IMG/VR virus record: IMGVR_UViG_3300005337_000010
Coordinates: 1 to 46,489 of that record
Origin: a virus
Strand: one strand, 5' to 3'
DNA length: 46,489 bases
Position numbers and translations under genes: made by a program. The notes under the pieces were generated by a model, which was given only the letters and a program-made list of their open reading frames with translations, was not told where the DNA came from and ran no database searches. Below are positions 1 through 46,489 of this stretch, piece by piece (position 1 is the stretch's first letter; each line of letters opens with the position of its first letter).

Positions 1-110
1 CGACGGCTGGAACGTGGCGATGCTCGGCGGACTCGGCCGAGGTGAAGTTCCAGGTCATGTCGGACATCCGCAGCGTCTACGTCATCGCGGCCCACGAGCT
101 CGGGCACGTC
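1..110. repeat. Terminal direct repeat, left copy
   Basis: These 110 bases are identical to the last 110 bases of the window. The metalloprotease reading frame continues in the same phase from the right copy into the left one. This shows that the two ends join, either because an assembler left an overlap on a circular contig or because the phage has a terminal redundancy. Only one copy should be counted in the genome length. Confidence 0.97.
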
Positions 111-263
111 CTGGGGCTGGGCCACGATCGTAGCGCCATAATGCAGGAGGCGCCGACGCTGTACGACCCTGCCGCGGGACACAACATGGCGGCGCTACCG
201 TGGCCGTCCGACGCTGACGGGGCGGCCGTGGGTAACCGCTATTGCATGAAAGGAACGCCATGA
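1..263 (+). CDS. Lipoprotein zinc metalloprotease (metzincin-like), C-terminal part
   Basis: This is the end of the gene that starts at 46106; the reading frame enters at base 3 and stops at 261-263. It carries the complete zinc site HELGHVLGLGHD (HExxHxxGxxH; ligands H123, H127, H133 and catalytic E124 of the 178-residue joined protein), followed closely by IM, a plausible Met-turn at M139. That pattern is the hallmark of matrixin-like metzincins, secreted zinc endopeptidases. The next gene starts in an ATGA overlap at 260, so the protease is translated together with the lysis-region genes. Fold assignment rests on the motif only; the substrate is unknown. Confidence 0.85.
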   Translation, partial: TAGTWRCSADSAEVKFQVMSDIRSVYVIAAHELGHVLGLGHDRSAIMQEAPTLYDPAAGHNMAALPWPSDADGAAVGNRYCMKGTP

Positions 264-508
264 ACGACCTGACGATCGGGACTTGCTCAATCTGCGGCGG
301 CGCTGTCACTCTTCCGACCATCTTCTGGTCGGTGGTCCCGCCAGTGCCGTCCTGCTCGCGGTGCGGGGCAACCAAGCGTCAACCGCACGGCCCGGTCATC
401 GACATGGAGCCAGTACGATGGGGAACGACTGCCGACACCAAGATTGTTTGGCCGAATACCACCTTCACGCCTACGACTGCCGATCCGAAGGGCACGGATA
501 ATACGTGA
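260..508 (+). CDS. Small two-CxxC protein of unknown function (82 aa)
   Basis: The start is the ATG that overlaps the protease stop (ATGA), with AGGAA a few bases upstream. The N-terminal half has two CxxC pairs (CSICGG near residue 8 and CSRCGA near residue 33), as in a small zinc ribbon; the C-terminal half is Thr/Pro-rich and probably unstructured. The gene lies between the lipoprotein protease and a membrane-anchored protein in the lysis-proximal late region, and its stop overlaps the next GTG start. I do not recognise the family. Confidence 0.7.
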   Translation: MNDLTIGTCSICGGAVTLPTIFWSVVPPVPSCSRCGATKRQPHGPVIDMEPVRWGTTADTKIVWPNTTFTPTTADPKGTDNT

Positions 509-1098
509 CCCGCCGCTGGCTCATCGGCATCCCCGTCGCTCTCGTGGCCGCCTTCGCGCTCGGCCGCTACACCGCGCAGCCGGCAACTGTCCAGGATTCC
601 CGGAAGGTTGAGACCGCCGCCAAATCCACGTCAGTCGCGACCACCGAAACGCACGCCGCTACCGCGGCCAAGGTCGACGCGACCAAGGACGTCGACACCA
701 AGTCGCACACCGTGATCAAGTGGCTACCAGCCGTGGCGGCGAAGGACGGGTGCCCAGCTATACCAGCTCACGTCGAGCAGGAAACCGACGTCGAGACCCA
801 CGCCGCGAGCAAGCGAACGAGCGAGTCTCACAGCGACAAGAGCAGCGCCGGCAAGCTGGCGCAGGACAGCGAGTCGCATCAGACTGTCGTCACGCTCCAC
901 ACCACCGAGTCGCGGCCGAACTGGTCCGTAACGCTCCTGGCGGGCGTGCAGGACGGCGGCAAGCGGCTGGTCGACGCGCTACCTGCGCCGGCCGTCGTCG
1001 GCGTGGTCGTCGAGCGTCGGATACTGGGGCCTGTCAGCATCGGAGCGTGGGGGACGACGGCGCGCGCGGCAGGGCTGTCGCTGCGGCTCGACTTCTAG
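505..1098 (+). CDS. Membrane-anchored late protein, possible spanin-like subunit (197 aa)
   Basis: The GTG start overlaps the previous stop (GTGA). A single hydrophobic segment at about residues 5-20 (WLIGIPVALVAAFALG) would anchor the protein in the inner membrane. A polar Ala/Thr/Lys/His-rich stretch follows to about residue 125, and then a C-terminal region rich in Val and Gly with aromatic and beta-prone residues. The position at the end of the lysis genes and the one-anchor topology fit an inner-membrane spanin or another envelope-spanning factor, but no spanin signature is visible, so this is inference. The TAG stop shares two bases with the stop of the convergent gene at 1095. Confidence 0.75.
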   Translation: MTRRWLIGIPVALVAAFALGRYTAQPATVQDSRKVETAAKSTSVATTETHAATAAKVDATKDVDTKSHTVIKWLPAVAAKDGCPAIPAHVEQETDVETHAASKRTSESHSDKSSAGKLAQDSESHQTVVTLHTTESRPNWSVTLLAGVQDGGKRLVDALPAPAVVGVVVERRILGPVSIGAWGTTARAAGLSLRLDF

Positions 1099-1328
1099 CC
1101 GGCGATCTTGAACACTTCCGTGCCGTAGAAGCAGGCCACTTCCTGGTCGTATCTCGTCCTTACAGAGTCAATGGCATCTTTTGCTGCCGCAAGAAAGTCA
1201 TCCTCCGGTTCTGCGTAGTGCACGGACAGGATGGCAGCTTCGCTAAGCAGCACCTGGATCCGCATCGAAACCATCGCTCGCCCCCTGGCCAGGTCTAACT
1301 TACGTCGTTCGTCGTTGTCGTCTGACAT
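1095..1328 (-). CDS. Unknown small acidic protein (77 aa)
   Basis: This is the last gene of the leftward operon. A perfect AGGAGG lies six bases before the ATG, giving a strong ribosome site in the short gap after the nuclease gene. The product starts with a charged Asp/Arg segment and is then mostly helical, with no recognised domain. Its stop codon overlaps that of the oppositely transcribed gene ending at 1098 through the shared tetranucleotide CTAG, so no intergenic terminator separates the two converging transcripts. Confidence 0.75.
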   Translation of the reverse strand: MSDDNDERRKLDLARGRAMVSMRIQVLLSEAAILSVHYAEPEDDFLAAAKDAIDSVRTRYDQEVACFYGTEVFKIAG

Positions 1329-1338
1329 GTGTGGCCTC

Positions 1339-1620
1339 CTATTCTAGCGCGCCGACGGCCCGAAGCGCATCTTCCAGTGTGTTCACCCGCAGCCAGTGGC
1401 CGGGGAACAGTGCAGCCATCGCCAGTTCCTTGGGCGTCAGCTTGGCCTTCGCGTCCGGCTTCACCTCGAGCATCATCGGCGCCCCAGTCTTGACGTGCGG
1501 CGCGAGGATATCGAAGCCGAGGCCGTAGTTGTGGGCGTCGACGGCGGGAGTGACTTTCTTCAGCCCGGCGAGTATCTCCCAGTGCGGACCGTCGGCGCGA
1601 TGGCGGGAGCGGAACGTCAT
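1339..1620 (-). CDS. PD-(D/E)XK-type nuclease, VRR-NUC/Holliday-resolvase-like (93 aa)
   Basis: The start is placed at the ATG that overlaps the preceding stop (ATGA at 1620-1617), dropping four residues from the longest frame. The core has the small-phage-nuclease pattern: GFDILA (D37), a turn, then MMLEVK (E52, K54), then a helix beginning LTPKELAMAALFPG and a final strand HWLRVNTLEDALRAVG. D...ExK is the metal-binding catalytic signature of PD-(D/E)XK enzymes, and the length matches minimal stand-alone members in phages. Likely roles are branched-DNA resolution or end processing during replication or packaging. It could also partner the annealing protein at 5623, but that is speculative. 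Confidence 0.72.
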   Translation of the reverse strand: MTFRSRHRADGPHWEILAGLKKVTPAVDAHNYGLGFDILAPHVKTGAPMMLEVKPDAKAKLTPKELAMAALFPGHWLRVNTLEDALRAVGALE

Positions 1621-1727
1621 CGCGCCAGCCACACGCCGATGACAACGCAGAATGCTCCGATGGCTAGTCCAGCCAGGAACGACAGCATCGCCAGCGCCTC
1701 AGCGCCAATTTCGTCTCGGTCGTTCAC
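1617..1727 (-). CDS. Small single-pass membrane protein (36 aa)
   Basis: The GTG start overlaps the upstream stop (GTGA) and the TGA overlaps the next ATG, so the frame is fixed on both sides by translational coupling. After a charged N-terminus (MNDRDEIG) it has one long hydrophobic helix, about residues 13-34, ending in WLAR. No family is recognised. Small membrane proteins in early phage operons often modulate host envelope functions or exclude other phages, but nothing in the sequence points to a particular target. Confidence 0.65.
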   Translation of the reverse strand: MNDRDEIGAEALAMLSFLAGLAIGAFCVVIGVWLAR

Positions 1728-2635
1728 TTCGCCTGCCTACCGTCGCTGATGGCGTCGGCGATGCGGCTCAACGCGCCCTGATAGCTCCAATCGTCTGGCA
1801 CGTCACGCCGCGGCTCGTACGTCTCGACGTGGTACAAGCACCGTTCGCGCTCGGCAGCGACCGCCTGCTTGACCGATACCAGCGCCTCGTTGCGCTCCTC
1901 GTGCGCTTCCGCGATGTCACGGCACAGGCGCTGCCGCTGCTGATTCATCTCTTCGTATTCCCGGCTGATTAAGTCCCGCTCCGACGTCAGCACGGACAGT
2001 TCTGCTTTCAAACGCGCGTTCTCCTCGCGGTCGGCAGTGGCGAGTCGTTCGGCGGCGGCGAGCCGCGCTTCGAGGGCGACGACCTTCTCGCGCAGTGAGC
2101 GCACGTCCAGCGTTTCCGTGGACAGCTTCCCGTCCGCCCACGGCGCCAGTCTCGCGCTCAGTGGCTCGGCGGGTGCGCCCTGGGCCGGCGCGGGCGGAAC
2201 TGTCTCAGTTATCGTCGTCGCGACCGGCTTAGTCGTGTAATACGTCACGGGAAGCCCATCAGCCGCGCTTACAGGTTGCTCGGCCGACGGCTCGACCTTG
2301 ACGAGCGCGCCCAGCCTCTTCGCGCACTCGACGTCGCACGCCGATTCCATCGCCTTGCGGTTCCCGTACACCGCCCGTCGGCCGTGGGCGGGGATGCTGC
2401 AAGTTCCATCGACATCGGACGTTTCCAGCACGCCCCACCCCGGCGCCAGCTTGTACCCCGGCGGGACAGGTCCGGCAGCGGCGGGCGTGGCTTTCGGCTC
2501 CGTAGCAACAGGCTCCGTTTCCGCCGCTGCCGAAAATTTGGTGACCGCCGCCTCCAGCTTCGCGATTCGGTCGGCCAGGCGCTTGACTCCGTTACTGCAA
2601 TCGCAACCATACAGCCCGCAAATCTCGCAGATCAT
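1724..2635 (-). CDS. Unknown protein with N-terminal Cys cluster and long coiled coil (303 aa)
   Basis: The start is the ATG overlapping the upstream stop (ATGA at 2635); the open frame extends further upstream but only as antisense of the preceding gene. The N-terminus has a compact cysteine cluster (CEICGLYGCDC). A Pro/Ala-rich linker and a middle domain with further cysteines follow, then about 90 residues of heptad-like charged sequence from roughly residue 185 (SLREKVVALEARLAAAERL) that should form a coiled coil, and a short C-terminal domain. It is the largest gene of the leftward operon. I do not recognise it. Confidence 0.8.
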   Translation of the reverse strand: MICEICGLYGCDCSNGVKRLADRIAKLEAAVTKFSAAAETEPVATEPKATPAAAGPVPPGYKLAPGWGVLETSDVDGTCSIPAHGRRAVYGNRKAMESACDVECAKRLGALVKVEPSAEQPVSAADGLPVTYYTTKPVATTITETVPPAPAQGAPAEPLSARLAPWADGKLSTETLDVRSLREKVVALEARLAAAERLATADREENARLKAELSVLTSERDLISREYEEMNQQRQRLCRDIAEAHEERNEALVSVKQAVAAERERCLYHVETYEPRRDVPDDWSYQGALSRIADAISDGRQAK

Positions 2636-3021
2636 GTCTCCGTCTCCCCTCCGAGCGCCAAGGCGCGCCGGGCGATGTCGATGGTCGCGCCGCGCCGGTG
2701 ATTCCAGCACGGCAGATACTGCGGCAGGAATCCGCAAGGCTCGTCGTCGCGCATTGGACAAACCAGTTCTTCGTCGAGCGGCGCCGCTTCCAGTGTCGCA
2801 ATCGCCTCCTCCAGCGCCTTCCGCAGCGCCGTCGCCTCCTCGCGCGAGCATCGCTCGACGGGGCGGGGGGACGGGTTCCAGTGGTGTTCGCAGTCGCTAC
2901 GCAGGCAGCGCTCGCAGTACGACTTGCCTGCGACGGCCTCCTGGCTGCAACTAGACGTCCTCGGCGGTGCCTCGTCTGTGCAAATGCACGTCCGTCCCGC
3001 CTCGGGCTTGTCGGCGGTCAT
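2632..3021 (-). CDS. Cys-rich unknown protein (129 aa)
   Basis: The gene overlaps both neighbours by four bases. The N-terminal half holds many Cys and His residues (CICTDE, CERCLRSDCEHHW) that could bind one or two zinc ions, and another pair occurs in the second half (CPMRDDEPCGF). A charged helix rich in Glu/Ala lies between. No known family; membership of the coupled operon and the ordered Cys spacing make it a credible gene. Confidence 0.75.
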   Translation of the reverse strand: MTADKPEAGRTCICTDEAPPRTSSCSQEAVAGKSYCERCLRSDCEHHWNPSPRPVERCSREEATALRKALEEAIATLEAAPLDEELVCPMRDDEPCGFLPQYLPCWNHRRGATIDIARRALALGGETET

Positions 3022-3461
3022 GGCTGGCCTCGCTTGGTGAGCAACTCCGAAAGACGCGCCATCCAGCCGGGCCGGTTCTCTGACGATGGCTCGTAATACG
3101 GATAGCCAAGCGTCTCGGCAAATCGTTCAAGCAACTCCAAGCACTCGGCGCGCTCCGCTCGCAGCTTCGCGATCTCGATGTTCGCGGTGTGCCTGATGCA
3201 GTCTCGCCAGTGGTACAGGTCGGTCTTCGGGAAGGTCCCGCCGCAGTGAATGCACTTGCCGTTCGGGTCCGACTCGACGGCCTCCTTTATAAGCGACTTC
3301 ACCTCGTCCTCGGTCCATGGCATCGGACGTTGTTGCTCCGCTCGCAGCCGCTCGATTTCGTCGGCGAGGGCGACGATGACCGGTTCCGTTGAATTCCTGC
3401 CGATGCGTCGCCTGGCAGTGGCCACCCTGACGGCTATCTCCTCCTTGCTCGGCGCGCTCAT
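3018..3461 (-). CDS. Unknown protein with central zinc-finger-like motif (147 aa)
   Basis: Translation starts at the ATG overlapping the upstream stop (ATGA). The N-terminus is a helical, basic region (MSAPSKEEIAVRVATARRR). In the middle is CIHCGGTFPKT followed by HWRDCIRH, a C-x2-C...H-x3-C/H arrangement that resembles a small zinc-binding fold. The C-terminal third is helical and leucine-rich (AKLRAERAECLELLERFAE). Function unknown. Confidence 0.75.
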   Translation of the reverse strand: MSAPSKEEIAVRVATARRRIGRNSTEPVIVALADEIERLRAEQQRPMPWTEDEVKSLIKEAVESDPNGKCIHCGGTFPKTDLYHWRDCIRHTANIEIAKLRAERAECLELLERFAETLGYPYYEPSSENRPGWMARLSELLTKRGQP

Positions 3462-3742
3462 GGCTGTGCCTTCTCCTTGTCCGTGGCGAACAAGATGCCT
3501 TCGCCGCAGTACGGGCACCGATTGAACATGACGGGCGTCCCGCTTCGGCTTGCCTTCGCCCTGGCGGCGACGCCGAGCACTCTGACCTTCCCTGTCTTGA
3601 AGACGCACAGCGCGACCACGTGAAGCACTCCCACGTTTGCCTCGTCGCTCAGCACCTCGTTCAGGCCGTTGCACCAGCGTTCTTTCCCGCGGTATGGCGG
3701 GCGGCATTTCGACGCTCCCGTGAATTGATGCGGCAGATCCAT
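3458..3742 (-). CDS. Unknown small protein with C-terminal CxxC (94 aa)
   Basis: The ATG at 3742 forms a TGATG junction with the stop of the membrane-protein gene upstream; an in-frame ATG nine bases earlier (3751) is an alternative. The early part (KCRPPYRGKERWCNGL) and the C-terminal NRCPYCGEGI each contain a Cys pair, the latter a typical half zinc ribbon. Between them lies a beta-rich hydrophobic stretch (NVGVLHVVALCVF). No recognised family. Confidence 0.7.
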   Translation of the reverse strand: MDLPHQFTGASKCRPPYRGKERWCNGLNEVLSDEANVGVLHVVALCVFKTGKVRVLGVAARAKASRSGTPVMFNRCPYCGEGILFATDKEKAQP

Positions 3743-3909
3743 CACTTCCATCCCATCAGCCAGACGACCAGGTCCAACGGACCGGCCAGCAGTCCCCACG
3801 CGCCGCACACGATGACGGCGAGCTCCAGCGGCCCTACCGCCGACGAGTGCCCGGCTTTCCCGGGCCCGTTGCATGGTCCACCTCCGTTTCCAAAGCGAGA
3901 AAGTCGCAT
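3742..3909 (-). CDS. Small membrane protein, first gene of leftward operon (55 aa)
   Basis: The frame runs from ATG 3909 to TGA 3744-3742, where it overlaps the next start (TGATG). The first 28 residues are Gly/Pro-rich; the rest is a strongly hydrophobic helix (LELAVIVCGAWGLL then LDLVVWLMGWK), so it is a predicted single-pass or hairpin membrane protein. A longer frame in another phase crosses the same bases but begins with arginine-rich, low-quality sequence, and I prefer this one. The start lies about seven bases from a candidate -10 box, which implies a leaderless mRNA. Confidence 0.6.
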   Translation of the reverse strand: MRLSRFGNGGGPCNGPGKAGHSSAVGPLELAVIVCGAWGLLAGPLDLVVWLMGWK

Positions 3910-3916
3910 GACCTAT

Positions 3917-3946
3917 TTTGTACACCTTGACTTGATGCAAGCGCAA
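3917..3946 (-). promoter_or_regulatory. Candidate leftward promoter, leaderless
   Basis: On the minus strand, TTGCGC (3946-3941) is followed after 18 bp by TACAAA (3922-3917), and the ATG of the first leftward gene begins seven bases later. It is interleaved with the rightward promoter, so RNA polymerase could occupy only one of them at a time. The boxes are weaker than those of the rightward promoter. Confidence 0.5.
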
Positions 3947-3955
3947 CTAGATAAT
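3927..3955 (+). promoter_or_regulatory. Rightward early promoter, sigma70-like, leaderless
   Basis: TTGACT (3927-3932), a 17-bp spacer and GATAAT (3950-3955) make a near-consensus sigma70-type promoter. The expected transcription start, about 3962, is at or one base before ATG 3963, so there is no room for a Shine-Dalgarno site. It would drive the large rightward operon. Confidence 0.8.
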
Positions 3956-3962
3956 GAGCGGC

Positions 3963-4160
3963 ATGGCGAAAAAAACAGACGGTCCTCAGAAGAACGTGAT
4001 CGCGCAGGCTCTCGGGATGATGCGCGCCAAAAAGCTGTCGCACAAGGAGATGAGCGACATTGGCAAGGCAGGTGCCGCGGTGCGCTGGAAAGGCCACAAG
4101 AAGAAGGACCGTAAAAAGAAGTTGACTGCGAATGCAAGCGGTGGCATTGTCAGGTCATGA
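3963..4160 (+). CDS. Small basic protein, first gene of rightward operon (65 aa)
   Basis: I chose ATG 3963 because the in-frame ATG at 3954 lies inside the -10 box. The product is very basic, with lysine clusters at both ends and a central KEMSDIGKAGAAVRWKGHKKK segment resembling short nucleic-acid-binding or Gly-Ala-Arg-Lys motifs found in small phage and plasmid proteins. As the promoter-proximal product it would be made first and strongly. A role as regulator or host-takeover factor is plausible but unproven. The stop overlaps the next ATG. Confidence 0.75.
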   Translation: MAKKTDGPQKNVIAQALGMMRAKKLSHKEMSDIGKAGAAVRWKGHKKKDRKKKLTANASGGIVRS

Positions 4161-4336
4161 CGAACGAACACGATGCCCGCTGCGAATGCGGCCACCAGCT
4201 TTTTGCGCATCTCGGCGACGACGGGCCGTGCGGAGACTGCCCTTGCGTCGAGTACGAATGGGACCGCGTCTGCTCGCACTGCGGAAACGTTCACGACCCA
4301 GACATCAGCGCCGACATCGCGGAGGAACTGTCATGA
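4157..4336 (+). CDS. Cys/His-rich zinc-binding small protein (59 aa)
   Basis: The gene is linked at both ends by ATGA overlaps. The sequence has an N-terminal CECGH, a central CGDCPC and a C-terminal CSHCGNVH, seven or more potential metal ligands in 59 acidic residues, so it very probably folds around zinc. No family recognised; it is one of a series of such microproteins in this operon. Confidence 0.7.
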   Translation: MTNEHDARCECGHQLFAHLGDDGPCGDCPCVEYEWDRVCSHCGNVHDPDISADIAEELS

Positions 4337-4638
4337 GTAGGCTCATCCGAGACGGAAAGGTAGCTGTTCTGGTGTCGCGAGGATATGGCGCAGGCTGGTC
4401 AACCTGGAACAGTGGCTTGGGAGACGCGGCGGTCTTCTGTCCCGAGATGGCCGCCGACATCCTGGCGGGACGGTCAGCAGAGAAGACCGCAATGCGATTG
4501 TTCCCGGGCGCGTATCACGGCGGCGTTGCCGACCTTCAGGTCGAATGGGTTCCCGTCGGTACCAGGTTCGAGATCGACGAGTACGACGGAAATGAGTCGC
4601 TGCGGATTCTTTCTCCCGCAGACGGGTATGTGGCGTGA
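4333..4638 (+). CDS. Conserved-looking phage protein of unknown function (101 aa)
   Basis: ATG 4333 overlaps the previous stop and is preceded by GGAGGA. The protein opens with KVAVLVSRGYGAGWSTWN, a Gly/Trp-rich turn that I associate with small hypothetical proteins recurring in phage early regions, followed by a compact alpha/beta sequence with FCPEMAADILAG. I know of no biochemical function. A TGATG junction links it to the next gene. Confidence 0.75.
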   Translation: MSRLIRDGKVAVLVSRGYGAGWSTWNSGLGDAAVFCPEMAADILAGRSAEKTAMRLFPGAYHGGVADLQVEWVPVGTRFEIDEYDGNESLRILSPADGYVA

Positions 4639-4790
4639 TGGGAGCCATGAAGCTCGCACCGCTTGTTCCCGAGCCAGAGCCCATCTCGGCTCTCATCGCA
4701 GCAATCGTCCGATTCGAGTCCGCGCCCGTCGACGAGTTCGAGGCGCCTACCAAGGTTGAGCGGCCGTGCGCCGCGGAAGGGATGGAGTGA
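4638..4790 (+). CDS. Unknown small acidic protein (50 aa)
   Basis: The gene is bounded by TGATG junctions on both sides, which fixes the frame. The sequence is Pro/Glu-rich with one short hydrophobic helix (ISALIAAIVRF, residues about 16-26). No motif is recognised, and the call rests mainly on coupling with its neighbours. Confidence 0.55.
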   Translation: MGAMKLAPLVPEPEPISALIAAIVRFESAPVDEFEAPTKVERPCAAEGME

Positions 4791-5044
4791 TGGCTTTCAA
4801 GGCTGGAGACAAGGTTACGTGGCAGTCGCAGTCTGCCGGGTACCGCACGATCAAGTCAGGCTTCGTCACGGCGGTTGTACCGCCGAGGATGGCCGTCCGT
4901 GGCTTCGGGAAGATTTTCAACCCCGGGGCGCCGCGCGACCACGAGTCGTACGTCGTGAGGGTGCCAGGGCGAGGCCTGTACTGGCCTGTCGTTTCGCTTC
5001 TTCGGCTGGTCGAAGAGCCGGCGCAAGAACAGGTGCATCGGTGA
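4790..5044 (+). CDS. Small beta-rich protein, SH3/KOW-like guess (84 aa)
   Basis: The start in a TGATG junction is secure. It opens with FKAGDKVTWQS and continues with short alternating beta segments ending in GLYWPVVSLLRLVEEP. A Gly-Asp-Lys-Val start followed by five short strands is typical of small SH3-like barrels, but this is a visual impression. The similar opening KAGDKVFVPP recurs in the gene at 11675, so the two may share a fold. Confidence 0.68.
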   Translation: MAFKAGDKVTWQSQSAGYRTIKSGFVTAVVPPRMAVRGFGKIFNPGAPRDHESYVVRVPGRGLYWPVVSLLRLVEEPAQEQVHR

Positions 5045-5172
5045 GGTCCTACGTTCGCCTGATCAGTTGCTGGCTCGGCGTCGACAACCGTACCGCCGTC
5101 AGCCTTCTAACCGCCGACGAGGTCGAGTGCCTGCTGGTCGAGGCGATGTGCCGCAAGGCGGTGTGGTCGTGA
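5041..5172 (+). CDS. Unknown very small protein (43 aa)
   Basis: A GTG start overlaps the previous stop and the stop overlaps the next GTG. The sequence (MRSYVRLISCWLGVDNRTAV, then TADEVECLLVEAMCRKAVW) is two short helices with three cysteines. No family. The frame is supported by coupling on both sides and by the absence of any other frame filling this interval. Confidence 0.55.
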   Translation: MRSYVRLISCWLGVDNRTAVSLLTADEVECLLVEAMCRKAVWS

Positions 5173-5405
5173 GCATCGTCGAAGAACTACTGGAAGACGT
5201 TGCCCGTCGCGCCATCGCTAGGCTGGACCTGACCGGCGCGTTCAAGGCCGACCATCCGCGCACGCTCGGCCTGCGCATCTACAAGCACAGCGGCTATTGG
5301 ACGATCGAGCGGTTGCGGGATGGCAAGGTCGTCGACATCTACGTCGGTGCGCCAGATATCGCCGATGCGCTGAACCACATTGGCCACTGGCTGAGGACGG
5401 CATGA
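5169..5405 (+). CDS. Unknown small protein (78 aa)
   Basis: A GTG start in a GTGA overlap. An N-terminal helix (SIVEELLEDVARRAIARLDL) precedes a beta section with SGYWTIERLRDGKVVDIYVG and a closing helix ([14 protein letters not shown]). The strand-turn-strand with conserved-looking Trp and Gly suggests a compact ordered domain, but I recognise no family. Confidence 0.68.
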   Translation: MSIVEELLEDVARRAIARLDLTGAFKADHPRTLGLRIYKHSGYWTIERLRDGKVVDIYVGAPDIADALNHIGHWLRTA

Positions 5406-5626
5406 TCATCATGGACCTTACCGACGAGGATAAGCGGCAGCTCGACATCTTGCAGGGCCGCGACAAGGACAAGGATGCCATCGCGCAGCACTACCGCGAG
5501 TGCAGTTCCGCCGGCTACTTCGCGCGGCGGGCGCTTCAGTACGTGCGCGTCGCTGGGAACCCGCCAGCGCAGCTCGTTCGGATGCTCGAGGAGTTCGCGT
5601 TGGACGCAGGAAGGACTGGTGATTGA
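5402..5626 (+). CDS. Unknown helical protein preceding the annealing protein (74 aa)
   Basis: The ATG overlaps the previous stop; an in-frame ATG nine bases later is possible. The protein is charged and helical ([20 protein letters not shown] and then [15 protein letters not shown]). It sits directly before the recombinase gene and its stop overlaps the putative TTG start of that gene, so it is co-translated with it. Function unknown. Confidence 0.68.
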
Positions 5627-6780
5627 ACATGACGACGGCTATCGCGATTCGACCAGGCGGTCTTACCGAGGAGCAGATCGGCCTCATCAAACGGACTATC
5701 TGCCGCGGCGCCACCGACGACGAGCTGGCGCTCTTTCTCCAGCAGGTGAACCGCACAGGTCTCGACCCGTTCGCCAAACAAATCTACGCAGTCAAGCGCA
5801 TGGACAGGAAGCTTGGCAGGGAGGTGATGACCATCCAAACCGGGATCGATGGATTCCGACTCATCGCCCAGCGCACAGGCGAGTACGAGGGCCAGATTGG
5901 GCCGATGTGGTGCGGTCCTGACGGCGTGTGGCGCGATGTATGGCTTGCCAAGGAGCAGCCGGCAGCGGCAAAGGTAGGAGTGCTTCGGCGTGGGTTCCGC
6001 GAGCCGACATGGGGGGTGGCAACCTGGGTATCGTATTGCCCGAAGTCCCCGTCATCGTTCTGGGTCGACGCCGGTGACAACCAGCTTGCTAAGTGCGCAG
6101 AGTCTCTTGCGCTTCGTAAGGCGTTCCCTCAGGAGCTTTCTGGCCTGCACACGGCATCTGAGATGGACCAGGCCGAGGAACCGTCTACCAAGGGAAAGCG
6201 CCAAGATCGGGTAGTCGCAGCCGCCGCGCCTCCGTTGGCTATCGCTTCCGCACCCGACGCGACCCTCGAAGCTGACCTGGAGGCGTCCGTCGAGGCCGGC
6301 ATGGTCGAAGTAATCGACGCCAAGACGGGCGAGGTGACCAAGAAGCCGAAGGTAACGCGGCCTCAGCTCGCCAAGATCCACGCTCTCAAGAAGGATGGTC
6401 GCTGGAACGACGAGCGGTGGAAGGAAGAACTCCAGAAGGCATACGGCACCGACTCGTCTGCGAATCTGACCAAGGAGCAGGCAGGCCACTGGATCGAGAA
6501 GCTCGAGCGCAAGATGCAGGCCGTCCACGACCCGCATATGCAGGATCTGATCGCCGACGTCACGAGCGATCCGCCAGCCGGTCTCATCACCTTCGCCTCT
6601 CAGGAGCAGGTGAACGAGATCGGCGTCGAGCTCAAGCGCCTCCGTTGGCCGAAGGAGCGGACGGTCATGTACCTCCAGTCAACGTACAAGTGCAGCTCGC
6701 TTGCGGCGCTCCAAATCGGCCAGGCGACTGACATGCTCAACATGCTTATGCACATGCCTGACCCTGTTCGAAAGGAATGA
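5623..6780 (+). CDS. RecT/Bet-type single-strand annealing protein (385 aa)
   Basis: The N-terminal 170 residues match the lambda Bet/RecT superfamily: [20 protein letters not shown], then [40 protein letters not shown] and the closing [20 protein letters not shown]. These proteins coat and anneal complementary single strands and recombine phage DNA. The remaining 200 residues are a linker and helical repeats that include a [13 protein letters not shown] segment. TTG 5623 sits seven bases from AGGAAGG and overlaps the previous stop; ATG 5629 is the alternative. SSB follows directly, the usual pairing, but no lambda-exo or RecE-like nuclease gene is adjacent. Confidence 0.88.
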
Positions 6781-7187
6781 CCATGGGAAGCGTGAACAAA
6801 GTCATCATCGTCGGCAACCTCGGAGCCGACCCAGAGTTGAAATACACGCCGTCGAGCAAGGCTGTCTGCAACCTGCGCGTCGCCACCGCCGAAACGTGGA
6901 AGGACAAGAGCGGCACGAAGCAGGAAAAGACCGAATGGCACCGCGTGACCGTCTGGGGGGACATGGGCGAGAACTGCTCGAAGTACCTGGCCAAAGGACG
7001 GTCGGTCTATATCGAGGGTCGCCTTCAAACGCGCAGCTACGACAAGGACGGGCAGAAGCACTACGCCACGGGCGTCATCGCCGAGAAGGTCGTGTTCCTC
7101 GGCGGCGCGAAGGGTGAAGGATCGGCCGGAGGAAAGTCAGACGATGCGCCTCCGCCTCCCATCTCCGACGAGGACGTGCCGTTTTGA
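6777..7187 (+). CDS. ssb: Single-stranded DNA-binding protein
   Basis: The OB-fold signature is clear: [20 protein letters not shown] near the N-terminus, then [30 protein letters not shown] and [19 protein letters not shown]. The linker is short and the acidic tail ends DEDVPF, the hydrophobic-tipped C-terminus by which bacterial-type SSBs bind partner proteins. At about 136 residues it is shorter than host SSBs, as is common in phages. The start overlaps the recombinase stop (ATGA); a second in-frame ATG at 6783 is equally plausible. It protects single strands and loads the annealing protein during replication and recombination. Confidence 0.96.
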
Positions 7188-7489
7188 CGCGAGCAACAGC
7201 GCACGAAGTCGTCAGGCAGGTCGCCCTGCTGCACGGCGTCCAGGTGTACAAGGTACACGGCAAACAGCGCAGCAAGTTCATGCACAAGGTCCGCTTCGAG
7301 ATAGCCTCGGTCCTTCGTGGCATGGGCATGAGCTACCCCGAGATCGGCCGCGCCATGAACCGCGACCATTCGACGATACACGTCCTGCTCAACGGCAAGG
7401 CGCGCAACCCGAAGCTGTACATCAACGACAACCCGAGCACGACGTTCGCCAGGCTCTTGGCCGGCGGCGACTGGAGGCCGACCACATGA
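7184..7489 (+). CDS. Orphan DnaA domain IV-like DNA-binding protein (101 aa)
   Basis: A TTG start overlaps the SSB stop (TTGA). The core [19 protein letters not shown] closely resembles the helix-turn-helix signature of the DnaA C-terminal domain, in which the R-D-H-S/T-T-I/V segment contacts the DnaA box. An N-terminal helix ([19 protein letters not shown]) fits the start of that domain. The AAA+ ATPase part of DnaA is absent. Next to SSB and the annealing protein, it probably recognises DnaA-box-like sites to direct or block initiation, on the phage or on the host origin. Confidence 0.8.
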
Positions 7490-7575
7490 CCATCATCCGA
7501 CCCGTCCGCTGGCTGAATCTACTGGCCGTGATGCTCGGCATGCTGGCCGTGCTGGTGATGAAGGGTTGGCCATGA
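7486..7575 (+). CDS. Tiny membrane protein (29 aa)
   Basis: The frame is bounded by ATGA overlaps at both ends. After MTIIRPVRW comes one hydrophobic stretch (LNLLAVMLGMLAVLVM) long enough to cross a membrane, ending in KGWP. There is no homology I can name. Support comes from its perfect fit into the coupled operon and its clear hydrophobic pattern. Confidence 0.55.
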   Translation: MTIIRPVRWLNLLAVMLGMLAVLVMKGWP

Positions 7576-7775
7576 CCATTACGCGCAACATCGAGTTGGA
7601 CGAACGCCGATGCTACGAATGCGGCAGGTTCTGCGCCACAGAACGCGGCATCTCGTACACGTGCCCGTACTGCGCCGATAGGCGTGCTGACGAGCGAATC
7701 GAGAACATAGAGGCCATGCGCCGGTCAATGGCTGCGCTTCGTGGCGCTCTCACGAAGGCGAAGGCACGTCGATGA
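7572..7775 (+). CDS. Zinc-ribbon microprotein (67 aa)
   Basis: ATG 7572 overlaps the previous stop; an upstream in-frame TTG is less likely. CYECGRFC is followed 16 residues on by CPYC, giving a four-cysteine zinc ribbon at residues 14-35. The C-terminal half is a charged helix (RRADERIENIEAMRRSMAAL). Such proteins usually act as protein or nucleic-acid adaptors; the function here is unknown. Confidence 0.72.
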   Translation: MTITRNIELDERRCYECGRFCATERGISYTCPYCADRRADERIENIEAMRRSMAALRGALTKAKARR

Positions 7776-8194
7776 CGACCCTCCGCTACAAGCTGCTCGC
7801 CGGCATGCCGCCACCCGCGTACCAAACGGCCGGCGCGTCCGGAATCGACCTGTGCGCAAGGCTTCCCATGGTCATCCACCCGGGCGCCACCGTGAGAATG
7901 CCGCTTGGGATTGCAGTCGAGATACCGACAGGCTACGAAGGCCAGCTTCGCCCCAGATCGTCAAGGTCACTTGAAGGCGTCTTGCTTCACGACGGAACCA
8001 TCGATTCCGATTACCGCGGCGAGATTTCCGCGGTGCTTACGAACGTTAGTCGCATCGGCGTAGTTTACATAGTACCAGGCGACCGCATAGCCCAGCTCGT
8101 AATCGCGCCGGTCGAGCGCGTCGAGCTGGTACGCGTCGAGCAGCTTAGCGAGACGGCGCGGGGGACTGGCGCCTTTGGTTCAACGGGAAGGTGA
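7772..8194 (+). CDS. dut: dUTPase (dUTP diphosphatase), trimeric type
   Basis: All five trimeric-dUTPase motifs are present in order: AGASGIDLC (20-28), RPRSS (60-64), GTIDSDYRGE (75-84) with the catalytic Asp, GDRIAQLVI (103-111) and the flexible C-terminal RGTGAFGSTG (130-139). At 140 residues it has the standard length. It hydrolyses dUTP to dUMP and pyrophosphate, keeping uracil out of phage DNA and feeding dTMP synthesis. The gene is coupled by ATGA to its neighbour within the early operon. Confidence 0.96.
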   Translation: MTTLRYKLLAGMPPPAYQTAGASGIDLCARLPMVIHPGATVRMPLGIAVEIPTGYEGQLRPRSSRSLEGVLLHDGTIDSDYRGEISAVLTNVSRIGVVYIVPGDRIAQLVIAPVERVELVRVEQLSETARGTGAFGSTGR

Positions 8195-8201
8195 GGCAAC
8201 C

Positions 8202-8546
8202 ATGGGAATAGCACCGGAAAGCATTGTCACGCTCAAAGAGAAGAAGGCGCACCCGCTTATTCCATTCAAGCCGGGGGAACCTCTACGGGTCGTTCGCGTC
8301 TCGAAGTACAAGACGGACAAGAAGCGCGTCACCGTCGAATCGATGGACCAGAAGAACGCGTGCGAGCTGTTCCCGTCGCATCTTCGGCTGGTCGACATAC
8401 TCGAAGTCGACGGCGTGCTACGGCCGATGGAGGCATGGGCGCGCGACTGCGGCATCACCGTCGGTGCACTCAAGGAGCGCATCAAGTACGGCTGGTCGAA
8501 CAAGGACGCGGCGACGCTTCCGAAGGGCAAGAAGCCAGCGGCTTGA
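8202..8546 (+). CDS. Unknown protein with C-terminal HTH-like segment (114 aa)
   Basis: ATG 8202 is preceded by AAGGTGAGG. The first 70 residues are beta-rich and basic (LRVVRVSKYKTDKKRVTVES). The C-terminal part reads MEAWARDCGITVGALKERIK followed by YGWSNKDAATLPKG, which looks like a phage-type helix-turn-helix of the 'activator-like' kind that reads a site and ends in a Trp-containing turn. DNA binding is inferred only from this pattern. Confidence 0.72.
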   Translation: MGIAPESIVTLKEKKAHPLIPFKPGEPLRVVRVSKYKTDKKRVTVESMDQKNACELFPSHLRLVDILEVDGVLRPMEAWARDCGITVGALKERIKYGWSNKDAATLPKGKKPAA

Positions 8547-8548
8547 CC

Positions 8549-8812
8549 ATGGCCATCAACGTCAACGACAAGATCGGCGGGCTCACCATTCACCGCGTCG
8601 ACGTGTTCGATCGGCACGGAGACGGCTGCTACCTGGCCGTGTTCGTAGGCGGCGAGCGGCCAACGCCTGGAAGCATCAGCGTCACGCTGTCTCGCGACCA
8701 GGCGCATGAACTCGCGGCGCAGTTGCTCGAGACGGCTGACGAACTCGGTCCCGGAGTCATGGAGCGTGGCCGCGATGACCGGTCGTTCTCGTACAGGTTG
8801 AGGCGACCATGA
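8549..8812 (+). CDS. Unknown small alpha/beta protein (87 aa)
   Basis: The start is ATG 8549, directly after the previous stop. Sequence: VNDKIGGLTIHRVDVFDRHG, a strand pair with GCYLAVFVGG, then a helix (SRDQAHELAAQLLETADEL). It appears to be a compact alpha/beta domain. Its stop overlaps the next ATG. No family recognised. Confidence 0.7.
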   Translation: MAINVNDKIGGLTIHRVDVFDRHGDGCYLAVFVGGERPTPGSISVTLSRDQAHELAAQLLETADELGPGVMERGRDDRSFSYRLRRP

Positions 8813-8898
8813 TCCGCATCGCTCTCGTCAAGTGCTACGCGTGCCGTCACAGCTTCTTCCTGTTCGGTAGCGGCGTGTGCCCAAGGTGCGGCGCGTGA
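8809..8898 (+). CDS. Minimal zinc-ribbon peptide (29 aa)
   Basis: CYAC and CPRC pairs separated by 12 residues (KCYACRHSFFLFGSGVCPRC) occupy nearly the whole protein, so this is close to the minimum size for a rubredoxin-like zinc knuckle. Both ends overlap the neighbours (ATGA and GTGA), which supports translation of such a short frame. Confidence 0.6.
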   Translation: MIRIALVKCYACRHSFFLFGSGVCPRCGA

Positions 8899-9473
8899 AG
8901 GTCGCGGCGCTGTTCGTCCAACGTGGCGGTGTGTATTGGAACCTGGAAGACGTCGATCCGTGGGATGAGGAGCGCGACGCCAGGAAGTATGCGGGGCCGT
9001 TTCCGGTGGTCGCGCATCCGCCGTGCGCACGATGGGGAAACTACTGGTTCGGCTCTCCGTCCGGGGCGCGCAGATTTGAACTAGGAGACGACGGCGATTG
9101 CTTCGCTTTCGCTTTACATGCCGTTCGTAGATGGGGAGGAGTGCTCGAGCACCCAGCCGGCAGCAGAGCATGGAAGAGGTTCGGACTGAGACCACCGGTG
9201 AGTATCTTCGGATGGACGGGGTCAGACAACCAGTCAGGGTGGACGTGCCAAGTAGACCAGTCCGCTTACGGCCACGAAGCTCAGAAGTCGACGTGGCTAT
9301 ACGCTCAGGCTCCTGATCCAAAGTTGCTACCGGAGCTGTTCTTTGGCCCAATGCCAGGTAAGCGACCGCTCGAGCATCTGTCGAAGCGACAGCGCGCAGC
9401 CACGCCGCTGCCGTTCCGTGACCTACTCCTGACCATCGCCAGGTCAGTACGGACGTTACCGAACGCTCCCTAG
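8895..9473 (+). CDS. Phage protein with PPC motif, distant methyltransferase-like guess (192 aa)
   Basis: The GTG start overlaps the previous stop. The protein reads KVAALFVQRGGVYWNLEDVD, then PVVAHPPCARWGNYW (HPPC near residue 45), GVLEHPAGSRAW and later TWLYAQAPDP. This order recurs in a phage hypothetical-protein family I recognise but cannot name. PPC followed by a GGVLEHP element recalls motif IV and the following strand of C5-cytosine methyltransferases, yet no S-adenosylmethionine-binding FxGxG is visible, so methylation is only a guess. It ends the first half of the rightward operon. Confidence 0.72.
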   Translation: MKVAALFVQRGGVYWNLEDVDPWDEERDARKYAGPFPVVAHPPCARWGNYWFGSPSGARRFELGDDGDCFAFALHAVRRWGGVLEHPAGSRAWKRFGLRPPVSIFGWTGSDNQSGWTCQVDQSAYGHEAQKSTWLYAQAPDPKLLPELFFGPMPGKRPLEHLSKRQRAATPLPFRDLLLTIARSVRTLPNAP

Positions 9474-9531
9474 TCAGAACGACGCGATACGATACCCACA
9501 CTGCGCAGTTACGTAGGTGGATCTTTTTTTC

Positions 9532-9561
9532 TTGACCAAGGCGTAACACTTACGGTAGCAT
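9532..9561 (+). promoter_or_regulatory. Internal promoter for the replication-protein gene
   Basis: TTGACC (9532-9537), an 18-bp spacer and TAGCAT (9556-9561) precede ATG 9573 by 11 bases, implying a leader of only about five bases. The 99-bp gap 9474-9572 is one of few in the operon and is locally AT-richer, with a run of seven T at 9524-9530. It also shares words with the control region near 17110. Confidence 0.65.
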
Positions 9562-9572
9562 TTTGCGATTAC

Positions 9573-10559
9573 ATGAGCGGTTACACAAAGCTGTTCTCAA
9601 GTATCGTAACTTCCACAATCTGGCGCGAGAGTGACCACGTCAGGCTGGTTTGGGTGACCATGCTGGCCCTCGCTGACAAGTACGGAGTGGTCGAGGCGTC
9701 TGTGCCCGGCCTGGCAGACCTAGCCCGCGTGTCTCGAAGTCTCTGCGATGACGCGCTGAAAGTGCTCATGAGCCCAGATCCAGATAGCCGCACGAAGGAC
9801 CATGACGGGCGCAGACTGGTCGCCGTCGATGGCGGGTGGCAGCTCATCAACCACGGCAAGTACCGCGACCGCATGAGTGCAGAGGACCAGAAGGCGAAGA
9901 AGGCCGCGTACATGCGGGCTTACAGGTCGACGCGTAAGGACGACGTAACCGATCGTAGTGCCAGCGTAAACGATCGTAACCAGCCATTACCGACAGTGGC
10001 AAAAGTGCCACAATCAGAATCAGATACAGAATCAGAACCAAAAGCAGACAAGACACAGACTCCGGAGCCAGCGCCGGCAGGAAAGGTTTGGTCGGCAGAG
10101 GACTGGCGGAAGAGGTTCGCCGATGCATGGGGAGCCAGGTACGGCGGCTTCTACGGCAGGGGGGGCGCTGACGGCAAGGCTGTCACTACGCTCTCGGACG
10201 TACTCGAGGCACTGCCTGTAACCGAGCGCCAGGCTGCGCAGCTTCGCGCTGGCTTGATGTTTACCGAGTTCCTGGCACTCGGGGACCAGGTTGCCAAGGA
10301 ACGCCACCCATTCGTGTTCTTCGTGGCTCGGTTCAACGGCCTGCGGGTTGAGAAGAAGGCTGACGCTCCGGTAGCGACAGGAGACTACTGCGGATGGCAC
10401 AAGACGCAGCGCAACAACGGCAAGGCCAGTAACTTCCCGCGTGATACGTGCCCCGAGTGTCGTCACGTCAAGGCGCTGAACGGAACGCGCGTTTCCGACG
10501 TGTACGTAGAACCGCCAGACATCGCGGCGATAAGGAGAAAGAAACTTGGAAATCCATAG
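9573..10559 (+). CDS. Replisome organizer-like replication initiation protein (328 aa)
   Basis: The N-terminus GYTKLFSSIVTSTIWRESDH followed by VRLVWVTMLALADKYGVVEA and LADLARVSRSLCDDALKVL is the winged-helix domain typical of phage replication proteins of the lambda-O/replisome-organizer type. It continues into DGGWQLINHGKYRDRMS, a basic linker (AKKAAYMRAYRSTRKD) and a polar Ser/Glu-rich region. The C-terminal domain is helical, with a late GWHKTQ...CPECRH zinc-like element. Such proteins bind iterated origin sites, often within their own gene, and recruit host helicase. Its own promoter suggests separate control. Confidence 0.75.
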   Translation: MSGYTKLFSSIVTSTIWRESDHVRLVWVTMLALADKYGVVEASVPGLADLARVSRSLCDDALKVLMSPDPDSRTKDHDGRRLVAVDGGWQLINHGKYRDRMSAEDQKAKKAAYMRAYRSTRKDDVTDRSASVNDRNQPLPTVAKVPQSESDTESEPKADKTQTPEPAPAGKVWSAEDWRKRFADAWGARYGGFYGRGGADGKAVTTLSDVLEALPVTERQAAQLRAGLMFTEFLALGDQVAKERHPFVFFVARFNGLRVEKKADAPVATGDYCGWHKTQRNNGKASNFPRDTCPECRHVKALNGTRVSDVYVEPPDIAAIRRKKLGNP

Positions 10560-10968
10560 TGTGCTTCCAGTGACAAGAACCGCGCTGACGATGTGCCACG
10601 AGATGCCGGCCGCAATTCGGGCCAACCTCATCGACTCAGAGCGCCAGCTCCCGATCGCCGAGCAGAAACTACTCGAGGCCCACGACGCCGAGCGGGAATG
10701 GACCGAGCAGCTGGGAAAGCTAGAAATAGAGCGCCGCAGGGAGCAGGTTCGGTACTGGCGTGACCAGGTCCATCGCCACAAGTCCGACCGCCGCCACTGG
10801 CTCGTCCAGGCGCAAGCGTGGCGCGACTGCCTGGCGATTCACCCTGAACTCGTCGACGTCGCGGCCGGTTCGAAGTGCTCGCACGGCTACTCGACGCCGA
10901 TGTGCGTGGTTGTCGAGCCTGAACTCAAGCGAGCTCGCGACCGCGTTCCAGGGGAGGACGACGAATGA
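10546..10968 (+). CDS. Unknown coiled-coil protein (140 aa)
   Basis: TTG 10546 lies eight bases after a clear AAGGAG (10532-10537) and overlaps the previous gene by 14 bases, so the non-ATG start is well supported. The middle is a long charged helix (LLEAHDAEREWTEQLGKLEI then RRREQVRYWRDQVHRHK) that should form a coiled coil. A short Cys-containing C-terminal segment (CSHGYSTPMC) follows. Placed directly after the replication protein, it may be an accessory of replication, but no family is recognised. Confidence 0.72.
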   Translation: MEIHSVLPVTRTALTMCHEMPAAIRANLIDSERQLPIAEQKLLEAHDAEREWTEQLGKLEIERRREQVRYWRDQVHRHKSDRRHWLVQAQAWRDCLAIHPELVDVAAGSKCSHGYSTPMCVVVEPELKRARDRVPGEDDE

Positions 10969-11192
10969 GCACTGTCAAGCACCGTCCGATGATTCGACCG
11001 AAGGCCCTGGTCTACAGGATGCCTCCTGGGCCGGCCGTGAAGTGGGTCAACTCGCCGCGTGTCCCAGGGCGACAGATGTGCGCCATGTGCCACGGCCGGG
11101 GAGGGCACGGAAGAAACTCGGGTGAGCCGTGCCGCAACTGCGGCGGCGATGGGTTCAGGTGGATCTCGGACAGCAACGCACCGATTGACTGA
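10965..11192 (+). CDS. DnaJ-type zinc-finger protein (75 aa)
   Basis: CAMCHGRGGHG and CRNCGGDGFR form two CxxCxGxG repeats, the half-zinc-centre motif of the DnaJ central domain, without any J-domain. Such isolated domains occur in small phage and bacterial proteins that hold unfolded substrates or bind DNA. ATG 10965 overlaps the previous stop. The specific role is unknown. Confidence 0.75.
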   Translation: MSTVKHRPMIRPKALVYRMPPGPAVKWVNSPRVPGRQMCAMCHGRGGHGRNSGEPCRNCGGDGFRWISDSNAPID

Positions 11193-11201
11193 AAGGAAGC
11201 C

Positions 11202-11678
11202 ATGAACTACGGCGGCGGTTACGGGAAGTGGCAGTTTGAGTCAGCGCTCGCCGCATCGAAGAGGAGTGAACCGATGAAATCGAGCAAGGACATCCCGCCG
11301 CGCGTCGGCATGCAGGTACGGTTCAACGACGATGAGACCAAGAGAATCACCGCCGTCACCGGATGTCTGATTATCTGTTCAGACGGCAAGAATCATATCC
11401 ACCCCGCAGATCCGACGGCGGTGGATTGGCCAAGCGGAGATTTCGAAATCGAGTGGACGCCGCCCACCGACGACGAGCGGCGGCTGTTCATGGAGGCGGC
11501 TCGGCACCAGCGGGAGCAAGTGGATGCAAAGACCCATGACTGCGACGAAATGTGCGAAGCGCTAGACGGGGCCGGCGGACTGTGCAACTTCTTCGTGCGC
11601 GCTTCCATCGCCGAAAGCCTCGCGCTCGACGGTGCCGACTACGACAACATGCCCGACTTCGAGGAGCTGGAGCGATGA
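11202..11678 (+). CDS. Unknown protein (158 aa)
   Basis: ATG 11202 follows AAAGGAAG. The N-terminus is Gly/Tyr-rich (NYGGGYGKWQFESALAASKR); a second ATG at 11274, also preceded by AGGAG-like sequence, could give a shorter form starting MKSSKDIPPRVGMQVRF, which begins a compact beta domain. The C-terminal half is acidic, with DCDEMCEALDGAGGLCNFFV. The gene ends in GAGGAGCTGGAGCGATGA, an element repeated at the end of the next gene. No family known. Confidence 0.7.
   Translation: MNYGGGYGKWQFESALAASKRSEPMKSSKDIPPRVGMQVRFNDDETKRITAVTGCLIICSDGKNHIHPADPTAVDWPSGDFEIEWTPPTDDERRLFMEAARHQREQVDAKTHDCDEMCEALDGAGGLCNFFVRASIAESLALDGADYDNMPDFEELER
11661..11678 (+). repeat. Coupling-site repeat, copy 1
   Basis: GAGGAGCTGGAGCGATGA encodes EELER plus stop and includes the next ATG. 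The identical 18 bases recur at 11990-12007. The GGAG within it serves as the Shine-Dalgarno for the overlapping start. Confidence 0.8.
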
Positions 11679-12007
11679 AGGCAGGCGATAAGGTGTTCGT
11701 TCCTCCGGAGCATATCGGCTCCACGGGCCGCACGTACGAGGTAGCCAGGGTTGGAAGAACATGGGCAACAATGAAAGAGACTTGGGCTCCGCGCGTGAAT
11801 CTGGGAACAATGCGCACAGATGGCAATCGTTCGACGCGTGTGTACGAATCAGAGGCGGCGTGGAACATCGAGAGAGAACTATCTAATTCATGGTCCAAAC
11901 TAGTGTCTGATCTTCGCTACATATCGTATTGCAGGCCGAATCACATCGGCCACGAACAGATCGCTGAGATACGCAGTCTGATTTGGCAGGAGGAGCTGGA
12001 GCGATGA
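11675..12007 (+). CDS. Unknown protein with SH3-like opening (110 aa)
   Basis: The ATG lies in the ATGA at the end of the repeat element. It begins KAGDKVFVPPEHIGSTGRTY with alternating beta segments (YEVARVGRTWATMKETW), like the 84-residue protein at 4790. A helical C-terminal half contains RSLIWQEELER. The local base composition is less GC-rich than the neighbours, suggesting recent acquisition. Function unknown. Confidence 0.7.
   Translation: MKAGDKVFVPPEHIGSTGRTYEVARVGRTWATMKETWAPRVNLGTMRTDGNRSTRVYESEAAWNIERELSNSWSKLVSDLRYISYCRPNHIGHEQIAEIRSLIWQEELER
11990..12007 (+). repeat. Coupling-site repeat, copy 2
   Basis: An exact second copy of GAGGAGCTGGAGCGATGA, again spanning a gene end (EELER, stop) and the overlapping start of the following gene. 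Confidence 0.8.
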
Positions 12008-12204
12008 GCGACGACACTGCTTGGCTAGGTAAGCCTATGCACCCAGGTCGTAGGATTACACGCGGGCAATACGTGAAGTGGTTGTTTGAGGCATGCGCAT
12101 TGCCACGCGTAGAAGGCGACAGGCTATTGGTATTGGAGTCTCACGATAGCTTGCGCGAAGGGATTCGAATGCTTGTCATGATGATCAGGGAGACGAAGCG
12201 ATGA
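12004..12204 (+). CDS. Unknown small protein (66 aa)
   Basis: The start overlaps the previous stop (ATGA) at the 18-bp repeat. The protein reads TAWLGKPMHPGRRITRGQYV, then KWLFEACALPRVEGDRLLVL and a closing helix (LREGIRMLVMMIRETKR). No motif recognised; AT content is a little higher than in flanking genes. Confidence 0.62.
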   Translation: MSDDTAWLGKPMHPGRRITRGQYVKWLFEACALPRVEGDRLLVLESHDSLREGIRMLVMMIRETKR

Positions 12205-12401
12205 CGCGCGTGACGAACGAGGACTTGGCGTACGTGAAAGAACACCTCGGTCTGTCGGCGCCCGAGTATGCCAAGGTCGACGCCGTCATCGAAGAGCTGC
12301 TGGCGCTGCGCAAAGTCGCGGATGCGGCGAAACGGCTGCTCGACCTAGGTCTTGCGGCGCCCGCGTGGATCGCGGATGAGCTACGCGAGGCAGGACTATG
12401 A
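12201..12401 (+). CDS. Unknown small helical protein (66 aa)
   Basis: Coupled by ATGA on both sides. It is predicted almost entirely helical (NEDLAYVKEHLGLSAPEYAK, VDAVIEELLALRKVADAAKR) and acidic. No family. The stop overlaps the first of two related genes (12398 and 13714). Confidence 0.62.
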   Translation: MTRVTNEDLAYVKEHLGLSAPEYAKVDAVIEELLALRKVADAAKRLLDLGLAAPAWIADELREAGL

Positions 12402-12682
12402 AGACTGCGCTGGAGTTGCTGGGGGACGAAGCTTACGTTGGCATGATTCGGGTACACGCGGCGCGGCCACTGTCGAGCGAGGCGACGCATACATCGGAAG
12501 GGTGGGTGCGACTGCTTGAACTGGTCGCCCGTCGCGCGCGGGAAGAGGCGTACGACGAGATCGACGCAGCCGCGGAGCGAATCAAGGATGACCTGAGAGA
12601 TTACGTTGATGCTAGCGAAGCGCTCAGGCGCGTGCGCATCGCGATTAGGACAATACGCGCGCTGCCGACGGAGCCGTCATGA
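12398..12682 (+). CDS. MKTALELLGD-family protein, copy A (94 aa)
   Basis: It starts MKTALELLGDEAYVGM, nearly identical in its first ten residues to the protein at 13714, and also shares the later L-E-L-V-A-R-R-A-R-E-E helix. The two genes are therefore paralogues or recombination products with a common N-terminus. Mostly helical; function unknown. Both ends overlap the neighbours. Confidence 0.68.
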   Translation: MKTALELLGDEAYVGMIRVHAARPLSSEATHTSEGWVRLLELVARRAREEAYDEIDAAAERIKDDLRDYVDASEALRRVRIAIRTIRALPTEPS

Positions 12683-13080
12683 CCGCCGCGGACGCACTTC
12701 GCCGGTTGCTCGCGGACGTACGGGCGGCGCGGGACTGCTCCGATGCCGACGAGTGCGACCACGCGCTGCATTCTTGTCACCGCAACATCCGCGGCTTGCA
12801 GTACCTCGAACGCCTGGCGCTCGCCGGGCTGGCGGGGGAGGCGGCGCCGAAGATGACCGCCCGCGAAAGGGTCCATCGCGCCATGAGGGATAGCAAGGAC
12901 GGGGTGTTTGGAATCTGCTGGAATTCAACAGAGCGTCAGCTTTCGGAGTGCTCTCTCGTTTGCGACGCACTGACGAAGGAATTCGAGCCGACCGAGGATG
13001 GAAAGCAGACCATCGGCCCAGACCGGCCTAGCGCATACGAGCACAAGCCTGGCAGCAAGGCAGAGGATGGACAGCCATGA
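12679..13080 (+). CDS. Unknown protein (133 aa)
   Basis: ATGA-coupled. The N-terminal helix (ADALRRLLADVRAARDCSDA) is followed by a Cys/His-containing loop (DECDHALHSCHRNIRG). The central MTARERVHRAMRDSKDGVFG looks like the start of a second helical unit and might be an alternative start. No recognised family. Confidence 0.65.
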   Translation: MTAADALRRLLADVRAARDCSDADECDHALHSCHRNIRGLQYLERLALAGLAGEAAPKMTARERVHRAMRDSKDGVFGICWNSTERQLSECSLVCDALTKEFEPTEDGKQTIGPDRPSAYEHKPGSKAEDGQP

Positions 13081-13442
13081 CGCGCGACCCGTGGAAGCTG
13101 GTGACGGATGAGGCGCAGTTGAGCGCTGGGATGACGGTCGAGCTGCGGCCGTGCGTGACGTCCGGAAGGAACGAGCGCGTCGTTTTGCTACGGAGCGATG
13201 ACGAGCCAGGCGTGTGCAACGGATGCCTGCTTCGGCCGACGAGCCCGTTCGACTGGGTATCTGCGGGATGGAGCGATGACACACTGTCGGACGTGCTATG
13301 CGCCAAGGGAGCCATCCGCGAGCGCCGCCTCTACGCGCTCATCGACGACGACACCGCGGCCGACGAGACGACGGTGAAGCGGAGGCGGGAGGATATCGCG
13401 CACGAGAACTGGGTGCGCAAAGTCGTAAAGGCCCAGGCGTGA
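13077..13442 (+). CDS. Unknown beta-rich protein (121 aa)
   Basis: Starts in an ATGA overlap. The first 80 residues form short strands (AGMTVELRPCVTSGRNERVV) with a CNGC pair, and the C-terminus is a basic helix (TVKRRREDIAHENWVRKVVK). The next gene starts in a GTGA overlap. No family recognised. Confidence 0.65.
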   Translation: MTRDPWKLVTDEAQLSAGMTVELRPCVTSGRNERVVLLRSDDEPGVCNGCLLRPTSPFDWVSAGWSDDTLSDVLCAKGAIRERRLYALIDDDTAADETTVKRRREDIAHENWVRKVVKAQA

Positions 13443-13717
13443 AGGCCAAGCGCGCGAATGGTTTCACGCGAGTCGGTCCGCAGCGCACGGAGCCGATGCG
13501 CACGCAAGCGAATGGCAAGGCGCTGTTCGTGGGCGACTGGAACGCCTACGAAGAGCCGCGACAAGTGATGACCATCGACGAGCGCCACGCCATCGAGCAC
13601 GCCGCGTTCATGCGCGCCAACACGACCGAGGCGCTGGCCCGCGAGTTCGGCCCGTGGGTCAAGGCCGCGGATGGGTCGTGGTTCAGGGATAGGTCGAAGA
13701 GGAGGAGGAAACGATGA
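13439..13717 (+). CDS. Unknown basic protein (92 aa)
   Basis: GTG 13439 overlaps the previous stop. The protein has a basic N-terminus, a central helix (IDERHAIEHAAFMRANTTEA) and an Arg/Lys tail (RDRSKRRRKR) that could bind nucleic acid. The stop overlaps the second MKTALELLGD gene. Function unknown. Confidence 0.63.
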   Translation: MKAKRANGFTRVGPQRTEPMRTQANGKALFVGDWNAYEEPRQVMTIDERHAIEHAAFMRANTTEALAREFGPWVKAADGSWFRDRSKRRRKR

Positions 13718-14118
13718 AGACTGCTTTGGAACTACTTGGCGACGACGGGGAGAGGATCCTCGACGGCATCCTGTGCGCCAAGGGCGAGGAACGGGACGAG
13801 TGCGCCATTTGCAGGAAGTCGATCTCAGCGTTCGAGCTAATCGCGAGGCGAGCGAGGGAAGAAATGCGCGAGGAGAACGCCACCTTTCGCGAGCGGCTCG
13901 ACTTCCAGAGCAAGGACAGGGGGCGCCTGCGAATCAGCCTGACCGAGGCCGTGTCACTGCTGGAGGAAGCCGACGAAATCATCAACGTCGACCACGACGA
14001 TAGCCAAGAGAGTCGAGACTTCCGGGCTCTGAGATGGCTTAAAAGGTATGGGGCGCATCTCTGCGACGACCACAGCCTGTATGAGTGCTCGAAGTGCCGG
14101 GCGAAGGTGGCGTCATGA
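13714..14118 (+). CDS. MKTALELLGD-family protein, copy B (134 aa)
   Basis: It shares its first nine residues and the E-L-I-A-R-R-A-R-E-E helix with the gene at 12398. It adds a CAICRK pair near residue 30, a coiled-coil-like middle (ISLTEAVSLLEEADEIINVD) and a C-terminal CSKC with a preceding His, so it may bind zinc. The longer C-terminus distinguishes it from copy A. Function unknown. Confidence 0.7.
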   Translation: MKTALELLGDDGERILDGILCAKGEERDECAICRKSISAFELIARRAREEMREENATFRERLDFQSKDRGRLRISLTEAVSLLEEADEIINVDHDDSQESRDFRALRWLKRYGAHLCDDHSLYECSKCRAKVAS

Positions 14119-14318
14119 GGGAAGACCAGGCCAGAGAACTCAAGATCATGAGCATCATCACTCGCGAGCACGCAGCAGGTCACATCACGTCGAGGGAAGC
14201 GGCCCAGCTTTCCATGGGCGTTGCGGTGAAGCTGTCGGTTACGACGTGGGCGGTAGTCGTCGCATTCGGGCTCGGATACTTGCTGCGCCAGGCACTGGAA
14301 GCGTGGGTGCGGTCATGA
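14115..14318 (+). CDS. Small single-pass membrane protein (67 aa)
   Basis: The start overlaps the previous stop. About 35 residues of charged helix (DQARELKIMSIITREHAAGH, ITSREAAQL) precede a hydrophobic segment (VTTWAVVVAFGLGYLL, residues about 43-58) and a short C-terminal tail. Probably an inner-membrane protein with its N-terminal helix in the cytoplasm; function unknown. Confidence 0.68.
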   Translation: MREDQARELKIMSIITREHAAGHITSREAAQLSMGVAVKLSVTTWAVVVAFGLGYLLRQALEAWVRS

Positions 14319-14530
14319 CCACCCCTCGCCCAGGCCCGCGCCACTACCGCAACGGACCGGACATCGACGTCGCCATGTGCGGCCAGCGCGGCGCCATGCT
14401 GCCGTTCGCACGGGCCATCGGTAACGTGACGTGCCAGGACTGCAAGGACCGGCTCGACAAGGTTATGCACAGGCGAAGGAACAGGCGCGAGTTCTTGGCG
14501 ATGGTTCAGGCAACGAGGGAGGGACGATGA
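14315..14530 (+). CDS. Small basic Cys-containing protein (71 aa)
   Basis: ATGA-coupled on both sides. CGQRG and CQDCKDRL provide three closely placed cysteines, and the C-terminal half is very basic (HRRRNRREF). This could be a small zinc-binding nucleic-acid adaptor, but the assignment is only from composition. Confidence 0.63.
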   Translation: MTTPRPGPRHYRNGPDIDVAMCGQRGAMLPFARAIGNVTCQDCKDRLDKVMHRRRNRREFLAMVQATREGR

Positions 14531-14886
14531 GCGACCTTGAAGACGAGATCATGCTCGCCGAGATGCTGCGAGACGGACGAGGATTGCTGTTCATTGGGAC
14601 CGATAACGGCCCATTCTTCACCGTCGACGGCGGCAGCACCGGACAGGCGACCATCTGGGTCAACTGCAACGACATGTTCGCGCCGGCTTGCGCTGACTCC
14701 GAGCCGCTGCCTGCCGACCAGATTGAGGCCGTCTACGTCGCCTGGAAGCAGTACGGATACGACGGTCCGCTGCTCTGGGCGTGCAGGAGACGGAACCAGC
14801 GTCCGTGGTCGCGCGTCGAACAGCGCATGCGGGAGCGTGGAGAGTGGAACCACGAGTTCGACGCGCTTCCCGAGGCCAAGCGATGA
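14527..14886 (+). CDS. Unknown protein (119 aa)
   Basis: The start lies in the ATGA overlap after GGGACG. It is an acidic N-terminal helix followed by beta-rich sequence with several aromatics (GLLFIGTDNGPFFTVDGG, TIWVNCNDMF, VYVAWKQYGYDGPLLW). It looks like a folded alpha/beta domain, with no family recognised. Confidence 0.67.
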   Translation: MSDLEDEIMLAEMLRDGRGLLFIGTDNGPFFTVDGGSTGQATIWVNCNDMFAPACADSEPLPADQIEAVYVAWKQYGYDGPLLWACRRRNQRPWSRVEQRMRERGEWNHEFDALPEAKR

Positions 14887-15014
14887 CACCCGAACCAACG
14901 TGCGGCGCGCCCATCAAGACAGCCGACGGCACGGTCGTCGCCACCTGCAACCTGCGCCCAGGCCATCTCGGGAAGTGCCGCGAGGTGTGCTGGGAGATTG
15001 CGGGGCGGCCGTGA
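14883..15014 (+). CDS. Cys-rich microprotein (43 aa)
   Basis: Four cysteines (CGAPI, CNLRPGHLGKC, C) and a histidine in 43 residues suggest a metal knuckle of the C...C-x6-H-x3-C type. ATGA at the start and GTGA at the end fix the frame. Confidence 0.58.
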   Translation: MTPEPTCGAPIKTADGTVVATCNLRPGHLGKCREVCWEIAGRP

Positions 15015-15220
15015 AAGCGTGTGACGAGTTCTGGTCGCACGACGACGGGGCCACGCGAGGCCCGATCTGTGACGACTGCGACAGGCACTGGGACGAGCAT
15101 AGCGAAGAGGCTAGGCTCAGGCAGGAGAAACCGAAGCAGGCGTGGGCCGTGCCGTACATAGGGGAATGCGCTACGTGCACCAAGGTCGCAGATAGGACGA
15201 GGAGGAAACGTAACGCCTGA
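15011..15220 (+). CDS. Cys/His-rich small protein (69 aa)
   Basis: GTG 15011 overlaps the previous stop; the open frame upstream is only antisense or out-of-phase sequence. The pattern C...H...CDDCDRHWDEH and a later CATC gives about eight possible ligands. The last 15 codons contain AGGAGG, which would serve a start just beyond at 15213. Confidence 0.62.
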   Translation: MKACDEFWSHDDGATRGPICDDCDRHWDEHSEEARLRQEKPKQAWAVPYIGECATCTKVADRTRRKRNA

Positions 15221-15413
15221 CGAGTTCTTCGAGAAGTGGCGCACGGCGTGGGACAGGCACATGCAACGCTGCGAGACGATGCGATGCGAGCCGTGCCCTG
15301 AGCATGCGGAGCTCGGCGGCTCCGCTGCGTGCAGAGCATGCAAGTGGACGAGTGACGAGCCAAGGCCGACCACGTCCCCCGCCAGCGACGAGCCTCCGAT
15401 CGGCCGCACATGA
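15213..15413 (+). CDS. Cys-rich small protein with probable ACG start (about 66 aa)
   Basis: The frame from 15213 to TGA 15411-15413 has no ATG, GTG or TTG until ATG 15261, yet AGGAGG (15200-15205) sits seven bases before ACG 15213 and nothing else uses it. Translation from ACG gives PDEFFEKWRTAWDRHMQRCE and so on; from ATG 15261 only 50 residues. Either way the core CEPCPEHAEL and CRAC pairs form a zinc-like site. The ACG could be a degraded ATG or a sequencing difference. Confidence 0.5.
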   Translation, partial: TPDEFFEKWRTAWDRHMQRCETMRCEPCPEHAELGGSAACRACKWTSDEPRPTTSPASDEPPIGRT

Positions 15414-15441
15414 CGTAAACTTGCAATCAAGAGGGGTGCGT

Positions 15442-15681
15442 ATGAGCGACGAGAGCAGCGGTGTCCCGACATTCACAGGAGCGGAGTGGTACGTCATCGC
15501 CGGTCGCGGGCGCACCGCTCTTGTTACACTGGACCGCGACACCAAGAACTTCGCACACCTCATCGGCAAGGAGGTCGCGATAGACGGCGAGCGGTACCTA
15601 TGCAAGGGAGTCGAGCACTTCATGCACTCATCGCCATGGCCAGCTGGAGAGCGGATCGGGCTGTTTGTGACGTGTCGCTAA
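15442..15681 (+). CDS. Last gene of the rightward operon, unknown (79 aa)
   Basis: ATG 15442 is preceded by GAGGGGTG. The protein is beta-rich (AEWYVIAGRGRTALVTLDRD, then EVAIDGERYLCKGVEHFMH), ending GLFVTCR, compatible with a small barrel. It is followed by two hairpins and a convergent gene, so transcription probably ends here. Confidence 0.68.
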   Translation: MSDESSGVPTFTGAEWYVIAGRGRTALVTLDRDTKNFAHLIGKEVAIDGERYLCKGVEHFMHSSPWPAGERIGLFVTCR

Positions 15682-15701
15682 ATGAGGCATTTTGCCCCGC
15701 A

Positions 15702-15745
15702 CTGGGGAGATTTGCCCCAGTAGAGATAATAAACACCCGTTTATT
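15702..15745. terminator. Bidirectional terminator region, two hairpins
   Basis: CTGGGG (15702-15707), a 7-base loop and CCCCAG (15715-15720) form one perfect stem. AATAAAC (15728-15734), a 4-base loop and GTTTATT (15739-15745) form a second. They fill the short gap between converging genes, the expected place for shared termination. Neither has a long T tract. Confidence 0.6.
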
Positions 15746-16350
15746 TAGCTCGTAGGTGCGCTGATTCGCGTCCATTTTAGGCTTCGGTCGCGAGGCGACG
15801 GGTTGGGGTGCTTCTGAGGTCCACGGGCCTTGCCCTTGTCGCTACGCTGCCTGCGAGGCTTCGATGGGTCGTCCTTCTTGCCCATTGGCCGACCAAGCGT
15901 CTTGCCTTGGGCTGACAGCGCCGCAAGGGCAGCCTTGGTCCTGATGCCGATCATGCAGCGCTCGAACTCGGCGACGCCATCCAGGATATGACGAAGCAGC
16001 TTGGAGCCTGGGTCCTGCTCGTTGTTGCCATCAGCGGCTAGCAGCGTGGCGCCCACTTCGCCCAGCTTGCGTTCGGTCAGGATGGCGACCAGTGGGTCAC
16101 GGGCCAATCTGTCCCGCTTGGAGACGATGAGGTGCTTGGCCCCGAGACGTTCGACCGCCGCGATGGCTGCTACTAGGGCGTGACGCTCGGTCATGCTCGA
16201 GCCGCCAGAGACGGTTTCTGAATGCCATGAAAGGACGTCAATCCCGCGCTCAGCGGCGAATCGTCGGATGTCAGCCTCTTGCGCTTCCAACCCCAGCTTC
16301 TGGTCAGGGGTGGAAACCCGAAGTAACGCGACCGCTGTTTGATTTGCCAT
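15745..16350 (-). CDS. Small serine recombinase (resolvase/invertase type), DNA-binding domain missing (201 aa)
   Basis: The catalytic domain is complete: LLRVSTPDQ with R11 and nucleophile S13, GLEAQEADIRRFAAERGI, the HLIVSKRDRLAR element with the active-site arginines, and VAEFERCMIGIRTKAAL leading into the dimer helix. Family members normally continue GRP...followed by a 40-residue helix-turn-helix. Here GKTLGRPMG is followed only by a Lys/Arg/Pro-rich tail, and the other frames do not supply the missing domain. It may cut and rejoin DNA at a phage att, res or inversion site. Without its DNA-binding domain it could be decayed or use the basic tail. No inverted repeats flanking tail genes were seen. 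Confidence 0.88.
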   Translation of the reverse strand: MANQTAVALLRVSTPDQKLGLEAQEADIRRFAAERGIDVLSWHSETVSGGSSMTERHALVAAIAAVERLGAKHLIVSKRDRLARDPLVAILTERKLGEVGATLLAADGNNEQDPGSKLLRHILDGVAEFERCMIGIRTKAALAALSAQGKTLGRPMGKKDDPSKPRRQRSDKGKARGPQKHPNPSPRDRSLKWTRISAPTS

Positions 16351-16357
16351 GTCTCAA

Positions 16358-16387
16358 CATGTCCCATGAATCGTGCGGCCTTGTCAA
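16358..16387 (-). promoter_or_regulatory. Candidate recombinase promoter, leaderless geometry
   Basis: On the minus strand a perfect TTGACA (16387-16382) is followed after 18 bp by GACATG (16363-16358) and then, after seven bases, by the ATG at 16350. The -10 box is poor; the call rests on the -35 match and on the same -10-to-start distance as at the other promoters. Confidence 0.42.
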
Positions 16388-16523
16388 GTTATAATCACTC
16401 GTATATATCTTACGGCACTGTTCAGTGTGTCAGCGCGCCACACGTGCGCAGGACTGTCGTGCTACGTGGCCCGTGCTACCAGGCCTGCCGTGGCGCTGGA
16501 CCTGGCCGACCGGCCGAACCCGG

Positions 16524-16543
16524 ACCCCCAAAAGCCTGGGGGT
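16524..16543 (-). terminator. Hairpin downstream of the 16606 gene
   Basis: ACCCCCA (16524-16530), loop of six, TGGGGGT (16537-16543): a perfect 7-bp GC-rich stem 60 bases after the stop of the leftward gene. No T tract follows, so it may be a terminator without the usual tail or an mRNA-stabilising structure. Confidence 0.45.
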
Positions 16544-16605
16544 GGCTTGCGATGGTGTACACATCCCCCCACGAAAATTCACCACTGCGGTTCACGTGTA
16601 GCGAT

Positions 16606-16983
16606 TCAGTCGTAGTCCCACGGCTTCGGGCGGCCGTCGAGGATCCAGCGGTTGACCTCGCGGACCTCCTGTTCTGCGAGCTCGGTTGCGGGTCGCCACA
16701 GTCCAGCGGCGTAGGCCAGCGGGCCGTCGCGGTCTTGTTCGCCGGCCCAAAGCTGGCGTGCGCGGTCGAGCGCCTTCTGCGCCGAGTGGCCGGTCTCGAC
16801 GCGGCGGTACTTGCCGTCCGGCTCAACGGCGAAGACGGACCACGCTACTCGCGGTGGCTCCGATGCAAGCCTAGCCGGCACAGGTGGAGGCCGTCGGTCG
16901 AGGAGAGGAGCTCGAGCACTGACGGCGTCCGAAACGATGATTCGGCGGCCGGTGCGCTTGGCCGAGGTCCGATTCGAAGCCAA
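16606..16983 (-). CDS. Unknown leftward gene (125 aa)
   Basis: TTG 16983 lies seven bases from GGAGGA, so the rare start is supported. The N-terminal third is basic and Pro-rich (RTSAKRTGRRIIVSDAVSAR). A compact domain follows (RVAWSVFAVEPDGKYRRVET, SAQKALDRARQLWAGEQ) and it ends PKPWDYD. It stands alone between the recombinase and the late control region, transcribed leftward, which is where temperate phages keep regulators, but no DNA-binding motif is recognised. Confidence 0.65.
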   Translation of the reverse strand: MASNRTSAKRTGRRIIVSDAVSARAPLLDRRPPPVPARLASEPPRVAWSVFAVEPDGKYRRVETGHSAQKALDRARQLWAGEQDRDGPLAYAAGLWRPATELAEQEVREVNRWILDGRPKPWDYD

Positions 16984-17132
16984 GCTCTCTTCCTCCGGAT
17001 CCGGAAAGCGCGCTGAAGGTCGCTTCGGTTAGACAAGTACTAGTAACCCGTTATCACAATCAGCGCGTCATACGCAACGCTTCCAGACCACCTTTGCACG
17101 TGCTTAACACTTCTTCACACTGCGCTACATGG

Positions 17133-17172
17133 CGTGACCATATGTGACCATACGTTGCGATACCATACAATA
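17133..17172. repeat. Four phased 10-bp repeat units
   Basis: CGTGACCATA, TGTGACCATA, CGTTGCGATA and CCATACAATA lie end to end. The first two differ by one base; the others are degenerate but keep the final ATA. A 10-bp period places each unit on the same DNA face, as in arrays of regulator sites or curved DNA. They lie directly upstream of the late promoter. Confidence 0.6.
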
Positions 17173-17175
17173 CAC

Positions 17176-17204
17176 TTGACGTAGCGCTACGCGCGGGTCA
17201 CCAT
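17176..17204 (+). promoter_or_regulatory. Candidate late promoter, leaderless
   Basis: TTGACG (17176-17181), a 17-bp spacer and CACCAT (17199-17204) are followed after seven bases by GTG 17212, the first gene of the late unit. The -10 is weak by itself but resembles TACCAT at 34503, and the geometry is the same as at the other leaderless starts. A palindrome occupies the spacer. Confidence 0.55.
17180..17191. promoter_or_regulatory. 12-bp perfect palindrome, candidate operator
   Basis: CGTAGCGCTACG reads the same on both strands and lies across the end of the -35 box and the spacer of the late promoter. That is the classical place for a dimeric repressor to block polymerase. Confidence 0.58.
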
Positions 17205-17211
17205 CTCGGCA

Positions 17212-17355
17212 GTGGCTAACTGCGCTGACTGCGGACAGAACCCGAAGCGCGGGTGCAAGCCGGACTGCCCGCGGGACAAGACGCGGTCGGTGTGGGCGCG
17301 CTACCGGGCTCGCAAGAAGGCCAAGGCGCAGCAGCAGGTGGTGCCCAGTGCCTGA
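17212..17355 (+). CDS. Small Cys-rich basic protein, first late gene (47 aa)
   Basis: The frame MANCADCGQNPKRGCKPDC has CxxC followed by two more cysteines, then a basic helix (RYRARKKAKAQQQ). A zinc knuckle plus basic tail suggests nucleic-acid binding. GTG 17212 sits seven bases after a -10-like box, implying leaderless translation. The end overlaps the next GTG by eight bases. Confidence 0.6.
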   Translation: MANCADCGQNPKRGCKPDCPRDKTRSVWARYRARKKAKAQQQVVPSA

Positions 17356-17635
17356 GTCGTCTCAGCCGAATACGCGCGTCCTGCCGCCGATCGTGTGGGG
17401 CGAGGGGTACCGCCAGCCGTGTTTACGCGATGGGTGCGACAACGTCCTGTGCATTGACCGTCTCGAGGACGGCGACATCTGGGGCTGCGTGAAGTGCCGA
17501 GCCGCTCACGAGTTCTATACGGCGTACTCGTCTGTTACTCGTGCCGGCGGGGTCAAGTACGGGATGGTCCGCCTGCTCATTGGCGACCACCGGCGGGATA
17601 AGGGCGAGCCCGGCATAGCGGAGTTCGTCGAATGA
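17348..17635 (+). CDS. Zinc-binding-like small protein (95 aa)
   Basis: A GTG start overlapping the upstream gene. CLRDGCDNVLC and CVKC give a plausible zinc site around residues 25-55, followed by HEFYTAYSSVTRAGGVKYG and a basic C-terminal part. HEFYT is not followed by a third ligand in HExxH spacing, so I do not call a protease. Function unknown. Confidence 0.65.
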   Translation: MPESSQPNTRVLPPIVWGEGYRQPCLRDGCDNVLCIDRLEDGDIWGCVKCRAAHEFYTAYSSVTRAGGVKYGMVRLLIGDHRRDKGEPGIAEFVE

Positions 17636-17727
17636 GCTTCGCCGAGGCGCACCCGGTGCTGCTCATCTCGGCAGCCATGCTTATCTGCCTGGTCCTTGGT
17701 CTTTCGCAACCGAGGCCGCGCGGATAA
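17632..17727 (+). CDS. Tiny membrane protein (31 aa)
   Basis: The frame begins in an ATGA overlap and ends in a TAATG overlap. MSFAEAHP is followed by a hydrophobic run (VLLISAAMLICLVLGL) and a short basic tail (SQPRPRG). Probably a single-pass membrane peptide; unknown function. Confidence 0.55.
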   Translation: MSFAEAHPVLLISAAMLICLVLGLSQPRPRG

Positions 17728-17996
17728 TGGGAAGCAAGGGCGACAACGCCATGTTCTTCCGTTTCCTGGGACGCGCAATCGAGCGCGACCTGGAGTGCCG
17801 GCGCTCGGAGGACGCGGCTTTCACTGATGCCCTGAGAGGCCTCGTCAGCGCCGGGCTTCGCGGTCAAGGACGGTCCGCGTGGGCCGTTGCGGTGGCCCTT
17901 TGCTGGTCAAGGTCGGCGCACGCGCTTGGATGGAGCGGCTTCGGGTTCGTTCCGCCGAGTGACTTGGCCGACATGTACTTAGGGGAGGCGGGCTGA
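17727..17996 (+). CDS. Unknown small protein (89 aa)
   Basis: The ATG lies in the TAATG junction. Helical N-terminus with FFRFLGRAIERDLECRR; the middle is hydrophobic with several Trp residues (AWAVAVALCWSRSAHALGWS). A soluble or peripheral membrane protein is possible. The end is coupled by TGATG. Confidence 0.62.
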   Translation: MGSKGDNAMFFRFLGRAIERDLECRRSEDAAFTDALRGLVSAGLRGQGRSAWAVAVALCWSRSAHALGWSGFGFVPPSDLADMYLGEAG

Positions 17997-18205
17997 TGGA
18001 CGGATGCATGTCGGAGGACATCCGTATCGGAATCATGGTGCGCGTCCGCATGCAGGAGTTGGCCTCCGCGGCTACTCGCCCAGATGGATACGGCGGGATG
18101 TGGAAGCGGAAAGACGGCAAGGGCTGCCCGATGCCATTCTCTTCGGTGCTTTTGCAAGAGGCCGGAGGAATCGACCGCCTGTTCTCCGAATGGGAGCTGA
18201 CCTGA
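17996..18205 (+). CDS. Unknown small protein (69 aa)
   Basis: TGATG junctions at both ends. MDGCMSEDIRIGIMVRVRMQ precedes a Gly/Lys-rich centre (GGMWKRKDGKGCPMPF) and a short acidic helix (GIDRLFSEWELT). No motif recognised. Confidence 0.6.
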   Translation: MDGCMSEDIRIGIMVRVRMQELASAATRPDGYGGMWKRKDGKGCPMPFSSVLLQEAGGIDRLFSEWELT

Positions 18206-18483
18206 TGGGTTACGGCCCTCCCCCGCTCGCCCGGGACGCCTATCACGAGGAGCGCCTTTACTGGCAGCGCAACCCCCCGAAGCGGCCGGCTGGCTACATC
18301 ACGACGAAGGAAGCCGCTCAGGTGCTTGAGATGGCGCCGGCCGACATGCTGAAGAAGAAGTCGCTGCTCAGGCACCTCAAGCGTGGCGGCCAAATCTGGT
18401 GGAACGCGCAGGAGGTGGCCGACCACAAGGCGCTGCGCGACGACCGTAAGGCGCTTCGGGAGGCAAAGAAGCGTGGCGGCTAA
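18205..18483 (+). CDS. Winged-helix/excisionase-like DNA-binding protein (92 aa)
   Basis: GYITTKEAAQVLEMAPADML, then LLRHLKRGGQIWWNAQEVA, follows the pattern of small excisionase/MerR-type winged helices (TTKEAAxxL...RxGxxWxxxxxEV). A basic helix ends the protein. Its position three genes before the large terminase makes it a candidate regulator of late genes, or less likely a small-terminase DNA-binding subunit. Confidence 0.65.
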   Translation: MGYGPPPLARDAYHEERLYWQRNPPKRPAGYITTKEAAQVLEMAPADMLKKKSLLRHLKRGGQIWWNAQEVADHKALRDDRKALREAKKRGG

Positions 18484-18832
18484 GTCCTACGGCGACCGGG
18501 CTGCCAAGGTTGCTCGCATGAGCGAGCGGACTCGCCTCGACGCGCTCAAGATCATGCGCCGGGTGCTGTCGGTGGCCTCGAAAGAGCCCGATCGAGTCGA
18601 GAAGGACGCGATGTTGCCGAAGATGGAGGCGCCTTTCTACCTCCACGCGGCCATGCAGTTCGGCGTGGACAGCGTACGGCGCGAGATCGACAAGCAGGAA
18701 GGTCCTGGGACGACCCTTAACGTGCTCATCATGGGCCAGGCGCCGACGAATGAGGCGTGGTTGCAGGCCGTAAAGGACTCGCAGCAGCCGAAGCTCATCG
18801 AGGCGACCATCGAGGAGCCGAAGAAGTCGTGA
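18473..18832 (+). CDS. Helical protein, candidate small terminase subunit (119 aa)
   Basis: GTG 18473 lies near GGGAGG and overlaps the previous gene by 11 bases. The N-terminal half is helical and basic (RLDALKIMRRVLSVASKEPD), the middle YLHAAMQFGVDSVRREID, and the tail acidic. A gene of this size and character shortly upstream of the large terminase is often the small subunit that recognises pac or cos, but no diagnostic motif is visible. Confidence 0.5.
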   Translation: MAAKSYGDRAAKVARMSERTRLDALKIMRRVLSVASKEPDRVEKDAMLPKMEAPFYLHAAMQFGVDSVRREIDKQEGPGTTLNVLIMGQAPTNEAWLQAVKDSQQPKLIEATIEEPKKS

Positions 18833-19050
18833 GAGCCACTCGCCGTCGACAAGTTCATGTCATCCACTGCGGCAGGCTGAACCGCAGAGGCCGGAAGCTC
18901 GTCACGGTGAGATGGCCGGTGCTTCGAGCGGCGATGAAAAAGATGCTTGTCGATATGACCGTCGCCGAGGACGCCGGATTCTGGGACGCCAGGCACCTTA
19001 GGTACTGCTCCCGTCGCGGACGGTGCGACTGCGAGAGGACGGCGCCGTGA
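18829..19050 (+). CDS. Small basic Cys-containing protein (73 aa)
   Basis: The GTG start overlaps the previous stop, and the stop overlaps the terminase GTG. It is strongly basic (RATRRRQVHVIHCGRLNRRG), with CSRRGRCDC near the C-terminus. It is translationally coupled to the large terminase; its role is unknown. Confidence 0.62.
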   Translation: MRATRRRQVHVIHCGRLNRRGRKLVTVRWPVLRAAMKKMLVDMTVAEDAGFWDARHLRYCSRRGRCDCERTAP

Positions 19051-20507
19051 TTTCGGAGGCCATTTGGAAGCCGACTCCGAAACAGGCCCTTGCCCTGTCG
19101 TGTCCGGTGTTCGAGCTCCTGTACGGCGGTGGCGTCGGCGGCGGGAAAACCGACTTCCTGCGCATGGACTTCATCCCACAACTCGAAGTTGCGACGAAGA
19201 AGTGGCGCGAGACAGGCAGGAAGTCGCTTGGGAATGCCTTGCTCGTGAGGAAGGAGTTCCCGCGACTCCGGGACATCATACGCCAGCAGCAAGAGGTGTT
19301 CCCGCAGATCGACTCCGGTGTTTCGTGGCGGGAAAACGAGCACGCCTTCAAGTTCTCATGCGGCTACACGTTCGAGGTTGGGCACCTCGAAGGGCCGAGC
19401 GACGAGCAGAACTACCAGGGCCGTCAATTCACCTGGCTCGGATTCGACCAACTCGAGGAAATCCCAAAGTACCAGTACGACTTCCTCAAGATGCGCGTTC
19501 GTAGTGCAGATCCGCATCTACAGCCGCTCCACCGTGTCCGTAACACCTGCAACCCGATGGGCCGCCACGTAGGCTGGGTTAAAGAGCGGTTCTACGACCC
19601 TTGCAAGCAGGGTTTCAAGATCATCAGCGAGACGGTGACCACGTCGCAGGGGCCGCGGACGCTTGAGCGCGTTTGGGTGCCGGCGCTGCTGCGTGACAAC
19701 CCGCACATGCCACCGGAGTACGAGGCGCAGCTTCTGCTGATGCCGGACCACTACCAGCGCGCCTTCCTTTACGGCGACTGGGACGTCGTCCCCGGCTCGT
19801 TCTTCGGCGACGTGTTCGACCCGCGAATTCACGTCTGCGACCCGTTCGAGATCCCGAAGAACTGGGAAGTGTTCCGCGCCGCCGACTGGGGCTCACGTGC
19901 TCCTGCCTGCTGTCTGTGGATCGCTATCGACAACGACAGCAACCTGGTGGTCGTCGAGGAGCTGTACGGGCCAGGCCAGACCGGGACCATCTTCGGGAAG
20001 AAGATTCTCGAGATCGAAGAGGCGTGGGGGTGGACCGACTCCAAGGGCTTCTCGAAGCTGCACGGCTACATGGACCACCAGGGCCGGCAGAGCTACGGCG
20101 CCGAGGGGCCTACGCCGACCGAGGCCATGATTGAGATGGGCATCTCGTGGTTCGACGCCGACAAGGAGCGCAAGCTGGGCTGGACCGAGATCCGTCGCCG
20201 GCTGATGGAGCGGAGCGGACCAGCTGGAAAGACGCCTGGCCTGCGCATCTTCCGCAACTGCCGCAACCTAATCAGCACGCTTCCGAACCTCATTGCCAAG
20301 GCCGAGGACATCGACGACATCGACAGCAAGCAGGAAGACCACGCGGCAGATGCGCTCCGCTACGGGTGCATGTCACGGCCGATGTCTCGCTACGGCGAGC
20401 CAGGCGACGGTGGAAGATCCGAAATGGACGCGTGGGAGCAGCTCATCGCCGCTCGAAAGCTTCACTCCGACATCAAGGGTGCTCGGAACCCTACGACCGG
20501 CTACTAG
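19047..20507 (+). CDS. terL: Terminase large subunit (486 aa)
   Basis: The ATPase domain has an adenine-binding PTPKQ (9-13), Walker A GGGVGGGKT (27-35) and a Walker B strand FTWLGFDQLEE (D134; the residue after it is Gln rather than the usual Glu, with E137/E138 nearby). The nuclease domain starts at VFRAADWGS (D280), has a YMD (D343) and ends with DHAADALRYG (D431, D435), the two-metal RNase-H-like site. The enzyme pumps DNA into proheads through the portal and cuts it. I chose GTG 19047 because it overlaps the preceding stop (GTGA); upstream in-frame codons are antisense-quality. Confidence 0.95.
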   Translation: MISEAIWKPTPKQALALSCPVFELLYGGGVGGGKTDFLRMDFIPQLEVATKKWRETGRKSLGNALLVRKEFPRLRDIIRQQQEVFPQIDSGVSWRENEHAFKFSCGYTFEVGHLEGPSDEQNYQGRQFTWLGFDQLEEIPKYQYDFLKMRVRSADPHLQPLHRVRNTCNPMGRHVGWVKERFYDPCKQGFKIISETVTTSQGPRTLERVWVPALLRDNPHMPPEYEAQLLLMPDHYQRAFLYGDWDVVPGSFFGDVFDPRIHVCDPFEIPKNWEVFRAADWGSRAPACCLWIAIDNDSNLVVVEELYGPGQTGTIFGKKILEIEEAWGWTDSKGFSKLHGYMDHQGRQSYGAEGPTPTEAMIEMGISWFDADKERKLGWTEIRRRLMERSGPAGKTPGLRIFRNCRNLISTLPNLIAKAEDIDDIDSKQEDHAADALRYGCMSRPMSRYGEPGDGGRSEMDAWEQLIAARKLHSDIKGARNPTTGY

Positions 20508-20516
20508 GGAGGGACC

Positions 20517-20699
20517 ATGTACGACGTGAGAGTTGTTAACGGCGAGGGTGAGAAGATTTTCGGGCCGTACGAGCGCATGGAAGACGCCGCCACGGAGCGC
20601 GACCGTTGGGTTGCCACGGGCGGCTGCTCGACCATTGAGATTCGGCCGATCAAGATCGCCTCGGAAGACCCGACCCCGAGACCGGTGAAGAAGAAGTGA
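20517..20699 (+). CDS. Unknown small protein between terminase and portal (60 aa)
   Basis: GGGAGG lies six bases before the ATG. MYDVRVVNGEGEKIFGPYER then MEDAATERDRWVATGGCSTI and a basic tail: a strand-turn-helix-strand arrangement. It is coupled to the portal by GTGA. Such genes are common between terminase and portal, but their role is unknown. Confidence 0.68.
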   Translation: MYDVRVVNGEGEKIFGPYERMEDAATERDRWVATGGCSTIEIRPIKIASEDPTPRPVKKK

Positions 20700-23029
20700 A
20701 CGACCTTACCGGTGGGCCGCTGACGCCCGAGATGGGCGACGAGGAGAACGGCGACGAGACCGTGTCGGTGCGCCTCGACGAGCCAGGCGAAGAAGCTGCC
20801 CCCGCCGCAGCTCCACCGGACGGTCCGCCGGAGTCAATCAACCTCGTCGAGTTCCTGCCGAAGGGCGAGGCCGACCGTATTGCCCAGCGCGTGGTGACCG
20901 ACTTCACGGCCGACGTCGAGTCGGGATCGAAGCACATGGAGCGGCTCAAGCGGTGGGCAGAGCTCTACTCGTCCGTAATGAAGGCTAAGACGTGGCCGTT
21001 CGACCGCGCCGCCAACGTCAACGTGCCGCTCGTCGAGTACACGGTCCTCCAGATTCAGGGCCGGCTGTTCGACATGATTTTGCCGGCCAAGGGCGAGCTT
21101 TTCCACTCGCTGCCGCTTGACCAGCGCCCCGAAGAGCTCGACCGCGCCAACCGCACAGAACTCAAGCTGAACTACCTGTGCCGGCACGAGATACCAGGCT
21201 TCATCCAGATCTACGACGAGCTTCTATTCCAGATGGCGCTCTACGGATCGGCATTTATGAGCTACATGTGGAACGAAGAGGAAGGCTATCCGCAGCCTGA
21301 GTGCATCTCGGCGGCGGACATGGTCGTCCCGTTCGGCGCCAAGTCGAAGTCTCCGCAGATGAAGGGGGTTCCGCGCTACACGCGCATCCGCTGGATGACC
21401 TACTACGACCTGATGGAGAAGGGCGCCGAGGGTTTCTTCTACGGCACCGAGGAAATCAAGGCGGTCCCGGCGTCCGAAGGCAAGAACTCAGAGATGCAGG
21501 AGACGATCAACGAGATTTCGGGCATGGACAAGCCCGGTTTCTCGACGATCGAGGACGACGAGCGCGAAGTGCTCGAGATGCACATCCGCTGGCTGAAGAT
21601 GCCGAACGCCCCGGACAAGCACCCGTCGTTCGACGGCAAGCCGCACGCCGTTATCGCCTGGGTCGACGCCGAGAGCGAGCGGCTTTTGCGTCTCGTACTG
21701 CGCGAGGAGCCAGATCCGAAGGATCAGCAGCGTTTCGACAAGGAGAAGGCGGCAGTAGACGCCGCTCGCCAGGCACTCCAGCAGTTCATCGACTCCAACG
21801 GCGTCCAGGCGGACCCGATGACGGGCCAACTCATCCCGATTCCGAAGCCTCCGCCTGTTCCGCCCGAGCCTAAGCCTGTCCGCGTGCGCGAAGTGACGTT
21901 TTTCACGCACTATCGGGCCTTCCCGAGCGAGGGATTCTACGGCCTCGGTTACGGCGACATCTGCGGCCCCCTGAACGAGGCGATGAACACCATCGTCAAC
22001 CAGTCCATCGACCGCGGGACCGTAAACAACGCTCGCGGCGGATTCGTATCGCGTCAGCTTCGCTTCAACCGCGGCGCCCTGACGCTCCAACCCGGCCAGT
22101 TCATCGAGATCGACGCCCCGCCGGCCGCGATGAAGGACGGCTTGCAGCCCATGCCGGCGATTCCTGCCGACCCGACGATGATGGAGATCGCCGGGATGAT
22201 CGAGCAGTGGGCGCAGCGCTCGGCAGGCTCAGGAGACACGCTCAGCGGCGAGCCCATCGGCTCGAACGAGACCGCCCGCGCCGCCATGCTGCGAAACGAG
22301 AACGCGCAGAAGCAAATCAACGTACTAGGGTCGCGCGTCATCTCGTACATGAAGAACGACGTGGACATGATCTGGCGTCTCCTGTCGGTATTCCTGCCAG
22401 AAGGCGACCAGCAGAGCGTCCTAGGCAAGGACGGTCAGCCGACGAACATCCAGGTCTCGCGCGCCGACTTCATCGCCGATCAGCGCGTGTTCCCCGCGGC
22501 AGATCCGCGCGTCACGTCCCGCTCGCAGCGTATCAACGACGCCGCCGAGGCGATGCAGATGGCGATGCAGAATCCGATTCTGGCGCAGAACCCGAACGTC
22601 ATCCGCGCCCTGACCGAGCGAGAACTGCACGCCCGCGACATGGCCGACATCATCCCTCTTCTCGCGCCGAATCCGCCCCCACCTCCTCCCCCAGTCCCTC
22701 AGACGCAGGAGAACGCGGATTTCCTCCAGGGCAAGCAGCCGCAGGTAAACCAGCAAGACAACCATCGCCAGCACCTCGAAGAGATGGCGACGTTCAAGGC
22801 GTCGCCCGAGTACCAGGCCATGACGCCAGAGCAGCAGCAGGCCTTCGAGCAGCACGGCCGCAACCACATCGGCGAAGCGATGAAACAGGAGCACGCGAAT
22901 GGACAACCCCCAGGACCAGTTAACGTTCCTCCACCTGTCGGAGGCGGACCTGTCCCGATGGCGGGAGGACCCGGTAACGGTCCTGTTCCTCCGCCACCTG
23001 TCGGAGGTGGGGCACCGCCGCCAAGCTGA
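20696..23029 (+). CDS. Portal protein (777 aa)
   Basis: After an acidic, disordered N-terminus, the portal core begins near residue 80 (KHMERLKRWAELYSSVMKAK, WPFDRAANVNVPLVEYTVLQ), continues through DELLFQMALYGSAFMSYMWN, a wing with EREVLEMHIRWLK-like strands, and FFTHYRAFPSEGFYGLGYGD followed by the clip/stem helices. Size and order match large podovirus portals of the P22 class. Twelve copies form the DNA gateway that binds terminase and the neck. The C-terminus is Gln-, Pro- and Gly-rich, ending in PPVGGG repeats, and its last 131 bases are shared with another gene in a different frame. Confidence 0.92.
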   Translation: MNDLTGGPLTPEMGDEENGDETVSVRLDEPGEEAAPAAAPPDGPPESINLVEFLPKGEADRIAQRVVTDFTADVESGSKHMERLKRWAELYSSVMKAKTWPFDRAANVNVPLVEYTVLQIQGRLFDMILPAKGELFHSLPLDQRPEELDRANRTELKLNYLCRHEIPGFIQIYDELLFQMALYGSAFMSYMWNEEEGYPQPECISAADMVVPFGAKSKSPQMKGVPRYTRIRWMTYYDLMEKGAEGFFYGTEEIKAVPASEGKNSEMQETINEISGMDKPGFSTIEDDEREVLEMHIRWLKMPNAPDKHPSFDGKPHAVIAWVDAESERLLRLVLREEPDPKDQQRFDKEKAAVDAARQALQQFIDSNGVQADPMTGQLIPIPKPPPVPPEPKPVRVREVTFFTHYRAFPSEGFYGLGYGDICGPLNEAMNTIVNQSIDRGTVNNARGGFVSRQLRFNRGALTLQPGQFIEIDAPPAAMKDGLQPMPAIPADPTMMEIAGMIEQWAQRSAGSGDTLSGEPIGSNETARAAMLRNENAQKQINVLGSRVISYMKNDVDMIWRLLSVFLPEGDQQSVLGKDGQPTNIQVSRADFIADQRVFPAADPRVTSRSQRINDAAEAMQMAMQNPILAQNPNVIRALTERELHARDMADIIPLLAPNPPPPPPPVPQTQENADFLQGKQPQVNQQDNHRQHLEEMATFKASPEYQAMTPEQQQAFEQHGRNHIGEAMKQEHANGQPPGPVNVPPPVGGGPVPMAGGPGNGPVPPPPVGGGAPPPS

Positions 23030-23219
23030 GTGCATCGAGCGCGCACTGCGGTCGGAGTCCGCCGCAACGGCAGCCGCTGGCGCAGTAGACGCCATTACCG
23101 CTTTGTTCGAGGACTGCACGGCGTCCCGCGTTCGCGAGGACTACGTGACCACCGACAACACGTTCGTAGACCCACGACTCAAGAAGGTGAGAAAACATGG
23201 TCAAACCGACGCTCAATAA
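22899..23219 (+). CDS. Unknown protein overprinted on the portal 3' end (106 aa)
   Basis: ATG 22899 is inside the portal gene; the first 43 codons share DNA with the portal in the +2 frame and the rest continues alone to 23219. The sequence (FLHLSEADLSRWREDPVTVL, FLRHLSEVGHRRQAECIERA, then TAAAGAVDAITALFEDC) is of normal protein-like composition, and no other frame fills 23030-23196. In the shared part the portal reads only Pro/Gly repeats, so its C-terminus is likely the tolerant partner. Role unknown; it lies in the head-assembly module. Confidence 0.72.
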   Translation: MDNPQDQLTFLHLSEADLSRWREDPVTVLFLRHLSEVGHRRQAECIERALRSESAATAAAGAVDAITALFEDCTASRVREDYVTTDNTFVDPRLKKVRKHGQTDAQ

Positions 23220-23694
23220 CCCGGTAGTCCGCAGCGGCGCGAAGATTCCTCTCTACCCGACCGGAGACCGCGTGGTCGTCGAGAAGCTAGAGAGCGCCGA
23301 GGAGATGGTTGGCGGCATCGTCATCCCCGGCACCGAAAAGGCGGTCAGTCTCTACGCCACGGTCATCGCGGCCGGTCCGCTGGCGATGGACGTGCTACGC
23401 GACGCCTGCATCGGCATCGGCGACACGGTGTGCATTGGCAAGTACAGCGGCGTCGCGTGGGAGTGGCGCCCTGACGGCGGCGTGAAGTTCGAACGCGTCG
23501 AGATCATCAACGTCAAGGACATCTACGGGTCCGTCGAGCTTTGCGACAAGATCATGGCCGGCAAGCTCGGTATCGACCTGCACCAGGAGAGCGACGGCGT
23601 GACACGTCACCGATTCTTCGAGGAACAAGAGTTCACTGTCGGCCAAGCGCTTGAAGAGTCTCTGAGAAAGAGCGATACGAAGGAGGTTGCGTAA
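23197..23694 (+). CDS. GroES-like co-chaperonin (165 aa)
   Basis: Residues 18-111 follow the chaperonin-10 fold: PLYPTGDRVVVEKLESAEEM, mobile loop with GGIVIPG (39-45, where IVI replaces the hydrophobic tripeptide that docks on GroEL), VIAAGP, GIGDTVCIGKYSG (73-85) and VEIINVKDIYG. GroES-type proteins cap host GroEL and can enlarge the chamber for capsid protein folding, as gp31 does in T4 (known for that family). About 54 extra residues at the C-terminus have no GroES counterpart. Placement between portal and scaffold strongly suggests a role in folding capsid proteins. It overlaps the previous gene by 23 bases. Confidence 0.9.
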   Translation: MVKPTLNNPVVRSGAKIPLYPTGDRVVVEKLESAEEMVGGIVIPGTEKAVSLYATVIAAGPLAMDVLRDACIGIGDTVCIGKYSGVAWEWRPDGGVKFERVEIINVKDIYGSVELCDKIMAGKLGIDLHQESDGVTRHRFFEEQEFTVGQALEESLRKSDTKEVA

Positions 23695-24579
23695 ATGGCA
23701 CTCTCGAAAGAAGCCGCCAAGGATTCCGAGCTTCCCGAGGAAGTGGTCGCCGAAGTCGAGGCCGCCGAGGGCGGTCAGGATGCCGGAGCCGAGGATGAAG
23801 GCGAGCAGCAGGTCACCGTCCGCCTGTCCCGCCGCAAGAAGGAGCAGCAGGAGCGTGAAGAGCGGATGGCGGCGCTCGAATCCGACCGGACTGCGCGCGC
23901 TCAGGAGGCGGAACGGCTGCGGCAAGAGCTCGCCCAGACCCGCGAGGCGCAGGCTCGCATGCAAGGCATCCTCGAGCAGATGCAGCGCATGCCTGCCGGC
24001 CGAGATGGTGGGAGAGAAGAAGCGCCGGTCGACCTTCGCGACAAGCTGGACGAACTGCGAAGGCAGGCCGGCACCGCCCTCGGGAAGCAGGATCTCGAGG
24101 AGTACCACCGCAATCTAGAGGCGGTGATGGACGTCAAGGCCGAGATGAAGGCCCGCGCCATCGTTGCCGCCCAGCAGAAGAACATGCCGGCTCCGCAGCA
24201 GCAGGCGCCGCAAAAGCCAGACTGGGTCCGCGCCATCGAGTTCCAGTATCCCGACGTCCTTACCGACCCGCGCGGGCAGCATACGGTTGGCATCTTCGAC
24301 AGCCTCCTTGGTCAAACGGAGCAGTTCGGTCCGCAGCGCTTGCACAAGGCTTTCCAGCGCGCGCGCACCGAGCTTGGCCTTGCTCAGGCCCCGGCCGCCT
24401 CTAACCAGGCCCGCCAGCTTCACACCGGCATCAGCTCCAACGGAGTCGGCCGCAAGCCGGCGAACGGCGATAGCGTTGTCAACATGCCTCGCCACTACCT
24501 GGAGACGGCGTTGAAGTCTGGAATGACCCGCGCCGAGGCGGCAAAGGCGTGGCGCGAGTCGTATCCGAATGAAGCGTAA
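23695..24579 (+). CDS. Capsid scaffolding protein (294 aa)
   Basis: Start directly after the preceding TAA, with AAGGAGG upstream. The protein is acidic at the N-terminus (EEVVAEVEAAEGGQDAGAED), then a long charged coiled coil (RRKKEQQEREERMAALESDR, ERLRQELAQTREAQARMQGI), Gln/Pro linkers and a basic helical C-terminus (SGMTRAEAAKAWRESYP). High helix content, position between portal and major capsid and length fit an internal scaffold that directs procapsid assembly and then leaves. Confidence 0.85.
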   Translation: MALSKEAAKDSELPEEVVAEVEAAEGGQDAGAEDEGEQQVTVRLSRRKKEQQEREERMAALESDRTARAQEAERLRQELAQTREAQARMQGILEQMQRMPAGRDGGREEAPVDLRDKLDELRRQAGTALGKQDLEEYHRNLEAVMDVKAEMKARAIVAAQQKNMPAPQQQAPQKPDWVRAIEFQYPDVLTDPRGQHTVGIFDSLLGQTEQFGPQRLHKAFQRARTELGLAQAPAASNQARQLHTGISSNGVGRKPANGDSVVNMPRHYLETALKSGMTRAEAAKAWRESYPNEA

Positions 24580-24600
24580 CGTATAGCGGACGCAAACCGC

Positions 24601-24630
24601 TTGACATTGTTGGGCGGTTCAATTCACAAT
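24601..24630 (+). promoter_or_regulatory. Candidate capsid-gene promoter
   Basis: A perfect TTGACA (24601-24606) with CACAAT (24625-24630) at 18 bp lies in a 156-bp gap after the scaffold gene. It could boost transcription of the decoration-like and capsid genes. Start codon 24736 is about 100 bases downstream, so this one has a normal leader. The gap also holds AACGTATAGCGG, repeated at 34512. Confidence 0.5.
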
Positions 24631-24735
24631 TCATCAACCGGACACAGTCCCTCGGCCAAATAGGTCGCAGGTGGTCCACCAGCCCGAGTCGGCGAGAACG
24701 CTAAACCGACCTCGTGATGCAGCGGTGGATCATCG

Positions 24736-25236
24736 ATGGCATGGCCGAAAGGTAAGTCGAGAAAGCCGGTAGGCGGAGAAGTGCGGCAGGACGCCGCCCC
24801 CGCCCCAGTTCAGCAGGTCTGGCGCACCGACCAGACGAACGAGCGCCCCGGGTTCAAGCGCCAGTTCATGCGCGAGAACGAGGTGAACGACCGTAGCCGT
24901 CCGAAGTCGGTCTTCAATCGAGAGACCGGCGAGATGGTCCGCGTCGCCCCATGGGCCGTCGTGTCCGAGGCGGACGCCGGGCTCGTGCGCGAGCGCCCCG
25001 ACCTGGCTCAGCCGGTCGATACGGTTGCCCGCATGGGTCCTCATGTCCTCATGGAGATCCCCGAGGACGATTGGAACATGTTGCAGCACGAGAAGGACGC
25101 TGTCGCCGACGCGCAGGCTGACCGTCTCATGGCTGGGCAGCACTTCGAGGCGACTGACGAATCGGTCGTCCGCATCAAGCAGAACAAGTTTGCAGTTCAC
25201 CCCGCCTTGATGGGCGGCCTGGTCAACGGAGGGTAA
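24736..25236 (+). CDS. Unknown late protein upstream of the capsid genes (166 aa)
   Basis: ATG 24736. N-terminus basic and Pro/Gln-rich (MAWPKGKSRKPVGGEVRQDA), then RPGFKRQFMRENEVNDRSRP, VFNRETGEMVRVAPWAVVSE and an acidic helical section (WNMLQHEKDAVADAQADRLM). It sits between scaffold and capsid genes, so a minor head protein or assembly factor is plausible. I do not recognise the family. Confidence 0.72.
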   Translation: MAWPKGKSRKPVGGEVRQDAAPAPVQQVWRTDQTNERPGFKRQFMRENEVNDRSRPKSVFNRETGEMVRVAPWAVVSEADAGLVRERPDLAQPVDTVARMGPHVLMEIPEDDWNMLQHEKDAVADAQADRLMAGQHFEATDESVVRIKQNKFAVHPALMGGLVNGG

Positions 25237-25242
25237 CGTCAC

Positions 25243-25848
25243 ATGGCAAATGCAGCTCGTACCGGTTTCTGGCCCGTCCACAACCAGGGCGCCACGGCGA
25301 CCCAGGAGAAGCGGGTCCGCGTCGCTTCGAACAACGGCACCGCGATCTTCCTCGGCGACTGCGTGACCCGCACCGCCGCTGGCGTCTGGGGTCTCGCGAG
25401 CGCGGGCGGCGGAGTTTCCGGTGTCTCGCAGGGCGCGAGCTACTGGGACCCCGGCCAGCTTGTCCGCAAGGAGGGCGCGTACCTGCCCGCCTCGACGACC
25501 TACTCCTCGACGGCGTTCGACATGTACGGGGAGACTGACCAGTCATTCCTCCGCATCACCGCCGACCCGCTGAACGTGCGGTACGAGTGCCAGGCGAAGG
25601 CGTCTACCACGGGCGCAATTACTGACACCACGAAGAACGCCAACTTCTCGGCCGGCGCCGGGTCGACCACGACCGGCATCTCGGGCCACCTGCTCGATAC
25701 GCTGGCGACGACCGCCGCTCTCGACTTCGCCGTGATGGACGTCAAGCGCAACGTCCTCAATGACCCGACCGCGGTGAACTTCAAGTTCATCGTCCAGATC
25801 AACATCCTGACCGTCCCGCCCGTCGCCGCTGGCGCGGCCGGAAACTAA
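25243..25848 (+). CDS. Head decoration/structural cement-like protein (201 aa)
   Basis: GGAGGG lies 11-13 bases before the ATG. The sequence is Gly/Ser/Thr/Ala-rich and beta (RVRVASNNGTAIFLGDCVTR, AAGVWGLASAGGGVSGVSQG), with ADPLNVRYECQAKAST and FKFIVQINILTVPP near the end. The composition, and the place just before the major capsid protein, fit a trimeric decoration or cement protein that clamps the mature shell. The assignment is by context and composition. Confidence 0.7.
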   Translation: MANAARTGFWPVHNQGATATQEKRVRVASNNGTAIFLGDCVTRTAAGVWGLASAGGGVSGVSQGASYWDPGQLVRKEGAYLPASTTYSSTAFDMYGETDQSFLRITADPLNVRYECQAKASTTGAITDTTKNANFSAGAGSTTTGISGHLLDTLATTAALDFAVMDVKRNVLNDPTAVNFKFIVQINILTVPPVAAGAAGN

Positions 25849-25859
25849 GGAGCCGACCG

Positions 25860-26756
25860 ATGCCGATGAATTCAGCGAGTATCTACAAGTCCATCGAGCC
25901 GGTGGTCCGCCACTTCTGGGGACTCTCGAAGCAGGAGGCCAAGCCGGTCTTCTCGCAGATCTTCGATACCGAAGAGACCGACGAGCCGATTCTCGACGCC
26001 GTGGAGTACGGCGGCCCCGGCACGATGACCTACAAGCCCGAGAACGACCGCATCGTCTCGGACCAGATCATCCAGGGCGTCAACAAGCGGTGGGCGGCGC
26101 AGACCTTCGCGACGGCCATCGAGATCAGCTTGGAGGCCGTCGAGGACACGAAGTACGGCGCCATCAAGACGGCCGCCAAGTCCCTCGGCCGCGCTGCCAA
26201 TCTGACCCCCGAGTACCTGGCCGCGCAGTTCCTCGACCGCGCGTTCAACACCTCGTATCCGGCGCTGGGCGACAACTTGACCCTGTGCAACACCGCCCAC
26301 CTCATTCCGAAGGGCGGCACGTACAGCAACCAGCTCTCGACCCCGTACTCTCTGTCCGAGTTCGCGCTCGAGCAGATTTTCCAGAACCTCGCGGTCATCC
26401 CCTGGACCGACGGCATGATCATGCCGCTGACCCCGAAGAAGCTGGTCGTGCCGGTCGCTCTCGGGCCCCTGGCCTGGAAGCTCTCGGCGACGCAGCTTCA
26501 GGTCGGTTCTGCGAACAACGACCTGAGCTACATCGCCGGCAAGTTCGAGCCGGTGGTCTTCCCCTTCCTCGGGTCGAACACTCGGTACTTCGTGACCACG
26601 AACGCCGACGACGGCCTGTTCTGGAAGTGGCGGGTCAAGCCTCAGTTCATGCGGGACAACGTCGACATGTTGACCCAAGCGCTGTTCATCTCGCGGTTCC
26701 GGGCCTACTGGGGCTGCATCGACGGCCGCGGCATCTACGGCGTCAACGCGGTGTAA
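25860..26756 (+). CDS. Major capsid protein, HK97-fold, Mu-gpT-like (298 aa)
   Basis: AAGGAG precedes ATG 25860. Features include SIEPVVRHFWGLSKQEAKPV, GGPGTMTYKPENDRIVSDQI, RWAAQTFATAIEISLEAVED (an E-loop/spine-like region), LCNTAHLIPKGGTYSNQLST and a C-terminal domain with PVALGPLAWKLSATQLQVGS, FPFLGSNTRYFVTTNADDG and KPQFMRDNVDMLTQALFISR. This order resembles Mu-type gpT and other HK97-fold capsid proteins. It is the expected shell protein by position, following scaffold and decoration-like genes. Confidence 0.88.
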   Translation: MPMNSASIYKSIEPVVRHFWGLSKQEAKPVFSQIFDTEETDEPILDAVEYGGPGTMTYKPENDRIVSDQIIQGVNKRWAAQTFATAIEISLEAVEDTKYGAIKTAAKSLGRAANLTPEYLAAQFLDRAFNTSYPALGDNLTLCNTAHLIPKGGTYSNQLSTPYSLSEFALEQIFQNLAVIPWTDGMIMPLTPKKLVVPVALGPLAWKLSATQLQVGSANNDLSYIAGKFEPVVFPFLGSNTRYFVTTNADDGLFWKWRVKPQFMRDNVDMLTQALFISRFRAYWGCIDGRGIYGVNAV

Positions 26757-26765
26757 GGAGCGACC

Positions 26766-27749
26766 ATGCCAGTGACCAACTTTCCGGGGGGCGCCAGTAG
26801 CTACGGCATCCCCCTCGTGGGACAGGGCACCGTCTATGACATGCCGTGGGGCGCGACGTGGTTCGTCAACAACCGTACCGGCATCGTCAACGGCGACGGC
26901 ACGAACAGGGATCGACCTATGGTGTCACTGGCGGATGCGCTCGCGCGCGCGTCTGCGTATGACACCATCTATGTCGGGCCAGGACACGCCGAGAACGTCA
27001 CGGCGTCGAACACGTTCAGCGGTGCAGTCACCGGCGGGCCGAACACCGGCGCGCAAACCATCCCGCAGGGCGTTCGCATCATCGGGGAGGGCTCCGGGAC
27101 AAACCGGCCGACCTTCACGCTGACGGCGGTTGCATCTACCTTCGCCCTGGCGGCGGCGAACTCGTCGATCGAGAACGTGCGCATCCTGTCCCCCCAGACT
27201 GGATCGACCACGACCACGACGATGGTCACCGTCACTGCGGCAGGTTGCGCTGTGCGGTCTTGCCAGTTCCAGGGATCAGCCTCGGCGACCGCCCTCGTCA
27301 CCACCGGAATCTCTCTGTCGTCTGCCGCCAACGATTTCCAGGCGACCGACAACACCGGATTTACGGTCACCGGAACGCCGACCGCATGGCTGGCGACGAC
27401 GGGAACCGCCGCCGCTGCTCGTGTTCAGATCCTCAGGAACACGATCCGGTGGCTGATGTCTGGTGTTGCGGTGCCTGTCGTCGACTTCACGTCGGGGTCA
27501 GGGACGGCCCCCGCCGACTGGGTCATCGCTGACAACTGCCTGTCGAATCTTACGGCTGCCTCCACGGTGGTCATCAAGGGCGTCGCGTCCGCCACCGGAC
27601 ACATCGTCTTCAATTACCTGGAGACCGTCGCCGGTACCGCTGCTGCTGTGGCAATCACCACGCCCGGTGGAATGGTCATGTATCAGAACTTCGTCGCACA
27701 GGGCGGCAAGCAGGCCATCGCCATCACCACCGGCGGCAACTCGTCGTAA
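26766..27749 (+). CDS. Beta-helix virion protein, paralogue A (327 aa)
   Basis: AAGGAG lies nine bases from the ATG. After GTNRDRPMVSLADALARAS, a Gly-Asp-rich N-terminal domain, DTIYVGPGHAENVTASNT begins short repeated strands typical of a right-handed beta helix (ENVRILSPQTG, RSCQFQGS, ILRNTIRW, VIADNCLSN, VFNYLETV). The same elements recur in the next gene, so the two arose by duplication. It is probably a virion or capsid-surface protein. Its place directly after the capsid gene is unusual for a tail spike. Confidence 0.75.
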   Translation: MPVTNFPGGASSYGIPLVGQGTVYDMPWGATWFVNNRTGIVNGDGTNRDRPMVSLADALARASAYDTIYVGPGHAENVTASNTFSGAVTGGPNTGAQTIPQGVRIIGEGSGTNRPTFTLTAVASTFALAAANSSIENVRILSPQTGSTTTTTMVTVTAAGCAVRSCQFQGSASATALVTTGISLSSAANDFQATDNTGFTVTGTPTAWLATTGTAAAARVQILRNTIRWLMSGVAVPVVDFTSGSGTAPADWVIADNCLSNLTAASTVVIKGVASATGHIVFNYLETVAGTAAAVAITTPGGMVMYQNFVAQGGKQAIAITTGGNSS

Positions 27750-27761
27750 CGGGGAGGGCTC

Positions 27762-28580
27762 TTGGCTAGCCCGAATCTCTACAATCACGGGGCTGGAGGA
27801 ACGACAGGGTCAAGCCTGGCGACCTCCAGCCCGCTGTATGCGCTCAATGGCGGCCATTTGTGGTACGTCAGTAGTACGACGGGCGCAGACGCTGCCAGCC
27901 CGAGAGGCGAGGACCGTGCCAAGCCGCTGGCGACGGCTGCTCAGGCTGTCACGAACGCCTCGGCAGGTGACACCATCGTTTTCCTGTCGGGGCACACCGA
28001 GAACCTGGCAGCCGCAATCGCCGCGTCCAAGCTTGGCCTCAAGTTCGTTTCGGAAGGCACCGGGGCGAACGCGGCTCGGTTCACCTGCGCGTCAACAGGC
28101 GGGTGCTTCAACATCACGGCTGGCACGGTTCTTTCTGGGCTGTACTTCCCCGCCTCGACGACCGCGGCCACGAATGCGCGGGTGGACGTAGCGACGGCCG
28201 CGCCGTGCCTGATTGAGAATTGCACCTTCGATCAGGGAGCAAGCGACACCACAGCGGCGATTCGATGGGGCTCGGTCGCGTCGTCCGTGGGCCTGAGGAT
28301 CGAAGGGTGCAGCTTCACGGCGACGGCCGCCACGCAAGCCGCCATCTCGATCTCTGTTGTTACCAACGCCGCGTCAGCGCTCACGCTGCAAGACGTGACC
28401 ATCGACGGTGGGACCGTGGGATTCTCTGATTTCGCGATTAAGCTGGCAGTCGCCGCGACTAACATGGATGTCAGGAACTTGAACCTCCTGAACAACTCCC
28501 ACGTCTCTCTCGCGGCTGGCTGCACCGGTACGCTACTAGTCGGTACGGTGTCCGGAGGCAGCAGGATCGAGCAGAGCTAG
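27762..28580 (+). CDS. Beta-helix virion protein, paralogue B (272 aa)
   Basis: TTG 27762 lies near GGGAGGG. The protein shares with the previous gene the order of GGHLWYVSSTTGADAASPRG, PLATAAQAVTNASAGDTIVF, LSGHTENLAAAI and helix rungs (IENCTFDQGAS, IEGCSFTATAA, LQDVTIDGGT). The aligned DTIYVGPGHAENV and DTIVFLSGHTENL show the duplication. An HNH gene on the other strand overlaps its last four bases, so the insertion is immediately after the stop. Confidence 0.75.
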   Translation: MASPNLYNHGAGGTTGSSLATSSPLYALNGGHLWYVSSTTGADAASPRGEDRAKPLATAAQAVTNASAGDTIVFLSGHTENLAAAIAASKLGLKFVSEGTGANAARFTCASTGGCFNITAGTVLSGLYFPASTTAATNARVDVATAAPCLIENCTFDQGASDTTAAIRWGSVASSVGLRIEGCSFTATAATQAAISISVVTNAASALTLQDVTIDGGTVGFSDFAIKLAVAATNMDVRNLNLLNNSHVSLAAGCTGTLLVGTVSGGSRIEQS

Positions 28581-29035
28581 GCGACATGGCGCCAGATCTT
28601 ACGGAGCATGATTTCAGAGACCGTCTGTTGGCTAATCCCCCAACGTGCTCCGATGTCTTTTTGTCGCTCGATACCGCGAAGCTTTCGAATCTCGGAGACG
28701 ATGGTTTCGCTCACGACAGCCTGCGGGAGTTGAGCGCCGCGCGCGGGAATAGCGCGCCCCTTCGCGACCATGTCGTCGCGGTTGTCCTTGTAGGTCCCAA
28801 GAAAGAGATGCGCCGGGTTCACGCACGGCGGATTGTCACAGCGGTGGCATACGATCATGCCTTCCGCGGACGCCCCGGAAGCCTCCATTGCGAATCTGTG
28901 CGCGAGGAGTGTCTTTCCGAGATGCCAGAACTTCCCGTATCCGACTGGCATGCGGACCGCCGTCCACAGCCAGCAGTCGTCAGGACCGCGCTTGTCGACC
29001 TTGGCCCAAAACCGCGCTACCGTCTTCTCATCCAT
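28577..29035 (-). CDS. HNH homing-type endonuclease, antisense insertion (152 aa)
   Basis: I start at ATG 29035 because GGAGGT lies five bases before it; the ATG at 29047 is upstream of that site. The protein has FWAKVDKRGPDDCWLW, the HNH core IVCHRCDNPPCVNPAHLFLG (H64, N73, H76) and a C-terminal helix-turn-helix (KDIGARWGISQQTVSEIM) for target recognition. Free-standing HNH genes nick or cut an unoccupied allele and copy themselves by recombination. Orientation against the late transcript and the intergenic position mark it as a mobile gene. Confidence 0.93.
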   Translation of the reverse strand: MDEKTVARFWAKVDKRGPDDCWLWTAVRMPVGYGKFWHLGKTLLAHRFAMEASGASAEGMIVCHRCDNPPCVNPAHLFLGTYKDNRDDMVAKGRAIPARGAQLPQAVVSETIVSEIRKLRGIERQKDIGARWGISQQTVSEIMLRKIWRHVA

Positions 29036-29118
29036 GGGAACCTCCATTCTCGTGGGTCACGACCGCGGCGTCTCGTAAACGCGCGCGGTCAATCTCATCC
29101 TACCACGGAGCAGGCGTA

Positions 29119-30843
29119 ATGGCTGGCGGTGGCGCGTACACCAGGCCGGTGCGCTGGGAGCCTGGGACATTCCTTCGGTCATGCGATCTGTGCGGCATCC
29201 GGTTTCGCGCCAACCAACTCATCCGATCGACAGACGGCAAGTTCCGATGCCTACGTTGGTGCGCGGAAACTACGCTTCTTGACCGCGACCGCGCATCCGC
29301 TGCCGCCAGCCGCCGCCGGGAAGCACCGCCGCCTCCGTTCGGCGCACCGTACCTGTTCAAGGACATCTACTCGATCGAGGGCGTGCTGTTCGACTTCCTT
29401 GCGAACAACAGGTACAGGGACACGTCGGGGCCATCGGCTGGTTCTGGAGGCGTGCGATTCGGGGCGGCGCCAGAAATCACGTTCCGAAATCTAGGTCTCG
29501 CGCCCGCGTTTAGCACGACGGTAAACTCTTTTATGTGTGCCGGCGAGGCGATGAGGTACCTGTACGGGCTGATCGTCGAGAACAAGCGGCCGTCGTCATG
29601 GATAGTGCGTTCCAAGGCGAAGTTGCGAGAACTGGCCGACTATCTCATCGCCGCTCAGGTTGGATTCGGGACGCTCCCCGCCGAAACGAAGGCGAACTCT
29701 ATTCGCTACGGGATGCTGTTCTCTGCGAACAATCCTACTACAAGCGAGGCCGGAGCCTGCGGGCTCGGTCTGATGTATGCCTACCTCCTGTTCGGAGACG
29801 TAAAATACCTGACCAGTGCCCGAGCAGTAGCGGACTGGCTTACCAACATGCAGCAGGGAGGCCTGCTCACTTCGGCGTTTTCGTCTACCGACTCGGCAGG
29901 CGCGAACCGAATCAACTACGGCATGTGGACCAGGACGTGCGACAGGACGACGAACCTGAATTACGACCACGTCTATCGCCACGATTCCCTGGTATGCCTA
30001 GAGTTCCTTAAGCTGCTCTATGCCACCGTCGGCGACGAGCTGCACGGGGCGGATTCGACGCTGTCAGGCGTGTTCATCCAGGCGCCGCAGCAACTTCTAT
30101 CGACGTCTATTGCCTCGGCTCGAGCGTTCTGGTCAGTCGGATGCTTCGACGCCGTGACGGGTTCAGCCATCAACGGCCTGTCGACGACGACACCGCGCGA
30201 GCTGTTCAATAGTTTCCCGACTACGAAAACTGGGTTCTCCAATGGGACGGGGTCATGGGAATACCAGGATGGACCAAGCGCCACCGGGACGCTCACTACC
30301 GCTGCGAACTACGCTATCGCACTGCGCGCGCTATACGCTTACGAGGGCTACTCGGCTCAGGTCTCGAGCATTTGGACATGGCTCATGGGTTTTACGAGCA
30401 ACCCCGCATTTCAACCGACGACGACAAGCATCGGGCAGGACGCTCCGACCGTTCTCTCTCTCCTGGGGACCTACAATCCGAAGTTGTGCCTATCAACGAC
30501 GCTACAGGTCCGTGCGACTGGTACACTTGCGACAGTGGCAATGAACGGGTCTAGCCAGTACGACTGGCAGTGCGTCGGACTCCTGGCGCCGATTCAGGGT
30601 GTCCAGGACCCTGGCTCGCTCGACACTGCGAAGGACTACATGTCCAAGGGAACGAGCCGGCCCGAGGACTACGACCAGGGAACGAACGTCACAAACTATC
30701 TCATGTGCCAGGGCATTTCCGGACTGTCAGGTCAAATCGCAGCGTCGCCGACAGCCGTTGTCGACTGGCGCGCCGACCTGGCCGCCAAGGCCGGGCAAGC
30801 TTTCCGATACGGCAACGTCGTAACCCCAACCGTGCAGGTCTGA
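29119..30843 (+). CDS. Large virion-associated protein of unknown function (574 aa)
   Basis: ATG 29119 follows GGAG; a longer open frame overlaps the HNH gene and is antisense. The N-terminus contains a four-cysteine element (SCDLCGIRFRANQ ... CLRWC), then about 450 residues of mostly helical hairpins with aromatics (ELADYLIAAQVGFGTLPAET, AGACGLGLMYAYLLFGDVKY, HDSLVCLEFLKLLYATVGDE, ALRALYAYEGYSAQVSSIWT). Paired-helix repetition resembles an (alpha/alpha) toroid as in glycan-active enzymes, but no catalytic motif is recognised. It lies between capsid and neck genes. Confidence 0.72.
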   Translation: MAGGGAYTRPVRWEPGTFLRSCDLCGIRFRANQLIRSTDGKFRCLRWCAETTLLDRDRASAAASRRREAPPPPFGAPYLFKDIYSIEGVLFDFLANNRYRDTSGPSAGSGGVRFGAAPEITFRNLGLAPAFSTTVNSFMCAGEAMRYLYGLIVENKRPSSWIVRSKAKLRELADYLIAAQVGFGTLPAETKANSIRYGMLFSANNPTTSEAGACGLGLMYAYLLFGDVKYLTSARAVADWLTNMQQGGLLTSAFSSTDSAGANRINYGMWTRTCDRTTNLNYDHVYRHDSLVCLEFLKLLYATVGDELHGADSTLSGVFIQAPQQLLSTSIASARAFWSVGCFDAVTGSAINGLSTTTPRELFNSFPTTKTGFSNGTGSWEYQDGPSATGTLTTAANYAIALRALYAYEGYSAQVSSIWTWLMGFTSNPAFQPTTTSIGQDAPTVLSLLGTYNPKLCLSTTLQVRATGTLATVAMNGSSQYDWQCVGLLAPIQGVQDPGSLDTAKDYMSKGTSRPEDYDQGTNVTNYLMCQGISGLSGQIAASPTAVVDWRADLAAKAGQAFRYGNVVTPTVQV

Positions 30844-30845
30844 CC

Positions 30846-31784
30846 ATGGCGCAACCGCAGGGATACAACCAGTTCAGCAACTACAACATGGTCCCCGGTC
30901 AGGGCGGCGGACAGGGCCAGGGATTCGGTCCGCAGCGTCAGCGGTCGTCAAGCGACCTGAACCAGACGCCGCCGACCGGAGATCCAGGCCGCCCGCAGAG
31001 CCAGTACCCGTCCGGCACGTTCCAACAGGGCCCGCAGTCGTACCCGTGGCAGCAGATGATGCAGCGGAACCAGTCGCAGTCCACGGCAACGCAGTCGGCA
31101 CCGCAGCAGGCGGGAGCAGCCGGCCAGGCCGCTCCGGACACGCAGCAGCAGACGTACGCGCCTCAGACTCAACGGCCGCCGCATATGCCTGCGATGCAAC
31201 AGCAGCCGTCTGGCCACATGGAAATGGGCGACTACAACGCCCCTGGCGCGTGGTCAAACGGCTACAACCCGCACATGGTCTACGACCAGCCGGCGGCTAT
31301 GGCCATGCCCCAGCGCCCCGCGCAGTCGCAGTACCCTGCCGGGACTTTTCAGGTCGGCGGACCGGCGACATCGCCAGTGATGCCAAGGCCGCCAGCATCT
31401 ACTCCGGCTGCGTCGCCAGCTGCCCCCGCGCTTACCAACGGCATCCCGACGTGGATGCTGGGGCAGGCCGCCAGCGCTGCCGCTGCGCCGCAGGGACCGG
31501 ATCCGATGTCAGGCGAGGGCTGGAAGAATGGCGTCAGTCCGCAGGGATTTCAGGCCGCTAACCCGTACTACGGGCAGACCGGGTACTACGGCGACCTCGG
31601 ACAGGTTCAGGCGCAGATGGCCGGAGGCGCACAGTCGGCTGGCATCCCACAGGGCGTTCTTGGCGCCAGCGCGTACACGCAGAATCCCGCGACCGCAACG
31701 CCATGGCAGCCTGCTGCGACTCCGCAGCAGCTCGTCTCGCAAGACCTGTCGAACTGGGAAGCCAACCGATGGAATCCTAAGTAA
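30846..31784 (+). CDS. Gln/Pro/Gly-rich disordered virion protein (312 aa)
   Basis: The frame from ATG 30846 is dominated by Gln, Pro, Gly, Ala and Ser and should be largely disordered. A segment recurs: SQYPSGTFQQGPQS and SQYPAGTFQVGGPAT. The C-terminus (PQQLVSQDLSNWEANRWNPK) is the only ordered-looking end and may dock to a partner. It is coupled to the gp4-like adaptor by TAATG, so a minor head or neck component is likely. Confidence 0.72.
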   Translation: MAQPQGYNQFSNYNMVPGQGGGQGQGFGPQRQRSSSDLNQTPPTGDPGRPQSQYPSGTFQQGPQSYPWQQMMQRNQSQSTATQSAPQQAGAAGQAAPDTQQQTYAPQTQRPPHMPAMQQQPSGHMEMGDYNAPGAWSNGYNPHMVYDQPAAMAMPQRPAQSQYPAGTFQVGGPATSPVMPRPPASTPAASPAAPALTNGIPTWMLGQAASAAAAPQGPDPMSGEGWKNGVSPQGFQAANPYYGQTGYYGDLGQVQAQMAGGAQSAGIPQGVLGASAYTQNPATATPWQPAATPQQLVSQDLSNWEANRWNPK

Positions 31785-32533
31785 TGGCCGTTCCAGCGAC
31801 GTCGACATACAACCCGAATCGGGCTCGCATCGTCCAGCTCGCCTTGACGAACGTCGGGGCTATCGGGCCTGGCGCGGTCAACCCGGCGCAGGATGTCGCG
31901 CAGCTCGTGGCGCACGCTAACGACGTGCTGAATATCCTTGTCAAGTCGATGGACGTTGACGGCACCCTCCAATGGCGGTCGGGGCCGCGCACGCTGGCCA
32001 CCATCGCGGGACAGGTCTCGTACCTACTACCGAACGACGTCTACGACGTGGACCCGCCCGGTCGGTACACGATCGCCGGGACGACCACGGGGACGCAGGT
32101 CCAGCCGATGTCGCAAGCGATGTGGTTCACGCTCGGCGACCGCACGCTGACCGGCATACCGATTCAGTACTACTTGCTCAAGAACCTGGACGCGAACGGG
32201 CTCGAGCAGAACACGCTCTACTTCTACCCGATTCCGGCTAACACGGGGGACACCTTTGAGTACACGGCGGTCACCAAGGCGCGCGACCAGAATACGGACG
32301 CCGACACGATGGACGTGCCGCAGCTTTGGGTTCGGTGTCTCGTGTACCTGCTCACGGCTGACCTGGCGCCAGCGTACGGCCTGGACATGAACCGCACGCA
32401 GTACTTCGCGAAGCTCGGCGAGGACGAGCGGCAGCGCTGCCTCGAGCAGGACCAGGAGCACGCTGATATCCAAATCGCGCCGTTTTCCAGTTACTACGGC
32501 GGCGGCGTCGGGCGCACTGGAAACTATCGATAG
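31784..32533 (+). CDS. Head-tail adaptor, P22 gp4-like (249 aa)
   Basis: The start is in the TAATG junction. N-terminal helical domain (RARIVQLALTNVGAIGPGA, LVAHANDVLNILVKSMDVDG), then LPNDVYDVDPPGRYTIAG, LYFYPIPANTGDTFEYTAV and DVPQLWVRCLVYLLTADLAP followed by a C-terminal helix. This is the order of the P22 tail accessory factor gp4, which binds the portal and closes the head before tail attachment. The gp10-like partner is encoded downstream at 34622. Confidence 0.82.
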   Translation: MAVPATSTYNPNRARIVQLALTNVGAIGPGAVNPAQDVAQLVAHANDVLNILVKSMDVDGTLQWRSGPRTLATIAGQVSYLLPNDVYDVDPPGRYTIAGTTTGTQVQPMSQAMWFTLGDRTLTGIPIQYYLLKNLDANGLEQNTLYFYPIPANTGDTFEYTAVTKARDQNTDADTMDVPQLWVRCLVYLLTADLAPAYGLDMNRTQYFAKLGEDERQRCLEQDQEHADIQIAPFSSYYGGGVGRTGNYR

Positions 32534-32542
32534 GAGCATGAG

Positions 32543-34027
32543 ATGGCAGCTGGCGCGCGACTGATTGACTCGATGTACCTGGCCGGGGCTGGCACTGCCG
32601 CCGCGTCAGGGACGGTTAACTTCTACGGCGTCGGGACGCTCGTGCCGGCAGTCGTGTACGCCGACGACACGCTTTCGACTCCGCTCACGCAGCCGATCAC
32701 GCTCGACGCCAGCGGCAAGCTTCCGTCCCCCGTCTACACCGCGACGCCGCTGCGCATGATCGTGAAGTCGTCGGCGGGTACGACGCTGTACGACGTGGCA
32801 CGCATCGACGGAGACCGGGCCGAGCTCGTGGGCGTGTCCAATGCTGCGTGGACCGCTACCGACCTGAACAGCGTCTTGACGGCGGTGCAGTCGAGCCTAG
32901 GAGGAACGGATGCGCGGTTCCTTGCCCCGGCCGCCGGGGCGGTTCCAAGGAACGTCCAGACGAAGTTTGCCGAGGTCCAGCTTTCGGTGAAGGACTTCGG
33001 CGCCGCAGGGAACGGAATTGCAGATGACACCGTCCCCATTCAGGCAGCGCTTACGGCATGCAGCGTACTCGGCGGGGGCACGGTCCTTGTTCCCGCTGGG
33101 GCGTTCCTGGCGAGTTCAGTGCTGACGATACCAGCGGGCGTCGCTCTGATCGGGGCGTCCTCGACCACGGCCATCATCCGGAACACGAACGCTTCTGGAC
33201 TCGCCATAACGACGAGTGGCACAGGGACTGTCTCAATTTCGAACCTGACCGTATCTCACTCGTCAAGCTCTACCCAGGCAGCCATAACCGCCATCTCAAC
33301 TGTCAGATGCATAGTGTCCGGGGTGGTAATCTCAGGGCACAACGTAGGCGTGAGCGCGGCAGCCGCTACGAGCGCGCCACCGCACGTCATCGAGCGGTCG
33401 TCCATTACGGTTACGGGTGCGGCGTCGGTCGGCGTGGCACTTGGAACCGGAGTGGTTACTTCGTCGTATATTTCTGGAGCCGTCACCGGGATCAGCGGCT
33501 CTGTCATCGGCGGCATGGTCGTGGCTCAGGGGGTTGTGTTCAGCGGCCAGACTACTGCCGTGTCTGTCACCGCTGGCCACGGCGTGATGATTGGCTGCTC
33601 GGCGTTTACGACAGGAACGACGACGCTTGATGTAGGGGCTTCGGCGGGTGACATCGCCGAATTCGGCAACGTCAACATGATCGCCAAGATCCAAGATGCA
33701 CGGACCGGAGCTCCCGTCAATTTCTCGTTCGCTGTCAATGGGTCTATAAGCCCTACGAACGAGACGACGGCGATCAGGGCAGTCGGCACAGCAGGTGGAA
33801 TCACGATCACGATTAACGCCATGACGTCTGTCACGGGCTGGGGGAGAAAGTGGTCGCTAATCTGCTCGAACACGAGCGGCGGCGCCGTTACCTGGACGTT
33901 CAACGCGCAGTATGTGCTCTCGGCGGCAGTGAATCCAGCCACTGGCAACCGCGTTAACCTGTTGCTCGAGTACAACCCTGTCGATAACAAGGTCTACGAG
34001 ATAAGCCGCGCCGCGACGGCGAACTGA
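32543..34027 (+). CDS. Tailspike/tail fibre with pectate-lyase-like beta helix (494 aa)
   Basis: The N-terminal 150 residues form a virion-attachment region (GTVNFYGVGTLVPAVVYADD, ITLDASGKLPSPVYTATPLR). Then VKDFGAAGNGIADDTVPIQA is the classical entry of the pectate-lyase-superfamily beta helix (DFGAxGDGxxDDTxxIQ), followed by about 200 residues of helix rungs (LIGASSTTAIIRNT, ISNLTVSHSS, VSGVVISGHN) and a C-terminal beta domain. Such proteins bind and cleave surface polysaccharide. It ends one base before the convergent lipoprotein protease gene. Confidence 0.85.
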   Translation: MAAGARLIDSMYLAGAGTAAASGTVNFYGVGTLVPAVVYADDTLSTPLTQPITLDASGKLPSPVYTATPLRMIVKSSAGTTLYDVARIDGDRAELVGVSNAAWTATDLNSVLTAVQSSLGGTDARFLAPAAGAVPRNVQTKFAEVQLSVKDFGAAGNGIADDTVPIQAALTACSVLGGGTVLVPAGAFLASSVLTIPAGVALIGASSTTAIIRNTNASGLAITTSGTGTVSISNLTVSHSSSSTQAAITAISTVRCIVSGVVISGHNVGVSAAAATSAPPHVIERSSITVTGAASVGVALGTGVVTSSYISGAVTGISGSVIGGMVVAQGVVFSGQTTAVSVTAGHGVMIGCSAFTTGTTTLDVGASAGDIAEFGNVNMIAKIQDARTGAPVNFSFAVNGSISPTNETTAIRAVGTAGGITITINAMTSVTGWGRKWSLICSNTSGGAVTWTFNAQYVLSAAVNPATGNRVNLLLEYNPVDNKVYEISRAATAN

Positions 34028-34028
34028 C

Positions 34029-34496
34029 CTACATCCCGAGCCTGGCCAGTTCCAGCGTAACCCGCTCGCCGTCGCCGCCCCGCGCGAACCAGTGGCAGTC
34101 GTGGTCGGCGCAGCCGCCCTCGCCGAGTTGGTCGCTGGCCTCGTGCGCGAACTCGTGTGGCATGTCGGCTACCCACTCCGGAATCCCGCCGACGGCCGAC
34201 ACGCTGAATTGCATCCCGTCCCACAGCGGCAGGACCACCACGCCGTCTTCCTGCTCCCCGGACACGCAGTCGCCAGTCTGGCTGATCCAGCCGTAACCAC
34301 CGGCGCAATTCAGGTGCTCAGGCCCGTACCAGCACACGACTGGCATCGACTTCATCCCGTAGGCGTCGAAGATGACCTGCGCCGCCTCATCGGCGCGCGG
34401 CGGCGGGTCGACAACCCACTCGTGGTGCACTTCGAGGCGACCGCACGAAACGGTCGCTAACGCAACGGCGACAAAACCCACCCACGCCTTGACCAT
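34029..34496 (-). CDS. Predicted lipoprotein with HExxH zinc-protease motif (155 aa)
   Basis: ATG 34496 is preceded by a promoter six bases upstream and no Shine-Dalgarno site. The N-terminus MVKAWVGFVAVALATVSC is a lipoprotein signal with lipid-carrying C18. Residues 114-118 are HEFAH, a gluzincin/metzincin-type zinc motif, with further His/Cys ligands in CADHDCHW (129-136). An MPVVCW strand and WYGPEHLNC with paired cysteines suggest a secreted, disulfide-bonded domain. It would sit on the host envelope. Its separate promoter and antisense position mark it as a moron-type gene, possibly expressed from a prophage. It is not homologous in sequence to the metalloprotease at 46106. Confidence 0.72.
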   Translation of the reverse strand: MVKAWVGFVAVALATVSCGRLEVHHEWVVDPPPRADEAAQVIFDAYGMKSMPVVCWYGPEHLNCAGGYGWISQTGDCVSGEQEDGVVVLPLWDGMQFSVSAVGGIPEWVADMPHEFAHEASDQLGEGGCADHDCHWFARGGDGERVTLELARLGM

Positions 34497-34502
34497 GACC
34501 CG

Positions 34503-34531
34503 ATGGTATTGAACGTATAGCGGCCTGTCAA
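34503..34531 (-). promoter_or_regulatory. Lipoprotein protease promoter, leaderless
   Basis: On the minus strand, TTGACA (34531-34526), 17 bp and TACCAT (34508-34503) precede the ATG by six bases, so the A of ATG is at the expected +1. This is the best-defined leaderless promoter in the window. The spacer includes the complement of AACGTATAGCGG, also found at 24578. In the remaining 34509-34621 gap I see no gene. Confidence 0.78.
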
Positions 34532-34621
34532 GCCGCCCGCGCCTGTGGTAGCCTAGTGACTGGAACGAGCCCGAGCCGTGGGGTAGCCGCCCCGGCCTCG
34601 TGATCTGGCGACAGGTCACGC

Positions 34622-36130
34622 GTGCCAACAGGCGTTATCGACATCTCAAACGGGCAGGTCGCATCAGCCGAGGACACCCCCGGACGCGCTCGCACGGTGA
34701 CGAACTTCCTGCCCGACGTGCTCGGGAGCAACGTCGTCCGCCCTGGCATCTCCAACGCCACGTTCGATCCGACGAACAACCGGGTCGCGTCAGGGGCGAG
34801 CACCGACGTCATCGGCGCGTACGTCTGGACGAACCCGGTCGACCGCACGGACTACCTGATTTACGTCCGCCGTGACCGGACCATCTGGGCGAAAAACCTC
34901 CTCACGCTGGTAAAGACGGCGCTATCGAGCGCGGTCATTACGACGCAACTCGACGGCAACGCCGGCCGGGCGACGTTCGCCGAGGACTCGGGCCGCATCA
35001 TCCTGGCCGGCGGTGGGCAGCTTCAGACGTGGGCAGGCGTCATCGGCGTACTGTCGTCTCGGCTTGCGGCGTTCACTCTCGGCGTGAATCAGCCGCCGCT
35101 CGGCTGCACGCACGTCGTCAAGCTCGCGAACTACGTCGTCGCGAACAACCAGTATCCTGGCTCGCTGAACCAGTTCATCTGGTCGGCCATCGGAGACGGT
35201 TCAGACGGCACGTGGCCGCCGCTGAACTTCAACACGGCTGACGCTCGCCCCGACCCGGTCATCGCGGTCTGGGAGAACCTCCGCGAACTGTACATATTCG
35301 GCACGCAGACGGTCCAGGTATATGGCATCACGGCTGACTCTGCGCTCCCGTTCCAAGCATCCGCCTCGGTCGGCCTCGGGACCACGGCTCCCTACTCCAT
35401 CATCCGTCTCGATACGACGTTCGCGCTGCTCGACAACCAGAAGCGATTCGTGTCTACCGATGGCCGTGGGTTCGACGTGATGAGCGATGCCATCGCGAAG
35501 ACGATTCAGGACATCTCGACCGTCTCGGACTGCTGGGGATTTCGCGCCATCATCGCGCACTGGGACTTGCTCGTGTGGGTCTTCCCGACGGCGAAGACGG
35601 CCTACTACTACGAGCAGAACCAGAAGAAGTGGGGCACGCTGCGCGGCTGGAACGGAACCGACGACTTCACCGCCATCCGCATCGGCGCGTACGTTTACTG
35701 GCCCGGCGGCGGGATGCACATGATCGGCGACTCACTGTACGACAATATTTTCACCTGGGACCCGTCGGTTACGACCGATGTCGCGCCAGCCGGGACCGCT
35801 ACGCTGCCCATCGTCGCCGAGCGAATCACGGGCAGAATCAGCTACGACACCACGAAGCGGAAGCGGCGCAACGGCGTGCGCGTGACGCTTCGTCGCGGGT
35901 CTGTCACGCAGGTTGGTTCGTCCATCGAGATCGCCAAGGCCGACGATGACGGGCCGTGGAGTTCGCCGACGACGCTCGACCTTGGGACGACTGCCGGCGA
36001 CCTGTCAAGCTCGCGACCGTGGTACCCCGGCGGCGTGTACAGGCGCGCCCAGTACCGATTGCGCTACTCCAACGCGGCTGAAAACACGGTGGTCGGAATA
36101 GAGGAGGACTACTCAGTCTTGGCAAGCTAA
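34622..36130 (+). CDS. P22 gp10-like packaged-DNA stabilization protein (502 aa)
   Basis: GTG 34622. Matching features: a Pro/Arg N-terminus with RTVTNFLPDVLGSNVVRPGI, YVWTNPVDRTDYLIYVRRDR, a beta-propeller-like centre, and RELYIFGTQTVQVYGITADS then LPFQASASVGLGTTAPYSII and FALLDNQKRFVSTDGRGFD. The last elements follow P22 gp10, whose hexamer plugs the neck below gp4 and carries the tail machine. Together with portal and gp4-like protein it defines the P22-type short tail. Confidence 0.85.
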   Translation: MPTGVIDISNGQVASAEDTPGRARTVTNFLPDVLGSNVVRPGISNATFDPTNNRVASGASTDVIGAYVWTNPVDRTDYLIYVRRDRTIWAKNLLTLVKTALSSAVITTQLDGNAGRATFAEDSGRIILAGGGQLQTWAGVIGVLSSRLAAFTLGVNQPPLGCTHVVKLANYVVANNQYPGSLNQFIWSAIGDGSDGTWPPLNFNTADARPDPVIAVWENLRELYIFGTQTVQVYGITADSALPFQASASVGLGTTAPYSIIRLDTTFALLDNQKRFVSTDGRGFDVMSDAIAKTIQDISTVSDCWGFRAIIAHWDLLVWVFPTAKTAYYYEQNQKKWGTLRGWNGTDDFTAIRIGAYVYWPGGGMHMIGDSLYDNIFTWDPSVTTDVAPAGTATLPIVAERITGRISYDTTKRKRRNGVRVTLRRGSVTQVGSSIEIAKADDDGPWSSPTTLDLGTTAGDLSSSRPWYPGGVYRRAQYRLRYSNAAENTVVGIEEDYSVLAS

Positions 36131-38421
36131 TGGCAGTTACCTCGGAAGTAACCAACCCCGACGGCTCAGTCACGCGGAAGTACTCCGACGGGGCAGAGAC
36201 CACCTATCGCGCTGACGGCACGATGGCGTCGGTCACCATCGGTGGAATCACGACGCAATACGACCCGTCTGGGCAGGTGACGTCTAACACGAAGGCGGAT
36301 GGTTCGGCTGCGACCGCTGCTGACGCCGCTGCGTACAACGACGCCAACAACAAGATCGACTGGCGCGCCGCTGCTCGCACGGGCCTGGAAAGCGCCAAGA
36401 CGCTGTCAGAGAAGGCGAACCTCGTCGGCATGGCCACCGGCAGCCAGGCTCCCGGATTCGACAACAACGCTATCAACAGCCAAATCGACAAGACTCTCGG
36501 CGGAAGCGGCTCGACATTCGGAGGTGCTCCTATTCCTGGCACAAGCGGCAGTGGAGGAAGCGGGAGCCTATCCGGGGCGGTAAACGACATCGCGAACAAG
36601 GCGTACGGGTACGCCACCGAGAATCGCGACTTCCAGCTTCAGGGCATGAACCAGGCTAACGCCGCGCTTCAGCCAGCGGCACAGTCCTATGCCGGGATGT
36701 ACGGCCCTGGCGGTTCAATGACGACGCCTGGCACCGGCGAGCAGGCGTTCAACCAGTACGGGCAGAATCTCATCGCGCCGACCGCGCAGTCCAAGGCGCT
36801 CGCCACGGCCTCTCCGTTCCTGTCAGGCCAGTCGCCTGGCATGCAGGCGTACGGTAACGTCGCCGGGCAACTCTCCGGTCCGACGCTGTCGCAGCAGACC
36901 TATGGAGCATACGCCGGACTTCTCGACCAGCCGAGCCAGGGCGAGAATTACTTCAACCAGACGTCTGGGCAGTACGGGTCGAACAAGCTCGGCGACGCCT
37001 ACTCGGGGCTCAACGCCAAGTATGACGCCCCTACTAACCTTCAGAGCAGCCTAGGCAGTATCGCGGCAGGGTACTCGCAGCCGTCTGCCAGCCAGCAGCG
37101 CTACGACCAGACGTCTGGCAAGTACGACTCAAACCTTCTGTCGAGCAACTACGGCTCGCTGGCGTCGAACTTCACCGGACCGACGAACCTCCAGTCGAAT
37201 CTCGGCAGCATCCAGGGAGGCTACGCCGCCCCCAGCGCGTCGCAGTCGACTTTTCAGCAGCAGTCCAATCAGCTCGGCGGCCCTGGCTCGCTCGAGAAGT
37301 TCGCGGCGTCTGACCTTGCCGGCGATAACCCGTACTTCAAGCAGCTTCAGGAGCAGCAGTCGGCCGACATCGATGCCAGCTTCAACGCTCGCGGCGCGTA
37401 CAACAGTGGCGCGGCGATGAAGGCTCAGGCGCTCGGAGCGTCCAATCTGCGCGCCCAGCAGTACCAGCAAGAGGGGCAGCTTCAGGGCGCCGCGCAATCG
37501 GCCATGCAGTCTCGCCTTGGCCAGCAGCAGGGCGCCGCTGGCGCATCAGACGCGGCTCGCTACGCCGGGCTGGCAGGTCAAACCGGCGTACTGTCCACGG
37601 CGGATCAACAGAAGCTTGCCAACGCGAACAGCCTTGTCGGGCTGACGGGCGCTGCGTCTGGCATGGATCTTTCATACCTCCAGGGCGGACAGCAGGCAGC
37701 GGGCGCATCCGACACTGCCCGATACGCCGGGCTCTCCGGGCTGACGAACTCGCTCAGCACGGCCGACTCTCAGCGCCTAGCGGCTACGAACGCGCAGGCC
37801 GGTCTCGCGAATAGCGCGTCAGGGATGGACCTGAACTATCTCCAGGGCGGCCAGAACGCGGCAAACTCTGCCGGGCAAGCGGGATTGGCGCGCACGCAGG
37901 CAGGAATCAACCTCACGCAGGGCACGGACGCCACGAATCTGGCGCAGAGCCTTGGATACGTCGGCGCCGCTAATCAGTCCGGGGCTGGCCAGGTCTCCCA
38001 GTACAGCGCCCTCGGTAACATGGCGCAGGGGCAGGATGCGGCCTCGCAAGCGGCGTACATGAACTATCTCAACCAGGCCGCGGCGATGCAGGGACAGGCG
38101 CAGCAGCGGCAGCAGATGGGCTTCCAGGACGCTTCCGGCCTCGGTGCCATGCAGTCAGGGAACATCATGGCCGGCTACAACAACGCCGGAAATCAGTATG
38201 CCAGCATGATCAGCGCTGGGATGGGCGCCCAGCTCAACGCCGCTCAGCTCGCGGCCCAGCAGCAGCAGAACAGCGCGAATAACAATCTCGCTCTCGGCAA
38301 CCTGCTCATCAACGGCTACAAGGCGTACGCGACGGGCGGCGCAAGCGCTGTGCCAGGCGGCGTCGGAGGCAGCGGCGGCGGCGTTACTTATGGAACCGGC
38401 GGCGTTCCGATCGTGGAGTAA
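36130..38421 (+). CDS. Large Gln/Ala/Gly-rich candidate ejection protein with tandem repeats (763 aa)
   Basis: TAATG-coupled to gp10-like. The N-terminus reads EVTNPDGSVTRKYSDGAETT, like RHS/YD-type or fibre linkers. From about residue 285 there are repeats of the form NLQSSLGSIAAGYSQPSASQ and NLQSNLGSIQGGYAAPSASQ. From about residue 470, two units share ARYAGLAGQTGVLSTADQQK / ARYAGLSGLTNSLSTADSQR and GMDLSYLQGGQ / GMDLNYLQGGQ. High Gln/Ala content, helical repeats and position are like the ejected proteins of podoviruses that build a conduit into the cell. Confidence 0.72.
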   Translation: MAVTSEVTNPDGSVTRKYSDGAETTYRADGTMASVTIGGITTQYDPSGQVTSNTKADGSAATAADAAAYNDANNKIDWRAAARTGLESAKTLSEKANLVGMATGSQAPGFDNNAINSQIDKTLGGSGSTFGGAPIPGTSGSGGSGSLSGAVNDIANKAYGYATENRDFQLQGMNQANAALQPAAQSYAGMYGPGGSMTTPGTGEQAFNQYGQNLIAPTAQSKALATASPFLSGQSPGMQAYGNVAGQLSGPTLSQQTYGAYAGLLDQPSQGENYFNQTSGQYGSNKLGDAYSGLNAKYDAPTNLQSSLGSIAAGYSQPSASQQRYDQTSGKYDSNLLSSNYGSLASNFTGPTNLQSNLGSIQGGYAAPSASQSTFQQQSNQLGGPGSLEKFAASDLAGDNPYFKQLQEQQSADIDASFNARGAYNSGAAMKAQALGASNLRAQQYQQEGQLQGAAQSAMQSRLGQQQGAAGASDAARYAGLAGQTGVLSTADQQKLANANSLVGLTGAASGMDLSYLQGGQQAAGASDTARYAGLSGLTNSLSTADSQRLAATNAQAGLANSASGMDLNYLQGGQNAANSAGQAGLARTQAGINLTQGTDATNLAQSLGYVGAANQSGAGQVSQYSALGNMAQGQDAASQAAYMNYLNQAAAMQGQAQQRQQMGFQDASGLGAMQSGNIMAGYNNAGNQYASMISAGMGAQLNAAQLAAQQQQNSANNNLALGNLLINGYKAYATGGASAVPGGVGGSGGGVTYGTGGVPIVE

Positions 38422-38423
38422 CC

Positions 38424-39953
38424 ATGCAACTACCCTGGGTAACGGCCCCCGAGAACCGAACGCCCGAACTGCTCGGGTCCATCGGCGAATCGCTCGTCGG
38501 CGCCGCCAAGGCCCGCGAAGAGAAGCAGCGCTACGCCGCCGCCCAGCTTCGTCAACAGAAGCTCGACGACCAAGCCGCGCAGCTACATGCCGCCCAGATC
38601 GCCAACTACGAGAGCGAGGCGGCGCAGCGTATGGCGCAGGCAGAGGAGCAGAAGAAGCTTCGCCAGGCCGCTGCGGTCAAGGATATCCAGGCCAGCCTCG
38701 ACGCAGGCAAGATCGACGAGGCGAAGCTGAAGGCCGCTCAGTACAAGATCGAACTCGGCGACGCGCCGCAGCCCATCACGCAGCAGCCAGGCAACACCGT
38801 CATGGCGCCGACGAATCGCGACCTAACGGCGCCTCCAGGCGAGGGCGAGTCCACGACCGATGTCATGGCGGCGAATCGGGCTGCCATCGCGCAGAACCAG
38901 CCTCTTGCGCCGAAGAAGGCGCCGTACGTCATCGGCGGGCAGAAGTACGACCCGGAGCAGACGAAGGCTGCCGAGCAGGCACAGCGCGAGGAGACCGCAG
39001 CGCGCGTCGGCAAGGCCTACGAACCACTCGGGTACGGGTCGCAGGCTTCGGCGCTGGCGCTCGGCGACACCGGCAAGGCAGCCGACATCGACACGCTGAT
39101 CGCCCAGCGTATGAAGGCTGACCAGTCCGACAAGGAGCGCCGCGACCTGCTCACCGTGAGAAATCAGTTCACGACTGAGCGGGACGAGCGCAACAAACTC
39201 ACGCGTCAGGAGCAGATCGACATCGCCGCCGCGCACGACAGGGCAAAGATTGCCGGTGGAATTGCCGCTGGCGGTGGAGCCCGTACCGACCAGGCAAACC
39301 TCGCCGCGTACAAGTACGCCGACAACCTGGTCAAGGACGGCGCGAAGGAACTCGGCCTGCCGAAACTGAACGAGACGCTGAACCTGTTCGACATCGCACA
39401 GGAGGAACTCAAGAAGGAAAGTGGCGCGGCTCAAATCGGAGCCCGCATGGTTGCCGAGCGCGCGCTGCGTGGCGGCCCACCGACGCAGTACATGGACCAG
39501 CAGGAGGCGAGCCACCTCGGCGGCCTCTGGGCGCGGTTCACGGGGGCCATCCAAACCGCAGCCAACGGTCAGCTCGGAGATGAGCAACGCGCGGCCATCT
39601 CGCAGGAGATCGACGCCGCCAGGCAGCAGTACATCGCCGCCCGCGACCGCCGCCTGGCCGCTATTCGCGACCGCATCCAGAGCGAGCCAGGTCTGGAGAA
39701 CCTGCACGGCACGGCAAACGCTCGGTTCAAGCAAACCGCCGAGGGCATGGGCGCCAAGGCTGAAGACATCTTCCCGGGCGAGGGGAATGCCCTGCCGCCG
39801 GTCGGCGCGGGGTCTGTCGCGGCTACCAGGCAGGCGGCTCCGAAGGCTAAGCCGACCGTCGGCGAGACGCTGAAGTCGGCCGGCAAGAAGAAGACCGGCG
39901 AAACCGACGAGGCGCGGAAGAAGCGGCTTCTCCAGGAGTTGAGCGGTGGCTGA
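38424..39953 (+). CDS. Candidate ejection protein, helical (509 aa)
   Basis: An Ala/Gln/Lys-rich helical protein (LVGAAKAREEKQRYAAAQLR, AAQIANYESEAAQRMAQAEE) with a DAGKIDEAKLKAAQYKIELG repeat-like unit and a mid-domain (AAYKYADNLVKDGAKELGLP), then GLWARFTGAIQTAANGQLGD and a basic C-terminus. It follows the large repeat protein and overlaps the next gene by eight bases. Three consecutive large helical proteins after the neck genes is the usual layout of P22-like ejection proteins. Confidence 0.72.
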   Translation: MQLPWVTAPENRTPELLGSIGESLVGAAKAREEKQRYAAAQLRQQKLDDQAAQLHAAQIANYESEAAQRMAQAEEQKKLRQAAAVKDIQASLDAGKIDEAKLKAAQYKIELGDAPQPITQQPGNTVMAPTNRDLTAPPGEGESTTDVMAANRAAIAQNQPLAPKKAPYVIGGQKYDPEQTKAAEQAQREETAARVGKAYEPLGYGSQASALALGDTGKAADIDTLIAQRMKADQSDKERRDLLTVRNQFTTERDERNKLTRQEQIDIAAAHDRAKIAGGIAAGGGARTDQANLAAYKYADNLVKDGAKELGLPKLNETLNLFDIAQEELKKESGAAQIGARMVAERALRGGPPTQYMDQQEASHLGGLWARFTGAIQTAANGQLGDEQRAAISQEIDAARQQYIAARDRRLAAIRDRIQSEPGLENLHGTANARFKQTAEGMGAKAEDIFPGEGNALPPVGAGSVAATRQAAPKAKPTVGETLKSAGKKKTGETDEARKKRLLQELSGG

Positions 39954-41757
39954 TTACGTCGTCGAGCCCATCAAGCCGCAGCGGTCGCTCGCTGACATCA
40001 TCAGCGACGCGGTCGAAGCTGGCCTGACTGACGACGAGATCCGGTCTGCCGTTGCGAAGCGGAGAACGGCAGCGATGCCAGCCGGCCACGGGCGCGGTGA
40101 CGAATTGTTCCAGCCGGACCCGTCACCAGCCGACGTCAAGACGGTCGGCCGCCGACTGCCGAAGCAGGACATCACGGAGGCTGGCGATGTCGACCTTGGC
40201 AAGCTCGGCCTCGGTCCCGCCGCCGCGGGATCGAACCTGGTCGCCGGCACGTCGTATCGCGGCATCCCGACCGACGGCAGCGGCTCGGTCGCGTCCATGC
40301 ACCTGCGCGATGATGCGCCTGGAATCTCTGCTCCCGCTGCCAACGGACCAGCCGAGGCGCGCGGCTTCCTGCGCTTCGCAGCCGGTGGGGTGGGCGGAAT
40401 GGCCGCAGGTGGCGCCGCGCGCGCCCTAGGCGCTCCTGGGGCCGTCCAGAATGTCGCAGGCGGCGCGGCTGCCGGCGCGGCTCCATCGGCCATGCAGGGA
40501 GATGCCCCTGGCGAGATTGCCAAGAACGCTGCCATCGGCGCATCCGTGCCGACCGTGGGGGCTCTGCTCGAGCGCGGCGGACAGGCAATTATGAACAGCC
40601 GGGGCGTCAAGGCGCGCGCGTTGCTCGAGAAGCACGGCGCTAAGGTAGGCGTTGGCGATGCCGGATCTGGGCTGCCAGAACTCGACGCCGTGCCAGGGAA
40701 GGTCACCGACTACGACATCGGACAGGCCGGCCGCGAGTCAGGCCGCAAGCTTCTCGACGCAAATGAGGAGACCTTCGACCGCGAGGGTCGCCAGCCATAC
40801 AAAGCAGCTACCGCGCAGATCGACAAGGGACAGGGCCGCAACCTGGTGGACGTGCTTCCGCTGCGCCGGAAGATGTTGGAAGTCGCAGCCGCGCCCGACA
40901 CGGACCCGGCGGTGCGCAGCGTTCTGATGGGGCAGGTCAAGGAGATGGACACGCAGTTCCCAGACACCGGCATGGGCAAGCGGTTCGCGCCCGAGTCGTG
41001 GGTTAACGGCAAGACGTCCTGGCTGTGGAAGCAGGCACAGCCTGACAAGCTAGCCTCGGGGGCCGGCACGCCTCGCGATGCAAAGTTCGCCGATGTCGCG
41101 GCCGTTGGGCAGGAAATCCGCGAGCAAGGCCCATACGCCGATGCGAACGCCAAGTACCGTGCCGCAAAACAGGAGAGTGGCGACTTCCGCGAGGCTCTAG
41201 GTGCCAAACGGACGCCAAGCGCAGATGAGACGATCGACGAGAGGAAGATCGCCAACTTCCTCTCGCGACGCGGTCAGACAACTACCACGGCGGGAATCCA
41301 GGGCGGCGACAAGCGCTTGGCAGACCTCATCGCCAAGCACCCGGAGCTCGAGCGCACCATAGACTCACCCGAGCTACTGCGCGCCAAGGCCGACCTACAA
41401 TTTCGCCTCAAGGGGCCGGAGCACGGCGGCCTGATTGACCGCATCGGCGGTCCGGTGGCGGGGACGATTGCGGCTGCCGGAACCGCCCTCGCCGGTCACG
41501 GCGGCCTCGGCGCCGCCGCCGCTATACCTGCCTACGTCATCGGCCAGAACGCCACGCCTATCGCCGGCAGGCTACTTGCGCGACCTGCGCCACACGCAAT
41601 CAACGTCGGACAGTCTATGCAAGGCGCCGGTGCGTTGACGTCGCAGTTCGCGGCGATGCAGGCGGCGATGGACATGAAGCGCCAGCGGGACGCCGCGGCT
41701 ATTCAAACGCTCTTCGGCAAGAAAGCCGAGGAGAAACGCCCCGGTGAGGTACCATAG
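39946..41757 (+). CDS. Candidate ejection protein with Gly/Ala membrane-like segments (603 aa)
   Basis: GTG 39946 overlaps the previous gene. The protein starts with a helical DIISDAVEAGLTDDEIRSAV and contains two hydrophobic Gly/Ala stretches, one near residues 144-180 (FAAGGVGGMAAGGAARALG) and one near residues 505-535 (GPVAGTIAAAGTALAGHGGL). These could insert in membranes when ejected. The middle (RKLLDANEETFDREGRQPYK, EMDTQFPDTGMGKRFAPESW) is soluble. Probably a pore or internal virion protein. Confidence 0.7.
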   Translation: MADYVVEPIKPQRSLADIISDAVEAGLTDDEIRSAVAKRRTAAMPAGHGRGDELFQPDPSPADVKTVGRRLPKQDITEAGDVDLGKLGLGPAAAGSNLVAGTSYRGIPTDGSGSVASMHLRDDAPGISAPAANGPAEARGFLRFAAGGVGGMAAGGAARALGAPGAVQNVAGGAAAGAAPSAMQGDAPGEIAKNAAIGASVPTVGALLERGGQAIMNSRGVKARALLEKHGAKVGVGDAGSGLPELDAVPGKVTDYDIGQAGRESGRKLLDANEETFDREGRQPYKAATAQIDKGQGRNLVDVLPLRRKMLEVAAAPDTDPAVRSVLMGQVKEMDTQFPDTGMGKRFAPESWVNGKTSWLWKQAQPDKLASGAGTPRDAKFADVAAVGQEIREQGPYADANAKYRAAKQESGDFREALGAKRTPSADETIDERKIANFLSRRGQTTTTAGIQGGDKRLADLIAKHPELERTIDSPELLRAKADLQFRLKGPEHGGLIDRIGGPVAGTIAAAGTALAGHGGLGAAAAIPAYVIGQNATPIAGRLLARPAPHAINVGQSMQGAGALTSQFAAMQAAMDMKRQRDAAAIQTLFGKKAEEKRPGEVP

Positions 41758-41765
41758 GAGGCAAC

Positions 41766-42110
41766 ATGGCGTTCGCAAGTAAATCAGCACAACGCTTGGA
41801 GCGGTCGACGAAAGGCATGGGCGCCGATCGGACCGTTACTAGCAACGACGTGGAGATGGTCAAAATGGGCAAGAGCAGACCGGACCTGACTGGTGGCAGC
41901 CTTGGACGCGGCGGCGGCAAGGGCGTGCCGTGGGGCAAGGTAGGCAGCGGCGAAGGGAAGACGCTGTACGGATCGCTCGGCAAGGACGGCGGCTCGACAT
42001 ACAAGCGGTCGACCATGACGTCCGACAGTTCGTACACTAAGTCCAACACCACTCGGGAGAAGCTGGGGCGTACGGGAGAGACCTTCTCGCCGAAGACCCG
42101 CGGTAAGTAA
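41766..42110 (+). CDS. Small basic Gly/Ser-rich late protein (114 aa)
   Basis: AGGAGG lies four bases before the ATG. Low-complexity, basic and disordered: KSAQRLERSTKGMGADRTVT, GGSLGRGGGKGVPWGKVGSG. Could bind DNA or the interior of the capsid. No family recognised. Confidence 0.65.
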   Translation: MAFASKSAQRLERSTKGMGADRTVTSNDVEMVKMGKSRPDLTGGSLGRGGGKGVPWGKVGSGEGKTLYGSLGKDGGSTYKRSTMTSDSSYTKSNTTREKLGRTGETFSPKTRGK

Positions 42111-42113
42111 GCC

Positions 42114-42539
42114 ATGCTCCTCCAGGCAACCAACCGTCCGATCTGGATTGCCCGCGGCGTGCTCGTCCCGGCCTCGGGGTCGGGCGAGTCTGCGCCTCCG
42201 GGCAGCGGGTCGACCATCACGATCTATGACTCGACCGCTAACGCAAACGCGTTGCAGTTCAACACGGCGCTGCCGTTTTCGCGTCTCGTCCTGCACATCG
42301 ACGCCGACGCGAATAGCGCTGCCAGTGGCGTCATCATCGAAGGGTCGACGAACAACGGGTCGACGTGGACGACGATGCAGGCGGCGCAGACGTACCTGAC
42401 GGCGAGCGGCCCTACCGACTACGACATTCTCGTCACGATGCCACAGGTGCGTTTGCGCTACACGAATAGCGCGGCCGTGCTGACTCGGTGGAACATGTCG
42501 CTCGAGGGCATCATGGGCGACCGGTCGAAGGGGACGTAA
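42114..42539 (+). CDS. Beta-sandwich-like late virion protein (141 aa)
   Basis: The protein is Ser/Thr/Gly-rich with regular beta spacing (SGSTITIYDSTANANALQFN, FSRLVLHIDADANSAASGVI, GSTNNGSTWTTMQAAQTY, VRLRYTNSAAVLTRWNMS). The tail resembles small carbohydrate-binding or decoration domains. It precedes a second protein of the same flavour, so both may decorate the tail or head. Confidence 0.65.
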   Translation: MLLQATNRPIWIARGVLVPASGSGESAPPGSGSTITIYDSTANANALQFNTALPFSRLVLHIDADANSAASGVIIEGSTNNGSTWTTMQAAQTYLTASGPTDYDILVTMPQVRLRYTNSAAVLTRWNMSLEGIMGDRSKGT

Positions 42540-43028
42540 ATGCCGCAGTATGTGCAGCTTCCAGCCGGGGTGCAGCTTCTCCCTATAACCGGCGGGCCGG
42601 TGTCGTTCTCGGCCGTGTCGTCGTACACGTCTCCGGTGTGGTCTCCTGGGCAGTACAGCGAGATCACGGTCTGCCTCCGGGTAGACTCGGGGACGGCTAC
42701 GTCCGTCGACCTGACGCTGGTCGGCTTGGGCGGTGCATATAAATCGGCGATCTACTACACGGCTGCTGGGACGGTTAACTTCGGGGCGGCGTGGACGATC
42801 GGTGGAACCATTCCATACAACAACGTAGCCATTTGCAGAATCGCGAAGGGCGGCATACGCGGGCTCCGCGGGACCTGGTGCGGGCCGGATGGCTTGGGAG
42901 TCGGTAATCCGCTGTACGCATTCCAGGGCGGCCACAACACCGACACCACGAGCGATGTTACCGGGTTCGTCCTGACGTTTGCAGGCGGCAACGCGACGGG
43001 GGTTGTTACTGCCTGGGGGATGCCTTAG
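42540..43028 (+). CDS. Beta-rich late virion protein (162 aa)
   Basis: The ATG directly follows the previous stop. Alternating beta strands (VSFSAVSSYTSPVWSPGQYS, EITVCLRVDSGTATSVDLTL) with a C-terminal FVLTFAGGNATGVVTAWGMP, and cysteines that could pair. Similar composition to the previous gene, and it stands before an SGNH hydrolase, suggesting components of a receptor-binding or depolymerising assembly. No family recognised. Confidence 0.65.
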   Translation: MPQYVQLPAGVQLLPITGGPVSFSAVSSYTSPVWSPGQYSEITVCLRVDSGTATSVDLTLVGLGGAYKSAIYYTAAGTVNFGAAWTIGGTIPYNNVAICRIAKGGIRGLRGTWCGPDGLGVGNPLYAFQGGHNTDTTSDVTGFVLTFAGGNATGVVTAWGMP

Positions 43029-43031
43029 TCG

Positions 43032-43664
43032 GTGTATGTTACGCTGCCGGGCACGAAGCCGGAGATCGCTTACGCAATGCGGAGCGTGATGCCGCTCGGG
43101 GACTCAATCACGCTCGGATACCCGGACAATGTCGGCGGCTGGCGCAAGCCCGTAATCGCGGAGCACCCGTTGCTGTCGTCGGTAGGGACGCAGCTTGACA
43201 GCACAGGTATACCGGCTTCGCAGAAACACGAGGGGTTCGGAGGGCGCAACTCGGGATCGGCGCTCGCCGGAGTCGCCTCGTGGTATGGCGCATGGCCGGC
43301 TAGCATCGTCCTGCTTCAGCTCGGGACGAACGACCTGACTGGGTACCCGGCGCCGCTGTACACCGAGGCGCAGTATGCTACGCAGATGCGTGGCGTAGTC
43401 GACATAATCCGCGGCATCAACGCGAACGTGAGGATTTTCATTGGCAAGCTGCCGTATCCAAAACTCGGCGTGTACCCTGTGTCAGTGATCGATTCCTACC
43501 GTGCCGCCCTGTCCGCCGCCGTGGCCGGCGTAGCCAACCTCAGCGAGGTCGACTTCCCGCAACTTCCTGACTCTGGATTTGCCGACGCCTTGCACCCGAA
43601 TGCGGCCGGCTACGCGGCGATGGCAGTGACGTGGTCAGCGGCATTATCGGCTGCCGGTTACTGA
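43032..43664 (+). CDS. SGNH/GDSL-type hydrolase (210 aa)
   Basis: Block I MPLGDSIT (S25 nucleophile), block II with EGFGGRNSG (G and N of the oxyanion site), block III LGTND (N100) and block V DALHPN (D185, H188) give the full SGNH set. These esterases remove acyl groups from polysaccharides or lipids. Next to tail genes, a de-O-acetylase for host surface glycans is the likely role. The GTG at 43032 is three bases after the previous stop; ATG 43077 is an alternative that would still keep block I. Confidence 0.88.
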   Translation: MYVTLPGTKPEIAYAMRSVMPLGDSITLGYPDNVGGWRKPVIAEHPLLSSVGTQLDSTGIPASQKHEGFGGRNSGSALAGVASWYGAWPASIVLLQLGTNDLTGYPAPLYTEAQYATQMRGVVDIIRGINANVRIFIGKLPYPKLGVYPVSVIDSYRAALSAAVAGVANLSEVDFPQLPDSGFADALHPNAAGYAAMAVTWSAALSAAGY

Positions 43665-43672
43665 CGGCTGGA

Positions 43673-44053
43673 TCAGAATACATACCCGATGTAGCTCCAC
43701 GTCCCCGACACGGTCACGTCAACGCCCGATGTGTTCCGGACCTGCATCGTTAGCGTTCCTGGCGATGAAACGAATGCATAGTCGACCAGGATCGCGGCCG
43801 GTATCGCGGCCGGTGGCGACATCGTCACGTACATGCCTGGGATTGTGTTGTCCACGCCAAGATCAGATCCGCCTACCGACACGTCTGTAAATGTCACACG
43901 TCCCGATGTGCCGGCCGCGATTAGCTGTGTCCAACTGAACTGACCGCCCCGGAACTTCTGCGCCCGCTCCCACATTCGACGCGCCGTGCGAAATGTCTCA
44001 ACCTGGTTGCGCGAGTTTTCGTTCGGGAACGGATACGGCCAAATCAGCGGCAT
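43673..44053 (-). CDS. Small antisense gene with beta-rich product (126 aa)
   Basis: The start is ATG 44053. The frame can extend to 44383 but the upstream part is arginine/cysteine-rich antisense of two plus-strand genes, so I exclude it. MPLIWPYPFPNENSRNQVET and FRTARRMWERAQKFRGGQ precede a beta region (GRVTFTDVSVGGSDLGVDN, YVTMSPPAAIPAAILVDYAF, LTMQVRNTSGVDVTVSGTWS) that looks like a virion decoration domain. TAGAAT lies eight bases before the ATG. Confidence 0.66.
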   Translation of the reverse strand: MPLIWPYPFPNENSRNQVETFRTARRMWERAQKFRGGQFSWTQLIAAGTSGRVTFTDVSVGGSDLGVDNTIPGMYVTMSPPAAIPAAILVDYAFVSSPGTLTMQVRNTSGVDVTVSGTWSYIGYVF

Positions 44054-44074
44054 TTGGTGATATTCTAATTGAAA

Positions 44075-44299
44075 ATGACCGATCAGGGGCGCCACCTGAC
44101 CGCCATTTCCATCGCCGCAGCGGTGGCAGTCGCGGCGTCCATCTTCAAGGTGTGCGACCAGCAGCTCTACATGATCGCATCGGGCATCATCGCGGGTGAG
44201 TACGCCCTGGCTCGGTCTGCTCCATCGGCGCCCACGACTGTTACGGGGCGCATCGACCATCCGGTGACAATCAACCAGGGAGCAGATGGCGCGAAATGA
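44075..44299 (+). CDS. Small membrane protein, holin candidate (74 aa)
   Basis: ATG 44075 (TTG 44069 also possible). MTDQGRHLTAISIAAAVAVA is followed by a hydrophobic stretch and then a polar C-terminal half (YALARSAPSAPTTVTGRIDH). One membrane segment and first position in the lysis cassette make it a holin or pinholin candidate; the hydrophobic part is short, so this is tentative. Confidence 0.55.
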   Translation: MTDQGRHLTAISIAAAVAVAASIFKVCDQQLYMIASGIIAGEYALARSAPSAPTTVTGRIDHPVTINQGADGAK

Positions 44300-44564
44300 G
44301 GAATACGCCCTCGATCGGACTCCAAGCCTGTGGGACAGGATCTGGCGTGGGCGGTCGAGCAGCCACCGACGAGCACTCACCAACGCCGGCGTTCACGCGG
44401 CACAGTGCGCGGCTGCTCTCGGAGAGGCTGCGCGACTCATCGACGAGGCTCCAAGCGACCGTCGAAAGGCTGAGGGGCGCGCGCTCTCCCTCCAGATTCG
44501 CGACCTGGCTGAGGGGATGATGGCCTGCGCCGACCACCTAGACGCCGAGTTCGGCGATGGGTGA
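44286..44564 (+). CDS. Unknown lysis-region protein (92 aa)
   Basis: ATG 44286 follows GGGAG and overlaps the previous gene by 14 bases. A basic N-terminus (DRTPSLWDRIWRGRSSSHRR) leads to helices (HAAQCAAALGEAARLIDEAP, LSLQIRDLAEGMMACADHLD). No transmembrane segment is evident. Unknown; overlaps the next start by eight bases. Confidence 0.65.
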   Translation: MARNEEYALDRTPSLWDRIWRGRSSSHRRALTNAGVHAAQCAAALGEAARLIDEAPSDRRKAEGRALSLQIRDLAEGMMACADHLDAEFGDG

Positions 44565-44838
44565 CACGTCCGAGGAGGAAGTCCTCCACATCCCGCCCGA
44601 CCACGAACTGGAGGCCGACTTCGACGTTCACGAGGCGCCGACCAAGCCTGGATTGCCGCCCGGCCTCTCCGACGAGATTATCGACGTCCGCACCGACCTA
44701 CGCACGCTCCTGGTCGCTGCGGCCACGCTGTTCGGTCAGATGGAGTACGCCAAGGACGCTACCCGCCATACCGCTCAGATCGGGAAGGCAAGGTTCGCGC
44801 TGGCTCAACTGGTCAAGAAATACGAGGGACTCTCATGA
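44557..44838 (+). CDS. Unknown acidic lysis-region protein (93 aa)
   Basis: An acidic N-terminus (SEEEVLHIPPDHELEADFDV) and a helical C-terminal half (RTDLRTLLVAAATLFGQMEY, RHTAQIGKARFALAQLVKKY). Its stop overlaps the ATG of the orphan lysozyme start (ATGA), showing that lysozyme was originally the next coupled gene. Confidence 0.68.
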   Translation: MGDTSEEEVLHIPPDHELEADFDVHEAPTKPGLPPGLSDEIIDVRTDLRTLLVAAATLFGQMEYAKDATRHTAQIGKARFALAQLVKKYEGLS

Positions 44839-44900
44839 CCGATTCATCCCGTTTCGTGCCCGACCTGATTCACTGGGAGGGTAACGTTACCGCGTTCTAG
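44835..44900 (+). pseudogene. Orphan 5' fragment of the lysozyme gene (21 codons)
   Basis: ATG 44835 overlaps the previous stop (ATGA) as normal genes here do. The peptide contains FVPDLIHWEGNVTAF, aligning with FIPDLIRWESSVPHM of the intact lysozyme at 45558 (9 of 20 aligned residues identical, catalytic Glu kept), and stops at TAG where the intact gene has the Tyr codon. The HNH gene starts 14 bases after the stop. This is the cut-off start of the original lysozyme gene. Confidence 0.8.
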
Positions 44901-44914
44901 GCATCTCAATTTGT

Positions 44915-45583
44915 ATGCGGACGCCGACGTTGGATAGGTTCTGGTCGAAGGTAAGCAGATGCGGAGATGATGAGTGCTGGGAATGGAAGGCCAAGCGAGA
45001 CAAGGACGGCTATGGCCGGTTCTGGGACGGCACGTTTACGCCTTCCGGCAATGGTCGCATGGTAGGCGCTCACCAGTTCAGCCTGTCGATTGCTACCGGC
45101 GAGGAGCGAGGTGACAGGTGGGTCCTCCACCGCTGCGACAACCCTCCGTGCGTGAACCCAAAGCATCTGTACTTCGGCACCGTCGTCGACAACTCACGCG
45201 ACATGATCTCCAGGGGCCGGGGTGGCAAGAAGCCGCATGACCCTGCCTTCTGCGGCGAGCGGATTGGAGGAAGCCGTCTCACCACCGAACAGGTGATTGA
45301 GATCAAGTCGGCCGGGTCTGACGTTCAGAACACGCAACTCGCCGCCGTGTACGGCGTTAGACCGACGACCATATCGCAGATAAGACGCGGCGGATCCTGG
45401 AAGCACATTCAGGCGACTGGAAGCCCTGCAAAGAGAACCGGGGCTCACAACAAAAGAATCTCTGAGGCACTCAGGGGCAACAAGAACGCCCTCGGCTGGA
45501 AGCACACGGAAGAGTCCAGGGCGAAGATCGTCGCCTCCTGGCGAAGGAGAAAGTCAGATGGATGTCGCGAAATTCATTCCTGA
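44915..45583 (+). CDS. HNH homing endonuclease inserted at the lysozyme start (222 aa)
   Basis: Shares the family opening DRFWSKVSRCGDDECWEW and the HNH core LHRCDNPPCVNPKHLYFG (H72, N81, H84) with the enzyme at 28577. It then has a helix-turn-helix (NTQLAAVYGVRPTTISQIRR) and a NUMOD3-like DNA-binding end (RISEALRGNKNALGWKHTEE). No Shine-Dalgarno site is seen at ATG 44915. The last 26 bases overlap the new lysozyme start in another frame. The two HNH genes are relatives but clearly distinct. Confidence 0.93.
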   Translation: MRTPTLDRFWSKVSRCGDDECWEWKAKRDKDGYGRFWDGTFTPSGNGRMVGAHQFSLSIATGEERGDRWVLHRCDNPPCVNPKHLYFGTVVDNSRDMISRGRGGKKPHDPAFCGERIGGSRLTTEQVIEIKSAGSDVQNTQLAAVYGVRPTTISQIRRGGSWKHIQATGSPAKRTGAHNKRISEALRGNKNALGWKHTEESRAKIVASWRRRKSDGCREIHS

Positions 45584-46109
45584 TCTGATTCGGTGGGAGT
45601 CGTCAGTCCCGCACATGTACCGTGACACGCTCGGATACGTGACCGTCGGAGTTGGCAACCTGGTCCACGACGGCCTAGATGCTGTCTCGCTGCCGTTCCT
45701 GGTCGACGGTGAGCGCCCAGCGTCGCCGAAGGAGATCGGGGACGACTTCCTGCGTGTCATCGCGCTCGCCAAGGGCATGCCCGCCCGCGCCTACCGGGCC
45801 CCGAATCCGCCGCACATCGAACTGTCGCAGGCGTCGATTGGCGACCTGCTTCGCAACCGCCTGAACCGCGAGTTCCAGCCGGGAATTCACAGACTGCTGC
45901 CAGATTTCGACGGCTACCCGGAGCCGGTGCAGGCGGCGTTGATTGACATCGCCTTCAACTGCGGCGTGTCTGGCCTGTCGACGTTCCATCACCTGCTCGA
46001 CGCGTGCCGCAAGCAGCAGTGGGCAGCGGCAGCGGAGTCGTGCCACCGCAAGACGAGCCGCGCCGAGAGGAACGATTGGACGCGGTCGAAGTTCCTGGAG
46101 GCCGCATGA
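45558..46109 (+). CDS. GH24 lysozyme (endolysin) with displaced start (183 aa)
   Basis: The T4-lysozyme-type catalytic triad has exact spacing: E14, eight residues, D23, five residues, T29 (IRWESSVPHMYRDTLGYVTV then GVGN). The rest is helical, with ALIDIAFNCGVSGLSTFHHL near the C-terminus as in the family, and it cuts the peptidoglycan glycan chain. There is no signal sequence or SAR domain, so a holin is needed for release. The ATG lies inside the HNH gene with AAGGAGA eight bases upstream, a self-contained ribosome site, unlike the coupled start of the orphan fragment. Confidence 0.92.
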   Translation: MDVAKFIPDLIRWESSVPHMYRDTLGYVTVGVGNLVHDGLDAVSLPFLVDGERPASPKEIGDDFLRVIALAKGMPARAYRAPNPPHIELSQASIGDLLRNRLNREFQPGIHRLLPDFDGYPEPVQAALIDIAFNCGVSGLSTFHHLLDACRKQQWAAAAESCHRKTSRAERNDWTRSKFLEAA

Positions 46110-46489
46110 CCCGCCTCATCCTCGCCGTCCTACTCCTCGGCGCCTGTCGCCAGCAAGTCAACTTGCTGCCCGACCCGAAGTGGTCCGCCGTGCCAATCAC
46201 GGTGCGCTGGGACGGCATCGATCCGGTGTTCGACGGCTCGCTGCACTACGCGGTCGACGCCTGGAATCACGCAGCCGGCTGCGATGTGCTGCGGGAGGCC
46301 GCTGACGCGCGCGTGACCGTGTCCACATACGACGGGACGGCTTGCGGCGCACCTGCGCAGCTCGAACGGTCACTCGGCGCGACGGCTGGAACGTGGCGAT
46401 GCTCGGCGGACTCGGCCGAGGTGAAGTTCCAGGTCATGTCGGACATCCGCAGCGTCTACGTCATCGCGGCCCACGAGCTCGGGCACGTC
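46106..46489 (+). CDS. Lipoprotein zinc metalloprotease (metzincin-like), N-terminal part
   Basis: ATGA-coupled to lysozyme. MTRLILAVLLLGAC is a textbook lipoprotein signal with lipobox LGAC (C14), so the mature protein is membrane-anchored. The next 100 residues (PITVRWDGIDPVFDGSLHYA, VDAWNHAAGCDVLREAADAR) resemble the N-terminal strands and helix of matrixin-like domains, and the zinc site begins with HELGHV (123-128) at the window end and continues at base 111. The full protein has 178 residues. Coupling to lysozyme suggests action during lysis or on the envelope. Confidence 0.87.
   Translation, partial: MTRLILAVLLLGACRQQVNLLPDPKWSAVPITVRWDGIDPVFDGSLHYAVDAWNHAAGCDVLREAADARVTVSTYDGTACGAPAQLERSLGATAGTWRCSADSAEVKFQVMSDIRSVYVIAAHELGHV
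46380..46489. repeat. Terminal direct repeat, right copy
   Basis: Identical to bases 1-110. It lies inside the metalloprotease gene, a coding position that is more typical of an assembly overlap of a circular or permuted genome than of evolved direct terminal repeats, which usually lie between genes. Confidence 0.97.

Follow-up and report, generated by a model that had tools for sequence, protein, structure and literature searches.

A phage HNH endonuclease gene that probably invaded a T4-type lysozyme gene and brought another phage's 5' end with it

The right end of a virus genome of metagenomic origin carries a lysozyme gene with two beginnings, one of them a stranded fragment and the other in use, and a gene for an HNH endonuclease lies between them. 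The probable explanation is that a T4-type lysozyme gene was entered, in its 5' part, by a free-standing gene for an HNH homing endonuclease, which imported the corresponding 5' end from the lysozyme gene of another phage. The window, by which we mean the whole stretch of DNA that was analysed, comprises 46,489 bases of one virus record (IMGVR_UViG_3300005337_000010), and the locus is thus described from a single metagenomic record.

All features of the locus lie on the + strand. A small upstream gene encoding 93 aa (44557..44838) terminates in a TGA (44836-44838) that overlaps an ATG at 44835. This ATG, preceded by GAGGGA as a candidate ribosome-binding site (44824..44829), opens the orphan lysozyme 5' end (44835..44900), a frame of 21 codons, MTDSSRFVPDLIHWEGNVTAF, closed by a TAG at 44898-44900. 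The ATG of the HNH gene follows 14 nt past the orphan stop, and no Shine-Dalgarno sequence was seen before it in the segment 44894..44914, which separates the end of the lysozyme homology from the HNH start. The HNH gene itself (44915..45583) encodes 222 aa and overlaps the present lysozyme frame (45558-46109; 183 aa, intact) by 26 nt (45558-45583). The Shine-Dalgarno sequence of the latter, AAGGAGA (45544..45550), is located within the HNH reading frame, 7 nt before the lysozyme ATG. An HNH gene whose last 26 nt overlap a lysozyme start with its own AAGGAGA had been described in the earlier note, and the coordinates bear this out. The lysozyme frame is made up of a foreign replacement 5' end (MDVAKFIPDLIRWESSVPHM; 45558..45619), which includes the catalytic-position Glu14, and a resident remainder (45620..46109), which belongs to the Phage_lysozyme family, contains the Asp23 and Thr29 positions and is close to the relative L064.

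Both proteins can be assigned with some precision. The lysozyme matches the Phage_lysozyme profile PF00959 (E=3e-7) as well as T4 lysozyme chains, and its E14, D23 and T29 are spaced 9 and 6 residues apart, the spacing of the catalytic E11, D20 and T26 of T4 lysozyme. By profile match and by the spacing of Glu, Asp and Thr, it is a T4-type lysozyme (Phage_lysozyme, GH24). The HNH protein contains a zf-His_Me_endon region (residues 20-93), in which the core H..CDNPPCVNPKH is intact, and a NUMOD3 module (PF07460) at residues 175-205, the latter scoring 24.1 bits over a cut-off of 20.4. Its match to PF05551 (E=2e-5) stands at 25.1 bits, slightly under the curated 27-bit cut-off, and matches to phrog_59 (E=1e-24) and phrog_1872 (E=3e-24) are strong; PDB sequences gave no match. 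The protein therefore has an HNH/His-Me zinc-loop nuclease core joined to a NUMOD3-type DNA-binding module, with cutting as a predicted activity. A second endonuclease gene of the same superfamily, of the HNH_3 type, is found at 28577-29047 on the - strand of the window, antisense between + strand genes, and a reading of its flanks revealed no obvious duplicated gene end.

Which of the two lysozyme 5' ends belongs to this genome can be decided by comparison with uninterrupted alleles. Three close lysozymes without an HNH gene are present in IMG/VR (L002/L064, L065 and L066; 77-85% identical). They start MTDASKFVADLIRWEGSVSHMYRD, MTDSSRFVPDLIRFEGSVPHMYRD and MTDTSRFVPDLIRWEGSVPHMYRD, respectively, following the orphan-like pattern MTDxS[KR]FVxDLI...HMYRD and continuing as HMYRDTLGYVT, and in each the ATG overlaps the TGA of an upstream frame, the same as for the orphan. 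The MDVAKFIP start found at 45558 is absent from all three uninterrupted alleles. When all ungapped 63-mers from both strands of the window were compared with the intact 5' end of L002, the orphan ranked first (43/63), ahead of the window's own lysozyme start (39/63) and of a third segment at 33/63; shuffled versions of the orphan never scored above 26, against 46 for the real sequence. The coupled ATG at 44835 and the lysozyme-like character of the frame that it opens, both pointed out earlier, are thus upheld.

The identities along the gene give a consistent picture. Codons 1-15 of the orphan match the three intact alleles at 35, 38 and 40 of 45 nt (78-89% DNA identity), whereas codons 6-21 of the present 5' end match them at 32, 31 and 32 of 48 nt (65-67%). 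From codon 22 to codon 85, the lysozyme gene returns to 88-94% DNA identity with its closest relative, L064, and the difference between the two segments (32/48 versus 177/192) is significant (Fisher p=2e-5). On the strength of this contrast, the lysozyme gene is a mosaic and the orphan is its former start: sequence comparison identifies the orphan as the resident 5' end, and as foreign the one now in use. The proposal of the earlier note that the endonuclease came together with a lysozyme 5' end from another phage gains support from the orphan-like starts of the intact alleles, none of which resembles the start at 45558, and from the divergence of the functional 5' end.

The left junction can be located to about 10 nt. 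Codons 16-21 of the orphan are identical to the relatives at only 8 of 18 nt, and local alignments end at 44887-44893; the earlier claim that the orphan stop coincides exactly with Tyr21 of the intact protein is therefore not established. For the same reasons, the TAG may be part of the element's flank and not an altered Tyr codon. On the other side, the lysozyme is broken between its active-site positions, Glu to one side and Asp and Thr to the other. The DNA at this junction, CACATGTACCG (45612..45622), is identical in four close lysozymes and in L067, a lysozyme that is 33% identical overall. A stretch conserved to this degree is the kind of target expected of a homing enzyme, and we take it as the putative target region.

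The route that we favour is one-sided homing. In the donor, a homologous lysozyme gene would have followed the HNH gene immediately and overlapped it. The enzyme would have made a break or a nick in the uninterrupted lysozyme gene of the recipient near codons 18-23, a region conserved even in a distant lysozyme; HNH enzymes may nick DNA instead of breaking it. With the donor as template, repair would have copied from the conserved site back across the start of the donor's lysozyme gene and on through the HNH gene, a direction that would follow from the donor's homology lying on the lysozyme side. At the other end, a non-homologous join, made without long homology, would have stranded the resident 5' end as the orphan, and the route predicts that the orphan should end near the cut. 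What results is a complete lysozyme in which the Glu position is imported and the Asp and Thr positions are resident. The old site would have been destroyed and replaced by a junction with a different left half, by which the carrier would be protected. The orphan, its coupled start retained, probably now acts as a leader that brings ribosomes to the HNH gene by re-initiation, given this coupled start, the short distance from its stop to the HNH ATG and the want of a Shine-Dalgarno sequence there. As its own Shine-Dalgarno sequence suggests, the new lysozyme start would be independent of translation coming through the HNH frame. An RNA hairpin masking the lysozyme start was considered and rejected, the fold being no better than those of shuffled sequences (z=0.01).

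Searches for a donor, defined as an HNH gene upstream of a lysozyme that starts MDVAKFIP or encodes FIPDLIRWE and without an orphan, used the lysozyme, a two-sequence alignment and a degenerate FIPDLIRWE pattern as queries and found none in IMG/VR or phage records, an absence from these collections that does not amount to exclusion of a donor. Genome contigs likewise contained none, and the phage records yielded a single relative, 30% identical; at the DNA level, phage records gave just short matches to the HNH core. Repeats flanking the HNH gene were limited to short chance matches, the two 5' ends being too diverged to show as repeats.

The arrangement is not confined to this lysozyme. Loci of the window's HNH family were surveyed for a gene end upstream of the HNH gene that resembles the gene end downstream, first at 57 loci and then at 146 non-redundant ones, and the matches were afterwards read by eye. 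A gapped six-frame test of self-similarity was dropped as too noisy in GC-rich loci, where control genes scored equally often, and an ungapped test with a low-complexity filter was therefore used. A score of 46 was reached at 9 of the 146 HNH loci compared with 1 of 400 mismatched pairs (p=4e-5) and 4 of 373 ordinary genes of the same loci (p=0.002), the latter a moderate enrichment. The nine include the window, which prompted the survey, a match at L055 that looks spurious and two related loci (L017 and L152), and two further cases (L009 and L040), which lay under the automatic threshold, were accepted on reading the sequences. Of the four control matches, two are themselves nucleases, a GIY-YIG enzyme in L006 and an endonuclease VII-type enzyme in L199. 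Recurrence is shown by these sequences, and its frequency is uncertain. Candidates at L055, L046 and L175 were not counted, since they have no coherent reading frames, nor were L201 and L208, where the repeated segments are tRNA-like sequence and not gene ends. In these two (L201 1736-1771 and 2666-2701; L208 1711-1947 and 2481-2708), the translations GSNPIL and GFES near the HNH genes look tRNA-like, and an HNH gene may possibly have been inserted beside tRNAs with partial duplication of the tRNA.

The 5' form is found with genes of several kinds. At L009, an orphan MNETTITIIGNLTAAMAGGVG, ending at a stop, is followed by a single-stranded DNA-binding protein (SSB by Pfam) that begins MTQVTIIGNLVADPELRF, and at L140 an orphan ending LYNGITLPNQPDLLTSQ and a stop precedes a DNA polymerase A (DNA_pol_A by Pfam) beginning MPLYGGITLPNSPDLENIRRLD, for which uninterrupted relatives exist (L230 and L233). 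At L040 (2941-4256 of IMGVR_UViG_3300049574_000145), the HNH N terminus is the displaced start of RecT (by Pfam): the orphan MSELTVVKKQGLVAKMADKFGVD continues in frame into the HNH protein, and a diverged RecT start, MNTEVMKKPSLVQKMADRFGVDADKLM, overlaps the HNH stop. At L141, the gene concerned is a putative endolysin, read from sequence, on the strand opposite the HNH gene; it has many uninterrupted relatives that start like the orphan, for example L271 (MNLTLGDTRLII). The four same-strand cases, the window among them, have a common geometry. The repaired gene always starts at or within the HNH stop, with a 26-nt overlap in the window, an ATGA overlap at L009 and L040 and abutting ends at L140, and the orphan either closes at the HNH start or a short way ahead of it (14 nt in the window, a GTGA overlap at L009, about 20 nt at L140) or, at L040, is fused in frame. 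This shared geometry suggests that the element puts the translation signal of the target to use for its own gene and gives the target a fresh one.

The 3' form is seen at L023, L025-L027 and L207, and a variant in which the displaced 3' end is now the C terminus of the HNH protein occurs at L039 and at L018 and relatives. In this variant (L018 2810-3453, also L149-L153 and L039), the C-terminal residues of the HNH protein come from what was once the 3' end of the gene upstream (NRENHQRQESGY compared with NRINHERQNNGY upstream, each at a stop). L006 (5354-6190 of IMGVR_UViG_3300045107_000308) has a GIY-YIG nuclease with NUMOD3 at the 3' end of a gene that, on reading its sequence, is putatively ruvC-like; the nuclease separates the 3' end of this gene, ENEPTLYTCDALLIAEYCRRKHEGLLR with its stop, from a diverged orphan 3' end, ENEPTLATCDALLLAEFCRRKHEGLLS, also with its stop, the two being 69% identical in DNA. 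By its arrangement, L006 is a 3' mirror of the window with another family of nuclease. Across all eleven loci compared, orphan and replacement are 51-71% identical in DNA and 48-88% in protein; they are therefore diverged homologues and not recent duplications, as had been held for the lysozyme. Two other observations were made in the course of the survey. The endonuclease VII-type nuclease of L199 (3345-3831, - strand) has an LPxSxFxLPxExxYP motif on either side, which hints weakly at an arrangement of the same kind. At L224 (2400-3100), two SSB-like C termini (DQEIAF and DDEVPF, each at a stop), each then followed by EDEMS, are found around a small non-nuclease gene.

Other histories could have produced the locus. 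Phage genomes are mosaic, and the boundary within the lysozyme gene might have been set by ordinary modular recombination with the HNH gene as a passenger and not the cause, the activity of this enzyme being a prediction from its sequence; nuclease genes are reported to occur at exchange boundaries (PMC10448857). The enrichment of duplicated ends at these nucleases over ordinary genes, together with the nucleases among the control matches, stands against this, and we regard it as unlikely. Somewhat more improbable again is an origin from tandem lysozymes, whether from an old duplication or from two acquisitions, with the HNH gene entering between the two or within the first, of which the remainder was then deleted. 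This would reach the identical end state without an element-borne gene end, and the two 5' ends are as diverged as old paralogues. However, a second lysozyme is seen in the examined flanks of none of the three close relatives, and the working gene is a mosaic of some 20 distant codons followed by L064-like sequence, which is unexpected of a whole second gene. It would require, moreover, a deletion that ended at the HNH gene and a repeated origin of the same geometry in ssb, recT and pol A genes.

Artefact and splicing have also to be weighed. The exact junction comes from one record and closely similar loci were not found, so that a chimeric metagenome assembly might be suspected; however, the reading frames are coherent across the junction, as are the overlap of 26 nt and the Shine-Dalgarno sequence. 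Since the L141-type locus is present in two different metagenomes and L025-L027 are three records, the type of arrangement is real, and we consider a chimera very improbable. Introns often house HNH genes, and phage lysin genes are known to host introns, so the HNH gene might instead lie within a group I intron or some other element that is spliced out; the orphan would then be the true 5' exon and the second start fortuitous. A scan of 43500-46489 on both strands returned no Rfam match at E≤1. Downstream, the gene lacks nothing, having a Shine-Dalgarno sequence of its own and homologous first 20 codons, and splicing is therefore unneeded and would discard a conserved segment. This is the least probable of the explanations. 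Invasion by a homing endonuclease gene that imports a lysozyme 5' end is the reading that we retain.

What this would mean is that a homing endonuclease can occupy an essential phage gene without splicing, and with the product kept, by means of a spare gene end. More generally, phage nucleases of the HNH, GIY-YIG and possibly endonuclease VII types may commonly enter essential genes by a third route, beside introns and inteins, in which a carried and diverged 5' or 3' end repairs the broken gene and the displaced end becomes the nuclease's leader or C terminus. We put this forward tentatively, judging it slightly less likely to be right than wrong. If it is true, such nucleases are a continuing source of terminal-domain swaps among phage lysins, polymerases, SSBs and recombinases. 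The finding in any case suggests that nuclease genes drive an exchange of phage gene ends that would otherwise be read as unexplained mosaicism or annotation error. The edges of the putative cut site are now defined for direct assay, and a catalogue of further loci is supplied.

The nearest precedents come from fungal mitochondria and T-even phages. In open-licence papers, an incomplete coverage of the literature, we found no phage description of such an end-swapping endonuclease, and the available portion of PMC10448857, on nucleases at phage exchange boundaries, does not mention an arrangement of the window's type. The earlier note knew of no such arrangement in a phage lysozyme; it is not unique, given that the survey reveals 5' and 3' forms with more than one nuclease family. 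Among the T-even phages, mobE, mobA, segF and segG are free-standing homing endonucleases of the HNH and GIY-YIG families (PMC2988022). Like these, the window has an intron-less HNH gene that overlaps its neighbours and is probably translationally coupled, and some of the T-even enzymes target the coding sequence of a neighbour. T4 gene 39/60 (mobA) and Aeh1 nrdA (mobE) are host genes whose product comes as two polypeptides because of the split (PMC2988022), whereas the window's lysozyme appears to be restored to one polypeptide by its imported 5' end. In the T7-like phage Penshu1 (MK903281), the HNH stop and the start of the gene behind it, there endonuclease I, overlap as in the window, but the HNH gene starts immediately at the stop of ssb, so that an orphan of endonuclease I would have no space.

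In the mitochondria of Allomyces (atp6) and Glomus (atp6, atp9, cox2 and nad3), mobile endonuclease ORFs bring foreign C termini with them, and in Glomus the native end is 91-98% and the imported end 64-81% identical to a relative (PMC3630166), values that bear a striking resemblance to those of the window. There, too, an endonuclease ORF brings in a foreign gene end and the orphaned native end is the nearer to relatives, and the window has both an orphaned native end that resembles relatives and a foreign, diverged end in use. The fungal elements differ in being mitochondrial, of the LAGLIDADG or GIY-YIG type and at the 3' end, whereas the window's is in a phage, of the HNH type and at the 5' end; their direct counterparts among phages are the 3' cases L023, L025 and L207. 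Elements of Tremella mitochondria, called introns, carry N-terminal copies of the host gene (PMC7315562), and the order is that of the window: a resident 5' part, then an element with an N-terminal homologue, then the rest of the gene. The window differs in that no intron is detectable and the new start falls inside the HNH frame. The principle is known from fungal mitochondria, and the phage, intron-less version of it appears to be new.
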